Shown piece after piece: positions 1-64,000 of a stretch of 64,000 bases of DNA. Each line of letters begins with the position of its first letter. Within the stretch, counting starts at the first letter, position 1. Source of the stretch: Apophysomyces variabilis (lineage: Eukaryota; Mucoromycota; Mucoromycetes; Mucorales; Mucoraceae). A program made the position numbers and the translations under genes. Location: the NCBI GenBank assembly GCA_002749535.1, contig MZZL01000380.1:913041-977040 (forward strand), given 5' to 3'. The notes beneath the pieces are model-generated. The model was not told where the DNA came from. It did no database searches and saw nothing but the letters and a program-made list of their open reading frames with translations.

Positions 1-1056
1 ATCCGACATTTTACGCATATAGAAGTGATTTACATCCCTTACAGCCCTACGACAATCTCCCATGTAACAATGTAGAAGCAAAGAGAGTTCCTTTGGTTCT
101 ATTGCGTACTGAACTGATCATCTCTTTTCCCCTCGTTGCAAGGGTAACCGTTGTTTAGCAATCTCTTTTAATTTCGATTAAAATGAGCCTTACGAATTTG
201 CTTTCCTTAATTTTGTTTTCTTTTTCCTCAGTTGCTTATGAACAAACAAAAAACAATGAAAAAATAAGGAAGGGTGTAAGAAAGGAAACCACGTGTGTAG
301 CTTAGTGACGGGGAGGATTTACATCAAAGATCTACGCGGATTTATCAACACGAAAACTATGAATCATGAGTAAGCGATGACGTACAAGAACAATATCTTA
401 GTTAGGAAGATTGGTCATTAAAGAGAGACATGGTGATAAAAATTCTGGTTCGTGATATGATGTAGCTACCCGCTGATGGTATCACGCCGAAAAGGAGAAA
501 GCCAAGGCCAAATATTGTATGCCGTCAATAACAAACATGCAAACACCATTTATAGATAGTTCCTAGGATAAATCACCGAACGTGTCCTAGGCTTTAAAAA
601 ATGAGGGCTCTTTGTGGTTCATTATGGAGTGTGCCATATTTTCAAGAACAACAAAACATAGCATGAAGGGTTCGCTTATTGCAGTTCATTTTAGACACTG
701 AGTTATCCTTATTAATTTTTTCTTTTTTTTTTTCCTCTCATTTGATTTCAACAGTGATAAATAAGCAAAAATAGTGATTGTTATGATTGAGCACCCATTG
801 ATACGTCCAAACTGCTTCTTCCCCCTTTTCTGCAGCCAACTCCTGCTTTCTGCACGCACTAAGTAACTTCTTCCGTCACTGAAACAAAAAAAGAAAATAA
901 TGGATCTATTTGCCATGCATTCATCAGCCATTTCTTTTTTTTTTGTTTAATCTAACTTGGTTATTATAAATACAGGGAGGAGAACTTTCCACTCTTCTCT
1001 ACTTGTTTTTTTTTTTACTGTACATCATAACGCTAAAAAAAAAGGATCAGACCAGA
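1..1056. other. Non-coding left edge and promoter of first gene
   Basis: AT-rich sequence with many stops in all frames. I recognise no gene here. The last 100 bases carry T-runs and pyrimidine-rich stretches typical of promoters in this window, just before the secreted-protein start at 1057. Confidence 0.5.
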
Positions 1057-1776
1057 ATGAAACTTCAAAGCTTCATCCTCTTATTCCCACTGATTGCGTT
1101 ACAACAAGTTGCAGCTCAGAATGCTGGCGATCCTATTGCTAATACACCTACAGTGGCTACACCACCTACCGTGGCCACACCCACCACGGATGCAGTGAAT
1201 CCTGTTACTCCCACTGTGCAGACTTCCACTGACCTTGCTGGCATCGCTTCTTCATCTTCTCCATTGGCTGGTACTACACCGACCGCTTTGGCTACGAGTT
1301 CATCCTTTTCGGCCATCATCGGCCAGAGTTCTTCATTGAGTGGATTGGCCACTCCTTCGTCTTCTGGTATCCTGGGAAGTAGTGGTACTGCTTCATGGTC
1401 TACTCCAAGTGCAACTATTTCTGATGGATTACTTCCTACTTCCGCAAGCTCCATCGCGTCTGGTAAAGTGAACCTGAACTCTATAATATCTCAAGAAAAA
1501 AAAATGTTCTGGTTGTTTTTTAACTCGATGTGTCTATTTCATGTAGGGTTACCCTCTTTCTCTTCTTCTTCTGCTAGCGGTAGTAGTGGATTTACACCGA
1601 TCTTGAGTTCCAGTAGTGGGGGAGTTCTTTTACCGTCCAGTTCAAGGGCCCTTCCGACGGGAACAAGTGTTCCTTCTCGTGGAACCATTCCAGCGGGATC
1701 ATCGGGTACTCGTGTGGAGGCATCCACAGTTAGTCTGATGTGCGTGTTACTTGGACTGGCCGTTTATTGGTACTGA
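1057..1776 (+). CDS. Ser/Thr-rich GPI-anchored cell-wall protein
   Basis: Two exons, 1057-1462 and 1547-1776, joined over an 84-nt GT-AG intron (211 residues). The intron is a multiple of three and stop-free, so the unspliced frame also stays open. The start at 1057 gives a clean secretion signal (MKLQSFILLFPLIALQQVAA, residues 1-20). An upstream in-frame start at a non-ATG codon would add a lysine-rich stretch and spoil the signal. The mature part is almost entirely Ser, Thr, Pro, Ala and Gly, as in heavily O-mannosylated wall proteins. It ends in a short hydrophobic tail (VSLMCVLLGLAVYWY) that looks like a GPI-attachment signal. No catalytic domain is visible, so the role is inferred to be structural at the cell surface. 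An AATAAA follows the stop at 1829. Confidence 0.75.
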   Translation: MKLQSFILLFPLIALQQVAAQNAGDPIANTPTVATPPTVATPTTDAVNPVTPTVQTSTDLAGIASSSSPLAGTTPTALATSSSFSAIIGQSSSLSGLATPSSSGILGSSGTASWSTPSATISDGLLPTSASSIASGKVNLNSIISQEKKMFWLFFNSMCLFHVGLPSFSSSSASGSSGFTPILSSSSGGVLLPSSSRALPTGTSVPSRGTIPAGSSGTRVEASTVSLMCVLLGLAVYWY

Positions 1777-1908
1777 GAAAATATAAAAAAGAAGCGAACA
1801 GCTGGTTAGGTTATTTCAATTTCAGATCAATAAAGGAGTTTTAATCTATGTGTAACCTCGAGTGTCTGGTAGTATAGCCATATCAGTTGCTGTGTGCCTG
1901 TGTCTGTC

Positions 1909-1910
1909 TT

Positions 1911-1942
<32 letters not shown>
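1909..1942. repeat. (TC)n-(TG)n microsatellite
   Basis: A TC dinucleotide run passes directly into a TG run in the gap between the two GPI-protein genes. It lies in the promoter or 5' leader of the gene at 2138. Confidence 0.9.
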
Positions 1943-2137
1943 CCAGGGCTAAAAATATTTTTCTCCTATCAAACTTTTTTTTTTTTTTTTGCTCAGCGTT
2001 TAAATACCAACCCAACCTCGGTTTTTTCAACTCCCCTTTTTTTTTTCACCTCATCTCTCTCTTCCATCTTCATCTCGATACCCTCTTCCTCTCTCTTTTT
2101 CCCTTTGCCTACATCCACACATTAAGTACATTGAACA

Positions 2138-2803
2138 ATGAAGTTATTCGGATTGCTCTCTCTTTTGGTGGCGGCTGCTGTTTCCGTCGGTGCACAGGAA
2201 ACTGCGCCTATGAAGAACTATAACGTGTCGAGTCCCGTCCGTAACGGTCCTTATGTCGTCGGACAGATCTTGCCTTGTACCTATCAGCTGTTCCCCGATA
2301 TTGACAGCTCAGGTAAAGAAAAAGAGATATATATTTATACTCTATTTTTTTTGGTCCAGTCCTGCTGATCCGATATTTCTATTTTTCTATATTTAGTTCT
2401 CCACTTGAATATTCAATTGCAAGCCACTTCGCCCGGCCAGAATACATCGTTAGTGATCGCAACCGATGTGGATGTGACCAAGACCCCCGCTTCCGTTATG
2501 CACAATGGCAATATCACTTATTACGAGCATTCGATCAACTACCAAATCCCCAAGACAGTGACACCTGGCACTTACAATGTGAACTTTATCGATACCTCCA
2601 CTAACACCCAGTTATCTATTCCCATTGAAATCCGCGCTGCTGCTGCCCCAACACCCTCTGCTTCAGCTACAGGGGCTAATGGATCCAAACCCAGTGGTGG
2701 TATCTTTGTTCCCGGTAACTCTGGTGTGGCCACCAGCCCTGGCTTGGCAACAAAGACTCTTTTGGCTCTGGCTGCTGTGGCCGGTGTCGCCTTTATGCTC
2801 TAA
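2138..2803 (+). CDS. GPI-anchored secreted protein, Kre9/Knh1-like fold
   Basis: Exons 2138-2312 and 2397-2803 with an 84-nt intron give 193 residues. Residues 1-19 are a signal peptide ending in VSVGAQ. Residues about 25-130 have the pattern of the Ser-Thr-rich GPI-anchored (Kre9/Knh1 N-terminal, Ig-like) family: a YVVGQ start, a single cysteine soon after, then alternating hydrophobic residues with TPGTYNVNF before the end. A Ser/Pro/Gly linker follows, and then a hydrophobic tail (LLALAAVAGVAFML) suited to GPI attachment. Kre9-family proteins act in beta-1,6-glucan and wall organisation; the exact role here is inferred. It lies about 360 bases downstream of another GPI protein in the same direction. 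Confidence 0.75.
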
Positions 2804-3848
2804 ACAAGAAAACAAGAGCTTGAGGCCCCAGATGTACTTTGTTTGCTTCTTATACAGTACATAACGTTCTCACACCACTTAAACACACATACACACATAC
2901 TCTCTCTCTTTTTTTTTCACTTCTCCTTTTTTTTTTCTGTGCTTTTAAAGAAAAAAAACCCGTGCATATCTATCATCGGCTTTTTGGGGCAAATCAAAGG
3001 AAAAAAAAACAGGAAGAAAAGAGGAATATACTAAAAAGAAAAATATTCTCGAGATTGAAACCTGTACCAATTACTTTTAATAAAGCTTGTGCCGCTCTAA
3101 TGATCATAACATATAGTACAACATAGGTTTGCTCTTACCGTCGTACAAAAGACAAGGAAAAGGTAAAAGGGTAAATTACTGATGATGCAACTGTAGATCG
3201 TGAATTCACCTATTCCCTTTTTCCTTTTCGCATTTCTTTTTTCTTCCTCTCACTAATTCTTCTTTTCATCTTCAGTGAGAAGAAGCAGAATTGAACTCTT
3301 TTCTTTTCGCTGCTTGGGTATTCTTCTTATCCATATCAGGAAATAGGTAATGTCCCAAAGACAAAAAGGAATACAAAAGGCTTTCCCGTCGTAACCTTAG
3401 TTTGCACACATTCAAATATTTTTTTTACCTGGGATAGCTTTGATACTCCGCTAGAGGGATCGACCAAAAAAATTGCATGTTTCGGGGGAGAAAGATTGAA
3501 TGCTTAAAGACCCTTTTTCCCCCTTTGGACAACGAAACGTTGACTTATCGCAAGTGGGGCTCTTATTATTATGATGCACGTATATATATCTATGTGTGTG
3601 AGTGACACAGCTTTGTCTTTTTTGGAGCGATCAAGAATATGCCCAACCATCTCTTGTTGTAACTTTTTCTTTTTTTGTAACAATACTATACTTTCTTTCT
3701 GCAACAATTACGAAAAAAAAGAGGATCAACAAACAAACAGAACAAAACAAAGCAAACCAAAAAAAAACCAAAAAAAATGAGTATAAAGATTAAAAAAACA
3801 AAAAGAAGGAAAAAGATTAAAGAAGTCAGAAAATTATACAATGGAAAT
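2804..3848. other. Intergenic: 3' ends of convergent genes
   Basis: Low-complexity A/T-rich sequence with CA and CT runs and long A tracts. Short open frames occur on both strands but none has a recognisable motif. It separates the 3' ends of the GPI protein (plus) and the kelch protein (minus). Confidence 0.5.
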
Positions 3849-5756
3849 TCAGAATCGGATGCCAAAGTGGGGCAGTTTCCCGTTTTGTGATGCTATGCTA
3901 CCTTGACGTTCACGTTCAAAAGAATTCATTGTGCCTGATTTAGACATCCTTGGCATGGGGAGAAAGTCAGGTTCAGGTGTCGTCGTCGACCTTGATGCAG
4001 CCAATCGTCGCAACGTGGAAGACCTTGCTTCTTCTGATTCAAACGATCTCGCGAATGAATCTTCACGAGATCGACGTGAAGGTGGAATAGGAGGAGGAAG
4101 AGGAGAAGAAGAAGTAGAAGTAGAGGAAGAAACTGCCATGGGTGCGTATTCTTGGGGATAATGGTAATGATGTTGTTGCTGTTGCTGCTGTTGTTGAAGC
4201 ATCTTTTTGGCATTGATCATCACGCGTAAAGACCGGATCTGAAGCGCTGCTTGATTCGTTAACGCAGCCGTTTCATAGACCATACTCGCTGTGGAGATCG
4301 TCAGGATCTGATGGAGTGCATGGGTAGTTAATCGGACCAGTCGTGGAAGCTCAAACATCCCGCCAAGTAGAAGAAGACGTGAAAGAATCGTGGGTTGATG
4401 TTGTTGTGCAGTCAGTAAATGATCCGTATAGATGAACTGCAGAAAGGCTAGCGTCACCGCATAGCTCTCCGGGAAGAACAGCGATTTCGCTGGTTTAGCC
4501 TTGATCATCTCTGCAAAATAGGGCCATCGTTGAGCTAAAATAGTCGAATTGGCAGGAATGGAGTGCTGATCCGCAGTGACCACGTCCATATCGGCCATGC
4601 CTGGCTCATTCAGCATACTTAGACCCAACTCTTGTGCCACAGGTGCACATGTCTCTTCCGGGTACGAGTATATCCCAAACGCCTCAAGATCCACAATAGC
4701 TACATGATCAAAATTCACCTGCCGATGATTATAATCCTCTAGGAGAACACGATCCCGGTGCCCAAACACATAGAACTTTTGATTACTGTGATTCAGTATG
4801 CCACGATTCCATGATCCCGTCGCCAGACTGGATCCGGCATCAATCCGAATCCATACCAGATTGGCCAGGTTGAGTGCCCATAAGTGGAACGCTTGGTGGG
4901 TAGGTGTTAAATAGGTGCCTGCTAGGATCATATGATGACCTAATAGTTCTGCAGTGGGGAAACGCAATCCTGGTGGAAACACGACGCCAGACATTTCAGT
5001 GGAGTGATCTTTGAATTGGATAGGTGTTTGTGTTGGCTGGTACGTCTGTAAATCGCGAGTGACTTCGGCAAAGTTATAGTTCGAATAGAGGCAGACGGGT
5101 GCTGGTTCAGCTACATCATGGTCTGCCCAAAAAGGTTTATTGCCTCTGCCCAACTCGGAAGGGACAAAAGCAACGGATCGATAGGCCCCCAGTTGACGAT
5201 CGATGGGTCCGCCCTGGATCCATGTGAACGTGTCGATATCCAGGACGTTGAGTTCGTTAATATACTGGTTCGCCATATCCTGACCTCCCATGACCACCAG
5301 TTTGTTTTTCCAGCAGACCGCAATATGTGCATAGCGTGCCTGGGGAGCAAATAAACTAGGTGCTACTTCTCGATGAACCCAACACATTGTTTCTAGATCG
5401 AATAGACATACGTCGTCTAGGGCGCATAAGTCTTGGGAAGACCGAGGATTGGATTGACTCATGCCGCCGAAGATGACGAGATAATGCTGGTAAACGTTGG
5501 TTGAATGGAAATAGCGTGGACGGGGAGGTTCAGCCGAGTCTGGTGGAGCTATGTGGCGAGTCCAAGTAAGCGTGGTGAGATCCAATACATAAAGATGGTT
5601 GGTCATTTGACGAGAAGAAACTAAACGTCCACCAAAGACATACAAGTTGTTCTTGACAACAGTGAAAGTGGCACCCACCAAGGGCGGAGGTATTTCACCT
5701 GTTGTTGTCTTTATCTCAGTGGTTAGGTCGGCAATGGATTGAGCTCCGGATGCCAT
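3849..5756 (-). CDS. Kelch-repeat and BTB domain protein
   Basis: A single exon of 635 residues. Residues about 25-370 hold kelch-type beta-propeller blades. Typical signatures are NNLYVFGGRL, HYLVIFGGMS and NKLVVMGGQD, each followed by a W about 30 residues on (LTTLTWTRH, LETMCWVH, IDTFTWIQG). Residues about 386-490 look like a BTB/POZ domain (internal SLFFPESYAVTLAFLQFIY). A poly-Gln/His tract and a Ser/Pro-rich disordered tail follow. The kelch-then-BTB order resembles fission-yeast Ral2 and animal LZTR1, which act on Ras or as cullin-3 adaptors; that link is inference from architecture only. The start is the first ATG of the frame. It shares a 460-bp divergent promoter with BNA7. Confidence 0.8.
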   Translation of the reverse strand: MASGAQSIADLTTEIKTTTGEIPPPLVGATFTVVKNNLYVFGGRLVSSRQMTNHLYVLDLTTLTWTRHIAPPDSAEPPRPRYFHSTNVYQHYLVIFGGMSQSNPRSSQDLCALDDVCLFDLETMCWVHREVAPSLFAPQARYAHIAVCWKNKLVVMGGQDMANQYINELNVLDIDTFTWIQGGPIDRQLGAYRSVAFVPSELGRGNKPFWADHDVAEPAPVCLYSNYNFAEVTRDLQTYQPTQTPIQFKDHSTEMSGVVFPPGLRFPTAELLGHHMILAGTYLTPTHQAFHLWALNLANLVWIRIDAGSSLATGSWNRGILNHSNQKFYVFGHRDRVLLEDYNHRQVNFDHVAIVDLEAFGIYSYPEETCAPVAQELGLSMLNEPGMADMDVVTADQHSIPANSTILAQRWPYFAEMIKAKPAKSLFFPESYAVTLAFLQFIYTDHLLTAQQHQPTILSRLLLLGGMFELPRLVRLTTHALHQILTISTASMVYETAALTNQAALQIRSLRVMINAKKMLQQQQQQQQHHYHYPQEYAPMAVSSSTSTSSSPLPPPIPPSRRSREDSFARSFESEEARSSTLRRLAASRSTTTPEPDFLPMPRMSKSGTMNSFERERQGSIASQNGKLPHFGIRF

Positions 5757-6216
5757 TGTTGACCATAGACAAGAAAGGAGAATGGAGGGAGTTTAAACTA
5801 AGTCAACCAAAAGGAAATAAGAGAGACAGAAAGGAAAAGAGGAAAGAAAAAGGGAACAAAACGAGTAAATAATGAGAGAACGTACTTAAAGAGCAATAAT
5901 TTTTTTTTGTGGAGAACCAAAAAAAAAACAAGGGAAGAATAATAAAAAGCTTGTTCACGGTTGGATGATTGTCATGGCAATGTGTCACCTTGGTTGGAAA
6001 AAAATAAAAAAGGACTTGTTTTCAGTTGCCCGGTCAATCCAAGCATTGTTCGCACGTCTTTTCCAAACTCCTCCGCCCCTGAGAACCCCGCGCTTAATTG
6101 TCTCACCTTCGCTGCCTTTTTAAGACCTTGCTCTTTTTTTTGCGATAGGCCATTTCATCTAGCTTTGTCTGCCTCTCTCTCTCGCCCTTTCTTTCTTGCC
6201 CCTTATTTTTACGAAT
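5757..6216. promoter_or_regulatory. Divergent promoter, kelch-BTB / BNA7
   Basis: The 460-bp gap lies between two divergent starts (minus gene at 5756, plus gene at 6217). It is rich in A and T runs and has a CTCTCTCTC tract just upstream of the BNA7 start. No specific operator was recognised. Confidence 0.6.
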
Positions 6217-7075
6217 ATGAAAGTAACAACCCATGTATTTGACGCGTCAAACGCTGTGTTCAAGTCCCTTGACCTTTATACGCCCTCTACCTCGAACAAG
6301 ACCACACCCCTCATTGCTTTCATACATGGTGGAGCATGGCGATCCGAAGACAAAGCGGATCACGAAGATCTTGCACGAGATTTAGCCAACAAAGGTTTCA
6401 CTGTAGCTTCTATTAATTATCGGTAAGGAGATCCATCTGGGTTCCTGGATGACTATATGAAAATTTCCAACAAACCGGTTTTTTCTTAATTTCCTTTTTC
6501 TTTATGCTAGCCTAAGTCTTCATGAAGTACCTGACAAACCCCCTTCGGTACAACACCCAATGCACATCAGTGACGTGTCTGAGGCAATTGATTTTCTTTA
6601 TCGTCATCCTGGCCAATATGATCCCTCTCGCATTTATCTCGTTGGTCATTCCGCCGGAGCGCATATTGCGATGATGCTGGTTCTGGACCCTGCATTTAAA
6701 ATCAGCTACCTGCGCGGCGTCATTGGCGCAGCTGGCATTTACGACATTCCATTGCTACTCAAGACCTTCCCCGGTTATCTTGAGTTCATCAGTCAAGCCT
6801 TCGGATCGGACGAAAAGACTTATTTCGAAGCATCTCCTATCAGCAAACGTGCCTCCCCTGTACCTCCTGTATTGATCGTCCAGAGTCTGGAGGATAAATT
6901 AATCGATGTAGGACAAGGCAATGCAATCACTGAGCATTTAAAGTCATTAGGTACGGACGTCGAAATTGATACGTCCGTTGAGGGCGACCATTATGAAATG
7001 TTGAAGACACCCGAATTTGTAAATATCGCTACGGAGTTCATCCGGAAAAAGGAATTGTCCTACACCGACAAATAA
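6217..7075 (+). CDS. BNA7: Kynurenine formamidase (alpha/beta hydrolase)
   Basis: Exons 6217-6422 and 6511-7075, with an 88-nt intron, give 256 residues, close to yeast Bna7 (261). The oxyanion-hole motif HGGAW is at residues 37-41. The nucleophile elbow GHSAG has Ser116, the acid is probably Asp197 (SLEDKLID), and the base is His229 (EGDHYEM), a full alpha/beta-hydrolase triad. HGGAW plus this small size fits arylformamidase, which hydrolyses N-formyl-kynurenine to kynurenine in tryptophan breakdown and de novo NAD synthesis. The ATG at 6217 is preferred; the frame is open slightly upstream but has no earlier ATG. A carboxylesterase of the same fold cannot be excluded. It converges with SIN1, 212 bases between stops. 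Confidence 0.8.
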
Positions 7076-7287
7076 AAGCAAGCGCGGGTTTAACCCGGTA
7101 AAGCAAGGGAAATGGTAATGAAAAATGACGAATCTGTTTCACTTAATTAGTGCACACCAAAAAAAAAAAAAGAGTCTTTTCTCTTCGGCATCTTATTGGG
7201 ATATCCGGAATAGCCACTTTTACGCAATAAAAAAGAGAGAGAGAAAGCAAAAAGAATCCCCGGTTGCGCCGAGTTTTTAAGCTGATT

Positions 7288-9941
7288 TTACCGAGTTCCT
7301 TTACTGACTTGCATCAAATAGTTGATGGACGAACATATTTCATCTAATGCCCAAATAACAAAGAAATAAAAAAGGAAGGAAGGTCAGCCCTGTTTCCATG
7401 CTCTCACACTACACTGTGAACTTGTTACTCACGTGCTTCTTTTCCTGATTCTGCTTCAAACTCGTATGTCTTGAACCGGTCTTTCATAACAACAAGCTTA
7501 AAATTGGTCGGCACCTTTTTGCTACGTTTACATGAAATAACCGTGCTTGCGTGAAAAGCGGTCTAGAACAAAAGAAAATATACATTACTCGATCCCACTC
7601 TCAACGACAAATATACCGAAAGTAGCTTACCGTCTTGACAGAGTCAAACATGCCTTTATGTTCCGGTGGCATGATGTGGATATAATCTCCATCGACAGTA
7701 AGTATGCTTTCGCGTTTACCAACGAACATCGGCATCTTGCGGTTTACGACGTATTTCTGATTAATGCAAGAATTAGCGATGACCCCATCGAAACGTCGTT
7801 CTCCGTAGCACATGGTTTTCTAACCTTATATTGCGATAAAAGCCCATCATTAGCAGCCAAAGTGGATCCAGCACTGAACAATGTAGGATAATACATTTCT
7901 TCTTTCTTCTTTTTGTTCGGTGACCGCCAAATATTGGATGCTATATAAAAGAATAAAAACGAAACAATGTAAGAAAAATGAAACGCATAGCAGCTAATGC
8001 GTATTGTTCTCTTACAGTTTGGATGGGTGAGACCAGCCACCTTTCGCATCAGACACAGATCGGTCACATCACGTAAGCTTTCAACCGGAGTATCATTGGG
8101 AATCACCACGTTGCTATCTGCAATAGTTAAGATGTGTTCATCTGGATTCAGCTTCCGTTTCATAGACACTAGAGCAAGGACATCCCCAACCATCATTTCG
8201 GCATAAACAGGAATGGTAGTCGTTGCGTCAACCGTTTCGTCCGTCATCAGTCGGATACGGAAATTCTTGATAAATGTCATGGGCCCTGCTGATTTGGTCA
8301 GCCTTGTGTTAGTGGAGGGCACTGGCACTGCTACGGCAGAGGAGTCGGCTGTCTGTTGCTTCTGATGATGGTGCTGTTGTTGCTGGGTCGTATACACTGG
8401 ATCTAAGGGACCAAACTCGCTCATGACATCGTTACTATCTATTGGATGACCGGGCGCCGGTCCTGTTTGGTTTTGATCGGTTGTTGTAGACTTGGTCGCT
8501 TTCTTTATTTCTTCAAGATTGGGGGCACTACGGCCTAATTTTGCACGGATCTGTTCATTCTCTTTCACTAAATTGGGATCTACATGAATATAATGATTTC
8601 CCCCTTAATATTCAGGTTACCTTGCGATGCATTAGCTCTGCACAATGCAAAACACAAAGAAACTTGAGGGACTGAAACATTGCTGATCAATTGTCCGCGA
8701 TCGTATGCTATATGTTTGGTCCCAATGTTTAAGCATCCATCTTTAGCTAACCAAACTATGCCTTTTTTTTTCACTTACGGGGTATATCGTCTTCAATTTC
8801 ACCATCGTCTTCCGCAATCAGTAACACCCATTGAGCTGCATCAAAAGCATCCTCTTCCAGATCTGGTTGCCTTTTTTCTTCCACATAGTCATAGAGAATG
8901 TAACCGATCACATCATAAATAACCGCATCCCGGCGGACAGAGATACTGACGGGCTTATAAGCTTGTGAAGAATGTGGCAAGAAGACATTGACAATAACAG
9001 GGTTTGCTTCACCCTTTCCAGACACGAAGGCAAATTCTGAAAACGGGTTCTCCGCTGAAGAAGCTTTTTCGGCAATCAACGCGGAAAGAGCGGACTTGGC
9101 TTGTAATGGTCGCTGCTGTAACGTCGGGGCGTTCTGCTTTGTATATTGTAGCGGAGGATGAGGTTTTTCTTCCGCTTTTGGCTGTGATGGTGTTAAATTG
9201 GACGTAGAGCGTGGTTGACTAAGAGGGTAGGATGCTTGGGTTGCTTCAGCATCCAGGGAAGAACGTGGAGAAGGTCCGATCGTGGATTCGATGGAAGGAT
9301 GGAGGGATGTTGTCATGGCGTCACTGGTATTGCCATTGGAGAACGATGTTGTACTGGAATTGTTTCTTCTGTGTGTCTTTGTCAAAGCTTCTTTATTCAT
9401 TAGCGCAACAGCAGCGTCGTCAGAAAATTTCGGTCGGGATCTTTGTGTCTGGGATGCTTCAGTAATGCATAACGTAGGCGCAGAGAGTTTCCGTGCTGGC
9501 ATAGTTTGCTGAGAGGTCCTTCGCCTTGATTCGGTTTTCGATAAGCTGCTATAATAATGAAATATATTCTATTGCTATTCCTTACCCTGTTGTTTCCTCT
9601 GTGGTTTCGTTATTATCGGGAGTTGACTTGCGATCGGCAGCAGTTGGCGCAGGTTGATTCATCACGCCAAACTTTCTCGGTCGATGGGCTCTAGTCTTTG
9701 TCCTTAAAGCACCTACTAGTGTGGTGTTTCCGAAAGGAGCCTGATCTTTAGATAATATATTCTCATAGCCTGGTGAATAGCAAAATTGCATCTCTGGGTA
9801 TGTGGTTGCTGCAAGACGGATGTAGTCGCAGGACATGACGGTAGGCGGAAATGATATCAGACGGTCGCTACGTTCGTCAGTCCGCAGCATTTTTATTCGC
9901 ATGGTATGGATTAAGAAGTTGGCATCGGTTATGAGCGACAT
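7288..9941 (-). CDS. AVO1: TORC2 subunit Sin1/Avo1
   Basis: Eight exons, in transcript order: 9941-9586, 9548-8779, 8707-8621, 8579-8016, 7940-7825, 7756-7631, 7562-7433, 7343-7288; 734 residues. All phases agree. The N-terminus (MSLITDANFLIHTMRI) matches the conserved Sin1 start. The CRIM domain spans about residues 300-405 (QWVLLIAEDDGEIEDDIP, then FALCRANASQ from the 87-nt third exon). A Ras-binding-like ubiquitin fold lies at about 500-585. A C-terminal PH domain lies at about 625-734 (KYVVNRKMPMFVGKRES, DGDYIHIMP). CRIM recruits the substrate kinases of TORC2 and the PH domain binds membrane phosphoinositides. Residues between CRIM and the N-terminal block are Ser/Thr-rich and variable. 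Introns are 37-199 nt; exon 3 was recovered from within an apparent 199-nt intron because its reading continues the CRIM pattern. The acceptor of intron 1 is a TAGCAG tandem. Confidence 0.88.
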
Positions 9942-10394
9942 GTCACCAAGAGAAGGAGGGCACTCTTTCGGGAACAGCGAGTTCTCAACCCCCATTTGGA
10001 GTCCGCAATGGAGGAAAAACGTTTGGTACACAACAAACCTCAGGTGCTGGACAGACCCCCTAATCGGTTTTTGATCGATAATAAGCATTGCTTCTCTGTA
10101 TCTAAACGGACAAGCCATAAAAGAAAACAGAATGCGGAATCTACTTATCAGCGCCATGAATCTACCTAATGGATTACCATGATGTCTCCTTTTTCTCATA
10201 GGCGTGAATAGCAGTTGTTTGGGAACACGAAGCAAGTTATGAATACCATGTTTTTGCAAAGAAAAGCAAGTTCATGCCAAAGCGTTAAGCTTCAACAACT
10301 CATAAAAACAATGAATAATTCTGCAAAATACATCCAGACATAAAATATACTTCAAGTACTGATGTACATTTTTATTGATAAAGCGTTCGTAGCG
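9942..10394. other. SIN1 upstream region
   Basis: The frame of SIN1 exon 1 stays open to about 10259, but the conserved Sin1 N-terminus begins at 9941, so this is read as promoter and leader. No other gene was seen. Confidence 0.5.
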
Positions 10395-11062
10395 GGTATA
10401 CCCCCCTTTAGCTTCAACTACAGCCTCTATTCTTCGAGGCATGCTCTGCCCATGGTCTGCAGTTCTTCAAATGTGATTTTGCGCCATTCCTTGTGAAGAG
10501 ATGCTGCCAATTGTTTAGCATTACGAGGAATGGTTCTTCCCTGTTCAAAACGCTTCTCCTGCGCATGGCATAAATGCTCAATTTGATTAAGGTTTGGACT
10601 TTGCGCCGGTCAATCCATCCATTGGATGTATTTATTTTTTGAACTTCTGGTAAGCTTGCCAGTATGGTAAGGAGCGTTGCCTTCTTACAGAATGAAGTTG
10701 CTTTGTGCTCTTCGGTTATGTCTGTCAACTAGAAAAGGAAACTGTCAGATAGGCATTTGATGTATCTCTCTTGGTTGACAGTTGTACTTTATTTCCAAAA
10801 ATTAAAGTTGCATCTAGCAAATTCACTTGGCGTATTTTGGAAACTGGGCTTGACGCTAACAAATTACATTAATTGTCGTGTTATAAGAGTTGGAATTGAC
10901 CACTTTTACATACTTGTCATAAAACTGACGACGCCATACCCATCTCCCCGCCAAGCGAATGCAAGATGTATATATAAATTTCATTCATTGCGACATGTAA
11001 ATGCACTGGACTGCGACTTTGATTTTCGTAGTTTGCGAAATTATTTTTAAGACATACTGTAT
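10395..11062 (-). pseudogene. Decayed Tc1/mariner-type transposase
   Basis: On the minus strand, shifting between frames, one can read fragments typical of the Tc1-like DDE transposase C-terminal half: a TVNQERYI-like block near 10740-10780, a DNAPYHT-like block near 10660, the PAQSPNLNQIEHLW-type block near 10570-10610, and a final KEWRKIT-type stretch near 10470. Frameshifts and stops separate them, so no intact protein exists. Upstream, FAWRGDGYGVV near 10940 corresponds to the CFSWRGVGPL region. The probable outer end on the transposase 5' side is near 11037-11062, where the minus strand reads TACAGTATGTCTTAAAAAT, a Tc1-like inverted-terminal-repeat style. The other terminus was not found with confidence. 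The element is dead and presumably old. Confidence 0.7.
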
Positions 11063-12207
11063 ATAAGCGCCAGAACGGCCATGGTGAACAGGTGATGTGC
11101 GGAGATGTATTGGATAATTTATGGTCACTATGATTGCTTACTCGAGGAGAAGCAAATCAACGGACGCTGTCACATCAGTCTCTAACAATGTTTTCGTTAT
11201 AGCCAATGGCCCGCTTGCAGATATAGAAGGAAATGTAAAAGTTATGACTAAGATACGGGCGACATGGATAGCTACTACTAAAATAGGCAATGGTCATTTT
11301 TTAATGTATTTCTTCAGCAATCCTTGTAAGTCCTATTGATCTCTCCCCTTGTCAATGTATATATCCAGGAGTTTACTTTACCGCTGTGTTCAATATGTCT
11401 AAAAACGTTTTTGGGAATATGTCCTTGACAAAAATTCTGCGATATAGGAACTTGAGCGGCATCGATGTTTAAATTCCACTGCTAATGGCTTGAGCAAAAA
11501 AAAAAGTTGACTATAGGGGCTAAACAGGAGTTACTTGCATTCACTTGTAAGATCCAATTACAGGGCAGTAAGCATACTGAAGTTGAGTTGATTATCTGTC
11601 GATTGGCTATCGTATTTATCAAGCAGAAAGCAGGGACATGCAACCCTTGAACTATATCTTATAGCTCTCCGCTATGTGTTTGCTGCCTGATACAAAAGGT
11701 CCCGGGAGATCAATAATAATATATATAGACCTCCTAGGGTCTGAATCAATCAAAGAGCATTTTTGTCAATTGTCAAGCACTCCATGTGTCATTAATGACA
11801 AAGACAGATCATAAAAAGGAGGTCAAGAAGAACGTATCCATTCTGTCAAAAAAAGAAAACAAAAGAAGCCGTAAGAAGTTCGAGCGCATTGAATTACGCT
11901 TTTTTAAGACGGAAAACGGCCTTATGAATATTACTTTGCATCATCATTCCTATGTTTGGTTATGTCACCAGACTGTCTCATACTGAGATCCCTTTGCTTT
12001 GTATGTACGCTTCATTATCCCAGTTTTACTTTGACTACTGTTGACAAGGTGCAGCCTTCTGAAATATCTGACCTTACAATTGAGCAGTGGCTTGTCCATT
12101 GCCGAAGAAAAGTTTTTTTTTCTGGGATTCTCCGACCGCAAACAAAAGGCCGGTGATGGCGCCTAACGTCTTGTTCTTCCTCTTTTCTTCCATCGTAGCA
12201 GTTTACC
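11063..12207. other. Intergenic, no recognised gene
   Basis: About 1.1 kb with only short open frames and no recognisable motif. The last 60 bases (CTTCCTC, then TTTCTTCCATCG) form the pyrimidine-rich leader typical of ribosomal protein genes. Confidence 0.5.
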
Positions 12208-12978
12208 ATGTCTGAGCAAGTACGTAGATTGTATCTTTCTATTTCAACATGACATGCTTGACAACGCGTCTTTCTGAATGGGAGCACCCGTTACTGTCAC
12301 AAGTTTACGTCTACATGGCATTGATCTATTCGATCCATCTTGCTAATGAATTTTATCTCATTTAGACCGAGAAGGCCTACCAAAAGCAGCCCGGAATCTT
12401 CCAGAACTCCAAGATCTCCTCCAAACGCAACCAGCGCTGGTTCAAGGATGTCGGCCTTGGTTTCAAGACCCCCTATGCTGCCAAGTACGGTAACTACATT
12501 GACAAGAAGTGCCCTTGGGTTGGCGAAGTCAACATCCAGGGACGTATCCTCACCGGTGTCGTTGTCTCCACCAAGATGAAGCGCACTGTTGTTGTCCGTC
12601 GTGACTACCTTCACTACGTTCCCAAGTACCACCGTTACGAGAAGCGTCACAAGAACATCTCTGCTCACTTGTCTCCCGCTTTTGAGCACGTTGAGAAGTA
12701 AGTATTACTATTTTTCTTTTGGCTTTATACCTTGCGGCTGCTCTTGTTCGTTGGGTATTTGTAAGACGGCTTTCGTCTTTTAAAAAAAACGGATGAGGTA
12801 GTTGGTAAGGTAACGGCTTACCAAGCCTTTGACATCCACCGGGTAACTTACACCTGTGTCCGTTAGTGGTGACCTTGTGACCATTGGTCAGTGCCGTCCT
12901 CTCTCAAAGACTGTTCGCTTCAACGTCCTTAAGGTTCAGAAGGCCAAGAGCACCAGCAAGGCTTTCCAGAAGTTCTAA
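12208..12978 (+). CDS. RPS11: 40S ribosomal protein S11 (uS17)
   Basis: Three exons, 12208-12219, 12366-12697 and 12867-12978, give 151 residues (yeast Rps11 is 156). The first exon encodes only MSEQ, as is common for fungal ribosomal protein genes. The body reads [13 protein letters not shown], then the eukaryotic uS17 core with [13 protein letters not shown] and [12 protein letters not shown], and ends with [20 protein letters not shown]. The protein is an early-assembling small-subunit component bound to 18S rRNA. Introns are 146 and 169 nt, longer than most in the window. Codon choice is strongly C-ending, consistent with high expression. Confidence 0.97.
12763..12824 (+). other. Paired hairpins inside RPS11 intron 2
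   Basis: Two perfect stems lie in the 169-nt intron: AAGACG/CGTCTT (12763-12768 with 12774-12779) and TTGGTAAG/CTTACCAA (12802-12809 with 12817-12824). Ribosomal-protein introns often host snoRNAs, but I could not assign convincing C/D or H/ACA boxes, so this may be only intron structure. Confidence 0.3.
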
Positions 12979-13525
12979 GTTAGAACAGATTTGATGAGAT
13001 AATAAACCTTTTTTTTTACTTCTATAAAAAGGAATATAAAATACGAATTGTAAAACATTGTTTTGTTAAAATAAGATAATAAGAGAAGCACGGACCCTAT
13101 TGATAATGAAGAATGCGAGTAGACAAGGATGAAGGAGTAAAGCCAAGGAAAAAAAAAAGGCGCTTGATAAGGAGAATCAACGCAGCATAGAGCATAGCCA
13201 AGGGGGTGAGTGCCCACGGTGAGATGTCGCAGTGACTGGACGTCGTGTTCCCTTTCCAACAAAGGAGCTAGGTCAGCTGTTCTTTAATGCCTTTTTCCGT
13301 CCTACTCCTCTTATATTTTTCTTTTTGGCAGCTTTAATTTGTCTTCTTCTTTTTCCCTCTCCAGGCTTCTTGAAGTTCCCTCTGCCCTTTCTTTTTTGAT
13401 TTTTCATTTACATTTCTCGTTGCGTCGCAACAGTAAAAAAAATTCACGCTCCTTTCATTGTTATCGCATTCAACAAAAGCTTTCTTCTCATTTTATACTT
13501 CTTCTTGTACATACTTACATCTAAT
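12979..13525. other. Intergenic, RPS11 to giant gene
   Basis: Holds the RPS11 3' end (AATAAACC near 13001) and a T/C-rich promoter before the giant gene. No gene was recognised. Confidence 0.5.
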
Positions 13526-16500
13526 ATGGATCCTGACGCGTCCTGTAAGCAATCATGGGAAAAGATGATAAGAGTTTACCTCTGATTTCCTTTTTTGAAG
13601 TTGTCACTAAAATAGAAATGCAAAACACCATGCTGGCATGGTCACAAAAGCACCTCGAAAGCTACGTCGAGCTATCGCTATTGCCTCCTCTTCACGACTT
13701 CACCACTACCTATTGGTCAGACGGTAGTGCATTCCTCTGTCTTGGTCACCGCTTTTTCCCGGACTCTGTACCTAATCTTGTTGGCATGCTTCATGACAAG
13801 GATCCTCAACACAATTTGTCAACTGCACTTAAGCTTTTTTCGGACCGTCTCAAGGTCATCGAGCCCAAGGGCCCCTTGGACGAAAGTACCGTTATTTTTT
13901 ATCTGTGTGAACTACGCAAGACAATAGAACAAGCTGAAATGGAGGATATGCAGCAACTCAGCGTCGGTGAAACTACTGTGTTGGACGAGACGTTTGAACA
14001 GCACGCAACATTAGTGCTCAGTAAGATATGCCAGTTGCGTACACAACTGAACGATTTATCCTTTCGGCATCAGTATTCTCATGAAGGAAACACATCGACA
14101 ACAACTACTACCCATTCGTCTTCTCGAGCACCCTCTCCCTTCCCACGAGATACGGCTGCTTCGGATGATGGGGAGGCATCCACAACAGATGCTGATGAGC
14201 AGCTAAGCCCGCAATATACCCGATCAGTCCATCATCCAGATGATCTGACTCACTATCAGTCCACTCTAAAAGATTTTGAAGCCAGCCTGACCACGCTGGA
14301 GTCGAACGAGCTGGCCAGCTTTCGGGCTTATGTCCAAACAATGCCCGAGGGCACTCGTACAAACCCCGAAATCAGCGCACGGATTCAGGCCATTGATGCA
14401 GCACACAATGCGCTTGATCTGCAGCTGCAGAAAGGTGCCACAGATTTAGATACCCTTCGTAGTGGCATGATCTTCTCTCAGATCACCACCCCCATTCGGA
14501 ATGAACTCGAGTTCATTCAAGCAAAGATGCTGAAAACGACTACTACGGAAACAGGCATCCAAGATTTAGAGGAACGCTCACGAAATGCAGGTCTCATGAT
14601 CAGCAAAGTCCAGGTGCAATATGCCGATCTTCTAAACAATGCAAACGATGAACACAGCTCGTATCATGCCCATTTCGATGTACTGGTACAGAAATATAAG
14701 CTGATCTGTGCCTGGGTGGATGATGTCCGCGTGTGGTTTATCGAAGCTGAACGCATTCGACAATGGATTGAAGAACGCATAAGGCTGCTAGAATCAAAGC
14801 CTGTGATTGATGCCCTGGATCTTATAGAAATTGACTATACTATGGCGGAGGTGGATGCCATTAATTCTGAACATGAGAACCTCGAGAAAGAAGTCGAGAA
14901 ATTTGATAAAGAAGATATGACACGATTACGAGCTCATGTCAAAGCATTAACTGGAAAGGAACGTGGCAACAAAGATTTAAGTCCGGCAGATACAACAACA
15001 ATCGAAATTACCTTTACGACATTGATGACATTGGATCGACTTATCCATTTACTGCGTCGACGCACACATGACTTGCAGATTTTAACGTTGCGCATGTTTT
15101 GGGAAAAGGAATACCAGAAAGCGATTGCTTGGGTTCGGGAAACCAATGACGAAGTTGAGGTGTTCATACACGAGAAGGCCCGTTGGAGACTAGAGGAGTA
15201 CCGAGAATTATCACTGGATGAAAACGATCATAAATTACAATTCGAGTCGGTGAAGAATACGATCATCGAAGTCCTCCTCGGATTTGAACAGCGTGTAGCA
15301 GCATTTGACCAGGGACAATTCACCGCAACTGTAAATACCTATCAAGACCTCGATGACTCTTCCAATGTGGAGCTGCCCACACATTTGGAATCACGTCAGG
15401 TCGCCGTGGAGGAAGCCTTTGAGGAACTCTCCAATCGAGTAGCATTCGCCCGACAAGTGGTAGAACAACGTTTGAGTGTGACAGATTTTCTTTACAGGGC
15501 TGACATGCTGAAAACTGAAGGTGAACAATTACGCCAAGAAATTACGGCTGCTGAGCTCACAGCAACTTCTTGCGACACGGACAAGGAATTCACCGAGAAA
15601 GTGCAACTGTTTCAAGAACAGGCAATAAGGCTTGTTACCGGCGTAGCGCCACGCATCTCTTATCCAGAAACGACACATCCTTCAGATCAGGAAGATAACT
15701 ATGATGCAAATGAGTCCATTCGGAGTATCGTTGGTGCTCGAAAGTCATCGCTTGTTCTATTTGGGGAAGCCCTTGATCATAAATTGAGCTCGTACAGAAG
15801 AGTGTTACAATTGCACAAGCGAAACAAGCAGTTGTTAGAAGAAATTGCACGTATTCAGAGTTGGATTGAGGAACGTGCACGGAACGTTAAAAAGGCAAAA
15901 GTCGACGTGTTTGTCGGTAAATGTGCACTGGATGAAACGGACCTTGGGCGGCTAAAGAAGGAACGAGATGGGCAACTGGCGAAGATGAACACACTGAAAG
16001 AGAACGATATTAAAAAGCTCGAACGCAATATTCATGGATTGGAATCGTCCATCAAAGCTTCGGAAGCACCTGTTGACAGTGAGCCTCTGAATGAGGGCTT
16101 ACAAAAGATTTTTGAAAACCTGGGTACGCTTGATGATGTGTTACAGCAGCATTCACTGGAATTGGACGTACTGAGCACGAGAATCAGTTGGGAAAGTCAG
16201 CACGCCAAGGCTTCCCAATGGGTGGCAGCAATGACGCACAAGGTTTGGGACTTTTTGTCTCAAAACGCGCAGTGGAGACCGGAAGATAGTGAACAATCTG
16301 TCCAAGACACTGAGAAATGGGAAAATATCGAAGACGAATTCCAGACGATGCAACGAAAGATCGATGACTTTCAAGAAAAGCTACTTAAATCTACCGATCA
16401 ATCCTTTGCTGAATTGGCTCAAGGGTTCAGCACGATTATCAAGAAGGATGGACCTATGGAAACACTAGAAGAACAGGAGCGCATCACGCCGGAACATGTG

Positions 16501-19500
16501 CAACGACGTCACAACATGCTTCATGATAATTTTGCTCATCTCATGGACACTTCCACGTTTACAAAGGCCGTAATGGATCAACGTGTTGCCTTAACAGAGT
16601 ATGTCTCGAAGGTGCATACTGCACAAGACTCTGGTATGGAGATCCTTCGTCAATTAGAGGATGCTCTCGAAACGATTATGGCCAAGAAAGTGGTACCTTT
16701 ATTTGAGGATGCGGTGCGACAATTTGATCAAGATATTTGCAAAATCTGGTCGCACTGTGGCTCGCTTATCCCGTACCCTACTTGCCCTGCTGGTGCACGT
16801 GCGAGCCGTCCGTCCACTGAGGATGATGACATCAATAACGAGATCAATACTGTTGTTCTTAAACTGTATGATGAACTGCTCCAGCTTTCCAAGAAGCTGC
16901 ATGAACTGCTGTCGATGTTCAACTCAGCAGCAGGATTAAAGCGTGAAATTATTCAATGCGCAGAACGAACCAGAAGTCTGAACGAGCAGATTGTTAAGCT
17001 CACGAGCCAGATCACGTCGGAGAAACTAGATCTCAGTTCTTCTTCAACTACATACACAGATCAACAGATTCATGCGTTGATGGAGTCTAATCAGGGTTAC
17101 ACTGGCGATGTTGCTCGGCAATTGGTTGAGCTTACCAGGATGAAACAAACCACACAGGATCTCGAAATGCGTATCAATTCGTCCACATGCAAGGCATTGG
17201 ATGCATCTGTTGTAACGAGCATGCTAAGCGATTTGCAGATCAATAGCGAGAAGCTTGTTGAGATATCAGCCATACACTCTATAGAACTGACGGCGTACGC
17301 AGCGCGTATTCAATGGGAAACTGAGCGACAGGCAACTCATGCCAAAGTCATACATTTGCAGGAATTGTCTTTGGACTTGATGGACCGAAAAAGCATATGG
17401 TTATCCAGGGCGACTGACAACTCCGAGGACACTATGCTGGGTGAATTGAAAGAACAATGTAGTACTATTGCGTCTGAAATCATCGACTTGTCGCAAACAA
17501 ATTTGAAGGCCATGGAAAACACTTTCAATCAAGTTCAACGCCTTTATGCAGAATGCTCAGTTGTGGTGCCCACAGAAATTGTCAATCAACAACGGGACAT
17601 ACAGAAGCTTGTTGTGAAATTGCAAGACACAAATGCGCAACGTCAAGCAGAAATTGATTTCCTCATTTCCCGCGTTGAATGGGACCGTGATATGGACAAG
17701 TGCTTGGATCGATGCAAACAAAACGAGCATGATCTGGAAAACTTGATTTGTGAGGCAAGATGGACACCGGATGCATATGAGACTAGAGAACCAGAGAGAG
17801 ATCCTTTCATTAATGCTGTGAATGAAGCAGCCGACGAGTTTGGAAAGCTGCTAACGAGACTTGATGACCTCAAAAACCACAAGCATGCATCACTCTTGTC
17901 GGACGGCGTACAACGACGTGTCACATCCGTTACAGATGCTCTTCAACGTACCCAGAATCATGTTCAATTTGCTGGACTTGTAATTGAACAGCGTAGAACT
18001 GTCAATGAACTGTTTGCCGATGCTTTGGATCTTGAAAAACTGGCCGAGGCAACAAAGGCAAGCATTTTAGCAGCGGAGGGTGCTTCTCAAGATAATGATC
18101 AAGCTTTGGAACGGTACAACGCACGACTTGCTATATTCAGTGAAAGTATTGAAAACCGTATACCGTATCCCATTCGTGAATATGACAATCATGGCCGAGC
18201 GCTGGATATCAAGGCCAATGTTGTCGTGCAGGAAACAATGGATACTCGTCATGCGCGCTTGAATGAACTATCCATGACACTTCAATCTATCCTAAAGGCA
18301 AAATTACGTCTGTCGCGACGTAAAGCTGCTGTGGAATCGTACCTTTCCGAGGCACAGGTGGTAAAAGACTGGATTGAACCGAGGATGAAAAACATTATGC
18401 AAGCTCTGGAAGCTACAAGCCCAGAAGACCTTCCGAATTCAATGGCTGTTGTAGATGCTATCAGTTCAGCAATACAGGCTTACACGTCATCATATAACGC
18501 ACTCAAAGAATCTGCCAAAAGTTATACAGCGTCTATGCAAGGGGAAGTAAAAGAATCAGAAGATGAAAACGAAGTCAGCGAAATCACTGAGAACATCCAG
18601 AAGATTGATTCCACACAAGCCGAAGTTGATCAGCTTTGGTCTAAGATAACGACAGTAATAGCGGATGCAAAAGACAGACTATCCGTAGCATTGCGGCTGG
18701 CAGAGTACACAAAGCTGGTGGATGGAGTCGACAGTAATCATGAGAAGTTGCAAAAGCTATTAGTTCAAACCGAAGTGTCCGAGATCACAGATGAAGTCAT
18801 ATCTGACTGGCAAGAAGAGATGGAGAAGATAAAGGTCGAGGGAATTGATCAGATTCATGGCCGCTTATTGGCTGAACAGCAAAGTGGCACACAGAGTAAG
18901 GCTGTAGCAAGCGAGGATCTGCAAACCATGCACACTGCCTACAACCGAGTGGTAAAGGAACACAGCAAGCTGATCGGCAAATTACAAACAGTGGCCAAGA
19001 AGGCTAGCAGCTATCGTCTGAAGAAAGATTATGCTACAGCAGCAGGTCGTATTGAGGAATATATTAGAAAAACCACACTTGAACTGCTATCTATGCGTGA
19101 ACATGGCATTGTATCAGGCGACAAGACCCAGAATACTGCAAATTGCGAGGAATTATCTGCGTTGTATGAGAAGCACAAAGTTTCTTTCGAAGAATACACG
19201 GAGCAGTTTGATGAACAGCGATCATTCTACCGTTTCATCCAGCTACAGAAGGTTGAAGATCTAGAGGCAGTCGATGCTAGGCAAAAAGTGCTCGAAGGTT
19301 CATGGAAAGCCTTAAAAGCGGACTTGGCAACTGCTGGGACCTTTGTCGATAGTGTTGTTCAATGGAGCGAGCTACACAGCATGCTAAACGAGGTCAATGG
19401 CAACCTTTTGGTTAATCTAGAAGGAACCATTGCTGAACTTGGAGAGGAATTATTCGATAAAACCAAGATAGCAGCCCAGTTTCAGGTGGTTCATGCGCGT

Positions 19501-21897
19501 TTGGATGCAACTAGGACTATTGCAAGCAAGATAACTGTCATTGATGAGGACGATAACCGCTCACGGTTCCATTCGCACTATGATGTAGTCTTAGCCCGAG
19601 TCAATGCTGCCGAGGCCGAATTGAAGAGAAAAGAAAAAGCTGCGTTGAAACGAGTTGCTCACAATGAATGCCAGAAATTGCTGGAGGACCTTAGACTTGC
19701 TGCTGACAAGGAAACAAAAGCGATCAGAAGCCGTATAACTTTGGTTGTGGAAACAGATATGTTTGAACAAGGAGCAGGAGCTGTTGAAAAGTATTACCGA
19801 AAAGTGACGACACAAACAGCAGCAAGCGAAGGCACATATCAAACTCTGACCAAAGAGTGCAACGAGACACTTCAACCAAAGATTGAAGAATTATATCGAA
19901 CATATGAATGCGAAGAAAAAATTGACATCTCTGGCCTGGAAGTATCATTAAAGACACTGTGCGATGAATTGAATATGGAGAAGGCTTTGAACGATATAGT
20001 ACGGCGTGTCCTAGCAAATGTAAAAAGCAGCGACGACATATTGTCATGGATCAGTAATTGTAAGAATGCTATTAATGCTATTTCCAACGATACTGTTATG
20101 ATGGATGACAAGGAAGCTGAAATGGAAGCCGAAGATGTGGAGAAAAAAATTAGTGAGTTCGAGCCTATTGTACGAGAATTTGGAGAAATATCAGCGAACC
20201 TACTCGGTAGCATTGTAGCCGCTGAAAGAAATACGGAAAACCCAGCCATCGATCATCTCAAGAGAGGTGTGGAAACCCGTGCAGAAAAAGTCCAAGCGGA
20301 ATGGCAAGAAACATTGGGTCAAGTGGCCGATCTAAAGAAGACCATTGCGAGGACACAGCAGGGTGTTAGCATTGTTCGAAAGATGAAGACGATCATGATA
20401 CACCTCGGAGAAACACGGGATCACGTAGCTTCATTACAGATTTTCGAAGATCAGGAGAAGCCTCTAGTATTAAGCGTCAGGGAAAGTGAAATTTTAACGA
20501 TGAACGAAGATTTGAGAAAGATAGAACAGGAGGTGACAGACCAGATAGTGCGCGAAATCAATGAATTAGACGAATTAATCGCCCAGTTCGAAGACACGGA
20601 AATGACATTTACACGGCAGCGTACGGAAGTTGACGCAGCGTTTAGTAATTGGAAAGAGATCATTGAATCAAAACGGCGTGAAGTTGATAGAGCGTTACCA
20701 ATTACGAAATATCTGACGATCACCGACGACAGTGAGATTCTTCTTGGTGCCCTTGAAGAAGCTGTGGAGAAAGCAGCACCACATCGAGCGACCATGATCG
20801 GTAGCAGTTTCAGCAGAGCAGATCTACAAGCGAAATTAATTGAACTCGATGCCCGATACAAATACTATGAACGCAAGATTGTACAAAGTCTCGATGCAGC
20901 TGAAGAATCTTTGGGTGATATAACAGAGGAGGAAGCCAGTAAGCAGGCTAAGGAACATTTCCATGGATTGAAGGACTACTGGGAAGCAGTGGATAATCAA
21001 GTGAAGACACGCAAAGCCGATCTCCAGAATGCTACAGAAACTGCGGTAGATCAAGAAGAAAGGCGTCAGTTTCGAAACCGAAAGTCATCCTTACCTACAC
21101 GCAAAGCGGCCTCCGTTTTACGAGAATCGCCCCGGGTTATACCAACAACAAGTTCATCGAGTATACGAACAGCGCCGACGGTCTCAAGCAGGCTTGTACC
21201 GTCGTCCTCCTCACCCCGCCCTCATGGCAACCGGTCCATGAATCAACGATACCTTAACCCGCCTATTCTGGAACGACATCAACCATCTAAATCAGCCACG
21301 AGTATCAAGCCAACCATCCGTGTGAGCCGACCTGCACCGAACGCCTATGTCGCAGATCCTGACAATGACTTGGATATGGAGATTGGCCGTATTGTCAATG
21401 AGACACCCTATAAAGTGAAAGTCAAGATGGTGCCAGGAGAGGTTGGTCGCTATTGGTTTGGTGAAGTTAACCCCAAACTATGCTACTGTCGTGTACTGAA
21501 GAGCAAGATGGTCATGGTTCGTGTGGGTGGTGGATGGACTGAGCTTTCGCAGTTCTTGCGTGATCATGCTCTTCTGGAAGGCGATTTTATACCCAAAGCA
21601 AGGGAAGAGGAAGCGGAACAAGCAGCGTTGCCATCGATTCAGGAAGGATTTATTGAGACTCGCCGAGCTAAATCACCCTCAGGTCGACCTATTCTTCGCG
21701 GCCGAAGCACTTCACCAACACCGCCTCCGATTCTGAATCGTTCTCAGTCCAGCGGTACGGGCTATAAGGACGGTGATAAGTTTATTGCTGTAGATCGGCA
21801 TGGCAACCAATTGGAAGTCAAGATGACCCGTGCTGGGTCTAACGACTACACTCGACGCCGTTTAAGTAGAAAGAAAGATTCTCAAAATTTATCATAA
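13526..21897 (+). CDS. Spectraplakin-like giant: CH domain, rod, GAS2 domain
   Basis: My model has exon 1 at 13526-13544 (MDPDAS), a 56-nt GT-AG intron, and exon 2 at 13601-21897, giving 2771 residues. An unspliced reading from ATG 13555 adds a different 16-residue start in the same frame. Residues about 5-105 look like a calponin-homology domain (TKIEMQNTMLAWSQKHL, later WSDGSAFLCLGHRF). The middle, about 2400 residues, is almost wholly alpha-helical and spectrin-like, with recurring helix starts RMFWEKE, RISWESQ, RIQWETE and RVEWDRD. A Ser/Pro-rich linker precedes a GAS2-related (GAR) domain at about residues 2596-2665 (VKVKMVPGEVGRYWFGE, then GGGWTELSQFLRDH). CH plus spectrin rod plus GAR is the layout of animal spectraplakins, which link actin and microtubules. 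The function here is inferred. One nearly uninterrupted 8.3-kb exon is unusual beside its many-exon neighbours. Confidence 0.85.
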
Positions 21898-22310
21898 TAA
21901 ATCTGCAAAAAGAAAAAGCATAGGCATAATGAATGGTAGTGTAGCGTGGGACATACGCCATAGCCATGTGAATCCTTTTGATATGCAGGAACTAAAAAGT
22001 GAAGGGGTAAGATCGTTGTTGCACCAACGCACAAACCTTCTTCACATGGCTTTTTTCTGTGTTTTACTGTCGGCACTTTTTTTATACTACGCGTGAATAT
22101 AATAAGAGTTTTGTTCGTTGGGCGGGTTATTGAGACAGCCGTACTTTCACTGACATCTGTACGACGTTGATGATGATTGGCTGAAGTTTGACTCCCGTAT
22201 CTTTATTTTTTTTTTCTTGTTGGGCGTGTTATTTTTGATCTCCAAAAAAGACAGCGAAAAAAAAACACACGGGGACCGTCTCCTTATTTCCTTCTTTTTG
22301 CTTGACTGAA
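21898..22310. other. Intergenic and promoter of NDT80-like gene
   Basis: 413 bases with T-runs and A-runs. No gene was recognised. Confidence 0.5.
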
Positions 22311-24905
22311 ATGAACGTGCATGAGAAGGAGTGGTCGATGTCTGGATCTGCGGCTACCTCTCAGGCCCACTTCCATCCGCCACCGCTCCATTCGCCACCA
22401 CTTCATCCACCAGGTCATCCCCAATCTTACCCTACGGCCAACATAGCTACTACCTCCTCGTCGTCGTCTTCTTCTCCCGTGCATACAATCCCACCTAACG
22501 ATATCTCTTCGAATTATATGCACCCTTTTTCACACGCGTAAGTAAAAAGAAAATATTATGTTTGCTGTGGTTGCTACTCTTTTCTTGTCTCGAGTGTCAA
22601 ACAAAAAAAGTTGTTACCTTGGTTTTGTTCCTTTGACTACGGGCTCACGTCAAACGGTTCTTTTCCATTAGTTCTTCTGTTGCTGGCTCTGCATCAGCAG
22701 CAGCAGTAGGCAGTCTTGCACAGGATTCCACCTTCGTACCTACGATGCAAGCCAAACCCGAAGCGCATCCGGCTGGATCTTACCCAGGGTAACCTTAATT
22801 TTTTTTTCTGTGTGAGCGTTTCACCAATACCGTTCAAAAAAAAAGCTTTTCCACGTCTCAGCCCGCTACGCCTCGGCCATCAGGTTCGCCCACTACGACT
22901 GGCGCTACTATCGCGTCTTCGCGTCCTGGTAGCAGTGCGATGCATTCTTCAGCAACAGTTGGGTCTGCACCATCATCCCCTTCAAGTCGTAAGTTTTCTA
23001 CTCCAGGAACCTCGGTTTATGCGTCCAACGCCCACGCAGCCATCAGACGTCGACGCAAAGAATCAATTTATATCCAGGACGACAGCCCACCATTTAATGC
23101 GACAAACTATAATGGCAATGTATATGGCTTAGACAGAACTACGGTGTAAGTTACAGCATGGTTTCAAGACTTCCATTGAATTGCGTTTATTTTTCACTAA
23201 CATTCATTGATAGATTGGATGTACGCTTACATGCAAAGATTGATCGCGGATTTTTCATGGCAGACAACGATTGGACGTGCTATCGTCGTAACTATTTCCA
23301 GATTAGTAGTACGTTTTCCTTGCAGGGCATCGGCGTGGTATATGACGGTCAAGATCTACCATGCCTTGTTCAGCACGAAGCTGGACTGCATCCCGTGCGA
23401 TCTTTTGTTCTGGGCATTAGTGCTCGTATTGCAAACAGCGAGAAAACAATTGCTCTGATTCAGCATACCCCAAAGCGTGACAAAGGTCCGCAGATAATAC
23501 CTGAGCCTAAGCCTATCCGACCTGGAGGAAACCTTGCGTTAAGTTCCGTCGGCACCAACCAATCTGTGGTTACCTTTGAACGTATCCAATTCAAATCGGC
23601 CACTGCTAATAATGGAAAACGACGCGCAGCACAGCAGTACTATGTGCTGATCGCGCAACTGTTCGCCAAGCTGGATTCTGGAAAGTTAGTAGGCGTCGCT
23701 ACAGTCCAATCCGCGCCTTTGGTTGTACGTGGACGTAGTCCTGGTCACTATGCTGAATCCGATGCTAATGTACGTTCAGTATATTGATGTTTTTTCTCTC
23801 AAATCATTAACCATGTTTATCGTCCTCCATAGCAGCAACAACAGCAACAGCAATCTCAACAGCAACATCGCGCGATGCCACCTGCGTCGCAGTATGTGAG
23901 ACCTTCTCATTTTGTTGGCGCCCCGCCAGGCATGTTCCCACCTTCTGGAGGTGAATACTCGCCGTACGAGTATTCAGGAATGAATTACCCCCCCTTTGCC
24001 CAGCCTATGCTGCCCACACCGCCTCCACAGCAACAAGGACAGCAGCAACATGTGCACCAACAACAGCAACAGCAGCCACAACGACAGCCACCGCCATCCA
24101 TGCCTATGATGCCGCCCTCTTCGCAAACGCCGTCACCCTATGACCATCCTCAGCACCATGCGGTGGCAGCGTCTCCCCATTTCGTTCCTATAATGCATGA
24201 TCGAACAGCTCCTGGTTCGCCGTCTTCAGAGGCCTATGGAAGCAATCATGGTAGCAATCCAACCGGAAACGAGTACAATGGTCAGGGTAACAGCGGATCT
24301 GCAGGAAAGTATTATGAACAGCAACAGCAACAACAGCACCAGCACCAGCACCAGCATCAGCATCAGCACCAGCATCAACATCAACAGCAACAGCAACAGC
24401 ATCAGCAACATCAGCAACAGCAACACTGGGCACGTGTCCGTATGGCATCCAATGCAAGCAATATTAGTGTGGAGGGCCCACATAGCGGACCAGCGTATAT
24501 GAATTCTCATCAACATGAGCATTCTTATTATTCTCATTCCCCTTATCCTGGACCTCACAACTCGGCACCCAGTTCGCCCCAAGTACAATCGCCCGGTTTT
24601 CCACCACCCTCTTTTGACGCACGTGCTGCTGTCCCAATGAACCAAAGGTAGATTGCTTGTTGCATTTGGTTAGTCCCATGCTGCAATACTCATCATTTTG
24701 TGTATTTAGTCCGTCCGAAAGAGCACCCCCACCATCTGGCTTATACCAAACGCCTTATCAAGAGATTCACTGGCGTCACCCGCAGACGGTAGATACCAAT
24801 AGACGCTATGCAGACGTAAGACACCATGGGTACATGCGGCAACAAGACAAGGTGGTTCAAGAGGAATCATTGAAAGAAGAAAGTTCAAAAGACGAAAAGC
24901 AATAA
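22311..24905 (+). CDS. NDT80/PhoG-domain transcription factor
   Basis: Six exons, 22311-22537, 22672-22788, 22846-23145, 23214-23769, 23833-24647 and 24710-24905, all in phase, give 736 residues. Residues about 195-400 form the NDT80/PhoG DNA-binding fold: LDVRLHAKIDRGFFMADNDW, WTCYRRNYFQI, TFERIQFKSATANNGKRRA, QQYYVL and VVRGRSPGHY. The flanks are Pro/Ser/Gln-rich and disordered, including a long Gln/His tract in exon 5. The family includes yeast Ndt80 (meiosis) and Aspergillus XprG / Neurospora VIB-1 (starvation, protease secretion, incompatibility). Which branch this belongs to cannot be told from sequence alone. The start at 22311 is the first ATG in frame. The exon 3 acceptor (AAAAAG at 22845) was chosen because the next AG would break the frame. 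Confidence 0.85.
24317..24426 (+). repeat. CAG/CAC/CAT tract encoding Gln-His repeats
   Basis: Imperfect trinucleotide tract inside exon 5 of the NDT80-like gene. It encodes runs of Q with alternating QH dipeptides. Mixed CAG/CAA and CAC/CAT codons suggest selection on the protein rather than pure slippage. Confidence 0.9.
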
Positions 24906-25079
24906 TGTGTTCACCTTTTTATTTTATATTCAATTCTCCCCTTTTTTATAACTTTATCGTATATGTTTGTGTTGTGTGTCTGCCTACGGGATCTTGGGTT
25001 TCATGTGTGTTTCATTGTTTCTGTCTTTTACTCTTGTTTCCTTTTCCTTTTCCTTTTCTTTTGTTCTGTTCTGGTTCCA

Positions 25080-26110
25080 TTAAAAGTTGTCTTTCGCTCT
25101 TCGAAGGATTCCTAGCACTTCGTCTGGCGTGGCGGAACTTGACCCACTTTCACGCAGTGCAAACTCCTGGACTGACTTTTCTGCAACACGCATGAAAGGG
25201 TTCGTCAGTTTTTCATTCTGCACGGTCGAAGGTGTAGTTGTTCCAACTGCACGTGCCCATGAGATTTTTTCCTGGATGTCAGCGTTATGGGGCTCCACAT
25301 GCTGTGCAAACTTGAGATTGCTGGAAGTATATTCATGACCGAAATAGATTTTGCACTCTTTCGGCAGATTACCTATCGCTGTGAGGGCTTTATGCATGTC
25401 TTCGGCCGAACCTTCGAATAGCCGACCACAACCGGAAGAGAAGAGACAGTCGCCTGTAAATACGGCATGTTGATTCCCATCTTTATCCTCAATATAATAG
25501 CATATATGGTCCATGGTATGGCCAAAGGTCGCCATCGGTTGGATGGTCAATTCGCCGACCTGGAAAGGCTTGCCGTCGGCTACAATGTGCGTGACACCCT
25601 TGACTTGGTTCGACCCACCATAACACGACAGACCGGGTACCTTCTCCAACAACTTCGTATTTCCGCCAGCATGATCCCAATGGTGGTGTGTGGTCATGAT
25701 TCTAACATAAAAACAATAGAACCAAAGTTAGAGACCGCGCGACATTTTACCAAGTAGTAACATTATTTTCACTTTACGTGGTTAACTTATAATCCGAAGG
25801 AAGTGCAGCAATCACATTATCTGGCTCCACAGGATCCACGGCAGCAGCTGGCAGGGTATAATTCCGTTTTAACCGCTTCTTGCCAAGTCTTATGTACCAA
25901 CTTTTTCTGTTTTCTTTTACCTTGCTTTGATTTTTCGTCCAGAAGAAGATATGCGTAACTACACGAACGATGGAATCAATCTATGCTGCTGCTGCAGACC
26001 AGGTTTGTTTCTATTTCCCCATACTTGTCTTTAAGGCAAGGAACAGGTTTGATAATCATTTTATTCACTGCAGAAGTAGAGAATGATCGTATGCGGGAAA
26101 AGAAAAGCAT
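25080..26110 (-). CDS. GLO2: Glyoxalase II (hydroxyacylglutathione hydrolase)
   Basis: Four exons, 26110-26025, 25958-25921, 25847-25778 and 25701-25080, give 271 residues. The metallo-beta-lactamase metal-binding motif THHHWDHAGGN is at about residues 69-79. Further ligands are the histidine of GHTMDH, the aspartate of FTGDCLF and the histidine of YFGHEY. The C-terminal part (NPFMRV) matches the glutathione-binding helices. The enzyme hydrolyses S-lactoylglutathione to lactate and glutathione, the second step of methylglyoxal detoxification. The N-terminus (MLFFSRIRSFSTSAVNK) is basic, hydroxylated and free of acidic residues, so it is probably a mitochondrial targeting peptide. An internal Met at residue 18 could give a cytosolic form. 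Introns are 66, 73 and 76 nt. Confidence 0.92.
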
Positions 26111-27082
26111 TGACAAAATGGTATCGTGCTTTTGTTTTATAGGGAAAAGTGTTGGCAAAGAAAAGGAAAAAAAAGCAAACATTTAACGGCAGCCAATCAA
26201 TCGTTTGCTTGTTCGGCAGTTAAAATATGACGCAACAGTGTAGAAAAAAGCCCTATGGTGAGTGAGGCGTTGTGGGTGAAATTTTTTGTTTGGCATATTC
26301 CGCGCACCACAGCATAAACCTAGAAACAAAACAGTCTAAGCTTTGATGGATGAATATTGATGAACAAAACAATAAGGCACACTCATAGAGCAGTCTCTAT
26401 TGCTGACTAAGCATTCATAGACCCTATTGTTAGACAGCGCACACACAATCCAGGAATCGATTGGATAAAATACACCGACTGAACGTTAATCGGATGTCTG
26501 TGTATTCAATTTTCAAAAAGGAATGTTTCGGGATTTTGTTAATGAATGTGTAACCAATGCAACCAAGCGAGAAAAAGAGAAATGCCCGCAGTGTAATAAC
26601 AAATGTCGAAAAAAACTTTTTTTTTTTTGACATTATCTGTTGAAGCATGCCACGCAATGTCAGAAAGCTTGAAAAGATACAAGGTCTGCTTATGGCAAAA
26701 TGGTAACAGTTAGCAGGAGGAATCAAATCCATCGGTGGAGCATTGGTATCTATCATCACATACGTATGTGGATGTTTTCGCACTGTGGACAAAGGAATGG
26801 TTTCTTTTCTTTCTATAAGACGATTATCCTGCCGTAGAACGTCCTTTCATGCGAACAACAACCACCATCGATATAATAGAAGAGAACTAGCGTATGTTCC
26901 AGGACAACCCAAATTTGGGAACCATTTCTAACATGACTGCTAAACAAAAGCCTGGACATGAAATGCACTCGTAATGGCATTGCTTTTCTCTTTGACGTTG
27001 TTTTACAAAAGGCTCTGACGTTTTGGTCAGTATGCCCCAATTATATTGGAATACCCCTTTTTATCCGACCTCTTTCTTTGTC
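26111..27082. promoter_or_regulatory. Divergent intergenic region, GLO2 / small unknown gene
   Basis: 972 bases between two divergent starts. A 120-codon open frame lies on the minus strand (26430-26792), but it has no recognisable motif and is not called. Nothing else was recognised. Confidence 0.4.
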
Positions 27083-27608
27083 ATGTCTCGGCCAAAACGG
27101 GCTCGATCGTTTAGTGAACAGCCCGATGATGATTTTCAAATCAAGAGATCGAAAATCCAGGAACCGTAAGATCCAGTGGATCTTTTCTTTTTGTGTGATG
27201 TTGTTGTTTTGCCTTTGCGTGCAACACGTTTTTCTCTGTACAGTTGTTTTACTGAATCTTATCCAAAACTATCGTTTTAGATTGCAAACAGTACAGCAAG
27301 TATTGCCGTCCCCTCCACCAGCAGCTCCTCCTCCTGCTGCTGCTCCTGCACCATTCACACCGCCAACCGACGTACTGAAATCCTTTACCATTTCCACCCG
27401 AACACCCTACAACCCGTACAGTAACATCAACGATATGCTTCATCACCTTCACATTCAGCGATATGGCGACGCTCAAACCAACTGTGACCGATGGAATAAT
27501 ACTCAAGTTCAAGAAAACGAGGCCTACAATACAATGAATGCCGTCCTGCGGGATGCGTTTCTGCAGCGACATCGAGCACCACCGCCCCCGCCACCACCAC
27601 CTTCTTAA
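27083..27608 (+). CDS. Small proline-rich protein of unknown function
   Basis: Exons 27083-27165 and 27281-27608 with a 115-nt intron give 136 residues. The N-terminus (MSRPKRARSFSEQPDDD) carries basic clusters resembling a nuclear localisation signal. A Pro/Ala-rich stretch follows, then a well-structured-looking segment (TRTPYNPYSNINDMLHHLHI), and a C-terminal run of eight prolines that could bind SH3 or profilin. I do not recognise the family. The splice phase closes correctly and the second exon is clearly coding in composition. Confidence 0.55.
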
Positions 27609-28490
27609 GGCGATGTTCATATTTGAACAACAAATGCTTAAGAAAACACTGCAAGCTTACAAAATGAATCGCATATCCAGCAATCAGCATCCTTCTTCTC
27701 ACTTATTCCCACTGGCGAAAAAACGTACAGAGAAACATTCAGTGATAGAAGAACAAAGACAAATAAAAAGAACAGCGCGGCCTTTTTGGGCAAATCCAAT
27801 CATCTTTCATAGTCATGGAGATGAGCAATATGGAAAAGGTTTAATGACACAAAGGATCCCGAGATCAAGTTGTTCACTGTATATTGCATCGTGACGATTA
27901 GAAGTAACCTAACTTAAGATTATTTGCTTAAAATATATCGATTGCGTGTTGTCCCACCTTTTTGACTTCCAAGCTTGTTCAAGTTGACCGAAAAATAGGA
28001 CAATGATCATGGATGTATGTGTGCAGCATCGTCCAATCCATACATTTTCCATGCAATAGTGCTCACGTTTGTTAAGATTGACACTCTACAATGAAGTTGT
28101 TCCTTGCAATGCTTTAACTCTTTCTTAAATGCTACCATACAATTAAACTTTGGTAAAGCCTTGAATACTGTCAACCTAATATAGTGAGTAAGGCCATAGA
28201 TACACGGTTTCTGGCCTTGATATAAACTCTTAATATCTCGAGATTTGGTACAATGAATATAAAAATTATACTTCAGTCTAACCTGCTTGAACAACACCTA
28301 CAGTATTTTGCAAAGAAATTTGCGCTACTCGAATAAAGGGATCTCGAGCAGCGCAAATGTTTCCGCAAAAAACGTACCAGGCAAAATGTCAGCAAGACAA
28401 CTCAAAGTGTCAAAATAAAACGCAGTCCAATATCATCTGACCTTGAGCAACTGCGCACTGCTGGTTCTTTGCGTGAGATCCAAAAAAAAA
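27609..28490. other. Intergenic, no recognised gene
   Basis: Short open frames only. A basic, histidine-containing stretch at 27613-27893 could be read through, but it looks like the 3' untranslated region of the preceding gene. Confidence 0.4.
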
Positions 28491-28784
28491 ATGATAACCA
28501 GGAAACAGGTCCAATCATTACATAACTCATCCGAGCCGTTCTTTGTTCAATCCACTCATAATCGGACGATTGAAGAAATGGACCTTCAGGGTTCCGACGA
28601 CCTCGAAAAAATAACGCTTCCTGATTCAGAAAAAGAAGAAGAGGTGGAAGTAGAAGAAGCTGGAACGTCCCCGATCACAGAAGATGATGATGGTTGGAGT
28701 GGCGATTTGGCAGTACTTATGGATGACCTTGTTTTGTCCAACACCGGCCAGATGCGACCAGGATTTATGCCTTACTGTTGCTGA
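28491..28784 (+). CDS. Small acidic hypothetical protein
   Basis: An open frame of 97 residues from ATG 28491. It has a Glu-rich centre (EKEEEVEVEEAGTS), an acidic WSGDLAVLMDDLVL segment and a C-terminal MRPGFMPYCC. The composition is coding-like (regular use of acidic residues followed by amphipathic hydrophobics), but I recognise no family. Missing upstream exons are possible. Confidence 0.35.
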   Translation: MITRKQVQSLHNSSEPFFVQSTHNRTIEEMDLQGSDDLEKITLPDSEKEEEVEVEEAGTSPITEDDDGWSGDLAVLMDDLVLSNTGQMRPGFMPYCC

Positions 28785-29445
28785 AGTACCAACGGAATAC
28801 AAGTGTTTATGATGACTTTAGAGCATTCAAACAGCGTTGGGGAGACATGGACAGACATCCCACTCGCCTAAAAACGTTTTGCTCAGTAAAGAGAGAAAAG
28901 AAAAGTCGAGCTTTTTTTTTTGGTCACCGCACGCTACCAAGCATTCATTGGTCCCAGAAAGATGCCGAAAAGATCTTTTTTTCCCCATGCTATTGAACGC
29001 ATTCCATTTTTCGATTCGACTTTGCGAAAGGTATTGGATTCTTTTTTTTTTCCGGGTTAGATAGCTTTTTTATTCAATAACACTTTGTGTATTTTGTAAA
29101 TGCTTAATCTCTTTTTGCAACAAAGTAAAACCTCTATGGACAGGTCTCGTAAAAAGAGATACTCTCTTTAAGATCCGTTGGTAAATGCGGGGGATTTTTT
29201 TTTCTTTTTGCCCGCGTAGCAATCAGTACTTTATTTGATTGGTAACTCTAGAGACGAGAAAGAAATTCTCCATTCAGTAAGATAGGGATCAAGGTAATTA
29301 ATTCTCCTATTGGTGGAAAGTTTTCAGACTCCAGGAACTTTAAAAAAAGTGGGATGGACTATAAAAAATCGTGAGCAAAATAGACGTGTGTCGAAATCAT
29401 ACAATCTTTTAGTAGTAGCCTAATTGCTTTTTTTCTTATTTGGTC
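28785..29445. other. Promoter region of polyol dehydrogenase
   Basis: 661 bases with many T-runs and no recognisable gene. A TATAAAAA-like box lies at 29360-29367, about 80 bases before the dehydrogenase start. Confidence 0.45.
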
Positions 29446-30866
29446 ATGTCGTCAAACGTCGATTACACAGTGCCTACCGAAACAACAGAAAACTATGGTG
29501 TTTTATTGAACAAGAAGGATGATCTTCAAATTGTCCAAATTCCTGTGCCTACGCCAAAGTCAGGGGAGGTGCAGGTTCAGGTCAAGGCCACCGGTATCTG
29601 CGGGTCGGATGTCCATCTGTGGAAGCATGGAGAGATTGGTATCTTTCCAGTCACTCAACCCCAATTGCTGGGTCATGAGAGCGCAGGTGTTGTTACTGCT
29701 GTAGCAGATGATGTTCATGACCTCAAGGTGGGGGACCGAGTAGCCATTGAAGCGTAAGTTTTTTTCTTTTTTTTTTTTAAGGAAGAGGAGAAAAGTAGAG
29801 GTGGCAATCTTCTCTGTTTGTTTTGTACTAAAGGATTGACCCCAACCATCTCATAGTGGTATTCCTTGTTCGCAATGTGATCAATGTATGCAAGGCAGAT
29901 ACCACCTTTGTCCCGAAGTGGTCTTTAAATCAACCCCACCCCATCATGGCCTGTTAGCCAAATACATCACCCATCCTGCACGATGGCTGCACAGGTAAAG
30001 AAGAAGAAAATATCGGAGTGTTTGTTTCAAAAAACATAAGGAGGAGCACTTACATCTATGACATAGGATTCCTGACAGTTTGACCTATGAACAAGGTGCC
30101 TTGCTAGAGCCCTTGTCGGTTGCCATTGCTGCTATTGATCGTGTTCGTGTGACTTTTGGTCGCTCCTTATTAATCACCGGTGCTGGACCCATTGGTCTGA
30201 TGGTTCTTGCAGTTGCCAAAGCGACAGGTGTCAGCCCTGTGGTAATTACGGATGTCCAAGCGTCGCGGTTGCAATATGCCAAAGCCATGGGGGCTGATTT
30301 TGTTTACCAAGTCGATCCTAAACGCGCCGATGTGGATGTAGCGAAAGATATCCGTCAACTTCTAGGCGGAGGGGCTGAATATTCACTCGAGTGCACTGGC
30401 ATTGAGAGTTCTTTCCGAGCAGCTATCATGGCCACCAAGGATGCCGGAACATGCTGTCTTGTTGGTGTGGGTAAGAATGACCAGCTGTTGCCCGTCAACA
30501 ACTTTGCTATGCGTGAAGTGGATATCCGCGGTTTGTTCCGGTAAGCTACTCATCTTGTCCACAAAAATTAGCACCGCCCAAACTCACACTCTCTTCCCTT
30601 TTCTTTGTCTCTTTTTTTACTGTCTCTTTGTGTATATCTGGCTTGCAAGATATCATCATACATACCCACGCGCTATTGCCCTCTTGGCGAGTGGAAAGTT
30701 GAATGTAGACCACCTTATTACTCACAAGTAGGTCTTCCCTTTACGAATTCTCTGAGCTTGTTTACTAAACATCGTCTGCAGATATGATTTTATGGATGCA
30801 TTGAAAGCATTTGATACTGCGTCGAACTATTCCACAGGTGCCATCAAAGTCCAAATCCTTAACTAG
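29446..30866 (+). CDS. Zinc-dependent polyol dehydrogenase (sorbitol/xylitol/L-arabinitol type)
   Basis: Five exons, 29446-29753, 29857-29994, 30067-30540, 30650-30727 and 30782-30866, give 360 residues, the usual length for medium-chain dehydrogenases. Catalytic zinc residues are Cys52 (GICGSDVH) with His77 and Glu78 (GHESAG). The structural-zinc cysteines are in PCSQCDQCMQGRYHLC. The Rossmann NAD motif is GAGPIG. ALLEPLSVAIAAIDR and ARWLHRIPD resemble fungal L-arabinitol 4-dehydrogenase and sorbitol dehydrogenase more than simple alcohol dehydrogenases. It should oxidise a polyol to a ketose with NAD in pentose or sorbitol catabolism; the exact substrate is not determined by sequence. An Asp following the dinucleotide-binding strand (VVITDVQ) favours NAD over NADP. 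Confidence 0.88.
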
Positions 30867-31175
30867 ATCCTCCATATTCACCTTGTCTTCACCTGTATTT
30901 TATATGTCTTGTCTCACTTAGAACAACTTTACTCTCCATACATTGTATTTTGATGTAAAAAAAAGAAGTGCCGTTTTTTCTTTAATTGCAAGCTAGTCAT
31001 CTATTGCAAGCTACTAGACCCACAGCATCCATAGACTATCCATGATATCCCAAAAATTTTAATCATGCTTTTGGTTTTCACATTCACATCAATAACATGT
31101 AGCTTGAAGTGACATCCTTATCCCAATTACGCATGAACCCAATCTCAGACGCCATTTTAGCGTTAAAAGCCTAAA
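30867..31175. other. Convergent 3' region
   Basis: 309 bases between the stops of the dehydrogenase (plus) and the PRCC-family gene (minus). No feature was seen beyond A/T-rich 3' signals. Confidence 0.5.
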
Positions 31176-32483
31176 TCATCGCATGCCATGGATTAGTTTC
31201 TTCGAGACAAGTGGATCCATGCCATCCTTACCGTATTTCGCTTTTGCTTCACGCTTGACTTTCCGTTGCGCTGCATATTGTTCCTCGAGTTGTTGATTCA
31301 TGTCTTGAGCTTGGGCAATTAAAGACATGATGTTGTTTCTCCTCTTTTGAGCGTCACTGGCAACAACCTACGGCAAATAAACATCAATTGCTTCGATTCT
31401 CCCTTCGAAGCTTATGCTTACTGCTTTGCCAGTATCTTGGAAGATGGGGGTCTTTATGCTCTTGTATCGTTCCCGTTCCTCTTCCGAAGGGAGCATATCT
31501 GCTTGGTTGACTTCTTTGATTTGTATATTAGCATTCTTGCCCCTTCGCTTTCCTCCTAATTTAAATAACTAGATAAAGTATTTATTAGAACTCTTCCCCC
31601 CCTTTTTTTTTTGTTTCGACAGCTTACAGCTTCATGATCGAGATCCGTGGTATTCTGCTTGGTCTGAGCGGTCTCTTGCTGATAACCTTCAGCCTGTTGT
31701 TGTTGCCAGTAGTAATATGCTGCTTGGTCACTATACGCATACATGGCGTTTGGATCGTAGTTGTGATAAGCGTATGCGTCCACTGCTGTCTCTTCTGTTT
31801 TTGCCGGTTGTTGTCGAACGGGCTCGGTTTTTTCTTCCTCTATTTCTGTGGGTTTTACTTGCTTCTGTGGTTTCATCACCATCGGCTTCGGTAAGTTGAC
31901 ATTTGGCATCGTATTCAGTTCAGCTCCTTTAGATACTATTCAGTTAAGTTCGACAGAATAAACAAGGCGTCATACCTAAACGGAAAAAGGGACCATTGTG
32001 TTCTAATTTCGGCTCTTCTTGCTGTTGCTCTTCTTCTTCTTCTTCCTCCTCCTCCTCCTCTTGCTCTTGCTCTTGCTCTTGCTCTTCTTCGCCTTTCTTT
32101 TCTAAACTTTGTTGAAGAGCAACTGTTTCTGTTCTCTTTATTGTTTTTAATTTCGATCTCTCTGTTAACGGGGATTGATCTGTTGGTTGGCGAAGAAATG
32201 GAGATCCGGAATTCTTGGGCGCTGGAAGTAGATCAGCAAGATTAGTGGATGGTGATGATAGTTTAGGTCGTTTAGATCGTTCACGATTTTCCTCTTCATC
32301 GTCCTCATTGAGATGTTTGGAAGGTAAATCGACATATATAACAGGTTTTGACGATGCGGTCTTTTTCGGTGGTGGTAATAATGAGGCGAATGAAGACTTC
32401 TTTGTTTGTTGTGTTGTTGTTACTGTCGTTTCAACGTCGGAAGCCTCAGAGTCTGAACTGCCATAATCGGCTACGAGTGACAT
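31176..32483 (-). CDS. PRCC-family nuclear protein
   Basis: Four exons, 32483-31976, 31926-31628, 31568-31422 and 31367-31176, give 381 residues. The N-terminus MSLVADYGSSDSEASD is the hallmark start of PRCC homologues. Repeated SLLPPPK and DLLPAPK motifs follow, then a long Glu/Gln run. The C-terminal half carries the conserved block KRRGKNANIQIKEVNQADM and a coiled segment KRRNNIMSLIAQAQDMNQQL ending in KAKYGKDGMDPLVSKK. In animals PRCC associates with pre-mRNA splicing factors and MAD2B; a nuclear mRNA-processing role is likely here. The second acceptor of intron 1 is ambiguous (31926 or 31935; both stay in frame and differ by three residues). The first is only 40 nt from the donor, so 31926 is preferred. 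Confidence 0.85.
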
Positions 32484-32641
32484 TGTCGTAGGAATGAATT
32501 TACGGCTTGATTGCAGGACTTGGTTTTTGAAAGGGTGAAGTGAGCATTTTACTCAGCTGAGTTGCAAAATATATATGTGCAAAGCAAGCAAGCTACATCA
32601 GCAAAGCCTTTTGTAACCTTTGTGAACCTCAGTCTACTGAA

Positions 32642-33791
32642 ATGGAGCAAGTCATGGATAGCCTCGTTAAAACTTTTCAAGAAGTGTTCGTTGATATACC
32701 TGCCAAATATAAAAAGTACGCCCAGGACGAAATTGAGCGCTTCAGTCGCATAGTTAAAGAAAAGGGACTGACAGTACCAAGGCAGCAGAGCAGTGCAGTA
32801 TTCCCCGTAGTAGTGCACACAAGCTATTAGACAAATTTAATGCTGCAAGCGGGTCTGTACTTCCTGGTAGCGTTCAAAGAAACTTGAACGGGATCCAAAA
32901 CAGTTGTTTCCACAACATTCAGCCTTTTTGATTGAACTATCTCAAGCAAATCCTTCGACTCTACTTGAGAAAGCAAGACAAAAGCTGTCTGAGCATTTTA
33001 ATAGCCTCGAAATATCTACTTCTGGTTTTTAAAAGCATATTCGGCAGAAATTTTCAATATCATTAAAGCAAGCGACGAAATACCGTTTAGAGGGTGATGC
33101 TCCAAGAACTATTCAGCTTCACTTTAACATTATCAATCATTGGAACGCCGCAGGTATCAATTTTTCTGAAAATTAAGTCTTTGTCGAAGAGACTGGCTTT
33201 TACTCGCAATTAATGAGAAGTTGTGCATGGTCAAAGGGACGGGATCCAGCAATTGTGAGGGTTCTTACACAGAAAGGTGTGAACATAAGCATTGCTGACT
33301 GTATCTCTCCTTTTGGCGCAATTTGTTTTTCCAGAGTTGAACGTTTGAAAAAACAGATCCAGCATTCATTGAAAGAATTCCCTGAGTATCTCCTCCAAAG
33401 AAAAGTTAGTAGTAAAAGCGAATCAAAGCTAGCCCAGCTTAAAAAAGGTGTAACAGCTTACCACATTGTCAAGTTCATGGAAAAAGAGGTGTTTGTTGTT
33501 ATGGATAACTATAGAATTCATCACTCTCATTTTGTCCTTGATGCCATCAACGAACGTGACTACAAATCATTGTTTGTGCACCCGTATTCGCGTTTTTGAA
33601 CCCCATCGAAGAATGTTGATCAAAAATGAAGAAGAACATAAGAAGTAACCCCACACGGCAAATTAGACATGCTTACACCGCGTATTACAGAGGCTTATAA
33701 ACAGGTCACTGTCGTTGACAGCCACAGCTGGATAAGACACTCTGAGACTTACTTGGCTCGATGTATCCAAAAAGAATTGGGCTGGAAGTAG
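32642..33791 (+). pseudogene. Decayed IS630/Tc1-family transposase
   Basis: Fragments of one transposase can be followed in order through several frames. An N-terminal helix-turn-helix start (AKYKKYAQDEIERF) lies near 32697-32740. A LIELSQANPSTLLEKARQKL segment lies near 32930-32990. The first catalytic part reads FVEETGF near 33182-33200. A GVNISIADCISPFG block lies near 33280, then KKGVTAYHIVKFME and the second aspartate motif VVMDNYRIHH near 33440-33525. VHPYSRF is followed by a frameshift and NPIEE-like remains, ending in CIQKELGWK before the stop at 33789-33791. Several stops and frameshifts make it non-functional. Many Mucorales genomes carry related elements (general knowledge). Terminal repeats were not identified. 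Confidence 0.75.
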
Positions 33792-34979
33792 CTCAAGTAA
33801 ACATAGAACTCGTCTCAAAAAGCTTTAGACACATGTAATAAAAATGTATACTCGTCTTGATACATCACAAATTTCTAAAAAACGCATTCCTCTGAATTGC
33901 TCAGGTGAATTCGTCTAATAAAATGATCCAAAATCACAAATCTGATTGGTCTAAAACAATACCAAATCGTCTCCATTTCAAGCTAAAAAGCTGTACACAA
34001 GGGTCTTGGGGAGTTGCATTTTTCAATACACGCATATAGTCCTAACGTTACACAAAATGTTTTAAACAATGATAAGAATAATCGAACTGGCAACGCAGGC
34101 ATGCCCTACGAACCGGATGGCACGCTTGATCCATAACAGCAATAGTTGTCATCCCAACCAAAATATCTCCCCAAGCCAATCTGATAAGATACGATACACA
34201 AGAGAGTGTGTCTACTGAGTTACTGACATGATACCACGTGTTTTGTTTTTCACCACAGAAACGGTAAAAAATAAGGTTGAGGTGAGCAACCAAGGGGTCG
34301 TGTTTTACATTTAATGCTACGGAAGAAGTAGAACAATAGAGAACCAGATACTTGGTACGAAGCGACTGTTTTCAGCGGTACGTATGACAGTGTAACCAGA
34401 AGTTGCATTCTCCTGGGAACAATAACTTGAAACATACAATAGAAGGGAAAATAGGCAAGACGGTTTGCCATAGAAGGGATAGATACAAGATAGACGTTGC
34501 TTTATCCTAGAAGCAAAATATCTGGGCACCAGCTAACCTTCGTACAGATGTACATAGAGAAGCTAAAGTCTAACGAGTCCGAAACCAGTTGCTTACTAGA
34601 CTAAATGAACCAAGAGCGTAATAAGAAGAAGAGGAAAAAGAAAGAGAGAATAAGTCCATCATGAACAATGGGGAATATATCATCAAACGATAGGTGAATT
34701 GGTATGGTCCGGGATATTTCAGATCGTGGTTTCTGTTCCTAGAAGTGGAGTATCATGACGACTATGCTTACTCCGTTCGACAGCAAGTTGATCGATCGGA
34801 GCGAAAGATGTGGGGAAAAAGCCACCAAGCTTCAGATCGGTTGGCACGTAGTTGTATCGCTCTCGCTATCGCAACGCTTGGGTTTCAAAGAAGACAGGGG
34901 ATAGCTGTCATTTCCATTACAGCCTTCATTCAGTGTTCTTTTCACTACTCTTTCTTACAATCGCTAAAAACCATGAAGG
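33792..34979. other. Intergenic and promoter of DNA methyltransferase
   Basis: About 1.2 kb without a recognisable gene. A 105-codon open frame at 34694-35011 overlaps the methyltransferase start in another frame and has no motif. Confidence 0.45.
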
Positions 34980-35011
34980 ATGATGAACCGACTCGAGATC
35001 AGCAATCCTGA
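34973..35011 (+). promoter_or_regulatory. Overlapping upstream ORF at methyltransferase start
   Basis: ATG at 34973 opens a 12-codon frame ending TGA at 35009-35011. It begins 7 bases before, and runs across, the main ATG at 34980 in a different frame. If the mRNA starts upstream, ribosomes must bypass it by leaky scanning, which would damp expression. Confidence 0.45.
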
Positions 35012-38000
35012 TGATCAGTCATCCTGTCCTCCTTATGAGCAATACTCAATACTTGACTGTCTCACAGTCAACACCGATGACAGCATGATTCCAGAGATGC
35101 TGGAAAAAAGTGCTGCGGATAGTTCCTTAGGAGAGTGCCTCACGTTGCTGCACGGGCCAGAAGCACCTGCATCTCCCGTGCCCAATGCAGAGGGGAATAA
35201 ACGCAAATGGTTAGATGTGGTTCTTGATCATCCCCGCGATTGTGACCTCAAAAACGCGACACAGAGCAGCAAACAATTACGCGGCCCTATTGATTTGGAA
35301 CCACTGTCTATGTTGGACAAACCTTCTCTGTCGTCAGGATATTATGCATTGTCCATTGCTGATGAGAAGAAACTTTATGTCAAGGATGTGTCGATGAAGG
35401 ATACATCTAATACCGTGACAACTATAGATATAACAGAAGACGATGTTAAAGCCGTTGTGAATATTCTTGGGACAGTACTTCAACAAGTAAAGGAGGATGT
35501 CCGACGCGATATGATGAGCAAAATTGGTGATAATGGTACGTAATAGATAAGAAAGAAAAGGACTACGACATGAGGGAAGAGAAAGGGAACAAATTGGAGA
35601 AAGAGAAAGAGAAAGAGAAGGAAAAAATGGAAAAATAGGAGAAAGAAGAAAGAAAAAGGGGAGTGATAGATGAGATGAGATCATCGTACTGTGTATTGGT
35701 TTTACGGGATATCCGAAAAAAGAAAATAAGAATGTTAGATTGAAATCAAAGCTCCATTATCTTTCATGTAGGCTCAACTTATGTTCCTTCTGCTGCTATT
35801 CAGTTCCTGTTACGCTTGAATCATACCGAAACAAACAATGATATCGATAGCCCAAGAGCTAACGCACTGGCGACGGAGCTTTACTGCTTGATGACAGGCT
35901 TCATGACGGTGTACCTGGTGTTCATCGAAATTTTATTGCAGGAGCTCTTGCCTGGAAGCTCACTGGAAGCATATATGGAATGTTTCGCAGAAGATAACGT
36001 ATTCAGGCTTCCCGACGACATCTTTCTTTGGCATCACCTTCACAGTCGCAGACAGACGACTATCTTGGATGATCTTCGCCAACGACTCAAGGTTTCCGGT
36101 ATTCGCTTTCGGTCACTTCAGCTCGTAGACAGCATTTTCTCACGGTTTTACACGACTCATTTTTTGGAAGCGGCAGCACAAAAGCATCGGAAAGATCATG
36201 GTCAATTTTATACGCCTCAAAGTGTGGTCAGATTCATGTGGAACCGTTGCCTGAGCCCTAAGGATCGTAAAGGAGGTCATGTGCCTCGGGTGTTTGATCC
36301 GTGCATGGGTATAGGATCTTTTCTATGTGAATTTTTGACAGGCTTGATTGACACTAGTTTGCGGACGGCATCCGTATGTAACAGTGCCGAACGACTAGAA
36401 CAGTTACTACATGATATTGCTGAGAATGTGTGGGGCGTGGAAATCGATCCATTTGCTTATCACTTGGGAAAGCTGAATTTTATGGTCCATTTATTCCCCC
36501 TTTATCGCCGTTTAGTGGACCTGAACCGCAATCAAATACCACGGATCGGTCGATTACGGTTGTTTTGTAACGATACGCTCAAGTTGACAGAGCAATACGG
36601 AGCTTCTCTAACAAACGTGATATCTGCATGGGAACGGGATCAACTACGTCAGTTACGAAATGCCACTGTCAAGTTTGACTATATCGTCACTAACCCGCCT
36701 TATATGATTCGTAAAACGGGGTTTATCACCGTTCCCGACCCGGCTTTGTACGACGACCACGTATTAGGGGGTAAAGGGACACAAGCATATATGTACTTTA
36801 TGTGGATTGCTCTGCAACGATGCAATGAGAATGGTGGACAGGTTTGTCTGATCACACCTAGTCAATGGATGGTCTTGGAGTTCGCCGAGCATTTGAGGTA
36901 AAACAAAGAAAATGATATGTTCTTGGTCAATGTTTATCTCATTACTGTAAACAAATGGAAAAGGTCATGGATTTGGCAACATTGCGAGATTACGGAAATA
37001 TTCCAGTTTGAACCATACAAAGTTTGGCCGAAAGTTCAAACGGATTCGTTAATATTCTGCCTGAGGATGAGATCATCGTCAAATCAGATAACGGAAACCA
37101 AGTTTTTACGCCATTTATCACGAAAGATGACTCTAGAAGACATCCTTCGTTCCTATGCTGCCTTTGACGAACGGAATCCAGACCCATTGATTACGTATAA
37201 GATCACCCCAACAAACGCTACGTATATCCACAAGTCAAATCACGCCTCTTTCTCCTTCTTGTCGCCCACATCTTCCGTTTCCGATCGTTTAGTCAGCCTA
37301 ACCAGTCATCTTCCTAAGCTTTGCGATGGTGAGCTGCGTACTTGCGATACGGTGTCACCCGAAGCTCCACTCGTCTGGCATCGAGGCCCAAACACACATC
37401 CTGTCTATGCCCTGGTTGTCCGTACACGTTGGGCATTGGATACGTTTGGTAAAGATACATGCGAGCGCTGGCTACGACCCGTCTTTTACTGGAGTGGAAA
37501 GTCTTCAGCGACCGGTGCAGATCAAACGAGTAGCAAAGAGGCGTTGTTTTGGCATAATCGCGATGCCCTCCGGTTGAGCAAGGAAAATTCACCAGCCGAA
37601 GCTTATGTTCCATTTGGTCGTGTGGACGAACATGATGGCAAGACTAGTTTTTATTCGATGATCTTAGTGGACAAAGAAGGTGCAGCACGTTTAATGGATG
37701 AGCACAAAGAATATGGCGATACTGCACGGGACGCTGCGCTTCACCGTTATTTGTCCGAAGCAAGATCATTACTGCAGCCCAACAAGACGGATCGTCAGCT
37801 GGCCTGGTGCCATTTCAACAAGTGTGGTATAGAGATCCCGGTAAAGATAGTCCATCCCATCAACTTTGGCTATTTCACTCGAACACAGCCTCGGCAAAGA
37901 TTCTTTATTGACCGTGAGCAACAATGTCTAACTAATCAATGCATGTATTTTACGATCAAGCCCGAATGCAACCTGTCGGCTGAATATTTTTGTGGCATCC

Positions 38001-38605
38001 TGAATTCTAGCACACTCCAATTCTTTATCCGAGATAATTGTTATTATGACCAGCAAGGTCGAACCCGGTTCTTTGGGAAACACATGGCCAGAATACCGTT
38101 TTCTCCGCCGAAAGCAATCCATGCAGCGGCTATGACAAGCTGCGTTCAACATTTGATTGCAACCAGGGAATGGATTTACGGCATAATACGGTTGGCTGGT
38201 CTGAGGACAACCATGGAGAAGGTCCGCCGATGTGATTGGGATATACGTGAAGCGGACAAAGTGTTAATGTCACCGTACAATGGTACAGATTGGAGACAAC
38301 GTGTGCGGTTAGGCAAGACTCACTGGATCGATCGCCAAATGCACGAAGATACCACGCGATCGGCGCGTGTGAGTATGGCAGAAGACTTGACACGGCTGCT
38401 CAAAATAGCCTCTTTATTTCAGTACTGTATAGACCATATGGCGTATGCGATTTATAATATTCCTGTTGACTTGCAGCAGGGGCTCGAGCAGGAACTTGGG
38501 CTGGCTCTGACAGAGGCGTGGCAAGAGACTGTGCATGCGCAGACCATGCCCGTGGAGCGATGGTGGCCAGATGCACTTGAACTGGCCAGATCTATCGTAG
38601 GATAA
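34980..38605 (+). CDS. Gamma-class N6-adenine DNA methyltransferase, R-M type
   Basis: Three exons, 34980-35535, 35772-36897 and 36964-38605, give 1107 residues. Residues 1-190 are acidic, low-complexity and unrecognised. Residues about 200-325 are helical, like the N-terminal part of bacterial HsdM/Eco57I enzymes. Motif X is HGQFYTP (328-334), motif I FDPCMGIGSFL (360-370), a following acidic strand VWGVEIDPFAYHLGKLNF, and catalytic motif IV DYIVTNPPY (NPPY at 493-496). Further on come GGQVCLITPSQWM, ITEIFQFEPYKVWPKVQTDS and a C-terminal TaqI-like target-recognition region with YFCGILNSSTLQFFI. The X-I-IV-TRD order defines gamma-class amino-methyltransferases, and NPPY predicts N6-adenine. 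This is not the MT-A70 type known for fungal 6mA. No PD-(D/E)XK nuclease motif is evident. Two genuine introns show it is a resident eukaryotic gene; bacterial origin is inferred. Confidence 0.85.
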
Positions 38606-38714
38606 CCTGTAAACGAAATAATTGTATATGTGTATTTATACAAAATACATGCAATCTTATAATGTAATATGGTCTTGGCAAAACGATGCTTCCTATCTTT
38701 CTCTCTCTCCCTCT

Positions 38715-39953
38715 TTAAGCATAGGCTGGCGGTTGGGAACGTATTTCACTTTCAGAACGTGTTGTAGTAGTTAGTTCAAACAACGGAGTGTCCTGTTCAT
38801 GTCCATCGTACGCTGGTGGTGGGGCCAATGTTCCTGTTTTTGGTCCAAACGCTCCATGACGTGCGTTAGCTAAAAGGAAGCGAGAGTCATCGTTAATACA
38901 CAATGGCTCTCTATCTTATTGTTATTTTGTCATAATTACCTTGTCTATACAAGTATTCTTCAACACAAAGGATAGTTAGTGGAATAAAAATGAAAAGTGT
39001 ATCTAATGAGGGGGAAGGAGTGGGAAAAATAGTAGTTTACCTTGGTGACCAAAATTGACATACAGCTGACAGGGTCCAGTGGCACCAACAGCGGGGTACA
39101 TTGGGAATCTAAAACCGTCAGATGCTCTTCCAAATTCCTTATCATTTCTTTTTCAATAAGCTTGTAATCGCTACAAAGAGGGCCTGTACCTTGCCATTGC
39201 ATGTAAAGTAGACTACGTTTAAGCGAGGAATGTAACACACCCCAACCACATCGCCTTGTTTGAAAGGGGGCCCATAGGCTGAGCCAACAAACGGGTCACT
39301 GACATAAACTGCGCCATTGTGTGAATGATAAGCAATCGAATGCCGATGCCATCCCGGTAGTCTCCACGTCGGATAGGGTTTCGTAGCTAATCCGATGGCA
39401 AGGCGAACTTCGTCTTGCATTTCCAACACCTTAACTTCCCAGTACACACACTCCTGAGCCACCGGTATCGGTAGATTGGTCAGTGCACAGCCTTTTCCGG
39501 TGGCGAACATCAACGTTGTACGATCTATCACCGCAACATTCGAATCTTCCTCCTCATCGCCAGCATATTCATTCTCCATAAACTTCCACGCCGCCACTCC
39601 ACGTTCTGCAATTAACAAAGGATCGCTGGGCCAACGGTCTCCCGTGTTTGGCGGGTGTTTGTTTTGCCATGCTTTGATGATCAAAGAGTACACAATACAG
39701 AAGTTAACCAAACAAGTTTGGGACAAGCAAAGTACTTACATGACACACGACGACATTCTTCTAGGGTCTCATTATCGGCTTGTTCTGAAAGAATGGCGCC
39801 CAAAGGTTGTCTTTCTTCAAGTGCTTGGCTTGTTCCGGATGATGTTCGACCGGTTTGCCACTGAAAGACGCGGACACTGAGACAGCAGATAACGATGACT
39901 AAGGCAATAATACATATAATGATGACAACGTAAAAGCCTGCAGGAGTATACAT
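38715..39953 (-). CDS. SSH4: SPRY-domain Rsp5 adaptor, SSH4/EAR1-like
   Basis: Five exons, 39953-39740, 39671-39190, 39137-39041, 38957-38940 and 38869-38715, give 321 residues. Residues about 6-28 are a single membrane anchor (GFYVVIIICIIALVIVICCL). A SPRY/B30.2 domain fills about 110-265 (YWEVKVLEMQDEVRLAIGLA, GWHRHSIAYHSHNGAVY, QGDVVGVCYIP, FRFPMYPAVGATGPCQLYV). The tail carries two PPxY motifs (PPAYDG and QPPAYA), the docking site for the WW domains of the ubiquitin ligase Rsp5. Yeast Ssh4 and Ear1 share this plan and direct membrane-protein cargo into multivesicular bodies. Exon 4 is only 18 nt. The third-exon acceptor at 39138 was chosen because it restores EFGRASDGFRFPMYP. It converges with the methyltransferase (109-bp gap). 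Confidence 0.88.
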
Positions 39954-42457
39954 TAAAACAGAAAAAAAAAGGTTTCGTAGCTTAGAAGAACAAAAGCAAG
40001 AAATACACCGTACGGGTGCCGCAAAAGCAAGAATGGGAAAAAAGGGCGAAAAGCTTAATATCATCAGCCATTTGTACTACTTTCGTCATTCAACCAAATT
40101 TACGCATTGTTCGGGAAAAGATTTACTATTCTCGGCACATAGCGCATATACAAGATAGTCTTTCTTCAAAGCAAGAAGCGCAGATTTACACAGCAACTGT
40201 AGCCATAGATATCAGCCATGCAATCTCAGAAGAATAACTTACGAAACTGACAGAGTTAAGGCAATTCAGTATAAAAAGGAGCGCCTATAGCTACAATATC
40301 TATGATTCTTCAGACAGGTACATACATCCTTACGAAGTTGCTCTTCTCAGAAACTGCAAAAAGCTTGGTGACAAGCAATAAGGGGTATATTCAGATCCCT
40401 TCCAAATTTGCTTGAATGATTTTCCGAGGTCAGTTTTAGTGATCATATGGTCCGAGTCAACCAGGGAAATAAGAATTCTAACCGCTCGGTTTTTGCCTAG
40501 TACGCGGTGAAGATGAAGTGTAAAACAAACTCCACCATACGTATGTACGTTCCATTGAATAGTTACAGCAGCCATTTCTTTCATGCTCACTCCTCCTATT
40601 CCCGATAGCGTCATACTGACCCCAACAATTCCCACAAATGGATAGGTTAGATTTGTGTGGGTATCAGATCCACGGAGTAAGTGGACCCACGACCGCAACC
40701 AAGTCATCCGAGATAAAATGGAGGTTACTTATCGGAAACATAAATCATGTATTCGATTAAGCGCACCGACGCATTTGGCGAAAGATGCTCTAAAGAAGAA
40801 ATAGAAGGGTGCCAGCTGATAAACTGGAATTGCTCAGCTAGGATGCATTTGCTGAGCACAGTGGTAATCCTAGCTCAACAACTTGAAACAGGTCCAAGAT
40901 TAAAAAAAAAAAAGGAAAGACGTATAATGGAGCGATGTCTTTGTACGTGTATGTAGAATGACTGCATGTTCTAAACGTACCGTCATAGAGAAAGCGTCCG
41001 CTTAGTTTTCACAGTATCATTAACGGTTTCCTTCCTTTCAGTCACAACCTTTCAGTAAAAGGGGGCATCCACAGGGTGCTGAAGAGGCAACAGAGAAAAA
41101 AAGAAAAAGATTATTAATCTTCATATCTTGTGGTAGGCCATACATGATTGGTGCTAATTACTTTGGTCAACTTAGCAACTCTCATAAATCTGCGTACATT
41201 GTTTGATTGAATAGGAATGCTCGCGGAGAGTAAACCACGGAAAGTATGTTTCCGTCCTAACAGAGATCCGTCAAGCTCGACAAAAGCTTGCGTTTGGATC
41301 AAGTGATGAAAGAAAAAGCCATGGTACAGCGGGTATATGTGTTTTAGGCTGTCTACGTGATAAATGAATTAAACATTACACAAAATAGTTTTTGCGTTAC
41401 AATGTATATGCAGTGACCAGGAAAAGATGGGATAAACAACTCTCGTTGTTTAATGAAATATCATATGATGGAATGGAGAAGCTTTGATTTCACTTTTTGT
41501 AAGGAGTCTGCTCTCAGGTGCCTTCCATGACGATGTTATTCCGTTGCTTTCGCTTTACAACGTCCCGTGCGTTCTTTCTGTGAAGTTGAATTATTTCCAT
41601 CACTGGCACTTCGAAGGCAAAAGCAGCTACATAACTATTCGTGTCTGCCGCTAAATTATGGTCAGGGTGTCCGAAACACTAGCTTCGATACTAATGTAAA
41701 CATGATATTAAGCCTGGCCATCCTGTTTTTGTTTTGCTTTATCTCTTCTCGGAAGAATAAACAAAGCTGGGATAAAATCAAGTTACAGTTTCTTTCTTCT
41801 TTTTTACGATCATGATAATGGAAACCTCAGGTTGCATTGAGTGACATTCTGATGACGTTTGTTTTTGGTTTTAGCAAACATGAATTGTTCATTATTTTGC
41901 ACTCGCAACTCTGCATTTAAAAACATGGTGTGTTTATATGGCAGTGAGAACTTTTCCTGTGCATATGGTGTTTGACTGAAAGGGTATCGGTTGCAGCGCC
42001 ACTGAATATCTCTTTTGCTCCGATAGCTGGACAGAAGATGGTTACACATGCAAAACCATGGATTCGTTTCCTTTAATGACCAAACATCAGGTATAGCAGG
42101 AGACAATACATTGTTCAGAAACAATACAAGAGAATGAAATGTTTCAGTCATTGACAGAATGACATGATGATTTGTTGTTATCTTTTTCAAAGGCAAAAGA
42201 AAAATCAAGAAATGCAAAACATTTGGTTTCTTAAATGGCAAAAATGGTTCAATCGAGTCAAACTCTTAAAGGCACGTACCAAAACAATGGTTACTTTCGT
42301 ACCACCATTGATTATTAAAAGGCAAGCCACAAGTTAGCGGGCAGGCAAAAATTTACATGGTTACAAAGCAAAGGGGGAATTTGTACAAGGTCTCGAATAT
42401 ATTACAATCTTTTGGCTAAAGTGACCTGCACTTTTTTTTCTGATGCATTTATTTCTT
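39954..42457. other. Gene-poor stretch with one uncertain ORF
   Basis: About 2.5 kb. Apart from the uncertain minus-strand frame at 40330-40707, and a short open frame at 41114-41302 that might be a second piece of the same gene or relic, nothing is recognised. Confidence 0.4.
40330..40707 (-). CDS. Uncertain ORF, 125 residues
   Basis: An ATG-initiated open frame (MTWLRSWVHLLRG start) with coding-like composition. It has alternating hydrophobic segments (FVGIVGVSMTLSGIGGVSM, then YGGVCFTLHLHRVLG) and a basic-acidic tail (KSFKQIWKGSEYTPYC). I recognise no family. It may be part of a longer split gene or a mobile-element remnant. Nothing in the immediate context supports a function. Confidence 0.3.
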   Translation of the reverse strand: MTWLRSWVHLLRGSDTHTNLTYPFVGIVGVSMTLSGIGGVSMKEMAAVTIQWNVHTYGGVCFTLHLHRVLGKNRAVRILISLVDSDHMITKTDLGKSFKQIWKGSEYTPYCLSPSFLQFLRRATS

Positions 42458-43887
42458 TTATCTACAGTGTCTTCTTCTGTCGAAAAAAGAAAATGAATCA
42501 TGGCCTGACAGAGCAAAACATTCGTGTGCTCGGTCGTATCGTTTCCCTATTGGCCCCAGAGGATGGGGATGATCGTGATGAATCTTTGTCGAGTTGACGA
42601 AAGGATGACTTTCAAGCAAAGCCAAATTAGATAAGGGTAGTTGAGGGTAAAGTCCATGGAGTTCCAGCTGTTTCTCCGACACGCAGCCAACGTCGATTTT
42701 ATAATGGCATAGAGGATCGTTACTTCGTGGCAAGATATCTAAATCCAATCCTATTGAGAAAGGCGAATACCACGTCCTGTTGGGTTGACTGTCAACATAA
42801 TGTTCAGAAAGACGAGGGGATTCCACCACGGTATATTCATCATCCGTTGTTGCGGGCGTTTCGGCTGTTTTGTCATCCTGTGTCAAATCAGACATCGTCT
42901 CGTCGAAACGTGCCCCTGCCGGTTCCTGTGCATGGTCCAAGCAGGGTGCTTCCGTCCACTTGCATAGATCAGTCTGTTTGTCGCTTTTCGTCTCTTCTTC
43001 ATGATCGTCATCGTCACAGACTGTATTTGTTGAGGTAAAGTTCCAATCGTTTTCAGCGGGATGTTCATTGTCGAGTTCCAAAAGTGGTTCTGGTTTTTCC
43101 TGGTTCTGTTCTTGGTCTTTGGCAGTCTCTACAGTGGAAGTTTTTGCGCTACTGACGCGTTGCTGAGTACGGTAACATTTACGTTGGACTTTCTTTTCTT
43201 TGGATTCTTTCTTTCTCCTTTTCTTGCTTTGTCCGATCTCCCGATGACTAGGTCCGCCGCTATCCACAAGTGATCGGCCGATTTCCGAGGCTTTTTTACC
43301 ACAGAAGGCCAAGCCTTCGCATGCCAGCAAGCCTGCTGTTCGACTTCTTTTCTGTAATTTGTCGAAAACACGTCTGTAGGGCATGTGAAGCTACACAAAT
43401 TGACAATTGTCAGATGATTTTCATTCTTTTTCGGGGACGGAAGGTTGGTTTGTTATTTTGTGCACGGATATATCGAGAAATAAAAACTTTTATCCTGATC
43501 CCCGCTCCGCCCCGGATTAAGTAAAAAAAGAAAGAAAATTCCCGCTCTTACTTTTTGAGAAGACACGAGTGCAAGCATCACGACGGCACAAGCCATCCAG
43601 GGCGATCGTTTGATTCGTGATAACCATCGCATACGTTTGACAGGTGCATGATAAGAGGTTAATGCTTCATCCCATGGATTTTGACGTGCATGAAATACAA
43701 TGGCAGCTGAGACTACTCTTGCAATGGATTGACTGGTAAGCAATTGAGAGTGAAAAGTCAATAGACACCAAGAACGAAGGTAAGTGTAGATTGAGGTAGT
43801 GAAAATGGCGATGAGGGAAATGAGGATTAGAACAACAGGCGAGAGTACGATCAGTGATATAATTCGTAAACCGCGAGAAGTGCGCAT
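42458..43887 (-). CDS. Membrane protein with acidic cytosolic tail, unknown
   Basis: Exons 43887-43552 and 43390-42458 with a 161-nt intron give 422 residues. Residues about 9-32 form a strong membrane segment (IISLIVLSPVVLILISLIAI), and a second hydrophobic stretch lies near 92-108 (WMACAVVMLALVSS). The rest is hydrophilic: a lysine-rich cluster (KKRRKKESKEKKVQRK), then a long acidic region rich in Asp, Glu and Thr, and a C-terminal part with YSPFSIGLDLDILP. I do not recognise the family. An endoplasmic-reticulum or organelle membrane protein facing the cytosol would fit. The last few residues could be altered by an unrecognised 3' intron. Confidence 0.6.
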
Positions 43888-46800
43888 TGAGAATAGAATA
43901 TATAGAGTAAGGTAAATGACACAGAGAGAGAGAGAGAGAGAGAGACAGAAAGAGAGAAAGATAGAGATATATAAGAAATGACTGGAAAGGGTTACAGCAA
44001 AAAAGAAGTAAAAAGAAAGGGGGAAAAAGTTAAAGCAAAAGGGAAGGGGATGAGGACAGAAAAAAAAAACGCACTAGGAGGGAAAGAAAAAAGAAAATCC
44101 GGATAAAAAAAGACGTAATTTTTTCTATGAACTCTATTTTCATTCTCCGTCATGGTCATGCCTTCATTAGGTCTCGCCTGCATGATCCATAAGAGAATAG
44201 AATAACAGATGCATAGATAAACAGCAAGTCTTACACAAAGCAAATTGCATTTCTTATGCAGTAAACAAATAGCATGAATAGCAAAGAGATGCCTAGTTGT
44301 ATTCCACCAGTGTCAGCAACAACCATAAATGAAAAAGAGCGCAGGACGAATGTCATTGCTTGGATTGAAAAATCTCAGACATATTTTCATTATTTTTCCT
44401 TACATGGAATTTGTCTTACATCGGTACCATCTCGTTAAACTCTGGCGCAGCAATCCTCTTTAGATAGGGACGAGACATTTGGGACACACCGTAAGGAGTA
44501 TATGCTAATTAAAAATAGGCTGAGAAAATGCAAGTCCACATCAGCTTGATAAGTTGGGTCAAGGTATACATAATTAAAAGTTTCGATTTCTTTTGTTTAT
44601 ACAGATAGGATAGGTATCAAAGTGGGTCACTGTCAAAGTTTTCACTTTTCCTTTCCCATGAATCATACGATATGGATCGATCATATAACTAAAGTTCTAT
44701 TGGCCCTTATCTTGACAAGAATACTGACAGCTTTCAGGCTTTTTTAATCTATGTGCTTTTCTTTTTGCGATATAGTCTATGGCTACACTGACAGGTTATG
44801 GATTGAAAAGTGATCATCATCTTTTTTATATTTTTTGATCTACTTACTTTGAGTATATCGTCGAACGTAGCTTAACTTCTTAAAGTGCACAAAATCCCTC
44901 ATGCATGCCTTACAGTTATGGTTACGCTACTCGTTATCAAGATAAGCCAGCCGCGCTTTCTACCCTTGCAATATCCCTCTTTTTTTTCCCGCCATCATCA
45001 ACTCAGATGCTTCCGCCTGCTATGATCACAGCTGTTTTTCTTTTTCCTTACTTCGACTTGAAGTATGTGCTCCTGCTCGTACAGACATAATGTCGTCTTG
45101 TGCATCCTGATCTTTTGCGTGTTTCCATCAAGGGTTTGCATTATATGCTTTGAATTTCGCCTTGCTGGCACTGCAAGGAATCGACGGATCGACCATGCAG
45201 CGGACTAGCATTGATCGGCTTCGGCCAAGAAAAAAGTATCAGAATGAATAAAATGACATGGAAAATTATCCAACAGCTTTCTGAATAGTGAACTAACATT
45301 ATCTACCATAATAAAGGAAAACGTTATCATGTTGACACCATTTTATAACAGCCATCTTGTTCCAACACCTCCGACAATAGACAAGAACTGTCATGAAAAT
45401 TTAATAAACCATTTATAGGTAACATAGTACAATGACATGCTCCTTGCCAGATCAAACTCTCTCAACGCCTAACTCTGAAGTCGCAGGTTAATAGTCTTCG
45501 CAATCATTTTACGTTTAGATTAAACGAAACGCTCCCACTTTTCAAGCCGAAAACTTTTATCATAGGAAACGCATTGCATCATCCAGCAGTAAAAAGAGAA
45601 AATGCGGATAATTGCAGTGTCATTACTGTGATCCTATGTTTCCACTGTAATAATTCATAGCTTTTATGCAATAGCAAGCTAAAATATGTACTTTAGGATT
45701 TGTTAAGTCGCGCTATACAAAAAGACGTTTTTGTTCGCTCAAAACTCGTAGCCAGTCAGTGCGAATGTCTCCTATTGCTAAGCTCGAAAATTATATCCTT
45801 CCTTGCTGAAATCTTTCAACAATTATGCAGACAAGAAATTGTGAACTTATATTTGTTTTTTGTTTTCGGATATTGTCCTTACAAGGAAAAATATAGAATA
45901 ATCGCCTTTATTTATCCTGCTCTTTATGTGGCCGTTCATTGCAGCGCAATTGGATGTAACCTACGCACAAAGAAGCAATTCTCGTATATACACTATCCTC
46001 ACAAAGAAAACAGGATTTCCGAGACGAGGGTGCGCTTATTGGCTGTAGTGCTAGCTGTGATCTTCATATGGTGGCCAGCAATGCCACACAGACACTAAAG
46101 CAGGGTCAACAAAAGGATAGGAATGGTCAGCGGCATGGCGTACACATCTTTACGCAGAAGCACACATTTGCGTAAGAACGCTATCACCGAGAAAGATTAA
46201 TAAGGAGGATCAACTGTTGGGCACGACATTGCTTGGTTGACCTATGGGACAACCAGAGAGCTACGGACGATGACGAACAGTTTTGTTCCTCGCTGATACT
46301 GACATAACGTAAGAGAATGGTTCAATTTTGTAGCAGATAAACTAGGAATTTACAACCCATAAAGGAGACCTGCTTATAATATCTATGTGCAACTTCATTA
46401 CATGCAGGAAAATATCTGTAGCGAATGTTGCCATCAGGAGTTACCGTTGCTAGTAACACCGCAGATTGTTCCCAAAACAAAGATAACACGACGTTAATGA
46501 TCGCATGCGAGTTTTGTGCATGTTCGAGAACTTAGTCTTAATGATCGTCTTGTTTTCTTTGCGACAGTCTGTTTTCTGAAGATCATAGAGCGATTGAACC
46601 GCGCTTTTGAACAGTTGATGCGGACTTTCCTAGAGATATCCACATCATGCCAATACGCAACAATACTGCCCATTGCTCGCATGTAAGAACAACAGGAGAC
46701 TACAGGGTCAAAAGAAGTTTTTGAAAGTCATGACAGAAATTCATTAAAGGTTGCTTGCAGAAACTGGGAATAAAAAATGGAGTGCTATGTTTTCCATGTC

Positions 46801-48061
46801 GAGCTTTCCCTATGAATTAATGATATGGTTGATTTCATGGAGTGTCAATTTTTCTTTTCCCCCATATATGGCTAAACGGGAAATGATTCGAAACCCACAC
46901 ATCCGCTTCCATTAAATGATTACTTGCTTTCACATTTTTTTGACTCTATCTAGTTTATGTTATCAATTGTTAACATGGATGGATGCTATCCATATGTGTA
47001 TTGCATAAAAAAGTGAGGGCTAAACATCGTAATAAGCAGACAGCAGGGTTGTTGGACACAAGGCTAACGATGTGCATGCTTTTCTTTTAGTTGTACATCC
47101 CACATTGAGATCTTCCAAACGCTGCAACCGGTCAATAAGCTTTTTCATATAATATACCTTACTATGTCCTTTATCTGCGAAGCAGATCTGCAAAGGATTT
47201 CCGCTTAACTTGTAAAACTTTGGTAAGATTGTTTCACAACCAAATATTCGGTGTAACGTCCTTTCAAAACAGGAATGATTCAAATGCATGATGGTGATTC
47301 TTGTCCAACAATGTGCGTTTTATACCAAGATCTCCACCCGACATAAATCATCAATAGCCTTGTTGGGCTTCTTGGCGTAGTTGCCATTTTGAGATTTAAA
47401 CAAACGTATATAGCATGGGACAAAGGGGCCACGAAAACCAGTCAAAAGACATGCTTCACAAATCAGCATAGAAAGACGACATCGTTTCAAGCCAACATCC
47501 CCCCAACTTCCCACTTTCGGAGCCTTCAGCGCCCAATAGGAACAAAGTCTTAAACATGTTAGAGGCTATCCGCCCAACTCGGTTCAATCCGATCACTATC
47601 ATGACTATTTACCGTGTAACCCAAGAAAGATTTGACAAACAAAACTGGAAAATCAAGAAGAGAGAGAGAGAGGAGCTCCATACGGAAAGTGAAAAATGGG
47701 AGGGCTTAGTCACTGACTTAAGATGGATGTATCCATTGATAAAGGCTCGATCCAATTTAAAGTAAGATGAAGCAGAGACCCTAGGAAGAAAAAAGCAGGA
47801 GGACACGCATGTCGGTACATCCTCAGGACTGAAAAGCCCATGCTTGTCAAGCGACAAACCAACGAAACACTTGAAACTTTGAATGAATGAGCTTCTCTCT
47901 AAAACTAAGTAGAGACACAGCACGAGGTACAAGATACAGCAACAGATCGTTTTTTCTTTCTTTTCTTTTTCCTTTTTTCTTACTATTGTTAATTTACTAT
48001 GGACAGAAGGCGGGGAGAAGGAGAGTTATGTGGGTTAAGACTTTGTTTTGCGTTTTGCATG
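43888..48061. other. 4.2-kb gene-poor region
   Basis: No gene recognised. The longest frames (45700-46098 plus; 47020-47289 and 47320-47514 minus) have no known motif. The two minus-strand frames at 47.0-47.5 kb read like consecutive pieces of one decayed coding sequence, possibly a mobile-element relic, but I could not name it. Confidence 0.4.
43923..43945. repeat. (AG)n microsatellite
   Basis: Uninterrupted AG dinucleotide run of about 23 bases, immediately upstream of the membrane-protein gene on the minus strand (CT-rich on its coding strand). Confidence 0.95.
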
Positions 48062-48804
48062 TCAGGCACACGGTTCACCGTCAAAATTGATTAGATCTAT
48101 TCGCAGAATTCTTGGTTTCAACCGGCGGCACTTCATAACCCAATATAGTCTGCCAATTAAAGAAACAAGGCACCTACCTTCCAAATCTTTGTCTGACGCC
48201 ATCGGTTGATTACCTAGTCCTTCACGCCAAAGCCAATCATGACCGATACCTGTCGAGTAGTTCACAGAAACGTTTGGAAGAAAAACGTTCCATGAGGGCG
48301 ACTCTGTAATCCAGTCATTCTTCTCTTGTTGGTTGATGTGATAGTCTATCTGTAATACGTTGCTTCTGTCGGCGAAGGGATGGAAGGAATTCTCTGTTTT
48401 GGGTCGGAGACATTCATAGAGCGCTTGGTCTCTGGGTGAACTTGATTGTCGAAGTGATGCCATCATTTTGTTCTTGGCATGGTTGATGTTCTTTTTCAAT
48501 TGGTAGGCAAGACAAGCAATATTTTCCTTGTCAACTGCTGCGCTGTTCCTGTTGTGATGGTTTAACGAAAGGCTATTTCCTGCCTTGCGAAGATGTGATC
48601 GATGGGAGGATGTGTTGCTAGATAAAGGTTGAAACGGCATGGAAGGGGAACAGGATAAGGACTTGGCATGATGCTTCCGCAGTAGGTAGGTATAGTCACC
48701 CTCTCGGTTTTTGCTTTTGTTTTCCTTTTTTCGTAAACGAAACAAGATCAGAATACTGACAGAAACACTTACGTTATGCTATAGTAACAACGGGCCCGTG
48801 ACAT
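48062..48804 (-). CDS. Hypothetical Ser/Asn-rich protein
   Basis: Exon 1 at 48804-48773 (MSRARCYYSI) is joined over a 59-nt GT-AG intron to exon 2 beginning at 48713. Read to the stop at 48062 this gives 227 residues. A further intron (donor after DKDLE near 48180, acceptor near 48100) would instead end the protein in DLINF at 48081, which looks equally natural. The body is basic and Ser/Asn-rich, with short aromatic motifs (NDWITESPSWNVF, HDWLWREGLG). No family was recognised. It seems real because the exon phases close and the composition differs from the flanks. Confidence 0.5.
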
Positions 48805-49961
48805 GGTAAATAAGTGTGAAAGTAAGTGTTGAAAGGAAAGTGAAAGAAGTCAGAAAGATATGAGTGGGATAGGATGTGTTCCCCAGAACTAATTTTTTTT
48901 TTGAGCAGGTCAAGTAGTCACCGGGGCTTTACTGGATTTGTCACAAACAGCGCAACGACTGTTGTCATGACAACGCCATACCAATCTTGTTTCACATGCA
49001 ACAGCATCAGGGTTTTCTGAGTTGTCGTCCAAGGGCGGACCAGAAGGGGCCCATTTCTGGTACCTACTTCAGGTGACACAAAGTAAAAAAAAAGTTGGAA
49101 CCTCTAGTCTTGATTAGATTCTCCAGTTAGGATCATTGCAAGCAGACAGTGTGCCCAACTCTCTCAGTAGAGGACGAAAGCAAAACAGGAAAGGAGAGAG
49201 AACATATTGTTTGGCTCAAATGCCTTATGTCTCCGTATGACTATGACGTTCCACAATGTCATTCGAGGGAAAACAGACGGTTTTCGGATGGGACAGGGTG
49301 CCTTCCGAAAGAATCCCAACATTGGCATTACACATCTGCTGTAAGTGATTCTTCTTATCTAAAGAGAAAGGGATCGTCCGTCGGAGACCGTATGAAACCA
49401 TTTGAAGTCAGATATCTGCGAATCAGTTCCTGGTGAAAGTACAACTGTGACGTGGGTTCGCACCTTGTCTGTTGGAGGAATTCTTATGCTATTTTGAACA
49501 GAGTTTATGTGCAGAAAAGAATCTGATACTGGAAAAGAAATAGATAAGCTTCATTAGCAATCAGTTCTGGCAAAAATACTCTGCTTTACTTAGATCAAGT
49601 TGATGTTCCACCGGATGAAAGATCCATCTGACCAGCGTAATGTGCGTTCAGGCAACGCATTTTTGTTTTTTCCAATGCATCGGCGCAAATGAACAGTTTT
49701 AAAAAAGCCAAGGGAAGTGCAGCCAATGATAGAAGAAGGACGGCATTGGCAAGCAATATGGTTGGGACAGGCCCACGCGAGTGTGACTTGCCACCATATT
49801 TCAAGTGTAACCTGGCAACGACCGATCATTGCAGGAAAACTGGCCCACGTTTTAGGGTTGTGGCCATTGATTTGATTAACACTGGAATACGATTGGCCAT
49901 GATCGATTTGGCCCCTCTCCCTGGTTGAAAGGTACTTTCTTTCTTTATCCTTTCATCTTTC
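48805..49961. other. Intergenic and promoter of bHLH gene
   Basis: About 1.2 kb. Short frames on both strands have no recognised motif. The last 40 bases before the bHLH start are T/C-rich. Confidence 0.45.
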
Positions 49962-51596
49962 ATGGACTTGAGCCACCAATTGGATGCCATTCATAATATA
50001 GGCATACTGAGGTCGCTGAACCAGCCAAGTCAGCATCGACGGTCGACGACAATAGAGGACTCGTTCGAACAGTTCTCTTCTGAAGAAATCAATCTCCTCT
50101 TTGGTACGACTAGTAACAGCGATCCATCGCACCTTGATCCGTTTCTTTCTGAGTATCCCACATCTGCCAAATCAACCTCCCCTCATGGTCAACAACAAGG
50201 CGTTCCCAATAGCCGTACTGACTATTTTGAACAAGAAGTAATTGTGGTTAAACTGAGGATGAATGTGCTTTGTTTAACTCAACGATTGGATGTCTCATTT
50301 CATAGGATATGTTTACTCCTCTCATCTCTCCTGCTATGACACCTTCATTCACTTTCCAGGGCCAACCAAAGCAAAACCATCCGCCATCCATGCCTTTGGA
50401 ACTTTCGCCTCTTTCTTCACCAGCCATCATGGCTCAGATGGACGGTCATCCTCATGAAAGAGAAGCATCCTCTCGCTCGGTTTCCTTTAATCAATATTCC
50501 AACTACATGTCGGCTGAACAGATATGTGAACAATACGAACAGCTTGAGCTAGCCAAGAAAATGATCACCCGTAAACTGTCCGCTTTGCAGAGACAGCAGG
50601 ACCAGATGCCTAGTAGTCCCCCTATAGCCGATCCCGTACCAGAGCGAAAGTTATCAGAAAGCATGCAACTGCCTCTCACTGGTAAGCAATTGGACATCTT
50701 ATATACATATATCTAGTTTTCAAAACTAACAGAATCCAGCAGCAAATGGACCTTCTCCCTTCTCCGTAACGGCACCTGTATCACCACCTGTGGACCCAAT
50801 GCAACTGGAACCCGTGACGCCTGCTTCGCTGATGAATCTTAGCAACCGTTCAAGTAGCAGCACTCCGTGCCACAAAAGTAGCAAACCAGCCGCGACCGTG
50901 GCACCTTCGGTATCGGAGCCTCAATCTAGCCGTCGACGCACGTTGACCATACCGCGAGCTGCTCGAAAAGAAAGTAGACCTTCCCCTCTAAAGAAACAAC
51001 GACGTGAATCTACTGGAGCTACAATCAATCATCACGCATCCCCACGTGCATTGAAGCCGCTGTTAATCAGCCCAACCCTTGCCCCATCTCCTTCCGATAC
51101 CGTTCGATTGGATGCGGAGCGAATTCTGGCCACTCGAAGCAATTACCAGAACCTAATGGAAGGAAAAGCCGCTGCTCTTGGCATCGCTTTCTCACCCCAT
51201 ATCAAAAGTGGATTGGAAGTCCGTCGAACTGCGCACAAGGCGGCGGAGCAGAAACGACGCGATTCACTCAAGGAATGGTTTGACCGATTACGTAGAGAGG
51301 TGGAGGAAGGCTATGTCAAGCAAAAGGCGGGGTTGGCCGCCAAGATCTCGCGTGAACAGCAAAATGAAGTAGAAGCCGCATCTTCCTCCAATAAGCCTAG
51401 CGACAGCCAAGAAGACGAAGATGCTGAAGGTAACGGGCTAAAGCCTCTCTCGAAAGTACTTTTGCTGCGTTATGCGTACGAGTATATAAGTACGCTCAAA
51501 GAGACGGTCGAAAAAAGAGAAGTCCGCATCAAAAAGCTTGAAGAAGAAAACAAGCAGCTGAAAGAATCAAAATGTCAATGCACTGACAAACAATAA
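49962..51596 (+). CDS. bHLH transcription factor
   Basis: Exons 49962-50237, 50306-50681 and 50740-51596 give 502 residues. The C-terminal region holds the basic helix-loop-helix domain. The basic region and helix 1 read RRTAHKAAEQKRRDSLKEWF, with the His-Glu-Arg contacts of E-box binders. Helix 2 reads LSKVLLLRYAYEYISTLK and runs straight into a leucine-zipper-like coil (KREVRIKKLEEENKQL). The loop between helices is about 60 residues and acidic, much longer than usual. The N-terminal two thirds is Ser/Pro-rich and probably an activation region, with SPLSSP and SPAMTP clusters that could be phosphorylated. Related fungal proteins include Rtg3-type and other MYC-like regulators; the orthologue is not determined. 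The exon 3 acceptor is a CAGCAG tandem (one-residue ambiguity). Confidence 0.85.
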
Positions 51597-52315
51597 GCCG
51601 CCATATCATCCCTCACAACCTTCTTCGCATGTTCCATGGTTTCATGACACGATCAATACTATGATTTTTTTTACGTATGCTTTTAGTCTGCATTCCATTC
51701 TTTCGCTATGTCATTTCTTCTTACATTTATTTATCGTATGGTAATTCTTTTCTTTAGTTGTGATTTTTTTTCCTTTCATGTACACATTTGTTCTTTCTAT
51801 TGGCGCTTTTCTGCAATGCTATTATGCCAACAATTTATGAGAAATATAACCGTCCAGCTTCAAACTGTAAGCAACAATGTGTTATAATTTAATGATAAAA
51901 GTGCAGCAGACTTTCTATGATGGGAAATGGAAGTTCGTTTGCCTTCAGAAGAATCACGTCTGGTTATTGCAGATCGTCACTGTCTCAATTCGCATTAGAT
52001 AAGAGTATAATATGGTTGAGTTGATGTCCCATAGTTTTAGCACTTATGCATAAGAAATATTGCTTTACAAACATAACAGAGATTGACTATAATTGAACCA
52101 GTTCTGAATATGGTTGCTTGATGGACAGGATGGTCTTGACCTAGCGCAAGATGATCTTTGTTTACGCTCGCAAGTTACAGTGAATTGAATCAATCATACC
52201 ACAATTTTTTATTTCATTCATATGATTTATTTGAATAAATGCCATACAAGAATACTTTTGAATGAATGGAATTTCACATGCAAGTATCGTTAAGGGGAAT
52301 AGGTAATGCGTCGGA
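51597..52315. other. Intergenic, bHLH to DUG2
   Basis: 719 bases with bHLH 3' sequence (T-rich) and the DUG2 promoter. No gene was recognised. Confidence 0.5.
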
Positions 52316-52347
52316 ATGGCAGCCGTGATCTCCTCTACTCAATTTGA
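52306..52347 (+). promoter_or_regulatory. Overlapping upstream ORF at DUG2 start
   Basis: ATG at 52306 opens a 13-codon frame that stops at 52345-52347, running out of frame across the DUG2 start at 52316. It is only relevant if transcription begins upstream. Confidence 0.4.
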
Positions 52348-55300
52348 ACTCCCGATGAACATCACTTCGGGAGCTGTGGCTGACACTAGACGAGCATTCA
52401 TCATGGAATCACCGACATTAAGGACAGAAAGTCCAACGCCATTAGGTAGAAAAGGGAGCAAATACGTCTGAAAACTTGAGTGATTGAAGTTTTGGCAGGC
52501 AACATTTCGAAACCTACTGGCTCGATGCCTTTGTACCCAACTCGATGTATCCATACTATTTCACAGGAGGACAAAAACTCAGTTTTGTCTCTTGCGGCCT
52601 GTCGACGTTACCTATTCAGTGGCAGTCAGAGTTCGAAAATTCACGTAAGCTGTATCATACTGTACGATCCGATAGCTTGGGTTATCTAATTTTAATCTTC
52701 AGGTATGGGACCTTGAGACGTTTACCTTGGTGACCACGTTGGAAGGGCACCGTGGAAGTGTATTGGGTCTCACATTATCTAATGATCAACAATGGCTTTT
52801 CAGTTGTTCTGGTGAGAAAAACATAGTAGCATTTCTTTTTTTTCCTTTGCTTCTTTCTTACCTGTGAGATTTAGGCGACGGAACCATTCGAGTATGTAAT
52901 TAACTACAAAAAAACCATCACTTTTCAGATTTTCACCAAGAAGGACTACTTTAGGTGTGGGATACCGAGACTCTTAAATGCGCATATTTGATTCTTTCCT
53001 GTCATGATGTGGGAGATGTCTTTTCTGTAGTTTATTCCGAAATTTCGCATGCTTTATTTTTTGGCAGTCAGAATACCAGCATCCAGGTAATCTAGAAAGA
53101 CGGACACGCATGATTAAACTTTATCTTTCCCTTTTGTTAGTGGTATGACTTTTCCGATCCACAGACTCATGGATCAACAACAGATATACCCCTTATCCCC
53201 GTCACACCACGCAACATTCAAAAATCCAAGTTTTTTGAAGGCATTGATGAGGAGGCACAAAATTCTGTTGATAAAGATGTCATCAAGTGTGTAATCCGGG
53301 AAAAAAATGTGCGCCTGAATGCACATGATGGTTACGTCTATTGCTTATTGCATTCGACAGAATTGCCAAACATTGACGGTGAAGTACTCATTAGCGGTAA
53401 GCAGGTGGTTGTCAAACAGAAGAATTTGTTTGTAATATATGGTTACATAGGTTCTGGAGATGGCGATGTGAAAGTTAGTATATAAAGATTCCAAACTGGA
53501 AAATACAAATCATCGACCGGGTTATAGATTTGGGTTATTGCAGATGGATCTATCCAGCATCTTCATACTCTCAAAGGCAATTCGGATAAAGGCGTCCTGA
53601 GTTTGGCTCTATCTGATGATGGCTATTTATTCTGTGGTGTTCAAGGAGGAGATGTTCAAGTAAGTGCTTGGTTTTTATTTATTGTACTTGACTAACACGT
53701 TTGTTTACTCCTGTGCAAACAAACAAAGATTTGGGACCTCGAAACAGTATGTTGTATTGGTTAAAAGAAACAAAGAAATTGATTGAAAGTAGCATCAAAT
53801 GATACGGTCCATGATGGCCCATACGGTAAGACCAGTAAGCCATTCCGCTGGTTAGCACGGTCTTGGCTAAGGTACTACTTCAGGATGATGTGTTAGCAGT
53901 AGCCATTAAAGGTCCCGGACTTGTCAGTGCATCTGCCGATGGCACAATCAAGGTATTGATTTTGACATTATTATTCCTCGATTGTATGGCTTTATTCTCA
54001 TGATAAAAAAAAGAGTTGGAGTCAAGGATTTGAATTTAGTGAATCTATGACTGACCACAACAGTAACGTGCTTTCATTGACCACTTCGGGTGACTATCTG
54101 ATTACGGGAAGTAGCGATCATCTGATCAAGGTAAAGCTCTTGAGTGTTAATGGGAGATATGAACGCACATCGATAGTTTTGGGACATGCCATACAATGCT
54201 GCTGCTTCAGAGCAGTTCCGGAGAGGGAGCGTCGTCCAGCCAACCCCTACCAGCGGTAAAATTGGATAATAAACGAAAGGGAGTCTTCTAAACGTGATTG
54301 CCCGTAGATACTCTCTTATACGTCCTTGAGAAATGGATTGCGATGCGCACAGTCAGCGGTAACCCAAAGTATATGGAAGAATGCCGTAGAGGCGCACGGT
54401 TCCTTAAGAACGTTCTTCAGCAGCTAGGTGCTGTTAGTCGAATGGTTAGAATGAGATTTAAACCTTTGTAAACTCCACATTGACCTGCAGTATCCTATAG
54501 ATTCCGGGTACTTGTGGACGCAATCCGTTGGTGTACGGAAAATTTACAGGCAAGCGTGCCAGCAGTGATTCTGCCAAGAAAGTGAAGACAGTTTTGATCT
54601 ACGGTCACTACGACGTGATTTCAGCAGGAGATGAAAACTGTCAGTGGAACACAGAGCCATTTAGACTCACCGGTAAAAATGGTTACCTTTACGGCAGAGG
54701 AACAAGCGACAACAAGGTATATAGCACTGTTTTGTATTTTATCTTGACTAAATCTTTTTCTAAGGGACCAATGCTGGCGTGTATCTTTGCTGTTAATGAC
54801 CTTTTAAAGGAAGGGTTATTGGATGTTAACGTCATTTTCTTGATTGAGGGCGAAGAAGAAAGTGGCAGCGTTGGCCTTTATGAAGCGGTGGAGAAAAATA
54901 AGGTAAAAAGTCATCCAAATAGCATGTATGTATTAAAGAACCTATGGGATAGGCTTTGTTTGAGGATGTCGATTTAATTCTATTGAGGTATGTTTTCCGA
55001 AATAGTTATAGTCTCTTTAACAGGAGTATGAATTTGTAGCAACTCGTATTGGCTGGGAGAGGATGTTCCGTGTATCACTTATGGACTGCGTGGAGTCATA
55101 CACGCCTCTATCGCGATATCCAACACTCGTGCAGATCTCCATTCCGGTGTAGAAGGAGGAGCGGTTTCCGAACCCTTGATTGACTTGATACACGTGCTGG
55201 GAAAATTAGTGGGGATGGATAAAAAGGTTCTTATCCCAGGTTTGTCTCAGTTTATTGAATATCGCACATTCTTGACGAACTAATTTATGACCCTAGGCTT

Positions 55301-56183
55301 CTATGACAAAGTCCGATCTGTAGATGAAGCAGAAGAACGTTTGTACGATCCTATCGTGGAATGGCTTCAAACGTAAGTAACAGATGTCTTACATAATGTG
55401 AATATTCCCTAATCGACCGATCGATGATACTGTTCACATTTCAGTACCAGAGCACAACATCGATATATTGGTTCACCCACACTGTCTGAAATTGTGACTT
55501 CCGCTGGAAAGCAAAACGAGGATGCGAAAGAGGAAGAGTCCATGGTCAAGCAGGTTTTAGATACGGCTGAACTGAAACGGGAGCTGATGGCCCGCTGGCG
55601 ATTTCCCACTTTGACAGTGCATAAGATAGACGTGTCTGTCAATAACCCCACTATTATTCCTCGCTGCGCAACAGCCGCCGTGAGTACACGAGTTGTTCCC
55701 GATCAAGATATCACGGAGATTTGCGAGAAGTTTGAGCAGCACGTAAAACAGACTTTTAATGCTATGAATTCAGAAAACAAAATATCGGTAAGGCAATAAA
55801 TTTATACAAGAAAGATATTGGTCTTGATTGTTTATAGATCGAAATACAAAGTGCTGCCGAATACTGGCTAGGGAATCCTGAAAGCGAATATTTTAAGGCA
55901 GTAGAGAAGGCCATTGAACAAGAATGGAAGATTAAGCCACTCTACATCCGTGAAGGTGGATCTATTCCTGCTGTTCGATGGCTAGAAAAGTTTTGCAATG
56001 CACCAGCCGTACACCTTCCTATGGGTCAAGTAAGACAGAGCGTTAAGAATGAGTGCTTTTATTCATAAAACGATTCAGGCATCCGATCAAGCCCATCTAC
56101 ACAATGAACGTATTCGGCTGCGCAACTTACACGCTGGAAGGAGAATTGTCAAAAGCCTCTTGCAAATGCTCAATAAGGAATGA
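52316..56183 (+). CDS. DUG2: Glutathione-degrading Dug2: WD40 plus M20 peptidase
   Basis: Twenty-two exons give 891 residues (yeast Dug2 is 878). Starts and ends: 52316-52445, 52490-52644, 52703-52811, 52875-52891, 52955-53086, 53141-53396, 53451-53473, 53528-53659, 53729-53746, 53793-53825, 53884-53952, 54014-54130, 54213-54255, 54308-54444, 54501-54716, 54765-54902, 54953-54987, 55040-55239, 55297-55372, 55445-55787, 55838-56029, 56079-56183. Residues about 60-400 hold WD40 repeats (SSKIHVWDLET, GDGTIRVWDTET, GDGDVKIWV). From about 412 comes the M20 metallopeptidase: IYGHYDV, GRGTSDNKG, EGEEESGS, ADLHSGVEGGA, a lid domain, and the final REGGSIP and HLHNERI. Dug2 pairs with Dug3 to cleave the gamma-glutamyl bond of glutathione. 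The exon 13 acceptor is the least certain junction. Confidence 0.88.
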
Positions 56184-56309
56184 TCGCTTGCTCTCACTTC
56201 TGATGTATGAGAATGTGATTCAAAACGATATGCAACCAACAAGAAGGAAAGCTATCACGAATAAACATAAGACTAACTAACAAGAATAAAAGACTATAAG
56301 CGCCAAAAT

Positions 56310-56837
56310 TCACAAGCGGAGAGGACCATTTACCATGGCTTTTAGCGTTAAGGGTTCTATAAAGGCGTTAAAGAATTCACCGGCTACACGCACCACAATC
56401 TTGGTTCTGGCACAACATTTTAGTCTTCCTTTTCGCATTCTATCTACTCAATTACCTTCCTGTGAATATCGGAGTACGTTGCATGCATGTATGATAAAGG
56501 AAAGGTGGGTTAAGGGCAATAGCTGGAAATAGCATCCGGAAAGTAAAACGAGAAAGGATATTGTGCCCATTGTTGGCAATATGACTTGAACAGTGGCGAA
56601 AATGAATTTAATGCGCATTGGTTTTCTTTGTAGTTCTTCAAACATTGTGCTCTTGCAGATTCGAGTACTTTTTTCTGAGTCAACTGTGATTGCTGTGTCA
56701 TCGCCCGTAATTTGCACTTACTCTGCGTTTGCTGGTTGACTTGTTCATCGACCTCACGTGCAATCGTATGAAACAGGAGGGCTAATCCGAATGCCAGTAT
56801 ACCAATACCAGCTATATGAATTATAGTACGGATGTAG
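56310..56837 (-). CDS. Brr6/Brl1-like nuclear-envelope protein (5' end unresolved)
   Basis: Exons 56837-56562, 56488-56456 and 56406-56310 give the C-terminal 135 residues. A membrane segment (IIHIAGIGILAFGLALLF) is followed by EVDEQVNQ, then the cysteine pattern of the Brr6/Brl1 domain: AQCLKNYKENQC, YCQQW, CM. It ends with VAGEFFNAFIEPLTLKAM, matching the conserved FxxPLxxK tail. Brr6 and Brl1 sit in the nuclear envelope and help nuclear pore assembly and lipid homeostasis. The exon 1 to exon 2 junction is AT-AC and looks U12-type. The upstream exon encoding the N-terminus (phase 2 required) was not found, so the true start lies further right. The second GT-AG intron is 49 nt. It converges with DUG2 (126-bp gap). 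Confidence 0.75.
56489..56561 (-). other. U12-type AT-AC intron in Brr6-like gene
   Basis: A 73-nt intron on the minus strand begins ATATCCTTT, the minor-spliceosome 5' consensus. It contains CCCTTAACCC, close to the U12 branch consensus, about 21 nt before the 3' AC (TTATCATAC). Removing it joins tgg-gca-ca to a-tgc-atg and restores the W-A-Q-C-M of the Brr6 family. Reading through instead hits a stop within 20 codons. Confidence 0.75.
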
Positions 56838-56923
56838 CTATCATATAGTAAGAAGTAACAAGTTTAGCCTTTTCGGCTTGTGCCAGATACGGTGTCCATT
56901 ACTTTGTTGAGATAATTAACGTG

Positions 56924-57303
56924 TCAGCCACACTCCATGACAAACGTGGCATTGCTTTGTATCTCCTCGACACCGTATGGTGGTGTGATGCATTGTCCAA
57001 TTTCCTTCGCTTGTTTGGGTACATTAGAAAAGTTATTGCAATTCAAAAATGATGCTCAGCTGAGAAAATGGTACAAGGCGAGCTTTGCGGATATAGCCTA
57101 ATGTACCAGACCGTTTGTTACACAGAGTTCCACTGTTTATGCTGGCATCCGATTGGGCAGTTCATATTATGCATTTGAAAAAGACAAAAGTAAACATCAG
57201 GATATGAGCGGAAAAGCGTTGAATGAGACCCTCGGTCGTTTGTCGAACGGGAGCTTATAATTACGCATGATTTCGAACTAAGAGCCTTCGAAGTAACTAA
57301 CAA
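56924..57303 (-). CDS. Possible small cysteine-rich protein, fragmentary
   Basis: Two coding-like pieces lie on the minus strand. One is near 57303-57124 and includes MNCPIGCQHKQWNS. The other is near 57045-56924, reading FLNCNNFSNVPKQAKEIG then QCITPPYGVEEIQSN and ending MECG before a TGA. The cysteine spacing recalls small secreted fungal proteins. No convincing signal peptide or complete splice path was found, so it may be a relic. Confidence 0.2.
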
Positions 57304-58222
57304 AACAGTAAATCACACCACAGTTTTGACGACCCAACATACGGCGTCACTAGCTACAAATTATCAGTAACCTTCTGAACAAAGTCACGTTTGTTATCTC
57401 AGGAAAAGTAAAGCAATTGATCAACTTTGTAGCAAAAAAAGAAGGCTTATTCTTAGAGAACATGGTGGTTAATACTGAATAAGCGAGTCTTCACAACTGC
57501 TTATCTGTTGTGTTATATGTAAATAGAAAAAGGGACGGATAGAATCCTTTGAGACTGTTGGATATCTTCATTTCATTCAACTTGTCTGCCTATTTATAAT
57601 TATTTGATCTTATGTGGGATTTGTAATTAGTGAACGTTCTTTTTGGCGATAGGTGTATGATTTAGCTAAGTGTAATAACTGCGGTAGAGCAGTGTCACCT
57701 TGTCTTCATCCTTAGTGATAGATCTCTGACTTAGAGAAGAGGTGCAGTTAATGTTCCAAACTAGAGAAGTTCACTGTGAATGGAAACACGTTAATTCCGA
57801 TCATCCTGTTCATGGAACACAAGTACTAGGAAGTCACACTACGACAGCGACGTATACCACAACTGACATAGTTTGTGCAGTCCCTTATAGCGGTCAATAT
57901 CACAATTACAACCGCGTTTTTACATTATGTTGTAAACCTATGGCTTAGCTTTTGGACGTATTTATGAGCATAATATAATGCATCTAACAAGGATATTAGC
58001 AGCACTGTAAAGTTGTGTTTCAATGTGTCCACGTTTCTATGTCTTCCTCTGCAACAGATCCTTGTTATTCCACCTGATTGTGTTGGATGTACATGAAATA
58101 TGTCCACGATTGATTAGCCTCGATAGCTGTTTATCCATGATATACTCTGTATCCTTTGATTAATGTGGCTGAGAAGTGTTTGTAGATGCTTATAACCGGG
58201 TATTTTCGTCTCTTTGACTACA

Positions 58223-58236
58223 GTTACCATGGTAAC
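58223..58236. promoter_or_regulatory. RFX-type X-box palindrome
   Basis: GTTACCATGGTAAC is a perfect 14-bp palindrome and fits the RFX-family consensus GTnRCC-(0-3)-RGYAAC exactly. Fungal RFX proteins (for example yeast Crt1) repress DNA-damage and cell-cycle genes through such sites. Confidence 0.5.
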
Positions 58237-58295
58237 GAGTGGTTGCTCTAGCGTGCGGTCTACCACCGGACATTGCCCGTAATTCATTGTTTGTG

Positions 58296-58309
58296 GTTGC
58301 CATGGCGAC
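58296..58309. promoter_or_regulatory. Second RFX-type X-box
   Basis: GTTGCCATGGCGAC is a near-palindrome matching the same consensus, 73 bp centre-to-centre from the first (about seven helical turns). No adjacent gene was recognised that it would control. Confidence 0.45.
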
Positions 58310-58340
58310 CAATGCCGGTTCGCCAAGCACTTCTTCCAAA

Positions 58341-58540
58341 CATCGAGGTGATGCAGTTCGCCATGCCCTTAAAATCGGTACATCGAGTTGATGCAGTTCC
58401 CCATGTTTTTTGTAAATCAGAGCATCGAGGTGGTGCAGTTCCCCTCCTGAAACCGCTCATCGAGGTGGTGCAGTTCGCCATCCACGGCGAATGGGCGAAG
58501 TGCGGCCATGTACATGGACCTGGTGCAGTTCGGCATGGCA
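58341..58540. repeat. GC-rich degenerate tandem repeat
   Basis: The unit CATCGAGGTGGTGCAGTTC (with one or two changes) starts at 58341, 58381, 58423 and 58458, followed by a partial CCTGGTGCAGTTCGGCATG copy near 58519. Units are separated by unrelated 15-25-base spacers, giving a period of 35-42 bases. The tract and the next 100 bases are far richer in G+C than the surroundings. Confidence 0.8.
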
Positions 58541-58685
58541 CTGACATGAGACAGCCCTTCATGTCCCCACACGCCACCCCCGCACCAGCGCGCCGCACTT
58601 GCCCTTGCGCGCCACCTCGAGCCACCCGGCTCCAGTCACAAACCCAACCACAACACTTGAAAATTATTATTGCCCTAGTCCCCGC

Positions 58686-58795
58686 GATCTTTATTAATAT
58701 CGAGGGATCAATTGGAACCAGGACAATAATAAAACTTAACAGTCACTATTGGTCCTCAGGATCTTTATTTTAACTGGATCAAAGGACCAAAACGA
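58686..58795. repeat. Short direct repeat GATCTTTATT...GGATCAA
   Basis: GATCTTTATT at 58686 and again at 58760 are each followed about 12 bases later by GGATCAA and an A-rich stretch, giving a unit of about 74 bases. It looks like a decayed duplication next to the GC-rich repeat. Confidence 0.45.
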
Positions 58796-58860
58796 AGGGA
58801 AAAAAAAAGGGGAGGGGAAAATGAAGACTAAACTACGACTAAACTAAAAACTAAACTATA

Positions 58861-58943
58861 ATCTCGGCCAAAAGGCCTTAAAGAGGATAAGCAAAGAGAA
58901 AATTAACTTCACTTTACTTTGATCTCGGCCCAAAAGGGCCTTA
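58861..58943. repeat. Paired ATCTCGGCC...AAAAGG...CCTTAA repeats
   Basis: ATCTCGGCCAAAAGGCCTTAA at 58861 recurs in slightly longer form (GGCCCAAAAGGGCC centre) at 58922. Each contains a short inverted repeat (GGCC/GGCC or GGCCC/GGGCC around AAAA). Confidence 0.6.
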
Positions 58944-60220
58944 ATGTTACGAAGAAAGCGAAAAAGAAGCAGGAAATCATGTTCTTTTATACTTTTTGCT
59001 CTGTGACTGGCAAGTAGAACGGACTTTCGATTATGTCTCTTGTTCTTGGGCAATTTACTGCAGTAGCAGGGCCGATAGGGCCTGTAGCAAGAAGTAGTGT
59101 TAACATTATATGAAAACATCAATAAAAAAATTTGAAAAAAAAATTAGTATACTACAGACATAACTGTTTTTGGTTTTGAAGAGAATTTGCATGCAATTAC
59201 AACAAATGGGGAGTGAATGAGGTAATTGCGTTTATGCGCCCATGACAGACGAATGTCCAGTCTAATCAAAAACAGATCAGATATAGATTAGCATAGATCC
59301 AGGCTGCATCTCTAACCTGTACGTGCTGTACTTCCTCTTTATTAAAGAAGAAAAAAGAAAGCAACCCAAATGACTCTGTTTTATGCAATGTGGAATCGGA
59401 TTGCATCTTAGTCTAATGAGAGTCCAAATGACGAATGTTATGTAAAAGCAATTTATAGCATTGGTTTGCGTAAAGATAAAGCAGAAACAGAGAAATAATG
59501 GACTGCATCACTTTGGTCCCTGGAAAGCATGCATAAACGCATAATGAAACTTAAAACCATAGGCACCAGTAACGCGGCAACCGTATACAATACGTAGCAC
59601 TGCCCATCAACTTTTATAGCCTTTCTTTCTCCCTTTTTGCAGACAATAAGAAAGATACTTTTCTCTTGCTATCCTCTGCATTTTAACTTAAAATCAGACA
59701 CCGTGTTGATCAATTACAAAATAGCAATAAGTCGCATTTCGCTCATTTCAAGCGCTTTGTTTGCGTAATTAGCTTCACAAAGCGCATTTGCACATGAGAA
59801 GCATAACATGCCGCTTCACACCATGCTTACAAAAGGCCTTTATTTATGAAACCCATTTTATTCTACTTTACAAACCGTCTTTTTCTCTTGTTTTAATATT
59901 TGTACCTATATGTCGTACCATGGAGGGCTGCATAAACCTTGCGCGCGCTGTTATTACAGCGAGCCAATCATATGGCAGGATAACATCGATGCAGTAGAAG
60001 TAAGCAAACCAGATGCTGTTTGCATCTTTAATCCAGTAAAAACGATCTGTTATATAGCATTAATGTATTGCTGATATCTATTGTGTACACACCATATGCA
60101 AAAAGAAAGCAATAGGACTGCAGCGGCGGTTAAAGATGCGGCATTTTGGCATGACATTCGCACTCCATTTCCGTTTCATTTGGCCATCATGCATTACCAT
60201 AACAAGGTATGGATTCAACA

Positions 60221-60761
60221 TTGCATTCTCATAAACATATAACGCCAAATACGAAAAAAAGAAGTGCAAAGATAATAGTAAAAAGTTATGTATTATTCTG
60301 GTACTCGTAAGTGTTTATGCTGGTTACGCTTGCGAATGGGGAAGTCGCCGTCACGGTATGACTGTGTTCTACGAAACGGAAAATAGCAGAAAGGCAGATA
60401 TCCACCGTGTACAAAGGAAAGCAATTGACAAAGCAGCGTTACATGAACCTTATCCTGCATGACGCCCCTTTTACCGTCCGTGCACCTGCTGAAGCTAAAA
60501 CTATAAGCGCCGATATCTTGGTTTCCTATCTCCACGAAGCAAAGGAGTCCGCACGCAACCTATCTGTATACGTAACTTACGCTTATATGTTCGCATCACA
60601 GTGTGTCACTTCCGTTCAGTCGTACAAAATCATGTTATTACAGCTAAACAACGGAACTATCTGCACTTCATTGTTGCTTGTCCGTGACCGGATTAGCGAT
60701 GTTGCCTTTGAATATTCGTGAATCAAACGGGAGTTACCATCCATTAAGGTTCGTTGTGGAT
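60221..60761 (+). repeat. Left arm of long perfect inverted repeat
   Basis: Position x in 60221-60761 pairs with 124221-x in the right arm. Both arms translate to the same 104- and 80-residue frames on opposite strands, and the boundary sequences I compared are identical. The left limit is set only by the window edge; the inner limit is where identity stops after GTTGTGGAT. No coding function was recognised in the arm. Confidence 0.9.
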
Positions 60762-63459
60762 TTGCTGACGGTACACAAACGATGGATTTTTGGAATATCA
60801 AATGGAATCACAAAGGCTCAATTTTCAACGTCTCACAGTATCTGAGTTTCCTTGAAACGTTAACAGTCTTTGAACTACAATGTCTACATCATGCATTTAC
60901 AAAGTAGGCGTGCAATTTCGACCAGAAAAAAGGCTTCAAGCATTTATCAACTGAACAAAAGCACTGGACACTAAAGCATAAAAAATTAAACATAGCAAAG
61001 AAGATGTGGTACGAATAATACCGAGAGCTTTTGAAAGGGACTATTTCTACACTGGGCTATCAATCCTCGTTTCGATACTTGGGATTATTCCTTTCTTTTT
61101 CCCTTTAATTTGTGTATTAAATGAAAGTAGAGCCTAAAAACTTATTGTAAGCATGTAGTTAACAATGGCTGCTTGGGTGGACTAAGAATGCCATGTTTTA
61201 TATGTACTTTTTTTTTTAAACATCGCCACTACGGAGGGATGCATTATTGGACAATATCCATGACATACTTTGCTATCGGATAAATACGTCATGGTAAAAA
61301 GTAAAAATGGAATGAACAAAGAGTAAAAGAAAAGAACCGTCTACAATGAAAGCAGAGATAAATAAAACCACATAAGCACTCGCTGGAGTTATTAGATCTG
61401 ACCGTTTCACAATTCGTGTTAATTTCAAAACGGAATCAAAACGTAATCTAGATGCTTGTCTAACGTTAAAGTGATACCAAGATTAAACATCATTTCACCT
61501 GCTGTATATGTATCGGTATATGAAGGCAATCTAAATCACAAAACCTAGTACGCCAAAAGCTATTCCTATTTTTTAAGGGAAAAGGAAGATTAGCATAGAA
61601 GTTGAGACAAGCTCGATTAGTTTCGATAGGAAAACGGTAGATTTGTTGATTAAACAAAATATTGAAATGATGAAGCCGAATGAAAACGGTAATGTTTCTT
61701 TGATGGAAATAAGCATATAGTAAAATCGTAACTAATGGATATTTAACAATTTCAAGATAGCATGGAAACTCTAAGAGCAAGAGGAAGAAGAATGGACAAT
61801 CCAGTCTTTTATACTCTCTCAAAGACATAATTTTTACGTGGCAGCCGTCTATTAGACGTTCGAAATCCCCGCCTATATTTAATCTATAATTGTTGGATTG
61901 AATACATCCATTGTATTGATTGGCTTCTTTCCTTTTTTTTTGCGTTGTTTTTTCTTTTACAAAACGGGTCTTGCTAAATCGCCGTTATTGTCCAATATAT
62001 GTATATATGCCGTTATTTTTTTTCTAATAGATACAAAAGCCAGTACGTCTTTCTTTGCTATATAATGGATCCAACGAACGCATCCATACATTATAGTACA
62101 GATGTTAAACTAATCATTCACTCACCCATATATAAAATAGTCCTTGCCGACGTAATCGCGTGTTTCGATTTTCCGTACATCATCGTTCAAATCCATTCGT
62201 ATTGGAATAACTTGACTAGATTATCCCAGAATATGCATCCTGATTGTACCCGCAAATAACAAATATAAAAACAATGAAAATGCAAAGCACATATAACAAC
62301 GGTTTCCCTCTATACGCATTGCTTTCATCGATAGAACAGTATTAATGCACTGTAGCCTGTACCAACAAAAACACTGGATCTTACATACAGGATTGGTGTT
62401 TGCGAGATCGATTGTTTGCTCGAAAAATTTCTCCATAGCCATGTCATCTTTTGTCTATTATGGCTCCACAGGATTCTCACAGCAATTTCCAATATTAAAT
62501 TCTCTGAATGATATCCATTATTTTCTTCTTTTGCTTTTTTTTTTCTTTAGCACGCATTTGAAATGCACCATCTGATAACATGCGTCGTAACTACATGGGT
62601 AGAATGATTATCACATTGCTAAGGTCAGGGTATGTATCAAGCAGCAATTGGACCCATAAGATAATCTTACTTATAATAAACGTGTCCTTCCATCAGAACC
62701 ATACTGCCGTTCAGGGCATGGAAAATGAAACGCACACACCCACTGACTGCGGGTAGGACGACTCTGTAAACAGTTGTATGTATTGTTTCAGCTTTATTGG
62801 CATTACAAAATTGACTATAGGACATGCATTGATTGCTTATGTGCTTGGTAGAAAAAAAGCAGAATAACATGGTACGAAACGGGAAAGAAAAAAGGAGAAA
62901 AGACGAGAAAAAACGAGAAAAGAAAGTAATTATTTTTATACGTGCGCATTACTGGCTGTCTTCGCTGTTTGATATCGTTCTTTGACACACGCACAAAAAA
63001 TAGACCAGATAGAGGATCGTAGCACCTGTTGCTATTACGTTGTTTTGCGCGCGGTAGTACTATATTGAGCTTACAATACCTTCAATTCTCTCTATGTCTT
63101 GATTCGATCACTTATAGAATATATTGTAGAAGTAATCCATGTAATAGCATGTTTTCGATAATCTCGCATTAAGACCAATCATACGTTTGTCAAACAACGG
63201 ATTCCGTATTCTTTTTCCTTACCAAACTGCGTTTAACGAATATATTGTACCTAGATAGCTGTAACATAGCGTTGGGTGTTCAAAAAGGCGAATAAACATT
63301 GTAAGGTACCTATATCGTGATTTCACCATTTCAAACGCATGTAGCTAACACTGAGAATTCTATAACCGTACCCTGTACTTTGTGCAAAACCTCTTTTATT
63401 GTCACAATTCATCCGCTCCGTTAAAAACAAACTGGCGTTACGTTTCAGCGAAGCAGTAT
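60762..63459. other. AT-rich spacer of inverted repeat
   Basis: 2,698 bases of A/T-rich sequence with short frames only (for example 61490-61828 minus). No transposase, integrase, polymerase or other motif was recognised. Confidence 0.5.
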
Positions 63460-64000
63460 ATCCACAACGAACCTTAATGGATGGTAACTCCCGTTTGATT
63501 CACGAATATTCAAAGGCAACATCGCTAATCCGGTCACGGACAAGCAACAATGAAGTGCAGATAGTTCCGTTGTTTAGCTGTAATAACATGATTTTGTACG
63601 ACTGAACGGAAGTGACACACTGTGATGCGAACATATAAGCGTAAGTTACGTATACAGATAGGTTGCGTGCGGACTCCTTTGCTTCGTGGAGATAGGAAAC
63701 CAAGATATCGGCGCTTATAGTTTTAGCTTCAGCAGGTGCACGGACGGTAAAAGGGGCGTCATGCAGGATAAGGTTCATGTAACGCTGCTTTGTCAATTGC
63801 TTTCCTTTGTACACGGTGGATATCTGCCTTTCTGCTATTTTCCGTTTCGTAGAACACAGTCATACCGTGACGGCGACTTCCCCATTCGCAAGCGTAACCA
63901 GCATAAACACTTACGAGTACCAGAATAATACATAACTTTTTACTATTATCTTTGCACTTCTTTTTTTCGTATTTGGCGTTATATGTTTATGAGAATGCAA
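63460..64000 (-). repeat. Right arm of long perfect inverted repeat (cut by window edge)
   Basis: Reverse complement of 60221-60761 over 541 bases. The arm reaches the last base of the window, so its full length and outer flank are unknown. Confidence 0.9.

What the first reader, a model, noticed from the sequence alone, without database searches (positions are those of the whole stretch)
34980..38605. Bacterial restriction-modification-type adenine methyltransferase resident in a fungal genome
Seen: a 1107-residue gamma-class layout (QFYTP, DPCMGIGSFL, TNPPY, then a TaqI-like target-recognition C-terminus) split by two introns whose phases close exactly. Known: fungal N6-methyladenine is usually attributed to MT-A70-type enzymes, and early-diverging fungi are rich in 6mA. 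Inference: a captured R-M-type methyltransferase, without a visible nuclease, could be a second 6mA writer or a genome-defence marker. The 190-residue acidic N-terminus has no bacterial counterpart that I recognise and may be a eukaryotic targeting or regulatory addition.
Basis: partly seen in the sequence, partly recalled or inferred. Interest (0 to 1): 0.87.

Follow-up and report, generated by a model that had tools for sequence, protein, structure and literature searches.

The report
Fungal MetB DNA-adenine methyltransferase gene
This gene of an Apophysomyces fungus is the local copy of MetB, a bacterial-style DNA-adenine methyltransferase shared by many early-diverging fungi and already linked by gene deletion in Mucor to a second kind of adenine mark, so the find is real but known.

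Summary
Window 34980-38605 (+) encodes a 1107-residue gamma-class adenine-N6 methyltransferase in three exons with two GT-AG introns. Pfam Eco57I, N6_Mtase and TaqI_C match above their cut-offs. It lies among fungal genes in a 1.06 Mb contig of a 38.7 Mb genome, one locus found, so contamination is very unlikely. The host is an Apophysomyces (97% to A. ossiformis over residues 190-1107).

It is not a lone capture. In some searches every hit above 200 bits belongs to one family, nearly all with early-diverging-fungus names; the next, prokaryote-like rows score 63 bits or less. This family is MetB of Lax et al. 2024 (PMC11258239): deletion in Mucor removes asymmetric 6mA at AAAACA, and transfer from bacteria is proposed there.

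New details: the target-recognition region is as conserved as the catalytic part (56% against 57%), suggesting a fixed target; the tail carries a KRKWLDVVLD motif whose WLxVVLN/D core recurs in Glomeromycota. The genome also has AMT1-like and MTA9-like genes.

The parts
34980..35535 (+). exon 1 of the metB orthologue (residues 1-185): poorly conserved tail plus start of a segment conserved in the family
   Evidence: conservation
35199..35228 (+). tail motif KRKWLDVVLD (residues 74-83): basic cluster followed by WLxVVL(N/D), the latter shared with Glomeromycota, Jimgerdemannia and Calcarisporiella members
   Evidence: core pattern found post hoc in 12 of 77 tails, mean 0.006 in shuffles
35536..35771 (+). 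intron 1 (GTACGT...ATGTAG, 236 nt)
35772..36897 (+). exon 2: segment before the methyltransferase domain and most of that domain
36134..36490 (+). Pfam N6_Mtase best stretch (residues 307-425)
36203..36217 (+). motif X, QFYTP (residues 330-334)
36296..36325 (+). motif I (SAM binding), DPCMGIGSFL (residues 361-370)
36422..37027 (+). Pfam Eco57I methylase match (residues 403-582), interrupted by intron 2
36689..36703 (+). motif IV (catalytic), TNPPY (residues 492-496); NPPY invariant in all 53 rows of alignment A1
36898..36963 (+). intron 2 (GTAAAA...AAAAG, 66 nt)
36964..38605 (+). exon 3: end of methyltransferase domain, target-recognition region, C-terminal part, stop
37880..38098 (+). Pfam TaqI_C specificity-domain match (residues 867-939)

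Best explanation
The gene is the Apophysomyces orthologue of fungal MetB, a one-chain adenine-N6 DNA methyltransferase without a detectable nuclease, descended from a prokaryotic restriction-modification-type enzyme. Inferred mechanism: the gamma-class domain (motif X QFYTP, motif I DPCMGIGSFL, motif IV TNPPY) transfers a methyl group from SAM to a flipped-out adenine, and the C-terminal TaqI-like region chooses the site. By analogy with Mucor MetB it should write asymmetric (one-strand) 6mA at an AAAACA-like site in nuclear DNA, beside a separate MTA1/MTA9-type MT-A70 pair for symmetric ApT 6mA. Shown here: gene structure by homology, catalytic motifs, family membership, one locus in the genome, genomic embedding. 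Shown by others in Mucor: the gene is required for asymmetric 6mA and for the motif. Inferred: activity, motif and nuclear location in Apophysomyces.
For: Pfam Eco57I, N6_Mtase and TaqI_C above cut-off. The A. ossiformis protein P0001, 97% identical to this one over residues 190-1107, is 47% identical over 956 aligned columns to the Mucor circinelloides protein P0017. 74 of the 77 hits with 203 bits or more carry early-diverging-fungus names; 3 carry no organism. 80 family rows stand on one side of a branch with support 100 against 10 outgroup rows. NPPY is invariant in 53 of 53 aligned rows. The target-recognition region is as conserved as the catalytic part, mean identity to P0001 0.56 (45 rows) against 0.57 (47 rows). 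One locus by DNA and Eco57I searches; the other N6_Mtase hit looks HemK/PrmC-like by inspection. A downstream gene of the window has its match two locus tags from the metB match in A. ossiformis and in Apophysomyces sp. BC1034. Mucor metB deletion: 70-75% less 6mA and loss of the AAA6mACA motif (PMC11258239 section 11). AMT1-like and MTA9-like genes in the same genome.
Against: No methylome, transcript or enzyme data for this species. That P0017 is the very protein called MetB is inferred from species, Pfam domain and family; the paper's accession lists are in supplements that could not be opened. Mucorales do not come out as one group in my quick tree: Gongronella, Cunninghamella and Syncephalastrum rows fall apart from the others on long or weakly placed branches. 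Apophysomyces groups with Phycomyces, in which 91.72% of 6mA sites are reported as symmetric (review passage), so MetB output may be low here. The paper's MmeI-type recognition domain (PF20466) was not found by hmmscan. No structure could be computed.
Confidence: 0.87

Rival explanations
1. A recent, species-level capture of a bacterial restriction-modification methyltransferase.
For: Domain make-up is of bacterial type.
Against: Relatives at 33-77% identity to P0001 are spread through the early-diverging fungi. The prokaryote-like rows are 21-25% identical over 24-36% of the query. No confirmed relative in the bacterial/archaeal genome scan, which used two peptide patterns only; in plasmids the best place covers 39% at 21.7% and in phages the listed places cover 12%.
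Confidence: 0.03
2. Bacterial contamination of the fungal assembly.
For: None found.
Against: Two introns, a 1.06 Mb contig with fungal-type neighbours (NDT80/PhoG, CRIM/Sin1, SPRY, GAS2, HLH, kelch-BTB), and a neighbouring gene kept in two other Apophysomyces records.
Confidence: 0.01
3. A fungal protein of this family that no longer methylates DNA by itself and acts on another substrate or as a DNA reader.
For: NPPY-type motifs also serve protein methyltransferases such as HemK (recalled); activity was not tested in Apophysomyces.
Against: The site-selection region is as conserved as the catalytic part, and the Mucor deletion loses a sequence-specific DNA mark.
Confidence: 0.06

Closest known systems
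MetB of Mucor (Lax et al. 2024, PMC11258239)
   Same: PF02384-type methyltransferase of early-diverging fungi with a C-terminal target-recognition region; the Mucor circinelloides protein P0017 aligns with P0001 from its residue 150 to 1079.
   Different: P0001 and the window protein have about 120 more residues at the N-terminus, with a KRKWLDVVLD motif not found in the P0017 tail. The paper describes the recognition domain as MmeI-like (PF20466); here the only recognition model over its cut-off is TaqI_C, and in P0017 TaqI_C stays below its cut-off.
Type II and IIG restriction-modification methyltransferases (Eco57I, Alw26I/Eco31I/Esp3I, MmeI, BseCI)
   Same: Gamma-class motif order and catalytic plus recognition parts in one chain.
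   Different: No nuclease domain detected; matches cover only parts of the chain; no NCBIfam cut-off reached.
Type I modification subunits (HsdM)
   Same: N6_Mtase domain; 3ufb, a Type I subunit, is the best solved match of the family profile, and several others of the 12 listed are Type I.
   Different: Recognition region on the same chain; hsdM model 17.6 of 242.75 bits.
Prokaryotic defence methyltransferases MADS Mad2 and BREX PglX
   Same: Partial profile matches over the methyltransferase domain.
   Different: Far below curated cut-offs (39.9 of 720 bits and 39.6 of 400 bits).
MT-A70 writers (AMT1/MTA1, METTL4)
   Same: Also adenine-N6 methyltransferases of the same genome.
   Different: Another family (PF05063), not matched by this protein; AMT1/Mta1 complexes make symmetric ApT methylation in the literature.

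Membership tests
Fungal MetB (clade 1 of Lax et al. 2024) | PF02384 N6_Mtase match over cut-off in an early-diverging fungus | tested here: met
   66.3 bits against 20.4
Fungal MetB (clade 1 of Lax et al. 2024) | Falls in the single fungal clade apart from prokaryotic enzymes | tested here: met
   80 family rows on one side of a branch, support 100; quick method, 10 outgroup rows of which only one bears an organism name; the window protein is represented by P0001
Fungal MetB (clade 1 of Lax et al. 2024) | C-terminal target-recognition domain | tested here: met
   TaqI_C over cut-off; the paper's PF20466 assignment (HHpred) was not reproduced by hmmscan at E up to 1
Fungal MetB (clade 1 of Lax et al. 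2024) | Writes asymmetric 6mA at AAA6mACA | not testable with these tools
   needs a methylome or enzyme assay
Type I HsdM | Separate specificity subunit HsdS and nuclease HsdR nearby | tested here: not met
   no such family in the 20 ORFs scanned, of 23 other ORFs of at least 150 codons in the window; recognition region on the same chain
Type IIG/IIL (Eco57I, MmeI) | N-terminal nuclease fused to methyltransferase and recognition domain | tested here: not met
   no nuclease family in the Pfam scan at E up to 1; a diverged nuclease fold cannot be excluded without a model
Type IIG/IIL (Eco57I, MmeI) | Eco57I methylase domain | tested here: met
   82.5 bits against 25.3
MT-A70 | PF05063 match | tested here: not met
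   one search lists no such match; the MT-A70 places of this genome lie elsewhere

The most novel reading that the evidence does not exclude
MetB has been remade as a eukaryotic chromatin enzyme with a frozen target. The recognition region, usually the fastest-changing part of restriction-modification enzymes (recalled), is locked across early-diverging fungi, with highly conserved cysteines (842, 847, 886, 919 in P0001) that may bind zinc and that the five prokaryote-like rows aligned almost wholly lack (one has a cysteine at 919). A tail with a basic cluster and a WLxVVLN/D docking motif may bring the enzyme into the nucleus or to a partner.
Probability: 0.3. Interest if true: 0.45.

Novelty: already known. 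Interest (0 to 1): 0.25.

Why it matters
Fungal MetB is an unusual case (judged from general knowledge) of a prokaryotic restriction-modification-type enzyme that became a stable epigenetic writer in eukaryotes. The Apophysomyces gene adds a member from another genus of Mucorales. The conserved recognition region predicts that a similar short motif is methylated across the early-diverging fungi that keep the gene, and the tail motif offers a handle on how the enzyme was adapted. Both can be tested, but the central discovery is already in print.

Tried and rejected
Structure prediction of the A. ossiformis protein with alignment A1 was asked for 11 times (queue full; no new jobs accepted), so no fold search was possible and the zinc-site and MmeI-or-TaqI recognition-domain questions stay open. 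The donor search gave nothing close: genome contigs (two peptide patterns from fungus-conserved blocks, 9 pattern matches, none confirmed), viral contigs (32 pattern matches, none confirmed), plasmids (7 records, best covers 39% of the query at 21.7%), phages (19 records, 8 listed, each covering 12%). PCNA-interaction (PIP) boxes: two matches among the 92 family rows with the anchor motif (P0036, P0088), both within conserved domain blocks, rejected. An SP-I/V/L pattern followed by two basic residues occurs in 9 of those 92 rows, 7 of them Mucorales; not tested against chance. The tail motif was seen by eye in alignment A2 and counted afterwards; two regular expressions each give 12 proteins but differ by one member (P0045 or P0046). 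The count uses 77 of 95 family rows; 18 were dropped for lack of the anchor motif or of a tail. The tree uses 80 of 95 family rows (15 dropped as short or lacking QFYTP/NPPY) and the quick method; the program warns of long branches (among them P0050, P0088, P0016, P0038 and the outgroup). A literature search on MADS returned nothing relevant in the 5 titles listed. The search on Apophysomyces plus methylation (listing of 10 papers only) showed no title on DNA adenine methylation in that genus. PMC8298701 was seen in passages and not used.

Full report
The gene. The ORF listing and raw sequence show three open blocks at 34977-35543, 35744-36901 and 36902-38605 on the + strand. Enumerating GT-AG pairs near the expected junctions gave 12 combinations that close the frame; the one with the most consensus-like donors by inspection (introns 35536-35771 and 36898-36963) gives 1107 residues from the ATG at 34980 to the stop ending at 38605. 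Both introns contain stops in all three frames and have 34% and 27% GC against 47% in the exons. The join across intron 2 falls inside a block conserved in the family, which is the best evidence for splicing short of RNA.

What the protein is. Pfam gives Eco57I (82.5 bits), N6_Mtase (66.3) and TaqI_C (30.3), all above the gathering score; MmeI_Mtase and UPF0020 match below cut-off. TaqI_C recurs at the corresponding place but below its cut-off in four of five other members scanned (P0003, P0017, P0038, P0041) and is absent from P0054. The motif order QFYTP (330), DPCMGIGSFL (361), TNPPY (492), then a C-terminal recognition region, is that of gamma-class adenine methyltransferases (motif classes recalled). 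By sequence the best solved chains are 8cxz/7lni (site-specific adenine methyltransferase), then 3ufb (Type I subunit) and BseCI; with a family profile 3ufb leads, then BsaXI, 7lo5 and several more Type I subunits, MmeI being last of 12. NCBIfam models Alw26I-type, BREX PglX and MADS Mad2 match partially and far below their cut-offs. PADLOC lists 52 families for P0001, of which the best 25 shown are a mixture of Mad2, Type II, IIG, Type I and PglX. I lean to one-chain Type II/IIG enzymes as the nearest relatives, because Eco57I outscores N6_Mtase and the recognition region is on the same chain; the published account speaks of Type I and IC, and the profile matches to solved Type I subunits speak for that side. 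No phylogeny of these bacterial classes was made.

Where it sits. The window is G000:C64:913041-977040, in a contig of 1,061,583 bases of a 38,696,054-base, 126-contig genome. A DNA search with the catalytic part finds only itself and Eco57I only this locus. The second N6_Mtase hit, at C95:2333270 (23.5 bits), looks by its sequence like a HemK/PrmC-type protein methyltransferase (naming by inspection). Of 26 ORFs of at least 150 codons in the window, 3 are this gene and 20 of the other 23 were scanned with Pfam: 10 match (HAGH_C, zinc dehydrogenase, SPRY, kelch-BTB, alpha/beta hydrolase, CRIM, GAS2, NDT80_PhoG, HLH, peptidase M20) and 10 do not; no nuclease or restriction family appears. Shorter exons were not scanned. 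A. ossiformis EC973_003821 is 97% identical over residues 190-1107. The ORF at 42461-43390 (-) is 94% identical to EC973_003823, listed with a contig of the same length (233,777), and its BC1034 match DFQ28_002159 likewise goes with DFQ28_002161 on a contig of 54,116. That these pairs are neighbours is read from locus tags and contig lengths. So the host is an Apophysomyces and the gene a settled resident; the species was not determined.

The family. The search with residues 190-1107 returned 82 proteins: 77 at 203 bits or more (74 with fungal names, 3 without organism), then 5 at 49 bits or less, one of them named Terriglobia. A profile search returned 86: 81 at 263 bits or more, some without organism name, and 5 unnamed at 63 bits or less. 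Only the 8000 and 7998 best candidates were scored. Fungal names cover Mucorales, Umbelopsis, Jimgerdemannia, Calcarisporiella, Mortierellales, Glomeromycota with Geosiphon, Basidiobolus and Paraphysoderma (group membership partly recalled). In the tree (80 of 95 family rows, 10 outgroup rows, quick method) the family is one side of a branch with support 100; Apophysomyces joins Phycomyces (99), 12 Glomeromycota rows group (100), 31 rows of Mortierellales, one of them unnamed, group (100). Against simple vertical descent, the Mucorales rows are not one group: Gongronella, Cunninghamella and Syncephalastrum stand apart, on branches the program flags or leaves open. No near relative was confirmed in the bacterial and archaeal genome collection by two peptide patterns, in viral contigs, or, beyond 39% coverage, in plasmids and phages. 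The donor is unidentified.

What is known. Lax et al. 2024 (PMC11258239; abstract and sections 11, 13 and 14 read, other passages by search) named the PF02384 protein of Mucor MetB. Its deletion cut 6mA by 70-75%, mainly affected asymmetric 6mA and removed the AAA6mACA motif. [quoted passage not shown] Two later papers refer to it (PMC13297926 and PMC12695648; passages seen). That P0017 is MetB itself is inferred; accession lists are in supplements that I could not open.

The second writer. PF05063 finds four places in this genome that I read as three loci. One is closest to solved chain 7cv6 (METTL4-type, recalled), one fits the MT-A70 chain of 7f4r and relatives (MTA1/AMT1; 105.8 bits against 48.9 for METTL3), one fits MTA9/AMT7 (43.5 bits against 25.6 for METTL14). 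The queries were single exons. An AlkB-like locus is at C82. So both MT-A70 subunits of the published symmetric pathway have candidates; its DNA-binding protein P1 was not searched, and activity is not shown.

New observations. Across the family the recognition region (P0001 691-945, limits set by me) is on average 56% identical to P0001 (45 of 47 rows, the others too gappy) and the methyltransferase part 57% (47 rows); the prokaryote-like rows fall to 18% (4 rows) and 24% (5 rows). Of the 48 family rows, C842 is kept in 47, C847 in 43, C886 in 42 and C919 in 44 (gaps counted as not kept), while of the five outgroup rows one has a cysteine at 919 and none at the other three. A shared zinc site is only a guess without a model. 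The tail (1-150) is 91% identical to A. ossiformis and 51% to BC1034, against 97% and 85% in the methyltransferase part, and holds KRKWLDVVLD. The pattern WL.[VILF][VIL]L[ND] occurs in 12 of 77 family tails and in 0.006 on average after shuffling residues (500 rounds, maximum 1). That control does not remove relatedness: eight of the 12 are Glomeromycota including Geosiphon, two are Apophysomyces, one Jimgerdemannia, one Calcarisporiella; and the pattern was chosen after seeing the alignment. Most Mucorales and Mortierellales tails lack it, so it is either old and often lost, or convergent.

Verdict. Observation confirmed; interpretation right in kind, published in 2024. Interest is low as a discovery, modest for the fixed recognition region and the tail motif.

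Noticed in passing
L004 (G000:C71:485318-488803), L005/L006 (G000:C95:2658945-2662507), L007 (G000:C75:237445-240774): Only three MT-A70 loci were found: METTL4-like, AMT1/MTA1-like and MTA9-like. No METTL3/METTL14-type RNA pair appeared, which may mean loss of mRNA m6A writing in this fungus or a limit of the search.
   Followed up: partly
window 13549-21894 (+): A single uninterrupted 2782-codon frame with a GAS2 domain over cut-off and a calponin-homology match just under cut-off (25.8 of 26 bits): possibly a large cytoskeletal linker protein.
   Followed up: no
window 42461-43390 (-): An ORF of 310 residues with no Pfam match and two relatives found, both in Apophysomyces (94% and 61%): a genus-restricted gene as far as the search shows.
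   Followed up: partly
P0050 and P0088 (Gongronella butleri): Two divergent MetB-family proteins of one species, listed with contigs of the same length (933,292) and on long branches, unlike the one locus seen here; possible relaxed or new specificity.
   Followed up: no
window 33177-33599 (+): A 140-codon open stretch upstream of the gene resembles a DDE-superfamily transposase remnant by eye (recalled resemblance); not scanned.
   Followed up: no
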